Source: Bacteroidetes bacterium RIFCSPLOWO2_12_FULL_35_15
Lineage (GTDB): Bacteria > Bacteroidota > Bacteroidia > 2-12-FULL-35-15
Direction of reading: 5' to 3'
Length of the DNA stretch: 38,009 bases
Assembly: GCA_001769385.1 (NCBI GenBank)
Contig: MEPB01000103.1
Location: 1-38,009 of the forward strand
In this document: positions 1-38,009 of the stretch, in pieces
Position numbering within the stretch: position 1 is the stretch's first letter
Layout: every line of letters starts with the position of its first letter
Position numbers and translations under genes: made by a program
Notes under the pieces: model-generated
What the model was told of the DNA's origin: nothing
The model's input: the letters and a program-made list of their open reading frames with translations, nothing else
Database searches by the model: none

Positions 1-34
1 TATTCAGTTTTTTTGTAATTTCTATTAGTTCCAT
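1..34 (-). CDS. Transposase N-terminus (partial, runs off window)
   Basis: ATG at 34 on the minus strand gives MELIEITKKLN before the window ends. The right-hand copy (37960 onward) extends it to MELIEITKKLNTQKRC. The start is inferred from the TATATTTG box 4 bases upstream, which implies a very short leader. Such N-termini resemble those I recall for IS1595-type transposases that continue into a zinc ribbon. The family assignment is a guess from 16 residues. Confidence 0.4.
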   Translation of the reverse strand, partial: MELIEITKKLN

Positions 35-78
35 TTTACAAATATAATAATTCTACCTTATCATATGACATTGCCCTT
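1..78 (-). mobile_element. 5' end of an insertion sequence (left copy, partial)
   Basis: These 78 bases are the exact reverse complement of 37916-37993. Read on the minus strand they begin AAGGGCAATGTCATATGATA, carry a TATATTTG promoter box (46 down to 39) and open an ORF at 34. The same sequence at both window ends, with unrelated flanks, is what is expected when a contig stops at two copies of a multicopy IS. The true IS terminus is probably the GGG (position 76), because the two AA bases before it could match by chance. The flank begins in a hairpin repeat at 77. The rest of the element lies outside the window. Confidence 0.65.
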
Positions 79-103
79 TGAAGGGGGCAGGGGGATGAAA
101 TTA
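77..103 (+). repeat. Dispersed GC-rich hairpin repeat, copy A (cut by IS)
   Basis: The segment after the IS end, including CCCTTTGAAGGG and then GGCAGGGGGATGA, resembles the GC-rich repeat at 14671-14713, 19954-19994 and 20728-20762 (stem, then GGG-rich tail). Its left half is replaced by the IS end, so the IS appears to have inserted in or next to a repeat copy. Between here and the first gene, 104-253 is non-coding. It includes AGCGGAGTCGAG (144-155), a 12-mer shared with, or close to, the repeat at 8610-8696. Confidence 0.45.
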
Positions 104-253
104 AATAATTGAAATAGAGCCTATTATAAAACACGTCAATGGTAGCGGAGTCGAGAAACGAGCGAGGCAATTTAAATTGGACTAGTTTATACTGGTAAAT
201 GGTTTTAATTCCATAATTTGAAGATGATCAAATCTTTTTCAAATAGGCATTGT

Positions 254-319
254 CCAAATTACCCCATTTTCAAATTGACTCATTTCCAAATTGACTCATT
301 TCCAAATTAGCATATTTTA
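254..319 (+). repeat. Short tandem repeat, 16-bp unit
   Basis: The unit CAAATTGACTCATTTC recurs about four times head to tail with drift (two near-perfect units in the middle, degenerate units at the edges), ending about 10 bp before the promoter box of the STAS gene. There are no spacers, so this is not a CRISPR. Similar CAAATT/CATTTTC arrays occur between genes in many Bacteroidota; the function is unknown. Confidence 0.6.
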
Positions 320-331
320 AAATTAATTTTA

Positions 332-339
332 TATATTTG
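332..339 (+). promoter_or_regulatory. Promoter -7 box of the STAS operon
   Basis: TATATTTG matches the Bacteroidota -7 consensus TAnnTTTG and ends 17 bases before the ATG at 357. A clear TTG -33 box is missing; TTAG at 307-310 is the nearest candidate at about the right distance. Confidence 0.5.
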
Positions 340-356
340 TTAAAACATTTCATGTT

Positions 357-704
357 ATGAATTTTGAACTAGAAAAGACCGAAAAATACACCGTCATTAA
401 ACTTCTATGTGAGAAGCTGGATAGCAATATTGCTCCATTTCTCAAATCTGAATTGGTAATATTGAATTCGGATGGTGTAAAAAATATTATTATTGATATG
501 GCTCTTACCCGCTATTCTGATTCTTCCGGTTTAAGCGCTATTTTAGTGGCAAATCGATTGTGTAAAAATAGTAATGGTGTATTGGTGCTATGTAATTTAC
601 AGGATCCGGTAAAAAAATTAATCGCTATTTCGCAGTTAGATACCATTTTAAGTATTACCAATACGCTTGATGAAGCAAAAAAACTGATCCCTGTTCATGT
701 ATAA
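357..704 (+). CDS. STAS-domain anti-sigma-factor antagonist
   Basis: This 115-aa protein is a single STAS domain of the SpoIIAA/RsbV type. The key motif is visible as YSDSSGLSAIL (residues 53-63). In the family, a serine of this DSSG motif is phosphorylated by an anti-sigma kinase and dephosphorylated by a PP2C/SpoIIE phosphatase. It is cytoplasmic and should act in a partner-switching cascade. The ATG at 357 lies just after a TATATTTG box and has no Shine-Dalgarno sequence, as is usual in this phylum. It is followed after 44 bp by a T9SS protein and then ribonuclease Z, probably in one transcript. A TPR/SpoIIE phosphatase at 33727-35700 is a possible partner. No anti-sigma kinase is seen in the window. 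Confidence 0.85.
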   Translation: MNFELEKTEKYTVIKLLCEKLDSNIAPFLKSELVILNSDGVKNIIIDMALTRYSDSSGLSAILVANRLCKNSNGVLVLCNLQDPVKKLIAISQLDTILSITNTLDEAKKLIPVHV

Positions 705-748
705 TTTTTCAATATATAATTAATTAATAACCCTAAAACCCTTAAAAA

Positions 749-1507
749 ATGATTAAAAAACTACTCGTATCTTTTGTATTAATTACAAATTTGGGAATTG
801 TTAGTGCCTTTGCACAATGTACTCCTAATGTTTCTTGTGTACCTCCCGGAAAAACGTATGGTATTTGCCCTGATAGTGCAACAGGTATGGCTATCGGAAC
901 AGTTGGTGTTCCTTATACACAAACCATGAGTTTTATGATTCCTCCGGATGGTACCGATTTTGGATACTCATTTGCAACTATTGTTTCTATTGATATTAAT
1001 AGTGTGGATAGCTTGGCTCCCGGCTTATCCTATGTTTGTTCCCCTTCAACATGTGTTTTCCCGGGTAATACAAATCAATGCCTTATTATTACCGGAACAC
1101 CTACACAAGTATGGAACCATCAGGTAACCGTTAATGCTACTGCACATGCAACTGTATTTGGAAGTCCTACCACCATGCCACAAACCAACAAGCAGTACAG
1201 AAGTATTGTTGTTGCTCCTTCAAGTATTGAAACATTGGATCTAAGCAAATTTGATGTAGAACAAAATGCGCCAAATCCATTTACAGGAAAATCTGAAATT
1301 CGTTTTTCATCTGTAAATAACACGGATATTAATTTTAAAATATTTAATTTACTTGGTTCTGTTGTTTACGATAATAAATTTAAAGCAGAAAAAGGGGTGA
1401 ATACCATTAATATCGAAGCAAATTTATTTGCTCCCGGAGTTTATATGTATTCTGTGAAAAATGGAGATCAAACGATCACTAAAAGAATGATTGTTTCCGG
1501 TAAATAA
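749..1507 (+). CDS. Small secreted protein with T9SS type A sorting domain
   Basis: A 252-aa protein with an N-terminal signal peptide (residues 1-22, ending SAFAQ), a cysteine-containing extracellular region of about 130 residues with a putative Ig-like fold, and a C-terminal T9SS sorting domain of about 80 residues. The sorting domain starts at NAPNPF (about residues 173-178), includes GVYMYSV, and ends in the basic KRMIVSGK typical of this signal. It should cross the inner membrane by Sec and the outer membrane by T9SS. The function of the mature part is unknown. Its stop codon overlaps the ATG of the ribonuclease Z gene by one base (TAATG), implying translational coupling of an exported protein with an RNA-processing enzyme. 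Confidence 0.85.
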   Translation: MIKKLLVSFVLITNLGIVSAFAQCTPNVSCVPPGKTYGICPDSATGMAIGTVGVPYTQTMSFMIPPDGTDFGYSFATIVSIDINSVDSLAPGLSYVCSPSTCVFPGNTNQCLIITGTPTQVWNHQVTVNATAHATVFGSPTTMPQTNKQYRSIVVAPSSIETLDLSKFDVEQNAPNPFTGKSEIRFSSVNNTDINFKIFNLLGSVVYDNKFKAEKGVNTINIEANLFAPGVYMYSVKNGDQTITKRMIVSGK

Positions 1508-2433
1508 TGCAAAATTTTGAATTAACTATTTTAGGTTGCAGCAGTGCAACACCTACTTCAAAACGTAATCCAACCGCTCAGCTATTAAACATTGCTGAGC
1601 GGTTTTTTTTAATAGATTGTGGCGAAGCAACCCAGATTCAATTACGCAGGTTCAAACTTAAATTCCAGCGGATCAATCATATTTTTATCAGTCACCTGCA
1701 TGGCGATCATTATCTTGGATTACTGGGATTGCTTTCCAGTATGCACCTGCTTGGCCGTACCTTTGATCTGCATTTGTATTGTCCTGCCGAATTAGAAGAA
1801 ATTATCAATATTCAAAATAAATACTCTCAAACCTATCTGAAATTTAATATTATTTATCATCCTCATAAATATATTAATGCCGATTTAATTTTTGAAGATG
1901 AACGGGTTGAAGTAAGGACCATCCTTTTGAACCACAGGATCCCCTGTTGCGGCTTTTTGTTTAAAGAAAAACCGCTTCTGGCAAATATCTCCAAAGAAAT
2001 ATTAATCGAGTATCATATCCCGGTAGAGAAAATAGTGGAAATAAAAAAAGGAGCCGATTTTATTACTCCATCAGGTGAAGTAATTCCAAACCAACGTTTA
2101 GTTACAAATAAAGCAATGCCGCGTAGCTATGCTTATTGTTCGGACACCTGTTATGATGAACGTATAATCGATGTTATTAAAGGTGTTGATCTGCTTTATC
2201 ATGAAGCTACTTTTTTGAATAATATGGAAGAACGTGCTAAAGAAACCTTTCATAGTACTGCTTTACAAGCTGCGACAATGGCTCAAAAGGCCGGAGTTCT
2301 TAAGTTGATGATTGGTCATTATTCTGCCCGTTATAAAGACCTGGAGCCATTACTTGTGGAGGCTCAAAGTGTTTTTAAAAATACTGTTTTAGCGGTTGAA
2401 GGCGAAAGTACAAGTATCGAATTCTCGACATAA
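1507..2433 (+). CDS. rnz: Ribonuclease Z (tRNA 3' processing endonuclease)
   Basis: This 308-aa metallo-beta-lactamase-fold nuclease has the family's usual length. It removes the 3' trailer from tRNA precursors in the cytoplasm. The zinc motif HLHGDH is at residues 63-68. Further conserved parts are the N-terminal LGCSSATPTSKRNPTA loop, LIDCGE, SYAYCSDT, LLYHEATF and the C-terminal GHYSARY. The start ATG overlaps the stop of the upstream T9SS gene by one base and gives the expected N-terminus. No terminator is obvious after it. The next gene has its own promoter at 2524-2555. Confidence 0.95.
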   Translation: MQNFELTILGCSSATPTSKRNPTAQLLNIAERFFLIDCGEATQIQLRRFKLKFQRINHIFISHLHGDHYLGLLGLLSSMHLLGRTFDLHLYCPAELEEIINIQNKYSQTYLKFNIIYHPHKYINADLIFEDERVEVRTILLNHRIPCCGFLFKEKPLLANISKEILIEYHIPVEKIVEIKKGADFITPSGEVIPNQRLVTNKAMPRSYAYCSDTCYDERIIDVIKGVDLLYHEATFLNNMEERAKETFHSTALQAATMAQKAGVLKLMIGHYSARYKDLEPLLVEAQSVFKNTVLAVEGESTSIEFST

Positions 2434-2523
2434 TTTCAAATACTTATTCCTTAATTTCAAAATCCGAAATCCAAATTGCTCTAAATAACATGACACAAAT
2501 CATTTAAAAAAGAGCGCCAAAAA

Positions 2524-2555
2524 TTTGTTTCCTGTCTTTCGAAATTTTACTTTTG
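2524..2555 (+). promoter_or_regulatory. Promoter of the response regulator gene
   Basis: TTTG at 2524-2527 and TACTTTTG at 2548-2555 are separated by 20 bp, a near-perfect match to the Bacteroidota TTG-N20-TAnnTTTG promoter. The downstream 39 bases closely match the leader of the TonB-receptor gene (see 3396-3458). Confidence 0.7.
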
Positions 2556-2568
2556 ATCTATTATTTAT

Positions 2569-2587
2569 AATCAGTCTAAATAAAATT
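2569..2587 (+). promoter_or_regulatory. Shared leader element / possible operator, copy 1
   Basis: AATCAGTCTAAATAAAATT differs by one base from 3440-3458. It lies 13 bp downstream of the -7 box and 2 bp before the GTG start, so a protein bound here would block transcription initiation or elongation. The copy-2 core TTAGTCTAA is a palindrome; here it is TCAGTCTAA. A metal-responsive DtxR-type site is one possibility, by inference only. Confidence 0.45.
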
Positions 2588-2589
2588 TC

Positions 2590-3264
2590 GTGAAAAAGAT
2601 AAAGATAATTATAGCCGACAGCAATTTTTTAAGCCGAAAAGGATTAGCATTATTAATCAATGAATGTTCTGATTTTCAATTGCTTGAGGAATTGAAAAGT
2701 ACTTCTGAAGTGATAGCCATGGATGATATTCTTGATCCTGACCTCATCATAATTGATTATACTTCAGCAAATTTTAATATTGACAGCATCGCCCTGATAA
2801 AGAAGAAATTTCCTAAATCCCAGTTATTAGCCATAACACTGGTTCAAAGTAATAGGATTGTTGCAAGAGCATTTCATCTGGGTGTTGTAAGTCATTTATT
2901 AAAAGAATGTGACCAGGATGAAATAATGGAGGCTATCCATAAAACTGCAAAAGGAGAAAAATTTGTTTGTGGTAGAATAGTGGAGGCAATTTTGAATGGA
3001 ACAAAGCCAACTACTATTTCCGATTACAATTGTGATGGAATAAATGTTTCAGAAAGAGAAATGGAAGTTATTAAATTGATTGCTGAAGGTCTTTCAAATA
3101 AAGAAGTTGCTGATAAATTATTTTTGAGCACACATACTGTTACCACTCACCGTAAAAATATTATGGCAAAGCTGGGACTTAATAATACTGCCGGCTTGGT
3201 ATTATTTGCAGTTCGCGAAAATTTGGTTAGTCCCGAACATTTAGCTTTTACTTCGCCTAACTGA
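2590..3264 (+). CDS. NarL/FixJ-type response regulator
   Basis: A 224-aa regulator with an N-terminal receiver domain (about 4-120) and a C-terminal LuxR-type helix-turn-helix (about 152-215, with SEREMEVIKLIAEGLSNKEV and THTVTTHRKNIMAKL). The phospho-acceptor is D56 (LIIIDY), with T83 and K105 in the expected places. The acidic pocket is reduced to D10, followed by S11 where a second acid is usual, so phosphorylation may be weak or atypical. No sensor kinase is adjacent. The start is GTG at 2590, chosen because the protein begins directly with the first receiver strand. The promoter and leader are nearly the same as those of the FecA-like receptor downstream, so the two are probably co-regulated. 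Confidence 0.88.
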   Translation: MKKIKIIIADSNFLSRKGLALLINECSDFQLLEELKSTSEVIAMDDILDPDLIIIDYTSANFNIDSIALIKKKFPKSQLLAITLVQSNRIVARAFHLGVVSHLLKECDQDEIMEAIHKTAKGEKFVCGRIVEAILNGTKPTTISDYNCDGINVSEREMEVIKLIAEGLSNKEVADKLFLSTHTVTTHRKNIMAKLGLNNTAGLVLFAVRENLVSPEHLAFTSPN

Positions 3265-3284
3265 TTTATAATTTTCCTTTCCTT

Positions 3285-3341
3285 CTGACACCAATTTCTC
3301 GGATTATTAAAATAATTTCTGGAAGGAGTGTCAGCTTTTTT
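3285..3341 (+). terminator. Intrinsic terminator after the response regulator
   Basis: CTGACAC (3285-3291) pairs with GTGTCAG (3328-3334) and is followed by CTTTTTTTA. The loop is long and has smaller internal pairing (ATTATTAAAATAAT). It lies 20 bp after the stop codon and separates the regulator from the independently promoted receptor. Confidence 0.55.
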
Positions 3342-3395
3342 TATATTTTTTTCAATCGTCATTTTCCAAATTAGTAAAATACCCTTTTTAAGGTA

Positions 3396-3426
3396 TTGTC
3401 CTAATATATTGTTCTCAATACTTTTG
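3396..3426 (+). promoter_or_regulatory. Promoter of the FecA-like receptor gene
   Basis: TTG at 3396-3398, 20 bp spacer, TACTTTTG at 3419-3426. The box and spacing are the same as at 2524-2555. The predicted leader is about 40 nt. Confidence 0.7.
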
Positions 3427-3439
3427 TTCTGTTATTGGT

Positions 3440-3458
3440 AATTAGTCTAAATAAAATT
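3440..3458 (+). promoter_or_regulatory. Shared leader element / possible operator, copy 2
   Basis: AATTAGTCTAAATAAAATT contains the palindrome TTAGTCTAA (3442-3450) just downstream of the expected transcription start. The segment from the -7 box to this point (3419-3458) aligns without gaps to 2548-2587. An iron-responsive repressor would fit the FecA-like product. That is inference; no regulator gene of that type is in the window. Confidence 0.45.
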
Positions 3459-3470
3459 AAATAATTTTTC

Positions 3471-6155
3471 ATGAAAAAATATATCTATACAATTGCACTC
3501 TTAACATCTTCTTCTTTTGCCTGCCTGGCACAACATGCTACAATCAAAGGCATTGTTAAAAATGAGTCGGACAATTCAGTGATGCCTTATGTATCAATAA
3601 ATATGGACGGTGTTGTTTCCAAAAACTCCGATATAAAAGGTAATTTTCAATTTAATGATGTTTCGATAGGAGAACACAAAATAGTCTATGCATTTTTAGG
3701 TTATGAAAAAAATGAAATAATAGTAAAGGTAATTGACGAAAATGCAATAATCGTTTTACCGGATTTGAAACTAAAACCAAGTGCCATCTTAATTTCAGAA
3801 GTTGTAATAACATCTCCCAATACTAATTTTTCATCGCGCTATGATGGTTCAAACATCATAATATCTTCTAAAGAAATTGAATTAACTAAACCAATTGGCA
3901 CAGAGGAAGTTTTGAAAAAAGTTGCTGGTTTGAATGTTTCAGGTGATATGGGGATTTCTAACCGTTTAAATGTAGGAATCAGAGGCTCTTATCCTCGCAG
4001 ATCCAGTAATATTTTGTTACTAGAAGATGGAACTCCCATTGCTCCTGCACCTTATTTAGCCCCAGAAGCATATTATAATCCCCCAACAGACAGGTTGGAT
4101 GGGATTGAGATTTTGAAAGGCGCTGATATATTAGCATATGGAAGCAACACCATGTATGGAGCTATAAATTATATCACTAAAAAACCACCTTTAAAACCAA
4201 CCTTGGGAATAAATTTAACAGCAGGTGAAAACGGATACCATTCCGAATATATCACCTATGGCGGAACCTGGGATAACGTTGGTGCAGAGTTACAAGTACT
4301 TAACAAACAGTTTGATGGTTTTCAGGATAACTCACAATCTTCAATCTTCAATACATCAGCAAAATTGTATAGTGAATTTAACACTCGTTCATCAGTTTAT
4401 CTGAAATTAAATTACCATCAGGAAAAATCAAAAGCGAGTTACAGTGCATTAACACCTTATACCTATAATACAGACCCTCGTCAAAATCCTTTCGATGCCG
4501 ATGATTTATATACCAAACGCTACGCGGTAGATCTAATTTACAACTATAAATTATCTAAAAACATTTTACTTTCAACAAAAGGATATGTTTCGCAATTTCA
4601 ACGCGACTGGTGGAGACAGGAAAATACCTTAATTAAAGCATCAACTGCTTCAGCATATTTAGGGAATGATATTCATGATGAAAGATACGCTTATCTTGAC
4701 GGACAAACATTCGGTAACGATGATTATATCAGGGTGGGAAAAGTTGCAGGAGGGAAAGAAAGTACAAGGGCCCGCAATAGACTATTCAGAGTTGGTGGAT
4801 TGCAGGAAAGCTTTAAATATAACTTTGAAAAAGGTAATTTAAAGATGAATTTAGAACTTGTTGCAAAAGGACACTGGGAAACTTTTGGAAATGTTGAAAT
4901 TAAAAATGATTCATCCCGGTTTTCAAGAAGTGGAACTTTAGATAAGGACCAGTTTTATGAATTGTCAGCATATTCGGGTTTGTTAAAAGATAAAATAACG
5001 TTCAAAAAAATATCATTCACTCCTTCTTTAAGATATGAATGGGTAGAAATGCGTTCTTATGATCGATTGGCAATTTCTAAAATGAAAGATAACGATGGAA
5101 GTAAATATTTTGGCAGTCAAAAAAATAGCTATTCAAGTCTTGTACCGGGCGCAACAGTTGCTTATGAAGTTTTATCCCGAGGTCAGAATAGATTGACCGG
5201 ATATGCCGGTATTTACAAGGGCTATACAGCACCAATAGCTGAAGTAGGGTTTTTTAATGTTGAAGATGGGGTAGTCTCCAATCCATCTGATACTAAGCCA
5301 ATTAACAGGGAGGCTGAAACAAGTCTGAATTACGAAGCAGGAATCAGAGGTTGTTTATTAAAAGAATTCGCATGCATACAAGCCTCCTATTTTAATAATA
5401 ATATTTCTAATTATTATTCTGCAGGAAGAAATGAAGCATTTCAAGTGCTTGGAGCAGTTACTATTTCCGGATTAGAAAGTGTTGCAAATTTGAATTTGCA
5501 TAAATTGATGAATAATGAAAATCACCAGATAGTACTTAGCTTTGCCGGCACATTTATGAAAGGAAAAGTGTTAAGCGGATTGTTAAAAGATTCTGATTTA
5601 TTAAAAGCAAAACACACCGATGCTACAAAAGCGGAATTGATTGATAAAATTAATGCGGAGCGTAGTGGGTTCGATGTTTATTTTGCAAGCTCTACCGGAG
5701 CAGATAGCTTAGTTACGAAGGAATTAACTGTAAGCGAATTCAGTAAAATTAAACGATTAGATTTTGTTTTTGGAAAAGATGGAATAGCTGATAATACTGT
5801 TCCATATTTGCCGGGAAATATTTTAAATATAGGTGTTTCATATACTTATAAGGGATTTAATATTGGTGCAAATTTAAATTATGTAGCTAAGCAATATACA
5901 GATTATTTGAACTTTGAAAATGAAACAGCTGAAGGAGCAATTGGTAGTTTGCCGGCATTCAAAACAATTGATGCAAATATCTCGTATTCATTTTTAAATA
6001 GTAAAAACAAATTTTTAAATGGTTTAACAATGTTCATTGCTGCAAAAAACATTACAGATGAGGTATATAAAGCATCACGCTTACACAGATTATCATCCGG
6101 AATTATGCCGGGTGGTTTCCGACAAGTAAACGGAGGAGTGAAGTTTAATTTTTAG
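3471..6155 (+). CDS. TonB-dependent receptor, FecA-like (ferric dicitrate type)
   Basis: An 894-aa outer-membrane receptor. A signal peptide (1-20) is followed by a CarboxypepD_reg-like beta-sandwich (about 22-103), a TonB-box-like stretch SEVVITS (109-115), a plug domain (about 119-240) and a C-terminal barrel. The plug resembles FecA in GIRGSYPRRSSNILLLEDG, PIAPAPY and GSNTMYGAINYITKKPP. The barrel ends GGVKFNF with the terminal aromatic residue needed for BAM assembly. It should import an iron chelate with TonB/ExbBD energy; no TonB genes are nearby. The start ATG follows its own promoter. Ferric citrate as substrate is inferred from the plug alone. Confidence 0.88.
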   Translation: MKKYIYTIALLTSSSFACLAQHATIKGIVKNESDNSVMPYVSINMDGVVSKNSDIKGNFQFNDVSIGEHKIVYAFLGYEKNEIIVKVIDENAIIVLPDLKLKPSAILISEVVITSPNTNFSSRYDGSNIIISSKEIELTKPIGTEEVLKKVAGLNVSGDMGISNRLNVGIRGSYPRRSSNILLLEDGTPIAPAPYLAPEAYYNPPTDRLDGIEILKGADILAYGSNTMYGAINYITKKPPLKPTLGINLTAGENGYHSEYITYGGTWDNVGAELQVLNKQFDGFQDNSQSSIFNTSAKLYSEFNTRSSVYLKLNYHQEKSKASYSALTPYTYNTDPRQNPFDADDLYTKRYAVDLIYNYKLSKNILLSTKGYVSQFQRDWWRQENTLIKASTASAYLGNDIHDERYAYLDGQTFGNDDYIRVGKVAGGKESTRARNRLFRVGGLQESFKYNFEKGNLKMNLELVAKGHWETFGNVEIKNDSSRFSRSGTLDKDQFYELSAYSGLLKDKITFKKISFTPSLRYEWVEMRSYDRLAISKMKDNDGSKYFGSQKNSYSSLVPGATVAYEVLSRGQNRLTGYAGIYKGYTAPIAEVGFFNVEDGVVSNPSDTKPINREAETSLNYEAGIRGCLLKEFACIQASYFNNNISNYYSAGRNEAFQVLGAVTISGLESVANLNLHKLMNNENHQIVLSFAGTFMKGKVLSGLLKDSDLLKAKHTDATKAELIDKINAERSGFDVYFASSTGADSLVTKELTVSEFSKIKRLDFVFGKDGIADNTVPYLPGNILNIGVSYTYKGFNIGANLNYVAKQYTDYLNFENETAEGAIGSLPAFKTIDANISYSFLNSKNKFLNGLTMFIAAKNITDEVYKASRLHRLSSGIMPGGFRQVNGGVKFNF

Positions 6156-6188
6156 TTTTTATAAAAGAGTCACACTTTGTAACATTAT

Positions 6189-6215
6189 CGGCACTTCTGG
6201 TGCCGTTTTGTTTTT
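6189..6215 (+). terminator. Intrinsic terminator after the receptor gene
   Basis: CGGCAC (6189-6194) pairs with GTGCCG (6200-6205) around a 5-nt loop, followed by TTTTGTTTTT. It begins 33 bp after the stop codon. Confidence 0.8.
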
Positions 6216-6260
6216 AACAAAACAACGTTGATTTCCAAACTGCTTGCCAATAAAGGATTA

Positions 6261-6297
6261 AAAGAGGCTGTCTCATTTTTGAGATAGCCTTTTTTTT
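6261..6297 (+). terminator. Second intrinsic terminator
   Basis: AAAGAGGCTGTCTCA pairs with TGAGATAGCCTTTTT (with G-T pairs) around a 4-nt loop and runs into a T-tract. It is a backup terminator behind 6189-6215 and contains the GGCTGTCTCA/TGAGATAGCC stem common in Bacteroidota intergenic regions. Confidence 0.75.
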
Positions 6298-6396
6298 ATA
6301 GCCTCCCTTACCATATCATTCAAAAACAGATCCTTCTTTTTTTTATTAACATGCCATTTAGCAAATAATAACACGAGAAAACGCATCACCCAAAAA

Positions 6397-6427
6397 TTGT
6401 ATCCCTCTTTTTAAAATTTTAATTTTG
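6397..6427 (+). promoter_or_regulatory. Promoter of the 277-aa outer-membrane gene, long leader
   Basis: TTG at 6397-6399, exactly 20 bp, then TAATTTTG at 6420-6427. Transcription from here would give a leader of roughly 215 nt before the ATG at 6652. A second box, TATTTTTG at 6515-6522, has its nearest TTG 25 bp upstream, which is longer than usual. No recognised riboswitch was seen in the AT-rich leader. Confidence 0.55.
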
Positions 6428-6651
6428 GCAACAGATTTAAAATTGCAGCTATAAATTCAATTTTTTTTATTACTAACTGTAAGTAATTGTTCATTTTAAA
6501 AATTTAGTGTGATTTATTTTTGTTCAGGTTAATTTATCATAGAATTTTAAATAAATCCCTTACTAAAAAGGATGTTCTACTTTATATTAATAAAATGAAT
6601 TTTCATTTATAAATCAACCATTACACCTAGCAAAAATAAATATCATAAATT

Positions 6652-7485
6652 ATGAATACTAAACTACTCTTTATTATTGTTTTTTTTGCAATGGCTTCTG
6701 TTTTTTGCCATGCACAAGAACGTTTATTTGTGAACACCTACCAAAGTGTGACCTTACCCAAAGGAGAGATGGATATTGAACTTTGGAACACTCATAGATC
6801 AGGGCGTATTTATCTTTTTCATCAATTAGATCAACAATTGGTACTTGACTACGGGCTTTTTGGAAAATTGCAAACCTCGATTGGTTTAAACGTTAGGCAC
6901 ACTACAAAGGGAGCCCATAGGCATATCTTACAAGAAAAATCAGATACTACACTGAATGAAATTACCAGATCCACTAAGTTTTCGATTTCAGGTGAATGTA
7001 AATTAAAATTTTCTGATCCAACCGAAAACGCCATAGGTAGTGCTCTTAACGGAAAAATAATTTATTCTCCTGATGAATTAGAGTTGGAGGGAATATTTAT
7101 TATAGATAAAAAAACAGAAAAAAATGCTCTGGCATTAAACTTAGCAGGTGTATATATAAAAGGACTTCATCATGAAAATGGAGAATCGGAAATCGGAAAT
7201 GAGTTTAAATCTGAAATAGATTTAGCCTATATGCGAATACTTTTTCATCATTTTGGATTAGGTTTAGAAATGCGAAATCAAAATGTGTTTGTGAAAAGTG
7301 AAATGGAACAATCTGTTTTATTTGGTGGATTGTCGGTATCTTATTTTGGACATAAGTTTTTTATAAATCTTAATGTTTCACCGCAATTGGCAAATTTACA
7401 TGTCAATGATACTAATCATGAAAGTTTAGATCTGAATCACTTCGAAAAAACAGAGACACGCCTAATAGTGGGCTTTAATTTCTAA
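6652..7485 (+). CDS. Putative outer-membrane beta-barrel protein
   Basis: A 277-aa protein with a signal peptide (1-21, ending CHAQ) followed by alternating amphipathic strands and a C-terminal TETRLIVGFNF ending in phenylalanine, typical of an outer-membrane barrel. The first mature residues, ERLFVNTYQSVTLPKGEMDIELWNTHR (given here as residues 22-48), fit the porin-like or transporter-like proteins common in Bacteroidota. Several histidines (for example TTKGAHRHIL, HFGLGLEMRNQN, HVNDTNHESLDLNHFEK) could bind metal, but this is speculative. It follows the FecA-like receptor but has its own promoter. The function is unknown. Confidence 0.65.
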   Translation: MNTKLLFIIVFFAMASVFCHAQERLFVNTYQSVTLPKGEMDIELWNTHRSGRIYLFHQLDQQLVLDYGLFGKLQTSIGLNVRHTTKGAHRHILQEKSDTTLNEITRSTKFSISGECKLKFSDPTENAIGSALNGKIIYSPDELELEGIFIIDKKTEKNALALNLAGVYIKGLHHENGESEIGNEFKSEIDLAYMRILFHHFGLGLEMRNQNVFVKSEMEQSVLFGGLSVSYFGHKFFINLNVSPQLANLHVNDTNHESLDLNHFEKTETRLIVGFNF

Positions 7486-7561
7486 TTTATTAAAATAATA
7501 GAAACTTGAGTTCTTTTTTTAATTTTTACTAAAGTCCGATAATTTCAAAAAACGTATTAAA

Positions 7562-7581
7562 TGCGCCAGTTCAAAGGCGCA
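7562..7581 (+). other. Short GC hairpin in the intergenic region
   Basis: TGCGCC (7562-7567) pairs with GGCGCA (7576-7581) around 8 nt. No T-tract follows, so it is at most a weak or Rho-assisted terminator of the gene ending at 7485. The rest of 7486-7726 shows only the candidate promoter box TACTTTCG (7696-7703), one mismatch from consensus. Confidence 0.35.
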
Positions 7582-7726
7582 GCAATAAAATTGCCAATAG
7601 TAAAACAGGATTTGGTTACAAAGCCATCCTTTTATAATTGTAATTCAACCGGTTTATTTGATAGAAAAATAAAGTATTCTGCTAAAAGAATTTATTACTT
7701 TCGTTTTGAATTTTAATAACTACAAA

Positions 7727-8581
7727 ATGATCCTAATAGCAGATAGCGGTTCAACAAAAACAGATTGGCGATTGATCGATGAGGAGAATAAAATTCATCA
7801 ATACGCTACACAAGGTATCAGTCCTTATTTTCAGAGTGAAGAACAAATTTCTAAGATCATAAAATCAGAATTGCTTACGCAGCTCAACTTTAAAACTTTA
7901 AACGTTGAACTTTCAATTTATTATTACGGTACAGGCTGCAGTGCAGAGGATAAAAAACAAGTTGTTTTAAATGCATTGTCAAAATGTTTTAACAATTCAA
8001 AAATAGAAATTCAATCGGATATGCTTGGTGCAGCTCGTGCATTGTGCGGTAAAAGGGCTGGAATTGCTGCTATTTTAGGAACCGGCTCAAATACCTGTTA
8101 TTATGATGGTGAAAAAATAATTTCAACTAAATTTTCCTCCGGGTATATTTTAGGAGATGAAGGTAGTGGCGCCCATATCGGAAAAACCTTTATTCAAGCG
8201 TATTTGAATGATGAGTTGCCTCCCATATTAACTGCTAAATTTCAGGAGCGATTCAAATTAAGTAAAAACGATATACTAGATGCTGTTTATCGTAAGCCAA
8301 TGCCAAATCGTTTTTTAGCGTCATTTTGTAAATTTATTTTTCAACATAAAGAGGATCAATATTTGATAAATTTGCTCGTTGCCTGTTTCGAACAGTTTTT
8401 TGATAAGCATATTTGCAAATATGAAAAATACAAGGATGTGAAACTAAGTTGTGTAGGTTCCATCGCGTTTTATTTTAGTGATATTTTACGTGCTGTGGCA
8501 GCAAAGAAGGGAGTATATATTGAGACTATTATAGAAACACCAATTGCAGCATTAACATTATATCATTTGGGGGAGAAATAA
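7727..8581 (+). CDS. N-acetylglucosamine kinase (BadF/BadG ATPase family)
   Basis: A 284-aa sugar kinase of the ASKHA fold that phosphorylates N-acetylglucosamine (and possibly related amino sugars) with ATP in the cytoplasm, as in cell-wall or chitin recycling. Motifs in order: phosphate-1 loop ADSGSTKTDWRL near the N-terminus; AAILGTGSNTCYYDG; GDEGSGAHIGK; C-terminal adenosine motif CVGSIAFYFSDILR. The ATG at 7727 is preferred over an in-frame TTG at 7706. The first gives MILIADSGSTK, the normal N-terminus, and the near-consensus box TACTTTCG (7696-7703) would place the transcription start between the two. It is monocistronic and convergent with yebC, with a hairpin repeat between them. Confidence 0.85.
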   Translation: MILIADSGSTKTDWRLIDEENKIHQYATQGISPYFQSEEQISKIIKSELLTQLNFKTLNVELSIYYYGTGCSAEDKKQVVLNALSKCFNNSKIEIQSDMLGAARALCGKRAGIAAILGTGSNTCYYDGEKIISTKFSSGYILGDEGSGAHIGKTFIQAYLNDELPPILTAKFQERFKLSKNDILDAVYRKPMPNRFLASFCKFIFQHKEDQYLINLLVACFEQFFDKHICKYEKYKDVKLSCVGSIAFYFSDILRAVAAKKGVYIETIIETPIAALTLYHLGEK

Positions 8582-8609
8582 AACCGGTTCTAAAATAATT
8601 GAACTGTGA

Positions 8610-8696
8610 TGACATTCCGAGCGGAGTCGAGGAATCTTTTTATTTATCAGAAATTGTAAACAAGTAAAAAGATTTCTCCGCTTCGGTCGAAATGAC
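8610..8696. repeat. Dispersed inverted repeat (CATTCCGAGCGGAGTCGAGG type)
   Basis: The left arm GACATTCCGAGCGGAGTCGA... and right arm ...CTTCGGTCGAAATGAC form an imperfect inverted repeat of about 30 bp per arm, with a perfect inner AATCTTTTT/AAAAAGATT and about 25 nt of loop. This sequence type is widespread in Bacteroidota intergenic regions (from general knowledge). It sits between the convergent genes nagK-like and yebC, where a bidirectional terminator would be expected. Confidence 0.7.
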
Positions 8697-8722
8697 TGAC
8701 TCTTATATATTATGAGAAAACT

Positions 8723-9430
8723 TTAGTGCATATTGTGATATACCTTTTGTATATCATCATCTTCCTCCAGTTTTTCAACTAAGATCATCACTTCTTCAAC
8801 CTGTTCATCTGTTAACTCAACTGTTGAAGTGGGGATACGTTCTAATTCAGAACTAATAATATTTATATGTTTTGCTTCCAATGCTTTTTGCATACTGCCG
8901 AAGTCAGTAAATGCAGTAGTAACAACAATTTCATCTTCATCCGTTTCAATCTCCTCTGCGCCAAAATCAATTAATTCCAATTCCAGATCTTCAACATTCA
9001 AATTATCTTTCTTAAAACGAAATACACCTTTGCGCTCAAATAAATAATCTAAAGAACCTGTTTTTCCTAATTCACCACCATGACGGTTAAAGTTCATTCG
9101 AACATTGGCAACAGTACGGGTTGGATTATCTGTGGCACATTCCACCAAAATTCCAATTCCATAAGGACCTTTACCTTCATAAACTATTTCCTCCAGATTG
9201 GCTTCGCTTTTTGATGAGGCACGTTTTATGGCCGCATCAATACGATCCTTAGGCATATTAAGACCTTTTGCATTTTGAATGGCTACACGTAAACGTGCAT
9301 TACCTGCAGGGTCAGCACTTCCAAGTTTTATTGCAATTGCGATCTCTTTTCCCATACGGGTAAAGCCTTTTGCCATTTTATCATAGCGGGCAAACATTTT
9401 ATACTTTCGCTTTTCGAATACACGTCCCAT
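8723..9430 (-). CDS. YebC/PmpR-family protein (TACO1 homologue)
   Basis: A 235-aa protein matching YebC over its full length: FTRMGKEIAIAIKLGSADPAGNARLR, IQNAKGLNMPKDRIDAAIKRA (here roughly residues 24-70), YEGKGPYGIGILVECATDNPTRT, GGELGKTGS and the C-terminal VEKLEEDDDIQKVYHN. The N-terminus MGRVFEKRKYKMFARYDKMAKG is the Bacteroidota form rather than the MAGHSKW form. Family members have been described as transcriptional regulators and, more recently, as ribosome-associated factors that relieve stalling at proline-rich stretches, so either role is possible. It lies 74 bp downstream of the membrane-protein gene at 9505-10794 and is probably the last gene of the kdsA cluster, or has its own promoter in that gap. 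Confidence 0.92.
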   Translation of the reverse strand: MGRVFEKRKYKMFARYDKMAKGFTRMGKEIAIAIKLGSADPAGNARLRVAIQNAKGLNMPKDRIDAAIKRASSKSEANLEEIVYEGKGPYGIGILVECATDNPTRTVANVRMNFNRHGGELGKTGSLDYLFERKGVFRFKKDNLNVEDLELELIDFGAEEIETDEDEIVVTTAFTDFGSMQKALEAKHINIISSELERIPTSTVELTDEQVEEVMILVEKLEEDDDIQKVYHNMH

Positions 9431-9504
9431 AATTGTAAATTATATATTATAAATGAATCTTTGATTGTTGAAATTACTTATATCCTGCAAATTTAAAAAA
9501 ATCT

Positions 9505-10794
9505 TTATGAATTGAGTAATTTTAAATAGGTTGTTATATCCCATGTATCTCCGTAAAAACAGCCATCATAATAATATTCCATATCCATATTTAAATAGCA
9601 ACATAAAATAATAGCCAAAATTAGGATGTATCGATAGAATTTATGCTTAAAAGCATATTCTAACAGATATGCCAACGGGATACAAAACAGTGCATAATAC
9701 TCAACAAAACTACGAGCTCCAAAGGAACATCCAAACCACCAGTTCCACCAACTGGCGAAAATATAACTGATGATCAAAAACAAAATTCCTGTAAAATAAC
9801 CTAACCATTCTTTCTTTTTTATCATCAGAATTATTCCGGCCAGGGAAACCGCAAGTAGGGGTGTATAAGTGAAAAGTCCATTGTTTGTACTAAACCACAC
9901 CTCCAGAAGTTTCGGATTTTTCCAGAAGATAAAACTTTCGTTTTCGTAAGAATAGGTTATAAGATTTCCTGTTTTGCTATACCAGTATAAAAGTTGTGGT
10001 ATTAAAAGCAATAACGATAACAGAAGTGATATACTAATAAACGCCTTGTTTTTTAATAAATAATATATGCGCTCAAAAAAATCATTTTTGTTTTTTATGG
10101 AATAAAAAAGAGGGAATAAGCCAATTAGAATATTTGTTGGACGCGTTAATACAGCTAAAATCAGGCAACAAAAAAATAACAGGTAGTATTTGAAATTTGA
10201 TTTTGTTAGTAGATAGGGTGTCAGATAAATGATTGCACTGAATAAAAAGAATGAATAAACATGCGACATTCCGGGAGCATCAATAGCATAATAGTATAAA
10301 TTACTTCCGGCTAAAAATAGGAGGGGAGCAATAAAAGAAATGAAAGGGGAGAAATGTCGTGTTAGAAATTTACTTAAAAGAAATAATCCAAAACAACAAT
10401 AAAATATACCTGAAAAAAATATACCGAATGAATAGATCTTTGAAAACCCATCGGCTTTATATCCGAATGGTTTTGCCAATAAATGACTGGCTAAAAAGAA
10501 TGGAGTTTCTAAAAGGGCAGTTCCACAAAAGTACTTTGTATTTACTTTGTTATTTATTTTATCCAGCTGAAATCCATTACCTGTTTTAACTTCAATGCTA
10601 TCCGGGAAATCAATTGCCTGATTGCCATAAATAAACCACATAGGAGCATACACATAATATCCAGCGGCATCAGCCCAGATAACACCATGGTATGTATTTG
10701 CTTTGTCTTTGCTGTGTTTATTGAAGGTAAGGAAAACACAAAGAAGAAAAAGTGTTACAAAAATGAATCTTTCTTTTTTTAATTTGGTTAACAC
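9505..10794 (-). CDS. Polytopic membrane protein, probable GT-C glycosyltransferase
   Basis: A 429-aa integral membrane protein with about 10-11 hydrophobic segments. The first starts near residue 10 and a periplasmic loop of about 60 residues follows. That loop has Asp and Glu residues (VIWADAAGYYVYAPMW, DFPDS), as in GT-C enzymes that use lipid-linked sugars. Later segments include ASWWNWWFGCSFGARSFVEYY, with the WW...FGARSF motif seen in many uncharacterised bacterial GT-C-like proteins. The sugar and acceptor are unknown. The gene starts 5 bp after the stop of the glycosyltransferase gene at 10800-12266, so the two are almost certainly co-transcribed. Confidence 0.6.
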   Translation of the reverse strand: MLTKLKKERFIFVTLFLLCVFLTFNKHSKDKANTYHGVIWADAAGYYVYAPMWFIYGNQAIDFPDSIEVKTGNGFQLDKINNKVNTKYFCGTALLETPFFLASHLLAKPFGYKADGFSKIYSFGIFFSGIFYCCFGLFLLSKFLTRHFSPFISFIAPLLFLAGSNLYYYAIDAPGMSHVYSFFLFSAIIYLTPYLLTKSNFKYYLLFFCCLILAVLTRPTNILIGLFPLFYSIKNKNDFFERIYYLLKNKAFISISLLLSLLLLIPQLLYWYSKTGNLITYSYENESFIFWKNPKLLEVWFSTNNGLFTYTPLLAVSLAGIILMIKKKEWLGYFTGILFLIISYIFASWWNWWFGCSFGARSFVEYYALFCIPLAYLLEYAFKHKFYRYILILAIILCCYLNMDMEYYYDGCFYGDTWDITTYLKLLNS

Positions 10795-10799
10795 TTTAA

Positions 10800-12266
10800 T
10801 TAGTTGTAAAAATAGTGAATATCATAAATTTCAAACACATGAACCACTTTATGAATTTTATATTGAGATTCGATGGTTTTCAAAATTCCATTTTCTGGAT
10901 CGATGAATTCTGTTCCTGCTTGCAAATATATACAGGAAGGACGTTTGTCATGATTTGTGTTTTTTGAAATGATTTCTAAAGCAGTTTCTTTTTTGTTTAT
11001 TGGAAATATACGATCGGTATTGAGTAAATTAATGGTGTTTGGGGCCTGCATAAAATATTCCAAATTGTAATAATAACAAAAACCCATAAAAGCATGGTCA
11101 GGGGCAAGAAAGGTAATAGTTTGTTCCTTTTTTAAAATAGAAACAATTCTTGCAACGTCCTTTAATCGTCTGTTATTATCAGGATTAATCTGCATAGTAA
11201 TGGTTTGGCTTATCAAGAAAATCGAAAGAGCAATTACTATAAATTTTGTTTTTACAAAAAAATAGTGAAGAACAACTGCAATTATTAAAAAGAAAGGAAT
11301 CGAAGTATATAAAATGTATCTATCTACGAACATTGGAACTTTGAAAGAAACTAAAAACATCGTTAAATAGGGCACTATAAACCAAATAAAAATTGTTTTA
11401 AAATAAATATTTTTTAATAATTCGGTTAACTGATGTTTCAGTTTATTTTGAGTTGTTAATGAAATAGTTGCAGCAAGAAGTAAAATAATTAATACAAGCA
11501 TATTGTATTTAGTATTTAAAAATCTGTTTAAATTGCCATATATCTCACCTAATCCCGGAGTAGTTACCCATGTGCCATTACCTGTGGTTACTCCTAATCG
11601 ATGCATAAAAATAAATAATATAGGGATATAACTAATTACAACCGCTGCCATTACCAGAGCTAATGGTTTTAGCAGTTGTTTCCTTTCTGTTAATATAAGC
11701 AATGAAAACACTTCCATGAATAAAACAAAAATTCCAAAATAATGGCTGTAAATCAGTAAGACGTTTAGAACAAATAATGCGTAAAAATTTGATCGATTTG
11801 AAGGGTTTTTAATTATACCTAAATAAACGTATAACAAACAAGCTGTTAGCAATGAAAACAATGGATACACACGGGCTTCATGAGAAAAAAAGATGTGCAT
11901 GGTTGAAAATGAAAATATCAAACTTGCACCTATTCCGATTATTTGAGTGAAATATTTTGAACCGATTTTATAAATTATTACGGCTGTTAACGAACTGAAA
12001 ATCAAAGATGGTATCCTCACCGATAAAGCGCTTACACCAAATAATTTTATTATAAAATGAAGAATAAAGAAGTGTAATGGGGGATTATTTTCATTATAAA
12101 GCATATCAATAATTGATTTCATGCTCATTTGTCCCCAATAAATACTGAAGGGTTCGTCTCCTGCAATATCTCTATTATCTATGTATAGATATTTAATAAC
12201 AAGATTAATCGTTAAAATTAAAATAGGAATAACAAGTTGGTAATATTTTTTTTTATTTATTTCCAT
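10800..12266 (-). CDS. GT39/ArnT-like glycosyltransferase (PMT_2 type)
   Basis: A 488-aa protein with about 11-12 membrane segments and a C-terminal soluble part. The first periplasmic loop carries the catalytic-type acidic motif DIAGDEPFSIYWGQ, followed by NENNPPLHFFILHFIIKLFG and, further on, FSHEARVYPLFSLLTACLL. These are hallmarks of the GT-C/PMT_2 group (ArnT, protein mannosyltransferase relatives) that move a sugar from an undecaprenyl carrier to LPS, glycan or protein outside the inner membrane. Its donor is unknown. It lies 14 bp after the T9SS beta-propeller gene and 5 bp before the next membrane protein, in the kdsA-led cluster. Modification of the neighbouring exported protein or of LPS is an inference. 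Confidence 0.75.
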   Translation of the reverse strand: MEINKKKYYQLVIPILILTINLVIKYLYIDNRDIAGDEPFSIYWGQMSMKSIIDMLYNENNPPLHFFILHFIIKLFGVSALSVRIPSLIFSSLTAVIIYKIGSKYFTQIIGIGASLIFSFSTMHIFFSHEARVYPLFSLLTACLLYVYLGIIKNPSNRSNFYALFVLNVLLIYSHYFGIFVLFMEVFSLLILTERKQLLKPLALVMAAVVISYIPILFIFMHRLGVTTGNGTWVTTPGLGEIYGNLNRFLNTKYNMLVLIILLLAATISLTTQNKLKHQLTELLKNIYFKTIFIWFIVPYLTMFLVSFKVPMFVDRYILYTSIPFFLIIAVVLHYFFVKTKFIVIALSIFLISQTITMQINPDNNRRLKDVARIVSILKKEQTITFLAPDHAFMGFCYYYNLEYFMQAPNTINLLNTDRIFPINKKETALEIISKNTNHDKRPSCIYLQAGTEFIDPENGILKTIESQYKIHKVVHVFEIYDIHYFYN

Positions 12267-12280
12267 ACTTGTGATTATGC

Positions 12281-13777
12281 TTAATCATTACTGATAATTA
12301 GCTTGCATGTGTATTTGTCGTTGCTGGTAGTGAGTTCAACAAAATATAAACCGTTTATTAATTTACCTGCATCAATATTAAGTTCAAACCCATTTAAAGA
12401 AGGAATCGCTTTATATGATTTCTCTGAAACTAGTTGCCCACTAATTTGATAAATTTTTAATTGGCAATCTAAAACCGTAGAAATTTCGTTTGATGGAATA
12501 AACAATTTACAACTACCACTACGAGTTGGATTTGGAACTATTTGCATGGATCCACTTTTTATTGGGGATCCAAAGTCTGAAATGCCTGTCGCATTATTTA
12601 CAATAGTTCCAGAAGATATTCCATTAATATCTGTTTTAAACAAATAAACATCTTCTAAATGGTTATTAAAACTGGTTGAGTTTGCAACTACAATATACCC
12701 ACCATCGGTTGTTTGCTTTAAAGATTGCCCGATATTATTTAAAGATCCTCCATACATATTTGCAAATTGCCATCCTCCGCCCATATCAATTTTAAAAAGC
12801 CAAACCAGATACTTCCCTGATATTAAGATTTTGCCTACCCAAACATAGGTTCCATCTGATGATTCACAGATATCAAAAGCTTCACAATCATTCGGAGCTC
12901 CATTTCTTCTTGTGAATAAGGTATCCCCTGTTGAATTTGTTTTTACAATAAATCCATCATTACGTCCGGCAAAGGTATTTTCAGAATATCCAACAGTAAT
13001 ATATCCACCATCAGAAGTTTGAATAATACTATTGGCTTTATCCTCTCCATTACCACCAATTGTTTTTGTCCAAAGTGTATCTCCGTTATTATTGGTTTTA
13101 ATAGTGTAAAAATCCCCATTAATATCTCCTTGACTTTTTGTAATTCCGGTTAAGATATAACCTCCATCGTTTGTTTGTTTAACGCTTCTTGCTTCATCTT
13201 CCTTTGTTCCACCATAAGTTTTGGTCCAAAGTGTATCACCAATAGAATTTATTTTTACTAGATACATATCTTCGTCACCTTTTCCAAAACTATAGGTGCC
13301 TCCTGCAATAATATAACCGCCATCACTAGTTGTCTCAATTGAATAGGCAAAATCCCAGTTTGTTCCTCCGTAAGTTTTAGTCCAAACTACATTTCCTATT
13401 TTATCGGTTCTCATAATGTACATATCATATCCACCATAACCAAAACTATTTGTGAATCCAGCTATTACAAAGCCTGAATCACTTGTTTCTTTTATTGAAT
13501 AAGCTTGATCAATATTTATATCTCCAAAGGTTTTTTGCCATAGAGTTACACCTAATGAATCCGTTTTTAAAATATATACATCGCTGTTCCCATTACCATA
13601 GCTAGTTGTAGAGCCTGCAAATACGTAACCTTTATCTTTGGTTTGTATTACAGAATGGCCATAGTCGTATCCGGTACCTCCAAGTATTTGTTCAAACTTT
13701 ACTTGAGAAATAGAGTTATTGCTAAAAGCAATAATTAGTAGGAATAAAATTATAAGTTCATGTTTTACTTTGTTCAT
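12281..13777 (-). CDS. T9SS-exported seven-bladed beta-propeller protein
   Basis: A 498-aa protein: signal peptide (1-24), seven tandem repeats of about 50 residues from about residue 33 to 390, then a T9SS sorting domain (last 80 or so residues, including IVPNPTRSGS and GLYFVEL). Each repeat follows the plan GG-x3-D-x3-SI-x2-T-x-DGGYI-x2-G-x-T-x-S-x-G-x3-D-x-Y-x2-KT-x3-GDTLW-TKTY, so seven blades of a propeller are expected. Repeat 6 is the most degenerate. The surface-displayed propeller's ligand is unknown. It is sandwiched between kdsA (7 bp) and a glycosyltransferase (14 bp). Confidence 0.85.
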   Translation of the reverse strand: MNKVKHELIILFLLIIAFSNNSISQVKFEQILGGTGYDYGHSVIQTKDKGYVFAGSTTSYGNGNSDVYILKTDSLGVTLWQKTFGDINIDQAYSIKETSDSGFVIAGFTNSFGYGGYDMYIMRTDKIGNVVWTKTYGGTNWDFAYSIETTSDGGYIIAGGTYSFGKGDEDMYLVKINSIGDTLWTKTYGGTKEDEARSVKQTNDGGYILTGITKSQGDINGDFYTIKTNNNGDTLWTKTIGGNGEDKANSIIQTSDGGYITVGYSENTFAGRNDGFIVKTNSTGDTLFTRRNGAPNDCEAFDICESSDGTYVWVGKILISGKYLVWLFKIDMGGGWQFANMYGGSLNNIGQSLKQTTDGGYIVVANSTSFNNHLEDVYLFKTDINGISSGTIVNNATGISDFGSPIKSGSMQIVPNPTRSGSCKLFIPSNEISTVLDCQLKIYQISGQLVSEKSYKAIPSLNGFELNIDAGKLINGLYFVELTTSNDKYTCKLIISND

Positions 13778-13784
13778 TGGTATC

Positions 13785-14606
13785 TTATAATGAAGTAATT
13801 GCTTTTCTGATTTTTATTAGATCGATCATCAACTTTTCCAAATGATCAAGATGAAGCATATTGGCGCCATCTGATTTTGCAACAGCAGGATTAGGATGTG
13901 TTTCTAAAAAGATACCATCAACACCCACTGCAATAGCTGCTTTTGCAATTGTTCCTATTAATTCAGGTCTGCCACCTGTTACACCACTTGTTTGGTTGGG
14001 TTGTTGTAAAGAATGTGTAATATCCATGATCACAGGGACATTGTTTTTTTGCATTTCAGGGATCCCTCTGTAATCCACTACCAGATCCTGGTAACCTAAA
14101 AATGTTCCCCGCTCAGTAAGCATAATATTTGAATTGCCTGATTCGCGTACCTTATCTACAGCAAATTTCATTGATCCGGCAGATAAAAATTGTCCTTTTT
14201 TAATGTTTACATGTTTTCCTGTTTCTGCTGCAGCAACTAATAGATCAGTTTGTCGGCAAAGAAAAGCCGGTATTTGTAAAATATCTACATAATGCGCTGC
14301 AAGTGCTGCTTCCTCATTTGTATGGATATCGGTAACTGTAGGAATATTAAAATGTTTTCCAATCTTTTGAATGATCTCTAATCCTTTGTTATCACCAATT
14401 CCGGTGAACGAATCTAAGCGGGAACGATTTGCTTTCCGGTACGATGCTTTAAAAATATAAGGAATACTTAGTTTATCAGTGATCGCTTTTACTTTTTCAG
14501 CAATCTCGAAACAGATCTCTTCGCTTTCAACAACGCATGGTCCTGCAATAAGGAAAAAGTTGTTTGAATCTAAATGTTTGATAGTTGGAAGGTTATTCAA
14601 TGACAT
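13785..14606 (-). CDS. kdsA: 3-deoxy-8-phosphooctulonate synthase (KDO-8-P synthase)
   Basis: This 273-aa enzyme condenses phosphoenolpyruvate with arabinose 5-phosphate to form KDO-8-phosphate, the precursor of the LPS inner-core sugar Kdo, in the cytoplasm. Seen motifs: LIAGPCVVES, FKASYRKANRSR, TDIHTNEEA, QIPAFLCRQTDLL, NIKKGQFLS, LTERGTFLGY, MDITHSLQQPN and FLETHPNPAVAKSDGAN. C24 in AGPC corresponds to the metal-ligand cysteine of the metal-dependent class (as in Aquifex) rather than the asparagine of the E. coli type. The His, Glu and Asp ligands (DITH, LETH, KSDG) are also present. It heads a tightly spaced minus-strand cluster. No clear TAnnTTTG box was found in the AT-rich 65 bp upstream. 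Confidence 0.95.
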   Translation of the reverse strand: MSLNNLPTIKHLDSNNFFLIAGPCVVESEEICFEIAEKVKAITDKLSIPYIFKASYRKANRSRLDSFTGIGDNKGLEIIQKIGKHFNIPTVTDIHTNEEAALAAHYVDILQIPAFLCRQTDLLVAAAETGKHVNIKKGQFLSAGSMKFAVDKVRESGNSNIMLTERGTFLGYQDLVVDYRGIPEMQKNNVPVIMDITHSLQQPNQTSGVTGGRPELIGTIAKAAIAVGVDGIFLETHPNPAVAKSDGANMLHLDHLEKLMIDLIKIRKAITSL

Positions 14607-14670
14607 ATCTTATATATTTATAATTTTTTTAAATAAATTTATTTTTTTTATTAAATTTTTTCCTTTTTTA

Positions 14671-14713
14671 TCCTGCCCCATCTCCTTCGGAGAGGGGATG
14701 AAGGGGTGAGGTC
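14671..14713. repeat. Dispersed GC-rich hairpin repeat, copy B
   Basis: Hairpin ATCTCCTTCGGAGAGG followed by GGATGAAGGGGTGAGGTC. It ends one base before the stop codon of the gene at 14715-15980 and lies upstream of kdsA. Same plus-strand orientation as copies at 19954-19994 and 20728-20762. AT-rich flanks give only weak inverted arms here (TTATTAAA against TTTAATAA). Confidence 0.75.
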
Positions 14714-14714
14714 T

Positions 14715-15980
14715 TTATTTAAAATTCTTTAATAACGAAATATAAGCTCCTTGTCCACATGTTTTGTTTGGTGCAATGTATCCTTCAATATTATGAGACC
14801 CTATGTAAACTATGAATCCTTTACCAAAATTAGCACGGGCACCTATTCCATAATTAAAATTCCCATAGCCTCCATATCCTGCTGTTGCTGAAATTGCAAC
14901 ATGATCGTTTATTGAAAAATTGCCTTTCACATAAAAAAGTAAGTTATAGTTTGCATTAAATACATAGCGAATTCCTTCCGTTAATTGAACATGCTTGCTT
15001 AGTTGTGTTTCAAACGATAAGTTTAAAATAGCCGGTAAAGAAACTGAAACAGATTGTTTTTTTAACGGTGCAACGGTACTCATGATACTATCTTTAGATG
15101 TATTGGCAAATGTCGAATCTTGTAATTGATAAATACTGTTTACCGTAAATCCTGAATAATGAAAAAGGGAATCCTGATTTAAATATAATGATTGCTTATT
15201 AAAACGAATTAAACCGATATCAGAAACCGATACCCGAAGCTTTGAGTTACCTATGCGCGTTTTGTAAGGTGCTTCAAAATAAATATCTACGCTTGCGCCA
15301 AATCCATTAGAAGCACCAAGTCCATTTGTTGCAGTGTCTGATTGAGCAACCTGTAAAGAGGTATTGAAATCAATATTTTGTCCATCTTCGGAAGTAAATA
15401 ACTCTGCCTTTTTTGCATGGATGGATTTATATTGTTCGCCTTTTAAAAAAGAAAGTCCAATTCCAAAACGTGAGGAGGTATCCGATTTTGTAGATACTAT
15501 TCCTATCTGAAATTGCTGGTACCTAAGTAAACTTAGATCAAAATTATTGAAATCTGCTGTTTTTCCTGCAAAATCAGCATTGCCATAAAAACCTATTTTG
15601 AACAGATCTTTTGAAAAACGAGCATCAAAATGTTCTCTGTCCTTTATACTAAAAAACAAACAAGTGTTTTTTTTGTGAAAAAATGAATCAGTTTTAAATA
15701 CTCCGTAAATACTATAATTTATATTAGCTCCAACACGATTGTTATTTTTTACGCGATCTAAAACAGAATTTTTTAGATCAGTATCAAGATAATTGCCATT
15801 GTAAAATTTGCTAATGAACTGACTTGTCAACGCATTTGAATTCAAATCGTAATCAGCCATTAAGCCAATCCTCGTTTTTGAAGAATCAGGAAATTCATCG
15901 GCAAAAAAAGATTGAATTTGTGCTTGTACTGAAAAGTGTATGACTACAAAAAATAAGATTATGTTAAAATTTTTTTTCAC
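14715..15980 (-). CDS. Putative outer-membrane barrel protein (DUF5723-like)
   Basis: A 421-aa protein with a signal peptide (1-20, ending VQAQ) and many alternating strands. It has glycine- and aromatic-rich C-terminal hairpins (GYGGYGNFNYGIGARANFGKG), as in FadL/OmpP1-like and PorV-like barrels. The opening (MADYDLNSNALTSQFISKFY, then DLKNSVLDRVKNNNRVGANINY) fits the DUF5723 proteins I recall from Bacteroidota; that family name is tentative. It lies downstream of a lipoprotein gene on the same strand, with the GxxExxY cassette between them. Without the cassette the gap would be about 35 bp. The function is unknown. Confidence 0.55.
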   Translation of the reverse strand: MKKNFNIILFFVVIHFSVQAQIQSFFADEFPDSSKTRIGLMADYDLNSNALTSQFISKFYNGNYLDTDLKNSVLDRVKNNNRVGANINYSIYGVFKTDSFFHKKNTCLFFSIKDREHFDARFSKDLFKIGFYGNADFAGKTADFNNFDLSLLRYQQFQIGIVSTKSDTSSRFGIGLSFLKGEQYKSIHAKKAELFTSEDGQNIDFNTSLQVAQSDTATNGLGASNGFGASVDIYFEAPYKTRIGNSKLRVSVSDIGLIRFNKQSLYLNQDSLFHYSGFTVNSIYQLQDSTFANTSKDSIMSTVAPLKKQSVSVSLPAILNLSFETQLSKHVQLTEGIRYVFNANYNLLFYVKGNFSINDHVAISATAGYGGYGNFNYGIGARANFGKGFIVYIGSHNIEGYIAPNKTCGQGAYISLLKNFK

Positions 15981-16008
15981 AATTTATTTGCTTTATTTTT
16001 AAAAAATT

Positions 16009-16434
16009 GCCACAGATTCACAGATTATAAAATTACTCTTTTTGTTATCAATGAATTTTCACCAAAGTTTACAATTAAACCTAAGGAACATTTAGATATT
16101 GCTAAATAGTTTTTGTCCAATTATAGTGTTCATCTACTATCCCTTTTTGTGCTTTTACTTCCAATACAATGTTGTCAAACACAACAAAATCAGCGAAAAA
16201 ATAATGCGGAAGAATTATTTCTTTGTATTCTACTTCATATTTCTTCTCTCGTTCATATTGAATTTTTTTCTTCTTAAATTCATATTCAATTGCATCTTTA
16301 TAAACTATCTCGAGCAAACCTTTTCCTAAAATACGATGAACCTCCATACATACGCCAATGATTTGATAAGATTCTTTTTGCAACGGATATTCTTTTTCTG
16401 AATAATTCATACATTTAATCTGTGAATCTGTGGC
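16009..16434 (-). mobile_element. GxxExxY cassette bounded by 18-bp inverted repeats
   Basis: GCCACAGATTCACAGATT (16009-16026) and its exact reverse complement (16417-16434) enclose one gene of the GxxExxY/PDDEXK_3 family. The left repeat overlaps the last two bases of the ancestral stop codon, and the right repeat ends 6 bp before the start codon, so the unit is almost all gene plus ends. Outside the repeats a further imperfect pairing (TAAAAAATT against GTTTTTTTA) continues the symmetry. It lies between the lipoprotein stop (16441) and the start of the beta-barrel gene (15980). No transposase is encoded, so any movement would need factors in trans. Confidence 0.7.
16025..16410 (-). pseudogene. 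GxxExxY protein (PDDEXK_3 nuclease-like), frameshifted
   Basis: The open frame from ATG 16410 gives 102 residues ending DEHYNWTKTI at 16102. The family motif G31-LL-E34-IV-Y37 and nuclease-like residues D74, E84 and K86 (ADFVVFDN, LEVKAQ) are present. The expected C-terminus is found in the next frame: after the A-run at 16111-16115, YLAISKCSLGLIVNFGEN and then SLITKRVIL lead to a stop at 16025-16027. One additional A would restore a 127-aa protein, close to the usual family length. It is therefore either a real one-base deletion or a homopolymer sequencing error. The biochemical role of the family is not established. Confidence 0.8.
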
Positions 16435-16440
16435 GTTTTT

Positions 16441-18033
16441 TTATTGCATTTGAACAGTGTAGTTTAGATCTCCCACCAATTTTACATCCATTGAGTAATC
16501 ACTGTATATTTTTATGTATTGTGGTTTTGCGCTGGTATTGAATTTTACTTTCAGACGTACTTTTTTTGTATTGTAAAGGAGGGCCATTTTATTTTCACTA
16601 AGTGGGATAACAATTTTTGTAAGTTTTTTATCGATTACCCGAAGACTTGAATTTATTGGTGCTTCAACTATAGTGTTGGCATAATCAAAAAGGGAATCAA
16701 CAACAGCATTAGCATCATTTAATAAATAAAATTGCATGCTGGCATTAAAAGGAAATCCGTTATCCGCAAACAAAATAATATTGCCACTTATAACATTCTG
16801 ACTTTCATTGTTATTCGAAACTGTTAAATTTAATGTATCTGCTAAAGTTAAATTATTTGCTACAAAGGAAAGCGGAATTTCCATGTCCAAAGAAGCTTTC
16901 AATAGCTTGTCAGAATAAACAAAATCATTTGATCCCGAAATATTTCCCATCGGATTGGTAACTATTTGCATCGTATAACCAAATTTATTTGGTAAATTCT
17001 CGATCATGGGTTTAATGTTCGAGTTGCTTGTATTCAATGGGAAATTAGCATAAGTAGGATAAGCAATACCATTGCTTTCTGTTGCGCGGTTTATGTTTAT
17101 TGGGGAACCAATTACCGAATTACTTAAATCTATGGTATTGCCTGAATTTGTATTTATCGAACTTAAATTAGTAATGAATAATCTGGAATCCATTCCAATT
17201 GGATTTTCAATGTTTAGATTGAAATTTACATCTTCTAACTGAACCGTCCCATCTATTATACGATCGAACAAGGAAAAATTTGTTATCGAGGGCCCGATAT
17301 CAAAAGTATTTTGACCAAAATATCCTTTTGCATAATATGGAATCAGATCGTAAAAAGTATTCTCAATAACTAAATTCTCAGAAGGACCTGTTACTATTGG
17401 TTGTCCTGCAGCATCAAGTGATGCGGATAAAGAGGTGAATAAGGTGTTTATTTTATTTTGATTGATACCGGTCATGTCAAAATTGTAACCCGACAAATCA
17501 TAGATCTGTGAGAAAATTCCGGGAGTTGAGCCAACAGCTGCTGGCACTTTGATGTTTATCGAAAATGGAACTCCATTTAGTTTAGCACAAGGAATGCTAT
17601 AAACAAAATCTGTTACTCCATGAATTAAACTTTTTATCGTGTATTTAACAAACCCTGATTTAATTATGATCGTGCGCAATTGAGCCCCTTGTAATTGATA
17701 AGTTGTTTCTTGCAGATTATTGCTAACAATTAATTGCCCCGGGTTAAGGTTCCATCCCGAAGGAATTGGATAAGTATTATTTAGTGCGGTATCAGGGATA
17801 TTAAAAAGGGTATCCATCGATAATTTATAAATATCATTTTGGTAAACAATTTTTAATGAACTATCGGCATTGGCTTGTAACAGAGAGTCGGGAATTAAGT
17901 TGTTAATGTTTAGGGAAGCACTTACTAAAGGTGCAAGGATATGTGTATCCCACGATGGTTTTCCCATTTCTTTCCGGCACGAAAAAAAAACGACAATTGA
18001 AAAGGTAAAAAATAAAAGATTCGTTTTTTTCAT
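16441..18033 (-). CDS. Lipoprotein of unknown function
   Basis: A 530-aa protein with a lipoprotein signal (MKKTNLLFFTFSIVVFFSC, lipidated Cys19) followed by RKEMGKPSWDTHILAPL. The positive and acidic residues just after the cysteine could act as a surface-export signal of the Bacteroidota kind; this is uncertain. The rest is predicted beta-rich, with repeated strands such as LIVSNNLQETTYQLQGAQLR (within about residues 100-125) and a C-terminal KYSDYSMDVKLVGDLNYTVQ-type end. I do not recognise a family. It is probably transcribed with the beta-barrel gene downstream (14715-15980), which would let the two act as a surface lipoprotein and barrel pair. The GxxExxY cassette interrupts the pair. 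Confidence 0.6.
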   Translation of the reverse strand: MKKTNLLFFTFSIVVFFSCRKEMGKPSWDTHILAPLVSASLNINNLIPDSLLQANADSSLKIVYQNDIYKLSMDTLFNIPDTALNNTYPIPSGWNLNPGQLIVSNNLQETTYQLQGAQLRTIIIKSGFVKYTIKSLIHGVTDFVYSIPCAKLNGVPFSINIKVPAAVGSTPGIFSQIYDLSGYNFDMTGINQNKINTLFTSLSASLDAAGQPIVTGPSENLVIENTFYDLIPYYAKGYFGQNTFDIGPSITNFSLFDRIIDGTVQLEDVNFNLNIENPIGMDSRLFITNLSSINTNSGNTIDLSNSVIGSPININRATESNGIAYPTYANFPLNTSNSNIKPMIENLPNKFGYTMQIVTNPMGNISGSNDFVYSDKLLKASLDMEIPLSFVANNLTLADTLNLTVSNNNESQNVISGNIILFADNGFPFNASMQFYLLNDANAVVDSLFDYANTIVEAPINSSLRVIDKKLTKIVIPLSENKMALLYNTKKVRLKVKFNTSAKPQYIKIYSDYSMDVKLVGDLNYTVQMQ

Positions 18034-18159
18034 TGTTATTAGTCTATTATAGGACGTTGACAGCCCCTAAAAATAGTAAATTAATCTAAATTATTCGAAT
18101 AAATAAAACCTCTCCGAAATAATTACGTAAAAATTTAAGGTTAAATAGTTTAAAAACAA

Positions 18160-18167
18160 TACTTTTG
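18160..18167 (+). promoter_or_regulatory. Promoter -7 box of the small membrane protein gene
   Basis: TACTTTTG matches TAnnTTTG exactly. The -33 region (TTTAAGG, 18134-18140) is poor. Initiation about 7 bp downstream would lie before ATG 18188 but almost on top of the TTG at 18179, which supports the ATG start. Confidence 0.5.
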
Positions 18168-18187
18168 TAAACCCATTTTTGATTTTT

Positions 18188-18619
18188 ATGTTATCAAAAC
18201 GATTTTTAATTTCCTGGTTAGCTTCATCAGTGGTTATGTTCATACTTTTTTATGTATGGCACGGTCTCTTCTTAACTGATTTTGCACGTCTTAGTTATCC
18301 TAAAGAAATATTTTTAATTTTCTCTGCACTCGTTTATCTCATCATTGGTTTTGTTGTATCAAAAGCTATTGATACCAAGCTATTAGAAAATGTTTTTAAG
18401 AGAAATTCTCTTCTTAAAGGATTGATTTCTGGCGCTGTTTGTGGCTTCGGATTTTTTTTAATGGCTACCGTAGTCGGTGTTTCTTTTAGTGCAGGTTCCA
18501 GAATTCAAAATCTTTTATTGGATGTTTCCTGGCAAGTTATCGAACAGGCAATTGGTGGTTTGGTTGTAGGGATTGTTCATGTTTTTGTATTTGATCCGGC
18601 AACTATTTTTGGTGATTAA
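18188..18619 (+). CDS. Small integral membrane protein, four helices
   Basis: A 143-aa protein from ATG 18188. An in-frame TTG at 18179 would add three residues but lies too close to the promoter. Four hydrophobic segments are visible: about 8-28, 45-65, 83-103 and 118-138 (ISWLASSVVMFILFYVWHG, LIFSALVYLIIGFVV, GLISGAVCGFGFFLMATVV, IGGLVVGIVHVFVF). The pattern WHGLFLTDFARLSY after helix 1 is reminiscent of DUF1761-type proteins, but this is weak. The gene is convergent with rarA and the two stop codons overlap within TTAA. Confidence 0.6.
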   Translation: MLSKRFLISWLASSVVMFILFYVWHGLFLTDFARLSYPKEIFLIFSALVYLIIGFVVSKAIDTKLLENVFKRNSLLKGLISGAVCGFGFFLMATVVGVSFSAGSRIQNLLLDVSWQVIEQAIGGLVVGIVHVFVFDPATIFGD

Positions 18620-19896
18620 TAGTTGTATTTTTCTCCCCATAATTTTTTCAAATATTCTCTGATCTCTTTTTCTCTGGCATTATTTCCCGGATCATAAAAT
18701 TTTATTCCTCGAATGTTTTCAGGTAAATATTCCTGTTCTGAAAAATTATTTGTATAGCTATGAGCATATTGATACTCTTTTCCGTAGCCAATATCTTTCA
18801 TTAATTTAGTTGGAGCATTTCGTAAATGCAGCGGAACAGGCAAATCACCTGTTTTTCTGACGGTTTCCAATGCAGTATCAATTGCCATATATGAAGCATT
18901 ACTTTTCGCGGAGGAAGCCAAATAGGTTACTGCCTGGGATAAAATAATCCGGGATTCAGGAAAGCCGATCACATTCACTGCCTGAAAACAATTATTGGCT
19001 ATAACAAGTGCTGTAGGATTTGCATTGCCGATATCTTCAGATGCAAGTATCAATAGTCTTCGTGCAATAAATGAGGGATCTTCTCCACCCTCGATCATCC
19101 TCGCAAGCCAATAAACCGCTGCATTGGGATCACTGCCCCGTATTGATTTTATGAAAGCAGAAATAATATCATAATGGTTTTCACCTGCTTTATCATATAG
19201 TGCAATGTTTTGCTGAATAATGTGGCTCACTTTTTCATTGGTGATCTCAATGGTGTTTCCTCCAATGGAATTTACAACCAATTCAAAAATATTTAATAAT
19301 TTTCGACCATCACCACCGGAAAGACGCAATAAAGCTTCTGTTTCGGTGAGTAGAATGTTTTTTGTTTTTAAAAAACTATCGGTTTTTATTGCCAGGCTAA
19401 GCATTTCAAGCAGATCATCTTTATCAAGATGTTTCAGTATATACACCTGGCAACGTGATAAAAGTGCGGAAATGACCTCAAATGATGGGTTTTCGGTGGT
19501 GGCTCCTATTAATGTGATAATTCCTTTTTCTACCGCACCCAATAATGAATCTTGTTGTGATTTACTAAACCGATGGATCTCATCAATAAATAAAATAGGA
19601 TTATTTTGTGCAAATAAACCTCCGCTTTTTGCTTTATCAATAACATCACGAATATCTTTTACTCCCGAATTGATTGCGCTCAGTGCATAAAAAGGACGTT
19701 TTAACTGATGAGCAATAATATTTGCAAGCGTTGTTTTCCCAACACCCGGTGGTCCCCACAATATAATGGATGGTAATATATTGGATTCAATTGCATTACG
19801 GAGAATGGCTCCTTGGCCAACAATGTGTTTTTGACCAATATAGTTATCAAGGCTTGTCGGACGCATCCGTTCTGCTAAAGGAATTGAGTTCTGCAT
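18616..19896 (-). CDS. rarA: Replication-associated recombination protein A (RarA/MgsA)
   Basis: A 426-aa AAA+ ATPase related to clamp-loader subunits. It acts at stalled replication forks together with single-strand-binding protein. Walker A GPPGVGKTT at 48-56, Walker B ILFIDEIH at 101-108, sensor-type TTENPSFEV, arginine-finger region LLSRCQVY, and the C-terminal oligomerisation part with DPNAAVYWLARMIEGGEDP and KYYD-like REKEIREYLKKLWGEKY. Length and domain order are normal. The start MQNSIPLAERMRP is the expected one. It overlaps the convergent small membrane protein gene by 4 bp. Confidence 0.95.
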   Translation of the reverse strand: MQNSIPLAERMRPTSLDNYIGQKHIVGQGAILRNAIESNILPSIILWGPPGVGKTTLANIIAHQLKRPFYALSAINSGVKDIRDVIDKAKSGGLFAQNNPILFIDEIHRFSKSQQDSLLGAVEKGIITLIGATTENPSFEVISALLSRCQVYILKHLDKDDLLEMLSLAIKTDSFLKTKNILLTETEALLRLSGGDGRKLLNIFELVVNSIGGNTIEITNEKVSHIIQQNIALYDKAGENHYDIISAFIKSIRGSDPNAAVYWLARMIEGGEDPSFIARRLLILASEDIGNANPTALVIANNCFQAVNVIGFPESRIILSQAVTYLASSAKSNASYMAIDTALETVRKTGDLPVPLHLRNAPTKLMKDIGYGKEYQYAHSYTNNFSEQEYLPENIRGIKFYDPGNNAREKEIREYLKKLWGEKYNY

Positions 19897-19938
19897 TTTA
19901 AATCATTCATGTTTAAACCAAGGTGATACCATTTCTTA

Positions 19939-20017
19939 ATATGAATTAATCCAACACTGCCCTGACCTTCGGAGAGGGGCTGTGGGCTGAGGTCAAAAAA
20001 AAATGACTAATTCATAT
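19939..20017. repeat. Dispersed hairpin repeat, copy C, inside inverted arms
   Basis: The repeat body 19954-19994 (CTGACCTTCGGAGAGGGGCTG then GGGCTGAGGTC, in total 41 bp) matches copies B and D. It is enclosed by a 10-bp perfect inverted repeat, ATATGAATTA (19939-19948) and TAATTCATAT (20008-20017), with weaker AT pairing beyond. The arms do not match those of copy D. It lies upstream of rarA. Confidence 0.65.
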
Positions 20018-20045
20018 ATTTTAAATTCCACATCGGTATTAATAA

Positions 20046-20082
20046 GTTTTTAAGAACTTTTTATACAAAAATTCTTAAAAAC
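20046..20082. other. Palindrome between divergent genes
   Basis: GTTTTTAAGAA (20046-20056) and TTCTTAAAAAC (20072-20082) are perfect inverted repeats, with inner pairing of CTTTTT against AAAAA. It lies between divergently transcribed rarA and the small secreted protein gene, where a terminator is not needed, so an operator is possible. No good promoter box was found near it. Confidence 0.4.
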
Positions 20083-20168
20083 AAAGATAAAGCATAGTTT
20101 TACAAAATCTATTTTAATACTTGGCAAAAAAATTGATTAGCAACACTAAATAAATAAAAAAAATTACA

Positions 20169-20612
20169 ATGAAAACTACTTTAACTCTTAAATCACTATT
20201 TCTTGGACTTGGTTTTTTTGCTGCTGTTACTACTTTCGCTCAGAAAAGTAAATTGTTGGAAGGAAAAAAATATGCAGTAAATTTTTATGATGTAAAAGCA
20301 GCTGGCAGAGGCAAGGCCGTTCCGAGTTTTGTTACCATTAAAAGTGGTAAAGTTCAATCTGATCTGATGGAAGAAAAAATTCAACTTCCTTTAATTTCTT
20401 ATAAAATTACATTAGATTCTACTTATACAGAAGACGAAATGGAGATGCATTTGATTAAGTTTGAGGCAGAATTTACAGAAGATAAGAACGAATATAAGTG
20501 GGAGGCCCAAGTGATCAATTATGATATTGAAGGAACTGTGGTTCAATCAAAAAATGGAGTAGAAAAGAAGAAGTATGAATTTGATGGAAGCGAAAAACCA
20601 AAAAAGAAATAG
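20169..20612 (+). CDS. Small secreted protein of unknown function
   Basis: A 147-aa protein with a clear signal peptide (1-24, ending TTFAQ) and a mature part of about 123 residues. The mature part is rich in Lys and Glu and has alternating strand patterns (KYAVNFYDVK, ISYKITLDSTY, EYKWEAQVINYDIEGTVVQS), suggesting a small lipocalin-like or OB-like beta fold. The C-terminus is KPKKK, not a T9SS signal. It is probably periplasmic. It is monocistronic, with a strong terminator 15 bp after the stop. I do not recognise the family. Confidence 0.7.
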   Translation: MKTTLTLKSLFLGLGFFAAVTTFAQKSKLLEGKKYAVNFYDVKAAGRGKAVPSFVTIKSGKVQSDLMEEKIQLPLISYKITLDSTYTEDEMEMHLIKFEAEFTEDKNEYKWEAQVINYDIEGTVVQSKNGVEKKKYEFDGSEKPKKK

Positions 20613-20626
20613 ATTTTCTGAATTAA

Positions 20627-20669
20627 AAAAAACAAAGAGCTCCGGATTTTCCGGAGCTCTTTGTTTTTT
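20627..20669 (+). terminator. Strong intrinsic terminator
   Basis: A 20-bp perfect stem, AAAAAACAAAGAGCTCCGGA (20627-20646), pairs with 20650-20669 around TTT and ends in TTTTTT. It is symmetrical, so it could also stop transcription on the other strand. Its core AGCTCC is shared with terminators at 25762 and 35779. Confidence 0.9.
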
Positions 20670-20698
20670 AACATTTTTAATCAGCTTCTTTGTAATAT

Positions 20699-20792
20699 CA
20701 TTAGCTTATATAAAAGATACAATTATTTCCCTCTCTTTCGGAGAGGGATTACGGGTGAGGTCAGAAAAAAAACTGTTTTATATAAGCTAATG
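20699..20792. repeat. Dispersed hairpin repeat, copy D, inside 17-bp inverted arms
   Basis: The body 20728-20762 (CCCTCTCTTTCGGAGAGGG, then ATTACGGGTGAGGTC) is enclosed by a perfect 17-bp inverted repeat, CATTAGCTTATATAAAA (20699-20715) and its complement (20776-20792). It lies between the terminator at 20669 and the stop codon of the 1258-aa T9SS gene at 20802. The arm sequence is specific to this locus. Confidence 0.75.
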
Positions 20793-20801
20793 GTGTAAAT
20801 T

Positions 20802-23800
20802 TTAATGATGGCTTAATACAATTTTTTTAGTAAACGATTTTTCTTTACCATTATTTACATTCACAAAAAACATGGAAGGTTCAAAATTTTCTAAATTAAA
20901 TGAAAGTTTAGTAGTTCCTGCTGATACAAAAAAGTTTTTTGATAGCACAACTTGTCCCAATACACTATAGATTGTTAAATTAAAATCATCGTCAAGCGTA
21001 GTATTAATGAGCAAGGTATAATCATTTCCTCCCTGGCTGAAAATATTAATATTGTCGTTACTACTAACACATGCCTCCACATAAATAATATCAGAAGTCT
21101 TACTTTCACCATTATAATCAGTTTGTTTTAATCTGTAATATCCTCCGGTTGGTAATAATTCCACATCAGAATATGAATAATGAAGGGTTGTAGAACTAGT
21201 GCCGGCACCATTAACAATGCCAATAGATTCGAATGAATTGCCATCAGCACTTCTTTCAATGGTATAATAGTTATTATTTAATTCAGAAGCAGTGACCCAA
21301 TTTAATGCGACTTTAGTACCCTTGCATTCACCTGTAAATGAAAGAAGTTCAATTGGCAAAGGAGCAGTTAATCTTGAAAGTATATAAGGAGAAAAATAAG
21401 TGAAGGTTGAACTACCTGTAACGGTATGTGGTCCTGCAACAGTTGAACCTGCTGTTCCTGTTGTAGTATAAGAACCTGTGCCACCATTGTTCCCATTATC
21501 CCATACACTTCCATTCCAGTGCTGAATACAAAGTACATCCGTTGCAGGAGAAATTGTATTCTCTGCTCCCAGGTATGAAAGAGATAAAGTAACAGCAGGT
21601 ATAGGAGATGCTAAGGAGGAAGTAATGTCCCACCAGCGGTCAATCACAGCGGGTATGGAGCCATCTGAACTCGAAGTTGCATCCCACATTTCTGCAACAG
21701 TTGCAACATTGCTAATCCCTGCCCATGGCTGGTTACAATATCCTGCAGTTCCGGCAGGAGTTATACATGCATCAGTGGTGGGACGTGTTGAAATTGAAAT
21801 GTTTCCTACATTTCCCGAATTATTAAAAGTTACCGGGATATAACTACCGGAAATTGTTCCAAAAGGAAATACATGCGCTCCGGTTGTTGCTCCGATATTC
21901 CATTTTAAAATACTTGGATTTACAGCAAGGTTTGTTTCGCTTGCAACATATCCACTACTTCTGGTTATAGCAGTGGTTGCTGCATTTGTAACAGTAGCAG
22001 TTAAACTATTTAAGTTAAATTTTCCATTGGTGAGGGCAAAAGTATTGGTAATGGTTACCGCTTGAACTTGTGTAACACCTCCGCTTGTTCCACCGGAATT
22101 ATCTATGGTAAGTTTATAAAAAGTACTTGGTGATGTGCCTGTTATAAGTTGCGTATTTGCACCTTGCATTAAAACGGTACCTGTACTGGCTGTAAATGTA
22201 GCATTGTTAATAAAGTCGCCTGTTGGCCCAAATAGGCCTACGGTATTTTTTCCGGCAGTTAATGTATAGGTTCCTCCTGCAAAGGTTCCTCCTGCAACTT
22301 CAAAATTATTACCAACCTTCACACTTACAGCCATTGTTAATGTGTTACCGGCTGTACAGGACCTTTTTACATTATAAAAATCATCATCATTAAAATTTAA
22401 TGAAACGCTATTGGTCTGATAATTTGTAAAATAGGTACCGGTATTATGATTCAATTTAGAGCTTGTATAACTTGCTCCGGCTCCTCTGATTTCTAATGTG
22501 CCGGTATTTAAATTACATATTCCGGTTTGTACAAAACCGCTTGCTATTTGACAGACATAAGTATAGGAAGATAAACTTAAAGTTGAATTAGCATCAATAG
22601 TCGTATAATAGGCATACATATCACTTGATAATGTATAATTAGCAGATGCAAAGTATAAAAGCGGACCGGATGTTCCGTTCCAGGTTCCGGTACCACCTAT
22701 TGTTGAAGATTTTCCATAAAGCAAAGTATTATATCCTCCGGAATTATGTGTGAAAGTTCCATTATTTGTAATGTTACCATAAACACTTAATAATTTTCCT
22801 GCAGCAGCTGAATTCACAGTTAATATTGCTGAAGCGTTTATTGTCAGATTTCTGCAACTACCCGGTGCACCGGCCATTATTGGTTGATTTGCGCCTGCCT
22901 GAATAATGGCATCCACGCACGTATTAGGTACACCACCGGTCCAGTTGCCTGCAGTGAACCAATCGGTGCTTGCCGCAGTTGTTAGCCATGAAGTGCTTCC
23001 TGAACCGGTAACCGTAACGGTTGCAGTTGTAGAATAAGCTATGGTACATCCGCTTAATTTAGCACGGTATTTTGAATCGCCATATAAGGCACCTGTAGAA
23101 AGAGGCGATGTGGTTGCACCTGTAATATCCGACCAGGTAGTGCCACCATCAGTGGATATTTGCCACTGAATAAGGCCTGCGCTTCCTGCAAGAGTAACTG
23201 TTGTGCTTCCTGCACAGGCAACGGAACCTGCTGTAGGTGTTGCCGTACCGCCAACACCGGCAACGCTCACAACTATTGTTACAATATTTGAATATGAAAA
23301 ACAACCTGTGGTTACTTTGCAGATATAATAATAAGTGCCATCAGCAAGTGTGCCTGTTGTATATTGATCGGTTGTAGCTCCGCTGCCACCGCTAACATTG
23401 GACCAGGTACAAAGGTCACTTGAAACCATCCATTGAAACGCAGTGCCTGAGTAACTGCTAAGGCTTAAAACGGTAGTTCCGTTTGTGCATGGACTATAAT
23501 TGGAGGCTGTAGCATAACCCGGGTCTGTGTCGCAAATATTAATAGTATAATCTTCCGCTTCTCCATAACCATATGAACCGCAATCATATGTTTGGTCAAC
23601 AGCCGGACTGGCAGCATAAATATATCGCACACGCATTCTTGTTTCTCCTATAACTGCAGCACCAGGGATCATTACATCTGCAGAAACTGTTGTAGAAGGA
23701 CTGATTGCATTTGAAATTAAAGTAAATTCATTAACGTCCTGAAAATCTCCATCATTATTAAAATCAATCCATACCCCGGCTCCATGAGTTCCTGAACCCG

Positions 23801-24578
23801 CTCCAACACTTATGGTGGCGGTATAGGTAGCACCCTGGAAAACACTTGTATAAAAACTGCCTGACGAATAATTAGTGTAAGCTGTTGCGGTAGTGTTTGT
23901 GCAACCTGAACCGTTATTACACAATGTATTAAATACAAATTTATTGATAAAATCATTTGACCCGCAACCTGTTGTATAAACCGGGGTGCAATAGGTCCAG
24001 CATCCGATACCTTCAATTTTTCTGCTGTTAGCAGTATTATTATTGGTAAAACCAATTGTTCCTGCATTAAATGTAAATTGGGTTGATAGTGTCTGGGTTG
24101 CATCAACATAACTTGCACAATTGGAATTAGCACTGGGAGATATATCATAAGTGAGCCAGAAATAATAAATACCTCCTCCTTTAACAATAGTTGATGAAAA
24201 ACCTGAAAAGGTAATTGTTGTATTTGTTCCTACTGCTCCAAAATCTGAACCTAACTGAATTGTCGCAGCGGTAAAACTTGGGTTAGTTCCACTCGTCCAA
24301 AGTTGAGCATTTGACACATCTGCACCATTGGTATTGGCAGCTGTAAAGTCTATTCCGGTAAGATTCTGATCTGCTTGTCCACCGCCATTTGCAATAGATA
24401 TATTAACCCTGACGATTTCTCTTTTAGAATTACTAGCTGCTACACCAGTTGTAGAAGCATTGTTAGAAGTAACAACAATTGCAGTTGCTGCAAATACATC
24501 TACACTCACAAAAGCCACAAATGCTATCAGCCAGACTGCTGATTTGCAAAGAAGATGTTTTATAAATGTTTTCATCAT
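20802..24578 (-). CDS. Large T9SS-exported surface protein with GEVED domain
   Basis: A 1258-aa exported protein. Signal peptide about 1-30; a beta-sandwich module (about 31-190); a GEVED domain (about 265-348, with VWIDFNNDGDFQDVNEF and GYGEAEDYTI); Ig-like and low-complexity Thr/Ser/Gly-rich repeats; a module starting PLPIELLSFTG (about 1073) with NWVTASELNNNYYTIERS and YYRLKQTDYNG; then a T9SS sorting domain (about the last 80 residues). The end, KKIVLSHH, fits a type A signal. It is probably an adhesin or structural surface protein. The gene starts 1 bp after the stop of the 105-aa gene upstream, so the two are translationally close. Confidence 0.85.
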   Translation of the reverse strand: MMKTFIKHLLCKSAVWLIAFVAFVSVDVFAATAIVVTSNNASTTGVAASNSKREIVRVNISIANGGGQADQNLTGIDFTAANTNGADVSNAQLWTSGTNPSFTAATIQLGSDFGAVGTNTTITFSGFSSTIVKGGGIYYFWLTYDISPSANSNCASYVDATQTLSTQFTFNAGTIGFTNNNTANSRKIEGIGCWTYCTPVYTTGCGSNDFINKFVFNTLCNNGSGCTNTTATAYTNYSSGSFYTSVFQGATYTATISVGAGSGTHGAGVWIDFNNDGDFQDVNEFTLISNAISPSTTVSADVMIPGAAVIGETRMRVRYIYAASPAVDQTYDCGSYGYGEAEDYTINICDTDPGYATASNYSPCTNGTTVLSLSSYSGTAFQWMVSSDLCTWSNVSGGSGATTDQYTTGTLADGTYYYICKVTTGCFSYSNIVTIVVSVAGVGGTATPTAGSVACAGSTTVTLAGSAGLIQWQISTDGGTTWSDITGATTSPLSTGALYGDSKYRAKLSGCTIAYSTTATVTVTGSGSTSWLTTAASTDWFTAGNWTGGVPNTCVDAIIQAGANQPIMAGAPGSCRNLTINASAILTVNSAAAGKLLSVYGNITNNGTFTHNSGGYNTLLYGKSSTIGGTGTWNGTSGPLLYFASANYTLSSDMYAYYTTIDANSTLSLSSYTYVCQIASGFVQTGICNLNTGTLEIRGAGASYTSSKLNHNTGTYFTNYQTNSVSLNFNDDDFYNVKRSCTAGNTLTMAVSVKVGNNFEVAGGTFAGGTYTLTAGKNTVGLFGPTGDFINNATFTASTGTVLMQGANTQLITGTSPSTFYKLTIDNSGGTSGGVTQVQAVTITNTFALTNGKFNLNSLTATVTNAATTAITRSSGYVASETNLAVNPSILKWNIGATTGAHVFPFGTISGSYIPVTFNNSGNVGNISISTRPTTDACITPAGTAGYCNQPWAGISNVATVAEMWDATSSSDGSIPAVIDRWWDITSSLASPIPAVTLSLSYLGAENTISPATDVLCIQHWNGSVWDNGNNGGTGSYTTTGTAGSTVAGPHTVTGSSTFTYFSPYILSRLTAPLPIELLSFTGECKGTKVALNWVTASELNNNYYTIERSADGNSFESIGIVNGAGTSSTTLHYSYSDVELLPTGGYYRLKQTDYNGESKTSDIIYVEACVSSNDNINIFSQGGNDYTLLINTTLDDDFNLTIYSVLGQVVLSKNFFVSAGTTKLSFNLENFEPSMFFVNVNNGKEKSFTKKIVLSHH

Positions 24579-24579
24579 G

Positions 24580-24897
24580 TTATTTTATTAATTCCTTTAC
24601 AGAAATCACTTCCTGCTTATTGTTAATAACATACATTTTTCCTGATCTGTCAGTAATGCTCTTTTCCTTTTCGTATTCTTTAATTTTTGTTTCAATAATT
24701 TTACGTTCATCTGAAGTAATAAATTCCTTCATGTATCCATTTTCATCCTGAACCTCAAAAATAATTACTTGCTCCCATTCAGGGGTAATTAAGGTTTCAT
24801 TGTTTGTTTTTACTTCCTTTTTGTATTCTTGTTTACTCTGCGCCATGCAGGAGCATAAAATAAAGAAGGAGAAAATGGATGTGAAAATTATTTTCAT
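24580..24897 (-). CDS. Small exported protein, first gene of the T9SS operon
   Basis: A 105-aa protein with a signal peptide. MKIIFTSIFSFFILCSCMAQS has cysteines at 15 and 17 that could form a lipobox, or MAQ could be the signal-peptidase-I site. The mature part is charged and helical (about residues 62-80, ERKIIETKIKEYEKEKS). I do not recognise a family. Its stop is one base from the start of the 1258-aa T9SS gene, and a promoter lies at 25007-25038, so it appears to lead a two-gene operon. A chaperone or accessory role for the giant protein is only a guess from position. Confidence 0.65.
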   Translation of the reverse strand: MKIIFTSIFSFFILCSCMAQSKQEYKKEVKTNNETLITPEWEQVIIFEVQDENGYMKEFITSDERKIIETKIKEYEKEKSITDRSGKMYVINNKQEVISVKELIK

Positions 24898-25006
24898 GTG
24901 ATTGAATTAATATTCCTCAGTTTTTTTAATTTGAATATAAATTTGATTTTAGTAATTATTAGCATTATATGATATAACTCATATAACATTATAAATTTGC
25001 GTTAAT

Positions 25007-25038
25007 CAAATTTATAAAATAAGTTGCTGAAAAACAAA
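25007..25038 (-). promoter_or_regulatory. Promoter of the 105-aa / 1258-aa operon
   Basis: On the minus strand, TTTG (25038-25035), 20 bp, then TAAATTTG (25014-25007), an exact fit to the Bacteroidota promoter. The leader to ATG 24897 is about 100 nt and AT-rich. Confidence 0.65.
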
Positions 25039-25381
25039 TAATTTCTTATTTGATATGCATTAATGGGTAATTAATCTATGTTTATATCTTGTTTGACGGT
25101 AAAAACTATAAATATTGACAATGTGATAGTCCTTCTTAAAGCATTATCAAATAAGTAGTTTTTTGTATTTGGAGGAATGATATTCGAGGCTTTCGATCTT
25201 CCATAATCAAAATGATTTATTGCAGTAATTCCTTATGTAAATTTTTAAAAATGGTATATCCTTCAATACAAAGGAGGTGTCATATTCAAAAAATATTGCC
25301 TTACCATTTATTTCACTGAAATAAAAGTGTAGAAAATCAAAAGGCTTTTCCGGAAACTTTGGATTAGTACTTTAGTAACTG
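25039..25381. other. Gene-free stretch
   Basis: No ORF of coding character, promoter pair or terminator was seen. An isolated AAGGAGGTG at 25271-25279 is not followed by a start codon at a usable distance. Confidence 0.5.
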
Positions 25382-25731
25382 TATAACCTGAGTTCGATTA
25401 ATAATGCTTCGAAAACATCAACAAACAAAGCTATTATGAAATCAGGTTTTTGTTGTTTTGTCATGCTGAATGGAAGAAAGCATCTTGCTAACAAAAAAAA
25501 GATTTTTCGCAGTTTTAGCCTAAACGCAGCCGAAAGCTAAACAAACAAAGCTATTATGAAATCGGGTGTTTGTTGTTTTGTCATGCTGAATGGAAGGAAG
25601 CATCTTGCTAATAAAAAAAAGATTTTTTGCAGTTTTATCCTGGCCGCAGCCGAAGGCTAAAAATGACAGGTGCTTGTAAATAATAGCTGTTCCTCATTTA
25701 AAAAGCAATTATTAATCGAGTTCAGGTTATA
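25382..25731. repeat. Two 120-bp tandem repeats enclosed by inverted arms
   Basis: Two direct copies of exactly 120 bp (25421-25540 and 25541-25660) differ at about ten positions. Each contains the TGTCATGCTGAATGGAAG hairpin-type motif common in Bacteroidota intergenic DNA; AAATGACA follows the second copy. The pair is enclosed by an imperfect inverted repeat, 25382-25409 against 25703-25731, of about 28 bp with two mismatches and a one-base gap. The core TCGATTAATAAT is perfect. No coding potential is seen. Confidence 0.75.
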
Positions 25732-25761
25732 ATATTATTTTGCAAGCGGAAAGAGGGTAGA

Positions 25762-25814
25762 TATAAACCCAACAGCTCCGAAATATTCAATATTTCGGAG
25801 CTGTTGGGTTTATA
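25762..25814 (-). terminator. Strong symmetrical terminator of the 1822-aa gene
   Basis: A perfect 25-bp stem with a 3-nt loop: left arm 25762-25786 (contains CCCAACAGCTCCGAAATAT), right arm 25790-25814. It starts 9 bp after the stop codon. The U-tract is weak (TTTATA), but the stem is exceptionally long and works in either direction. Confidence 0.8.
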
Positions 25815-25823
25815 AATTTTTTT

Positions 25824-28800
25824 CTATTTACTTTTTAAAAGTTTTGTTTTATATACTTTTTCATTTGTTGTTAGAGTAACAAAGAACATTCCATCCGGTT
25901 GTTCCGATAAATCAATGGTTGAAATATTTTGTCCTTTTATACAAAGCAGATCCTTAGAAACAACCAATCTGCCCCTATAATCAAATACTTTTAAGGTAGC
26001 ATTCTCTGAACCGAAGCAGGTGTAAATAATATCTGATGTAGTAGTGGTAGGATTAGGTTTAATAATGAAAATAGCATTATCATCAATTGTAACGGAAACA
26101 ATATTCGAATGTTTGTATGTTCCATTAAAATCTGTTTGTTTCAAACGATAATAATAAACCCCTGGTTGTACATCTGCATCATTCAAATAATAATCCAGCG
26201 GACTGGTACTATTTCCATTTGTGGCTTTTGAAGGAACAGTTCCAATGTCACTGAAATCTATTGCATTTGTTGAGCGTTCAACAGTAAAATAATCATTATT
26301 TAATTCAGACGCTGTTATCCATTTTACATCTATCGTTTTTCCATTATATGCCGCTTCAAAAGTGAGAAGTTCGATTGGTAAAGGAGTTGTTGATTGTGCT
26401 ATGGCGAATTTTGAAAACCCTTTCATGTTTTTTCTAAGCACGGCAGTTACCGGAGAAACTACACAAGTGCTACTGCTGCCATCTCCATTTAGTAAAGCCC
26501 AGGTTACACTTGGCGAATGTACACTCATAACAGTCCAACCGGCTGCGGCATTTGAGTATCCGGTATTATACAAGGTCATATCATACATACCATTATTGTT
26601 GGTTGATGCTGGTGCATCAATTTGCCAATAGCCATTATCTAATGCCACATTATTATAGGTGGTCAAACATTCTGTTGAACCCAATGCCCCGGGAACACTG
26701 CCTCCCCAACCATTGAAATAGGCTGTGAGATAAGTAATAGTAGCAGGAGCCTGAGTAAAATTCACTCTGGCTAATTCATAACAATTAGTGGAGATTCCAT
26801 TATTTGCTATACCTACCGGAAAGTCATAAGTTCCGGTAGCAGCAGTATTAAGGTATCTTCTTAAGTTTCCTTCAACATATCTGCCTGCTGCATATCCACC
26901 CATTGATGCGGGATCAATATTGTTAATTATTAATTTATTAGCATTTGTAATTACTTTTCCACTTTGGAAGGTAAATGTTCCGGTGGTTCCCAAAACCATA
27001 TCATTAGCTCCGCCAATAGTTAAAGTTGCAGTCCCTGAAGTATTATTTAAAGTAACATCATTAAAACTTCCTGTTCCGGTTCGGGTATAAGTTTGAGCGG
27101 TAGTACCCATAAATACAACCCTTCCTAAATTGTTCGAAGTTAAAGTGGTAGTATGTGTAAAATTACCGCAAACATCTAATTCCGCTTTACTATCAGAGAA
27201 AGAAAGGGTAGGGGCACCTGAAGAGCCTAATGTAATATCTTTACATGCAGCCGGTCCGGCAGGGTTAAAACCTATATCCGGATTATTTCCGGAAGGAGCG
27301 GGTATTAAAACATTATCATTACAGGTCGGCAAACATCCTCCCGTCCAGTTAGCTGTATTGAACCAATTGTTTAATCCCCCCACAGCGCCAAGCCAAACTA
27401 ATGGGTTGGCAGGACTTCCAATTGTTGCAGTTGCTGTTTGACAAGAGCTTGCGGCACATCCACCCGGTGCCACGGCATTAACATAATAAGTAGTAGTTGC
27501 TGCTGTAAAAGCTGTATAAGAAGTTGCTGTATTTGATTGTATAAGAGCTCCACCACATGACCCTGTGTACCAGTTATAAATATAACCTGCAACAGGAGCA
27601 CTAATGCTTACAGTAATATTGCCTGCACCACAGGATGAACCATTTACTGTAACAGGAGCAGTTGTAGGTGTTACTGTAATCGTTACCGTAGCTCTTGGGC
27701 CCGGGCATCCTGCTATTGTTGTGGCTTGTACATAATAGGAGGTTGTTACAGCAGGAGTAACAGCATAAGAAGAATTGGATGAAAGCAAGTTTCCTGCAAC
27801 CGCAGCGTCATACCATTGAAAGCTACAGGAAGCAGGGGCTGTGGCAGCTAAGGTACTGCTTGCACCCGGACAAATAGGATTTGGTGTTGCCGAAGCAGTA
27901 GGAGCAACAGGTGGCGGATTTACAGAAACAGTATAAGTTGTTGGAGGGGTTAATATACCACAACACTCTGAAGTAACAGCAACGTTAACACTGAATGTTT
28001 GAGCAGTAGCCAGCGTATTAGTGAAAGTAATGCTGGAAGCAGAGGTTGTACCGTTTGTTACACTGGAAGAACAACCTGCAGGATCAATAACTGACCAGAC
28101 ATATGTAAATCCGGATGTGCCAGCTGTGCTACTGCTGAATGTGCCGTTTGTACCGGAGCAAAGCGGTGTTACACCTGATATGGAACCGCCTGTTGGCGCT
28201 GCCATAAGCATATTATTAAAATCTGTATAAACATTTGAAACAGAAATGGTTTTTTTGACTATAATATCATCAATAATAAATGTAGGAGGTGCACTGCTGG
28301 CAGCAGTGGTAGAATTAAAATTCCAGCCGATGTAAACACTTGCCTGGCCATCACATGCTGCAGGTAGCGTTACTGTTCTTAAGGTGGTAACAGCTACCGA
28401 ACCGTTATAAAGTTCTCCCGCTATATTTGTCCAGGCACCTGCGCCAATTTTATATTGCAACTGCACATTGTCATTTGCATTCATTACTCCAACATAATTA
28501 AATGTTAAGGTGAGTGTACTATAACCTACCGTGCTGAAAGAAGGGCTTATTAATCTTAAATTGGCAGTGGCAGTGGCAGCAGCAGAATAATCGCAATAAA
28601 GACCTGCACCCGGGTTACTTGCTTTATAATAAGATATCCGTGGACTATATGTCCCTGTTAATACGGTATTGTTTGCTCCACAACCACCGGAGCCTCCGGT
28701 AAACCATCCTGTTTTTGCAGTGGTTGTTGTACCCATTACCCAATAATTTTGAGAAGAACCGGGTGTTGAAGTTGCCTGCCCTGTCCATCCGCTTGCAGAT

Positions 28801-31292
28801 CCTTCGAAATCATCGGAGAAAAGAGTAACAATTGTGGAAACAGCAGGTGCGAGTGCCACTGTTTTTCGCCCTGTAGTAGTATATGCCACTATTTTAGGAG
28901 AGCCGGCACCTGTTAATGGTGCTGAGGATCCCGTCCAATCGGGTGAGCCTGCCGCAGTAACCATATTCATATTGGTACTGGTGCAATTCGTATAGTTATT
29001 AGTGGCATCGCCTGAATTAATTACAGCCATACTTGAAATAAGCACATTCGTATATGCAACATTTGTAATTGGCGCAGTACCGGTACCGACCTTGAAGGCA
29101 TTTCCTCCACATACTGTATTCGAATTGTTAATGATTTGGCAATCGGTAACTGTTAAGGTGCCATCAGGAGCATAAATCCCATAATTGGAGCCCCCAATAA
29201 TTGCGGCATCGAAAATTGCCTGGCAGGTAGTGCGTGAACTAACACATGATTTTATTTGATAATACACTTTCCCCTGCATGGAAAATCCTGCATTGGGACC
29301 TGTGTTATCAAATGGGGCCACCTGCCCGCAGTAAGCATCTCCAACACCGATTTGCATATCTGCGTTGCTTCTGTAATTTGCATTTGTTCCAGTACTTAAA
29401 GCGCGCATTGCAGCAGATGGGATATAAATGCAAATACCTGTTAATTGACCGGAAGGTATTACAATGCTATTAATAGAAAACTGTTGTTCAACATTGGCTG
29501 TAAAACTAACATTATATGTTCCTGCGGAGGTCCAGGCACCAGCGTTGGTCTGATTACCCGCGAAAGTACCATTTCTATAATAAACTTGTACGTTAGAAGT
29601 AACGGATGTATTTACTAAAGTAGATAATTGGGTAATCAACAAAGGGTTAGCATTGAGATTGGTAACATTAAAATAATATGCTGCAGCCACAGCAGTTCCG
29701 CAAGCGCTACCTGTAGAAGTTGCTACAGCTAAGTTGGCTTCAGCGGTCAGATTAGCATCTTCCACATAATAAGAAGTGGTAGAACCTAAGCTGGGTGTGG
29801 TGTAAGTAGATCCACTGCCTAGGAAATTACCTCCCGAACTGGCATCGTACCAAAAATAATTTGGATAAGAGCCACCGCTGGCTGTAAGTGTAAAAACATA
29901 CGGGGCGCTGCAATAGGATACATTGGGGGCTGTGGGTGCTGCTATAGTGGCAGACATGATAAAAGACTGAACTGTGCAGCCGACAGCATCTCCTGCACTA
30001 TTAGTCGGAACTATTTTCCAATAATAAGTCCCGGCAGCCAAAGCTCCTGTGGTATAACTTAAACCGGGTTGGGTACTTACTAATGTAGTAGGAGATGGAT
30101 TTTGGTCAAAATATACTTTGTAATTGCTTACGCACTCAGGTGGGGCACTCCATGAAAGTGAAACCGTAGAACTACTGCAAGAAGATAATCCAGCTCCACT
30201 TGCTGGAGAATAGGAGGAAGCACAAGTTGGAAGCACAGGTGGTACAATAGTAATATCATAATCTTCCACATCTTCATAAATAGTTCCGTTGTCACATCCA
30301 TTGGTCGCAATGGTTGTGTTATATTTATAAAAAACTCGCATTTTGGTGTTCCCAAGGGTGGCGGTGCCTGGAACTGTTATACTCTGCGTTCTTGAAGTAA
30401 CTCCAGAAGCTGCGGCAGTTGACCCGCTTGTTAAAACATATTCATCGGTTGCATTAAATACACCATCCTTATTCCAGTCAATCCATGCGGCAGTATAAGT
30501 AGTATATGCTCCATTGTTTGTTTTTTCAACTGTCAGATTATAAGAACATTCTCTATTAATAGTAGTTGATGTTCCTGTACAAACATAACCATCAAATATG
30601 CTTGTCCTATTTATAGTATTAAATTGAACATTTGAAATAAATCCAACTGTATTGGTTGTTCCTGCACTCGAACAATAAGCTCCGCAGGGTGCGTCAATGT
30701 ATTCTGTAATTCTTATATCATCTAGATAAATTGTAGACGCACAACCACCTGCGTTTCCTGAAACAACTTGGAAACCAACATATTTACTTTCTGTTGCGGT
30801 TGCTAAAAAAGTAACTGTTTTAAGAGTATAAGAAGTAGTAGTTACATTAGCACTTCCAGGCCATAAAAGTTGATCTCCGCCTGTAAGAGCAACCATTGCA
30901 GCATTTGTTGCTGTAGCCGTTTTCCCAATTTTTAATGTAGAGGATGCACAGGCAATTTTTGCGTAAACATCAATAGTATAAAATCTTCCGGAAACGAATG
31001 AAATTGTAGAACCTGTAATAATAGAACCACTAAAACTGGTGTTGTTTGAAGTATGAGCCATTTTACCGGAATTTGTTCCTGTATTTGGATTACTGGCAAC
31101 TGGTTGTGTCGCGGTTCCTGTAGTCATCGAACTAGTAAAAACCGGGTCAGCTGCTTCAAATCCTGATTGAAAAATAACGGTTTGTGCAAACATATTACTT
31201 GCAACAAAACATAATACTACTCCAAACCAAATTATTGATTTGTTGAAAAAGTATTTTGTAGTAGTAGTTATGTAATGGTTAGGTTTTTCCAT
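25824..31292 (-). CDS. Giant T9SS-exported multidomain surface protein
   Basis: An 1822-aa protein. Signal peptide about 1-36; a jelly-roll module ending YLDDIRITEY (about 37-195); GEVED domain (about 265-350, AAWIDWNKDGVFNATDEY and YEDVEDYDI); fibronectin-III-like segment (about 355-450); several cysteine-containing Ig-like repeats (WYDAA, YYV); a second jelly-roll (SDDFEGSASGWT to FIIDDIIVKK); a PLPIELLTFEA module; and the T9SS sorting domain ending TKLLKSK. It is likely a cell-surface adhesin or matrix protein. It lies 96 bp after the truncated 667-aa gene, with only a weak promoter candidate between, so co-transcription is possible. Confidence 0.85.
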   Translation of the reverse strand: MEKPNHYITTTTKYFFNKSIIWFGVVLCFVASNMFAQTVIFQSGFEAADPVFTSSMTTGTATQPVASNPNTGTNSGKMAHTSNNTSFSGSIITGSTISFVSGRFYTIDVYAKIACASSTLKIGKTATATNAAMVALTGGDQLLWPGSANVTTTSYTLKTVTFLATATESKYVGFQVVSGNAGGCASTIYLDDIRITEYIDAPCGAYCSSAGTTNTVGFISNVQFNTINRTSIFDGYVCTGTSTTINRECSYNLTVEKTNNGAYTTYTAAWIDWNKDGVFNATDEYVLTSGSTAAASGVTSRTQSITVPGTATLGNTKMRVFYKYNTTIATNGCDNGTIYEDVEDYDITIVPPVLPTCASSYSPASGAGLSSCSSSTVSLSWSAPPECVSNYKVYFDQNPSPTTLVSTQPGLSYTTGALAAGTYYWKIVPTNSAGDAVGCTVQSFIMSATIAAPTAPNVSYCSAPYVFTLTASGGSYPNYFWYDASSGGNFLGSGSTYTTPSLGSTTSYYVEDANLTAEANLAVATSTGSACGTAVAAAYYFNVTNLNANPLLITQLSTLVNTSVTSNVQVYYRNGTFAGNQTNAGAWTSAGTYNVSFTANVEQQFSINSIVIPSGQLTGICIYIPSAAMRALSTGTNANYRSNADMQIGVGDAYCGQVAPFDNTGPNAGFSMQGKVYYQIKSCVSSRTTCQAIFDAAIIGGSNYGIYAPDGTLTVTDCQIINNSNTVCGGNAFKVGTGTAPITNVAYTNVLISSMAVINSGDATNNYTNCTSTNMNMVTAAGSPDWTGSSAPLTGAGSPKIVAYTTTGRKTVALAPAVSTIVTLFSDDFEGSASGWTGQATSTPGSSQNYWVMGTTTTAKTGWFTGGSGGCGANNTVLTGTYSPRISYYKASNPGAGLYCDYSAAATATANLRLISPSFSTVGYSTLTLTFNYVGVMNANDNVQLQYKIGAGAWTNIAGELYNGSVAVTTLRTVTLPAACDGQASVYIGWNFNSTTAASSAPPTFIIDDIIVKKTISVSNVYTDFNNMLMAAPTGGSISGVTPLCSGTNGTFSSSTAGTSGFTYVWSVIDPAGCSSSVTNGTTSASSITFTNTLATAQTFSVNVAVTSECCGILTPPTTYTVSVNPPPVAPTASATPNPICPGASSTLAATAPASCSFQWYDAAVAGNLLSSNSSYAVTPAVTTSYYVQATTIAGCPGPRATVTITVTPTTAPVTVNGSSCGAGNITVSISAPVAGYIYNWYTGSCGGALIQSNTATSYTAFTAATTTYYVNAVAPGGCAASSCQTATATIGSPANPLVWLGAVGGLNNWFNTANWTGGCLPTCNDNVLIPAPSGNNPDIGFNPAGPAACKDITLGSSGAPTLSFSDSKAELDVCGNFTHTTTLTSNNLGRVVFMGTTAQTYTRTGTGSFNDVTLNNTSGTATLTIGGANDMVLGTTGTFTFQSGKVITNANKLIINNIDPASMGGYAAGRYVEGNLRRYLNTAATGTYDFPVGIANNGISTNCYELARVNFTQAPATITYLTAYFNGWGGSVPGALGSTECLTTYNNVALDNGYWQIDAPASTNNNGMYDMTLYNTGYSNAAAGWTVMSVHSPSVTWALLNGDGSSSTCVVSPVTAVLRKNMKGFSKFAIAQSTTPLPIELLTFEAAYNGKTIDVKWITASELNNDYFTVERSTNAIDFSDIGTVPSKATNGNSTSPLDYYLNDADVQPGVYYYRLKQTDFNGTYKHSNIVSVTIDDNAIFIIKPNPTTTTSDIIYTCFGSENATLKVFDYRGRLVVSKDLLCIKGQNISTIDLSEQPDGMFFVTLTTNEKVYKTKLLKSK

Positions 31293-31388
31293 TAAAATAT
31301 TTTTTCGGTTTTAGTAATACTGTTTTGTATTGTTTAAAATCTATTTTTATAACCATTTATAAATGCCAATCGTGTAATTCTTAATTTC

Positions 31389-33392
31389 TTAAGGAGCAGC
31401 ACCAGCACCCGCATCAATATAACATCTCACAATATTATAACTGGTACATCCAGCTCCTATTTTTATTCCAAAATTTGATATGCCGGAAACCGTATTTGCA
31501 GTCACATTAGGTGAGCCGGGCATTTCAATGCGTAAATCCTGAATACGAAAAGCGGATGCCCCACCTACCACCTTAAATGCTGCGCAGCTTGCAGCGTCAT
31601 CGCTATCTGCTAAATTACTTCTTCGAATGGTAGTAGAATTTGCACCACCGGTCATATCACTTGATTTTATGGTAAAAGTGGAATTAAATCCGCCTTCAAT
31701 GGTAACATAACTATTTACATCTATTTTATTTGTGATGGTATAAATACCTGTTTGCATTTTAATAATGGAACTTGTGCAAAGTGAAGCTGTTAAAGCAGCC
31801 TGTAAAGTAGTAGGAGAAGCCTTTGTTAAACCCGAACCACCACCTGCAGGTGATACATAATAAATATTACAATTGGTGCCGGAGCCTGCTGAAGCTAAAC
31901 TGACAATTGAAGTAGCCGTATTGCCACTAGCACATCCGCCTGTAGATACACCTGTTACATTATAAGTTCCCGGCCCGGCAGTTATTGCAGCGGTAGTTGC
32001 TGTAGATCCTCCGCTCCATTGGAAAGTTGCACCCGGATTAACCACGCCATTTACTGACAAGGATGCTGTAAGTGTTGTTGTCCCACTACATATTGTTGGA
32101 TTAACAGGACTAATGGAAACCACCACATTGCTTGCCAAAGTAACGGTGGTAGATGCCGTTCCTGTGCATCCTGCAAAGGTTGCGGTAAGAATATAGGTTG
32201 TAGTAGCTGTTGGATTAACAATAAAAGTTGCCTGTCCGCTTCCGTCTGAACCTGATGTTAATCCACCGGGGTTAAGTGTGTATATTCCGGCAATGTTATT
32301 AGGAGCCCCTGCAGCAGTTAATGTTACAGCGATTCCTGCGGTACATATATTTGTAACGCTTGGTGTTAGTGTAAGTGCATTAAGTACATTCAAGGTAACC
32401 GTTTGAGTAATAGCCATTGCATTACCACATTTATCAAGTATGGTATTAGCATCTCCACCAACCTGCACACCTAAGGTAAATGTTCCACTGCTTGGTACGG
32501 TATAGGTTATGGTTACTGAACTGGTTAGTGTGGATGAACCACTACAGCCAATACCTGTTGCACTTGTAATCACACCTCCGCCTGATAGCGTAAAGTCACT
32601 TCCGTTTGCTGCAATAGTACTGCATTGTACGGGTTCAGAAAATGCAAGGGTGAAAGTACCATTGCAATTATTAACAACAGAACTTGGAGGGTTGATGGTT
32701 GGGGGAACAATATCAGTAATTGACGAGTAGCCTGCACCTGTTGTAAAATTCAGGGTATATCCGGTTGCGTCAGCCGACCAGTTGTCAATGATAAGGGCGT
32801 AGGTTTGTCCTGCAGTAACTGCAAGTTCTGTAGAAAAAGGTCCCTGAGTGGCGGAGCAGGAAGTACATGTTCCGGCAGGAGACATACCTGTATTGCCATT
32901 TGTTGCCGAGAAATTACATCTTACAGGAGTAGCGGTAGGAACACCGGCACAGCCAATAGTCGTAATGTCATAAAGCGCAAAGTCATAATCCTTGGTGGTA
33001 ACCAATGTAAAGCCAAAAGTACCGGTTGTTTGTGCTGTAAAAACATACCACACCGAATTTGTTTCCTTACCTAACAAACAGGTTCCATTTACTTCCTGTA
33101 TGGTACCAAAGCCGGTATAGGAGGTGGTTTGTGAATAGGATTGGGCGCAAACAGGAATAGCGTTAATACAGTTTTGCTCTGCACCTGTAATCATAACGCC
33201 CCTGTTATTATCGAATGTTCCCAGCGGTGTTTGAAATATTCCCTGGTTGAAATGCGCTAATTTAGCATCAATTTCAGCCTGAGTTGGTAAATCATTTGTT
33301 TGAGCTTTTATTGTATATATACTAACAACAAAAGAAAAAACCAGAAAGAAAATACTGTTTTTTGTCATTGTTTTCCTTGTCATTTTTATCAT
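31389..33392 (-). CDS. Surface protein truncated inside a beta-helix, no sorting domain
   Basis: A 667-aa protein from ATG 33392, supported by the AGGAGGTGAT ribosome-binding sequence upstream. A GTG at 33404 lies inside that sequence and is rejected. Signal peptide (ends IKAQ), then a jelly-roll/PPC-like domain (NSVWYVFTAQ, DYDFALYDITTIGC, GYTLNFTTG), an SbsA-type Ig domain (FTLAFSEPVQC), Ig-like repeats, and the start of a pectate-lyase-like beta-helix (IYYVSPAGGGSG, YVTIEGGF, FRIQDLRIEM). It ends abruptly at YIDAGAGAAP. No T9SS sorting domain is present in any frame before the next gene, so it is probably a truncated remnant or relies on another route. Confidence 0.7.
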   Translation of the reverse strand: MIKMTRKTMTKNSIFFLVFSFVVSIYTIKAQTNDLPTQAEIDAKLAHFNQGIFQTPLGTFDNNRGVMITGAEQNCINAIPVCAQSYSQTTSYTGFGTIQEVNGTCLLGKETNSVWYVFTAQTTGTFGFTLVTTKDYDFALYDITTIGCAGVPTATPVRCNFSATNGNTGMSPAGTCTSCSATQGPFSTELAVTAGQTYALIIDNWSADATGYTLNFTTGAGYSSITDIVPPTINPPSSVVNNCNGTFTLAFSEPVQCSTIAANGSDFTLSGGGVITSATGIGCSGSSTLTSSVTITYTVPSSGTFTLGVQVGGDANTILDKCGNAMAITQTVTLNVLNALTLTPSVTNICTAGIAVTLTAAGAPNNIAGIYTLNPGGLTSGSDGSGQATFIVNPTATTTYILTATFAGCTGTASTTVTLASNVVVSISPVNPTICSGTTTLTASLSVNGVVNPGATFQWSGGSTATTAAITAGPGTYNVTGVSTGGCASGNTATSIVSLASAGSGTNCNIYYVSPAGGGSGLTKASPTTLQAALTASLCTSSIIKMQTGIYTITNKIDVNSYVTIEGGFNSTFTIKSSDMTGGANSTTIRRSNLADSDDAASCAAFKVVGGASAFRIQDLRIEMPGSPNVTANTVSGISNFGIKIGAGCTSYNIVRCYIDAGAGAAP

Positions 33393-33399
33393 ATTTTTA

Positions 33400-33409
33400 A
33401 TCACCTCCT
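33400..33409 (-). promoter_or_regulatory. Perfect Shine-Dalgarno sequence
   Basis: AGGAGGTGAT, complementary over ten bases to the usual 16S 3' end, sits 11 bp (from AGGAGG) before ATG 33392. Strong SD sequences are rare in this phylum and no other gene here has one. It decides the start of the 667-aa gene. Confidence 0.6.
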
Positions 33410-33412
33410 ATA

Positions 33413-33446
33413 CAAATATAACAAATTGATGTAAATAAAAAACAAA
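33413..33446 (-). promoter_or_regulatory. Promoter of the 667-aa surface protein gene
   Basis: On the minus strand, TTTG (33446-33443), 22 bp, then TATATTTG (33420-33413). The leader would be very short, beginning at or in the SD sequence. Confidence 0.5.
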
Positions 33447-33449
33447 TGG

Positions 33450-33472
33450 TTGCATTTGTAAAACAAATGCAA
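33450..33472. promoter_or_regulatory. Palindromic operator-like site
   Basis: TTGCATTTGT (33450-33459) and ACAAATGCAA (33463-33472) are perfect 10-bp inverted repeats with an AAA spacer, directly upstream of the -33 box. The position fits an activator binding site. The remaining bases to the next gene (33473-33726) are AT-rich and show no further feature. Confidence 0.5.
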
Positions 33473-33726
33473 TCAGTTAAAGAATAAGTGGTTATATAAG
33501 TTGATGTCATTACGATATTTTAAAAATTTAGTTTCAATAATTATAAAATGGAATCGTAATTTTTGCGCTGTTAATCATTAAAATCAGAATGTCAAACTTT
33601 AAAAAGTTATTAACAAAGTGTATTTTTTGACATAAATTAAATGTCAAAAAGCAATATTAAAAGTAATTTTTGGGATTTTTTTTTATTGAAAATGGTAGTA
33701 TTGACCGAACTCTTAAAAGTCCTGTA

Positions 33727-35700
33727 TTATACTTTTATTCCTATTATCAAAACATCGTCCACTTGCTCTAAATCACCTCTCCATGTTTCGAATCGTTCTG
33801 AAAGAATATTTTTTTGCATTTCTAATTGCAATTGATTTATTTCTAAAAAAAGCTCTTCCAAGGGCTTGTATTTAAATTTTTTTCCTTTGGAACCTCCAAA
33901 TTGGTCGGGGTAGCCATCTGTTAACATGTAAACCAGATCTCCTTTTTGTAATTGAACAGTTTGCAAGGTGAATGATACATGATCTTTTGGAGATTTCCCT
34001 ACGGGCATTTTATCAGCGGGAAAGGTCAATAATTTGTTTTCCCTGACTATGTAAAACGAATTGTTAGCGGCAGCATAGTGAAGCAAATTGTTTTTCAGAT
34101 CAAAACAGGCGAGGATGCAATCCATTCCATCTTTCCCTTCTTCCATCTGCCCTTCCGGATTAAGTGCCTTGATAATAACTTTCCGTGCTTCATTTAGTAC
34201 CAGATGCGGTTCTGTAATTTTCTTTTCAATAATTACTTCATTTAAAATGGAAATGTTCAGCAGACTCATAAATGCACCCGGAACGCCATGTCCGGTGCAG
34301 TCTGCCGTAGCCAGGTAAAATTTATTATCAAACTCCAGGGCCCAGTAGAAATCACCGCTAACAATATCTTTTGGTTTATATAACACAAAAAAATCTTTTA
34401 TATATTTTGAGATATACTGATCAGATGTAATTACGGCATGTTGGATTCGTTTTGCATAATGAATAGAATCAAGTATCTCCTTGTTTTTTTCTTCGATCAG
34501 TTCTTTTTGTGTTTCCACTTTATGTTTTGCCAGTTCTACTATTTCTTTTTGTTTGAAAATAATTGAATGTGCTTTTTTTATTTTCCGGTTCGACATAAAA
34601 ATAAAAATCACTGTAATTCCTGCTAATAGGGCTGCAATTAAAACAAGTAGGATTGTGGTTCTTTGCTTAGAAAGTTTAGTCTCTTTCAATTCATTCTGTT
34701 GGTTTAAACTTTCTATTTGTAATTGTTTTTTCTCATTTTGATATTTGCCTTCCATTTCATGAATGATCCTGGAATTTTTTTCTGAATAAAGACTATCTTT
34801 TATTTCGGAACTTTGCCCAAAATAATCATATGCCATTTTAAATTCATTTAAATTATAGAAGCATTTTGCTAAAAGTTGCAACGTATGATTTCTCAGATCA
34901 TTATAATTTATTTTTTTTGAGATCTGTTCACTCTCCAGCAAATAAGATATAGCATTTGAATATTCCTTCTGAAGAAAATAGATCTCTCCAATATTATTAA
35001 GATTTATGGCAATCGCAGCTTGATTGTTCAATGCTTTTCTTATAACCAATGCTTCCTGAACAACTTTTATCGCTTCCGGAAATTTATTTTGTAAGGCATA
35101 AGCTTCTCCCATATAATCCAGACTATAGGACATCCCGACTTTGTTGCCCAGGCTTTTGTATATATTCAATGCTTCCTGAAAATTAGTCAGTGCTTCAGTC
35201 GTTTTATTATCCAATTCATAAACCAATCCAATGTCATTCTTAAAGCTTGCAATGTTTGCAGAATCATTAAGTTCTTCAGCCACAGCGGCACCATTTTGAA
35301 ATTCATGCAAGGCTTCTTTTAATAAATTTTGTTTTTTGTAAAAAGTGCCCATGTGGTTGTGCAGGCTGAGCAAAATGGTTTGGTAGTTGTATTGTTCGGC
35401 AATCTTTTCTGATTTTTGATAATATTCAAGTGCCAGGGGGTAATTACTTTTGAAGTATTGACAAAATCCGGCTAAATTATAAGCCTGAGCTAATTCATAG
35501 GATTTATTTTTTTTAATGCAGGTTTTAATTATTGTTTGCGTAAGGGCGAAAGCAGAATCATAATTTGTTTCTGAAATTTTTTCAACGGCCCGCAGCTGCA
35601 GTTGTAAACTGCTGTCGGGAAAGGTCTTTTCTTGGGCATTAACGCAAGTAAAACAAGAGAAGAAAAAAAGGAGAAAAATTACTCTGTTTGAAAAAATCAT
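33727..35700 (-). CDS. TPR-repeat SpoIIE-family protein phosphatase
   Basis: A 657-aa protein: signal peptide (1-22, ending VNAQ), about six tetratricopeptide repeats (about 50-330), a membrane segment (about 348-371), a coiled-coil linker (about 372-425) and a SpoIIE/PP2C phosphatase (about 440-657). Metal-binding residues are intact: D450 (SGDFYW), D467 (DCTGHG), D595 (LTDGYPD) and D648/D649 (QVDDV). The TPR part should face the periplasm and the phosphatase the cytoplasm, where the family dephosphorylates STAS antagonists. The only STAS protein in the window is at 357-704. It has a likely -7 box at 35743-35750 and lies in a T9SS-protein neighbourhood. Confidence 0.9.
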   Translation of the reverse strand: MIFSNRVIFLLFFFSCFTCVNAQEKTFPDSSLQLQLRAVEKISETNYDSAFALTQTIIKTCIKKNKSYELAQAYNLAGFCQYFKSNYPLALEYYQKSEKIAEQYNYQTILLSLHNHMGTFYKKQNLLKEALHEFQNGAAVAEELNDSANIASFKNDIGLVYELDNKTTEALTNFQEALNIYKSLGNKVGMSYSLDYMGEAYALQNKFPEAIKVVQEALVIRKALNNQAAIAINLNNIGEIYFLQKEYSNAISYLLESEQISKKINYNDLRNHTLQLLAKCFYNLNEFKMAYDYFGQSSEIKDSLYSEKNSRIIHEMEGKYQNEKKQLQIESLNQQNELKETKLSKQRTTILLVLIAALLAGITVIFIFMSNRKIKKAHSIIFKQKEIVELAKHKVETQKELIEEKNKEILDSIHYAKRIQHAVITSDQYISKYIKDFFVLYKPKDIVSGDFYWALEFDNKFYLATADCTGHGVPGAFMSLLNISILNEVIIEKKITEPHLVLNEARKVIIKALNPEGQMEEGKDGMDCILACFDLKNNLLHYAAANNSFYIVRENKLLTFPADKMPVGKSPKDHVSFTLQTVQLQKGDLVYMLTDGYPDQFGGSKGKKFKYKPLEELFLEINQLQLEMQKNILSERFETWRGDLEQVDDVLIIGIKV

Positions 35701-35742
35701 TTCTATAAATTAATATACTCAGCGTATTTGCGATTCAAGATA

Positions 35743-35750
35743 CAAAAATA
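35743..35750 (-). promoter_or_regulatory. Promoter -7 box of the SpoIIE gene
   Basis: TATTTTTG on the minus strand fits TAnnTTTG, 42 bp before ATG 35700. No TTG was found at the right spacing, so this is tentative. Confidence 0.4.
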
Positions 35751-35778
35751 AAATAAATAGGAGGGAAGGCCTAAAAAC

Positions 35779-35815
35779 AAAAAGCTCCAAAATAGTAAAT
35801 ATTTTGGAGCTTTTT
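35779..35815 (-). terminator. Intrinsic terminator of the IS-interrupted T9SS gene
   Basis: AAAAAGCTCCAAAATA pairs with TATTTTGGAGCTTTTT around a 5-nt loop, 22 bp after the stop codon at 35838. The A-run on the left becomes a U-tract for minus-strand transcripts. The AGCTCC core is shared with two other terminators here. Confidence 0.85.
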
Positions 35816-35837
35816 TTTGTATATTTTTATTATAAAA

Positions 35838-37917
35838 CTATTTTATTTTGACAAATCTTTTTTGTGAAACAGGTTTTTGATTTAAATCTTTAATGGTCAC
35901 ATAATAAATACCTTCTGATAAAGAACTAATATCAATTGCTTTTGAATTATTCTTCATGTAACTGACATTTATTAAATTCTGAGATACAATTTGTCTTCCT
36001 GCAATATCAGTAATTGAAATATTAATAATTTCTTCTTTTGCAGATGTCCAAATAGTTATTTCACCTGATGCCGGATTCGGATATATGATATAATCATTTG
36101 GTTGAGAAAATTCAATTGCAATTAGATTCGGTGCATATTTCACAGTACCGTCAAAATCGGTTTGTTTTAAACGATAATAGTTGACTCCTTCAAATGGCTT
36201 TTTATCTACAAACTGATATTTTTTTAATTCAATACTGTTCCCAGCACCGTTAATATTATCAATAGCTTCGAAAGTATATCCATTTTTTGAACGTTCTAAT
36301 GTAAAAAAATCATTATTGGTTTCTGAAGAGGTTGCCCATTCAAGTAAATTTCCTTCATCACTATTTTTTCCGGTGAATGAAAGTAATTCAACAGGTAATG
36401 GATTTATACCTGATGATTTTGAACCGAAAGTGAATGGACTAAATGAATTCCAATTTACATTTGAACTTACTGTTCCTGCAGCACTTGCTGTACAAGATCC
36501 TGTTATTCCGCCAACAATAACATTACTTGCATTTTCCCAGGCGGTCGCTGTCCAGTGAGCTACTACAAGATCACCTCCCTGTAATGCCGCACAACTGTTA
36601 ATGCCACTGCTGGATGCATTTTCCCAATGCAAGGTTACTTGTGCATTTCCGGTACCCGCAACCCTGTCCAATATCCAATATTCTGTGCCACTCACATTGT
36701 TTAAGACAGGGGCTGGTGTTGGTGTTGCCATTGGTGCAAGTGAGGAATAAGGTGTGTAAAAATATTGTGCCTGAAAGGTAGAAACTGCTGAAGGTGCGGC
36801 TATATCAATTCGCATCCATCTGTTAAATGCATCACCAACAGGGAAACTAAACGCTGTATTCCCTATTTTTTGCATCGGGCCATCTACAAAACTGGATGTA
36901 CTTCCATAAGGCGAAGGAACAGAAGAGCCGGCATTCATCACAAGCAACGGTGGGTTAGAAGTATAAATAATCCCATTTGTTAAAGTTAAAATGCCATTCA
37001 CATATAAATTACTTGTGGCAGTACCTGTTAAAGTCATTCCTCCACCGGAGTTGTTCATAATAACATTTGTAAATGTTAATGTACCACTGCTATTGGTATA
37101 TGTTTGCGGGATGGTTCCGTTAAATTCAATATTCGGACAGTTGGTAAGAGTTGCAGCAGCTGCCGTATTGAAATTACCTGCGACTTTTACTACCTGATTG
37201 TTTGCATTAAAAATACTGGTGGTATTTGTTGTGGTAAAGTCCCCGCCAATATCTATTGCTGCTGTCAATAATAAAGTACTGCCTGTCTTTGTTATTGTTA
37301 AGGCCCCTATTTTATTAGCTCCTGTGAGAGAACCATTGATCGTTTGGGCTACAGAAGCATTATTAAAGAGAAGTTCCGCTGTTGGTGCCATTACCAGGTT
37401 GCCATTATTTGTAAAGTTTCCGCAAACAGTTAATGTGACTCCTGCATTAATTGTTAAAGTTGCCCCTGCATTTATTAATAAATCTTTAACAGAAGCATTT
37501 GCGCTAATAACTGGTTGGGCACCACCGGAGTTTACTGTAGCATTTAAGCCGCAGGTTGGAGCGCTGCATCCGCCCCAGTTACCAGGCTGGCTCCATGCAA
37601 TACTTGAAGTACTTGCCCAGGTAAGTGTTGCTCCCGGAGTGGCGTAAGCTATTGGAGAACCGGCACTGAACTGAAGTGTATATCCCGAAACATAATCGTT
37701 TGTGAAATTGGTTATGGCCAATACATAAGTCTCGGTATTAAGTACAGCAAGAGAGGGTTCATAAGCCGCATCGTACCCTGCGCCATAAGCTGCAGGAGCA
37801 TTCCCTCCGGTATATAACCCGGTAACCCCCAAAGAATTATAATTGCAACTTGTAGCTGCCGTTGAACCTGCAGCTATTTCAGTACAGCAGAAAGCACCAT
37901 CTCCTGTGCCATCACAA
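35838..37917 (-). pseudogene. Large T9SS surface protein, 5' end cut by an IS
   Basis: The frame is open from the IS boundary (about 37917) to a stop at 35838, about 693 codons, and reads CPCDGTGDGAFCCTEIAAG just inside the boundary. No signal peptide or true start remains; a TTG at 37832 is only an internal codon. Domains: the end of a PPC-like jelly-roll (ETYVLAITNF, SGYTLQFSAG), low-complexity beta-helical repeats (LTINAGATLTINAGVTLTVCG region, near residues 100-130), a PLPVELLSFTG module with NNDFFTLERS and YYRLKQTDFDG, and a T9SS sorting domain (YPNPASGE to KRFVKIK). The N-terminal domain resembles that of the 667-aa gene. In the present state it lacks its promoter and signal peptide and is probably inactive. 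Confidence 0.75.
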
Positions 37918-38009
37918 GGGCAATGTCATATGATAAGGTAGAATTATTATATTTGTAAAATGGAACTAATAGAAATTACAAAAAAACTGAATACACAAAA
38001 GCGTTGTAT
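37916..38009 (+). mobile_element. 5' end of an insertion sequence (right copy, partial)
   Basis: 37916-37993 is the reverse complement of 1-78, and 16 more bases follow. It starts at or near GGGCAATGTC (37918), has a TATATTTG box (37948-37955) and an ORF from 37960. The T9SS frame on the other strand is open up to the boundary and meets a stop (37926-37928) inside the element, as expected for an insertion into that gene. Confidence 0.65.
37960..38009 (+). CDS. Transposase N-terminus (partial, runs off window)
   Basis: ATG at 37960 gives MELIEITKKLNTQKRC, then I or M, before the window ends. The same N-terminus is read leftward from 34. The TATATTTG box is only 4 bp upstream. The resemblance to IS1595-type transposases is from memory and rests on 16 residues. 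Confidence 0.45.
   Translation, partial: MELIEITKKLNTQKRC

Follow-up and report, generated by a model that had tools for sequence, protein, structure and literature searches.

The closest described systems are the REPIN-RAYT elements. A RAYT is a transposase of the HUH Y1 type, and the REP repeats that accompany it are GC-rich palindromes that fold singly. The unit analysed here, a cassette in which one gene of the GxxExxY family lies between inverted arms, resembles these elements in that a small gene is enclosed by its own inverted repeats, in the occurrence of many short gene-less repeat pairs, and in that the type of repeat follows the protein lineage. It differs in its enzyme, a predicted PD-(D/E)XK nuclease instead of an HUH Y1 transposase, and in its arms, which are built of tandem 7-bp words and not of GC-rich palindromes that each fold alone. 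The initial annotation had proposed a REP/RAYT-like arrangement, which holds as an analogy with regard to the single gene, its own repeats and the gene-less inverted pairs, but not as a class assignment, because the defining transposase is absent. By analogy, the cassette appears to work like a REPIN-RAYT element without being a member of that group.

The intervening sequences of 23S rRNA that carry an S23 gene (TIGR02436) also place a single gene of similar length within a terminal stem, but their protein belongs to another family, their repeats use another vocabulary, and they lie in rRNA, whereas the GxxExxY cassette lies between two protein genes. MITEs and insertion sequences share with the cassette the inverted ends, the short gene-less derivatives and the insertion between genes; the cassette differs from them in having no transposase gene and no target-site duplication above chance. 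Nucleases of the Cas4/RecB type share the predicted fold and the catalytic residues of the GxxExxY protein, which differs in being a stand-alone protein of 128 aa.

The window, i.e. the whole stretch of 38,009 nucleotides that was analysed, contains the cassette with the following features.

16009..16026, forward strand: left arm, on the stop side of the gene, consisting of GC followed by two tandem copies of CACAGATT
16417..16434, reverse strand: right arm, the left-arm sequence perfectly inverted, with 6 bp between it and the ATG
16102..16410, reverse strand: GxxExxY gene (TIGR04256, PF13366), 102 aa as it stands, with a frameshifted C-terminal part
16025..16027, reverse strand: ancestral stop codon TAA, overlapping the left arm by 2 bases, placed by eye against the second copy, L018
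16009..16434, reverse strand: whole cassette (arm, gene, arm) of 426 bp, aligned to L018
16441..18033, reverse strand: upstream neighbour, an open reading frame labelled "lipoprotein" in the initial annotation
14715..15980, reverse strand: downstream neighbour, an open reading frame labelled "barrel gene" in the initial annotation

The enclosure of one GxxExxY gene by a perfect 18-bp inverted repeat, as initially described, was found exactly as claimed: the repeat, GCCACAGATTCACAGATT, occupies 16009-16026 on the forward and 16417-16434 on the reverse strand. With up to three mismatches allowed the two arms were the sole matches in the window, and shuffled sequences gave 0.01 matches on average. 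The ATG does lie six bases inward of the right arm and the ancestral stop codon does overlap the left one, as judged by eye against L018. The neighbouring genes, which had been estimated to be about 35 bp apart without the unit, would be separated by 28 + 6 = 34 bp measured outside the arms. The gene scored 88.3 bits against TIGR04256 (cut-off 35) and 82.7 bits against PF13366 (cut-off 22) and, with both curated cut-offs exceeded, is a member of the GxxExxY family. It is the only gene in the cassette, and an HUH Y1 transposase is absent between the repeats; the window gave no Rfam match at the gathering score. The C-terminal reading frame is broken, and the last residues of the family run on in another frame to the TAA at 16025-16027. 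The cassette is thus a frameshifted, probably dead copy of the element, and the working form has to be sought among its relatives.

Further copies were present in the same genome (G000, 5.39 Mb in 110 contigs). An intact second cassette, L018 on contig C56, shares the arm type but lies in a different gene context. The proteins of the window and of L018 are 80% identical over residues 1-107, and the two cassettes are densely similar as far as the outer arm edges, beyond which the similarity is AT-rich only. A first search pattern, CACAGATTNNCACAGATT, matched nothing because its two words are directly adjacent, and a version with a variable gap was used instead. The pattern CACAGATTCACAGATT occurred 14 times in the genome, versus no occurrence of the reversed pattern; several of these copies are paired in inverted orientation at distances of about 45-275 bp and enclose no full gene, and in some pairs the second arm is degenerate. 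One of them is a relic cassette at positions 1501-1790 of L001, which consists of an arm and the first codons of the gene, followed by another inverted element, TCGTCATTGCGAGGAACGAAGCAATC, inside. The genome contains eight intact GxxExxY genes besides broken ones. Six of the eight (L015, L017, L018, L019, L021 and L022) have inverted arms with a score of at least 13, and the arms of L016 and L020 score 10. The arms differ from gene to gene (GCCGCGAAGACGCTAAGGCGCAAAG, GGTACGCAGATC..., CCACATAGAAACATAG and ACGAATACGAATTTATACGAAT, among others), and the 18-mer of the window is therefore one dialect of a family trait.

For the family as a whole, the upstream flank of each gene was aligned locally with the reverse complement of the downstream flank, and the best match gave the arm score. 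The first set came from 59 genomes, 53 of which gave a GxxExxY match; the loci of the better-scoring matches were taken, which is not a random draw. A profile built in this analysis found 119 genes, of which six were left out for a short flank or a partial domain; the broken gene of the window lies outside the remaining 113. Arms with a score of at least 14 were present at 83 of the 113 genes compared with 4.4% of 2225 mismatched flank pairs, a count that does not represent independent trials, since the genes are kin by descent and some are one insertion in related species. Such arms were found at 2 of 54 neighbouring open reading frames. The 83 cassettes have a median length of 534 bp (range 408-756 bp) and a median arm of 29 bp, and the median distances from arm to start and from stop to arm are both 22 bp.

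Two replicates gave a similar picture. For the named replicate, species genomes were scanned with one motif, LGPGLLESxY, and the best 80 of 579 confirmed stretches were taken, 8 of which were left out; of this set at least L337 is also in the first set (as L097 of genome G010). Arms scoring at least 13 occurred at 41 of the 72 usable loci (mismatched pairs, 10.8%), including those of cyanobacteria (L342, L347, L376), Anaerolineae (L373) and Opitutaceae (L371). For the phylum replicate, 30 loci came from a draw of 148 genomes, and 16 of the 28 usable ones had arms scoring at least 13 (mismatched pairs, 5.4%; two loci left out). No arms at the threshold were found at 30 of the 113 genes of the first set, 31 of the 72 of the named set and 12 of the 28 of the phylum set. 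YraN (PF02021), which we take to have the same nuclease fold as the GxxExxY protein, served as a size-matched nuclease control in a procedure similar to the family test; it had arms scoring at least 13 at 0 of 27 loci (3 of 30 left out). The corresponding figure for the barrel gene was 0 of 26 (2 of 28 listed loci left out). The suggestion in the initial annotation that similar repeats occur near other GxxExxY genes agreed with all three sets, in each of which most of the genes have inverted arms. The expectation that the 18-mer itself would flank such genes stood in part: inverted arms are a trait of the family, but the exact 18-mer is not shared and lineage-specific versions take its place.

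The arms consist of 7-bp words such as CACAGAG, CGCAAAG, CACTAAG and CGCAGAT, mostly 8-10 bp apart. In the upstream arms of the 90 cassettes with scores of at least 13, the pattern C[AG]C[ATG][AG]A[GT] occurred 170 times in the sense and never in the antisense direction. It was present in 76 of the 90 arms, and 79 of 94 successive words were spaced by 8, 9 or 10 bp. Among the 83 arms with the higher score 70 contained the word, versus 3.8 expected after shuffling. As the pattern was written after the first set had been seen, the replicates are the fairer test; they gave 67 sense and 0 antisense occurrences in the named set and 31 and 2, respectively, in the phylum set.

The arms also follow the protein. 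Mean arm similarity was 0.25 for proteins of 20-30% identity and reached 0.72 for those at least 70% identical, and the two measures were correlated with a rho of 0.40, whereas the highest value among 500 permutations was 0.21. Part of this correlation stems from linked descent, which is not separable with these data. Among the 87 protein pairs of at least 70% identity the outer flanks were shared in 35 and not in 52, and in these 52 the arms were still alike (mean 0.67). When cassettes not preselected for arms were compared, the two arms of one cassette were more like each other than like the opposite arms of a related cassette; this held in 290 of 310 pairs with 60-70% identity, in 83 of 102 at 70-80%, in 16 of 27 at 80-90% and in 2 of 7 above. 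The best match thus lies within the cassette, which points to arms that remain complementary during divergence, either because pairing is part of their function or because one arm is copied from the other. In L078 and L065 the reading frame of the gene can be extended through the upstream arm (e.g. VHHHRGTEGTEEG), and annotated GxxExxY proteins may therefore carry spurious N-termini made of repeat sequence.

In 25 diverse aligned members of the family E34, Y37, D74, E84, K86, Y102 and F116 were invariant. The catalytic pattern of PD-(D/E)XK enzymes, with an upstream E34, D74 and E84-K86 (ExK), was found in all 25. Of the QhxxY-like motif, characteristic of RecB/Cas4-type enzymes, Y102 was present in 25 of 25 and Q in 23 of 25, with W in L018, the closest relative of the window protein, and I in L104. 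A structural model of the L018 protein (pLDDT 95.6, pTM 0.87) gave as its best match the Cas4 protein SSO0001 (4ic1; Foldseek E 3e-4), with a Z of 10.3 and an rmsd of 5.1 over 101 residues; further matches with Z values of 6-8 were largely nucleases and individually weak. Holliday-junction resolvases appeared in this list with Z values of 6-7.3, too weak for a claim of kinship. The search for a sequence relative with a solved structure gave no clear hit (best E 0.22). On the model, the GxxExxY protein is predicted to be a minimal PD-(D/E)XK nuclease of the RecB/Cas4 type with about 128 residues. Of 65 close pairs 32 had a usable dS, the rest being saturated or unusable; in these 32 the median dN/dS was 0.07, and the gene is under purifying selection. 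Membership in a defence system was rejected: in PADLOC the focal-clade protein had no match, and another protein had a weak one to Cas4b (E 0.0096). In PHROGs, too, no match was obtained with the focal-clade protein, and the other matched one family of unknown function, weakly. Phages and plasmids were also rejected as the main vehicle, as one GxxExxY query matched 0 of 50,697 phage records and 8 of 72,556 plasmid records.

Empty sites in close relatives, which the initial annotation had asked for, were found at both positions examined. Neither of the two outcomes that it named as refuting, repeats missing around other GxxExxY genes and no empty site in any relative, was thus observed. At the window site the upstream neighbour stood directly beside the barrel gene, at estimated gaps of up to 200 bp, in 28 of the 29 loci fetched from the same genus; at the remaining barrel locus, L047, the upstream neighbour was not in the stretch examined. 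In the closest relative, G024, in which the upstream neighbour is 89% and the barrel gene 84% identical, 11 bp lie between the stop codon of the upstream neighbour and the start of the barrel gene. The cassette is thus absent at this site in 29 of 29 readable relatives of the genus (28 fetched loci and G024), a count that leaves out three more members of the genus with a barrel match. In L042 and L043 the same gap holds other repeat-like sequence of the ACGCTGAT and AATTTGAAAATG types, so that it may be hit repeatedly. The second site is that of L021, an ACGAAT-type cassette of G000 that sits between two genes which we take from their sequences to be scoA and scoB. In G024, with a scoA 97% identical, the gap between them is 26 bp and the L021 cassette is absent. 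Both genes were in view in 27 of 29 relatives' loci, and the gap among these was estimated at no more than 213 bp in 21, held a four-helix-bundle gene in five (L388, L389, L393, L394 and L405) and consisted of 394 bp of unidentified sequence in one (L409).

Target-site duplications were sought in two ways. With exact boundaries and k = 2-9 in 62 cassettes, k = 5 alone stood out, with 3 observed versus 0.46 expected. With symmetric shifts of the boundaries in 83 cassettes, 16 duplications of at least 4 bp were observed versus 10.3 expected, 7 versus 3.7 of at least 5 bp, 1 versus 1.45 of at least 6 bp and 1 versus 0.49 of at least 7 bp; the candidates of at least 5 bp consisted of A and T only. 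A duplication was therefore rejected as a signature of the element, being not convincingly above the mismatched pairs in either the 62 or the 83 cassettes, and a direct mark of a transposition chemistry is accordingly lacking. A weak AT-rich target duplication is possible. An insertion sequence with a DDE transposase was ruled out on the same duplication result together with the single PF13366 gene.

We give a probability of roughly 60% to the reading that the unit is a single-gene mobile cassette which works in the manner of REPIN-RAYT with an unrelated enzyme. The element would consist of an inverted arm, one GxxExxY nuclease gene and a second inverted arm, about 0.4-0.75 kb in all. The nuclease would recognise its own arms, most likely as a hairpin or cruciform when they are single-stranded, e.g. 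at replication forks, and cutting or trimming at the folded arms would release the unit and allow its re-insertion, in cis as well as in trans. We infer an action of the nuclease on its own arms from the specific association, the invariant catalytic residues and the purifying selection, and the proposed action on folded arms draws on the arm-to-arm matching; the nuclease presumably also moves the cassette. The structure of the unit, its insertion as judged against empty sites, the lack of a clear duplication and the co-inheritance of gene and arms are shown by the data, and co-inheritance would be expected of a passenger too. The genes at which no arms reached the threshold and the replacement of the motif Q in L018 and L104 also weigh against this reading.

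A passenger role is the main alternative, although we consider it unlikely. The elements would then be moved by a RAYT, by the four-helix-bundle system or by host replication or recombination acting on hairpins, and the GxxExxY gene would ride inside. The distribution of the arm core, CRCAGATTCRCAGATT, bears on this. It was found in 30 of the 59 genomes, among the matches listed, and its reversed control had zero matches in the genomes listed. Eleven short stretches were read, each containing an inverted pair that spans 44 to 316 bp with both arms included; these pairs enclose no gene and are in most cases too short for it, and four gene-less examples fold with complete terminal stems. Such short derivatives occur in the same genome as the cassette and in related genomes, with dozens in some. 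Seven genomes of the genus contain a focal-clade gene, 58-100% identical to that of L018, and the eight intact focal-clade genes read had arms of the matching type or a recognisable variant. The copies of CRCAGATTCRCAGATT in these seven genomes numbered 0, 5, 8, 10, 33, 35 and 47, compared with a median of 2 in the 29 others (one-sided P = 0.011); the genome without an exact copy was G008.

G032 speaks for a passenger. This genome, 98% complete, contains the highest number of arm-core copies, 193, and no focal-clade gene was among its GxxExxY matches listed; six of its seven matches were read, and all had other arms. No other finding weighs as heavily against an element moved strictly by itself; loss of the gene, cross-recognition by another GxxExxY protein or another mobiliser could each account for this genome. 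The focal-clade gene was likewise not found in G019 (33 copies, 82% complete) and G018 (20 copies, 64% complete), whose assemblies are incomplete. A possible outside mobiliser is widespread, as Y1_Tnp matches were present in 29 of 36 genomes of the genus. However, the repeat type tracks the enclosed family. The Y1_Tnp (RAYT-type) genes had inverted repeats with scores of at least 14 at 10 of 23 loci (mismatched pairs, 2.8%; 7 of 30 loci left out), mostly GC-rich palindromes. The four-helix-bundle genes (TIGR02436/S23; L166-L195, 6 of 30 loci left out) had them at 20 of 24 usable loci (mismatched pairs, 10%), with a third vocabulary (e.g. TTTGAGATGTGAGA or GTTAGTTGTTAG) and the GxxExxY word in 0 of 20. 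This distribution of repeat vocabularies speaks against one shared mobiliser, and nothing else here argues as strongly that a repeat is defined by the protein encoded within it instead of by a common transposase from outside. The recurrence of the word pattern and its polarity in other phyla, together with a gene under purifying selection with intact catalytic residues, also stands against a passenger.

In another explanation, which seems improbable, the arms act as an operator or form an RNA stem, and in this way control a nuclease serving the host, the spread of the repeats being secondary; an RNA stem could be processed, for example by RNase III as in the intervening sequences of 23S rRNA. 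The arms can indeed pair around the gene (z -3.95) and, as described above, keep their complementarity while diverging. A precedent is the S23 intervening sequence of Coxiella, which is 428 nt long and has a terminal stem in which RNase III cleaves it (PMC4990558). The empty sites and the copies in different contexts nevertheless fit a mobile element better, and the many gene-less pairs and a copy number that varies patchily between genomes, from 0 to 20 among the matches listed, also stand against control of a host function. Homing, in which the nuclease cuts pre-existing repeat pairs and repair across the arms copies the gene in, so that gene-less pairs are unoccupied targets, would agree with the many gene-less pairs with identical ends but is the least probable explanation, as both sites examined in the closest relative, G024, have no repeat pair and lack the whole unit.

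The GxxExxY family is rarely mentioned, by name or accession, in the open-licence literature searched, namely in three papers and once in each. The same search gave no description of GxxExxY genes linked to repeats, which does not establish their absence from print. The genes themselves occurred, among the matches listed, in 73 of the 148 genomes of the phylum-wide draw. We regard the element as new in kind on account of its enzyme; if the gene is a passenger, the element belongs to a known kind. The cassettes might further be treated as a class of their own, in which a RecB/Cas4-like nuclease of about 128 residues reads folded ends of 7-bp words, with the CACAGAG/CGCAAAG/CGCAGATT-type repeats of Bacteroidota and other phyla as derivatives and the S23 cassettes as a parallel class at the same intergenic sites; the chances of this proposal seem to us even. 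With this packaging, a nuclease family that had been an orphan acquires a role that can be tested, a possible origin is indicated for a set of interspersed repeats, and a natural catalogue of protein/DNA-word pairs becomes available from which sequence specificity could be read. Should the nuclease indeed move the cassette that encodes it, the cassette would be mobile DNA that carries no recombinase of the DDE, HUH, serine or tyrosine class.

Several of the copies in G032 (L294-L299) are elements of about 110 bp with an inner palindrome, e.g. AAATCGCAAAGCGATTTT. L298 and L299 are longer and contain nested inverted repeats, one TTGTAG...CTACAA-like and one GTCATCCCG-like.
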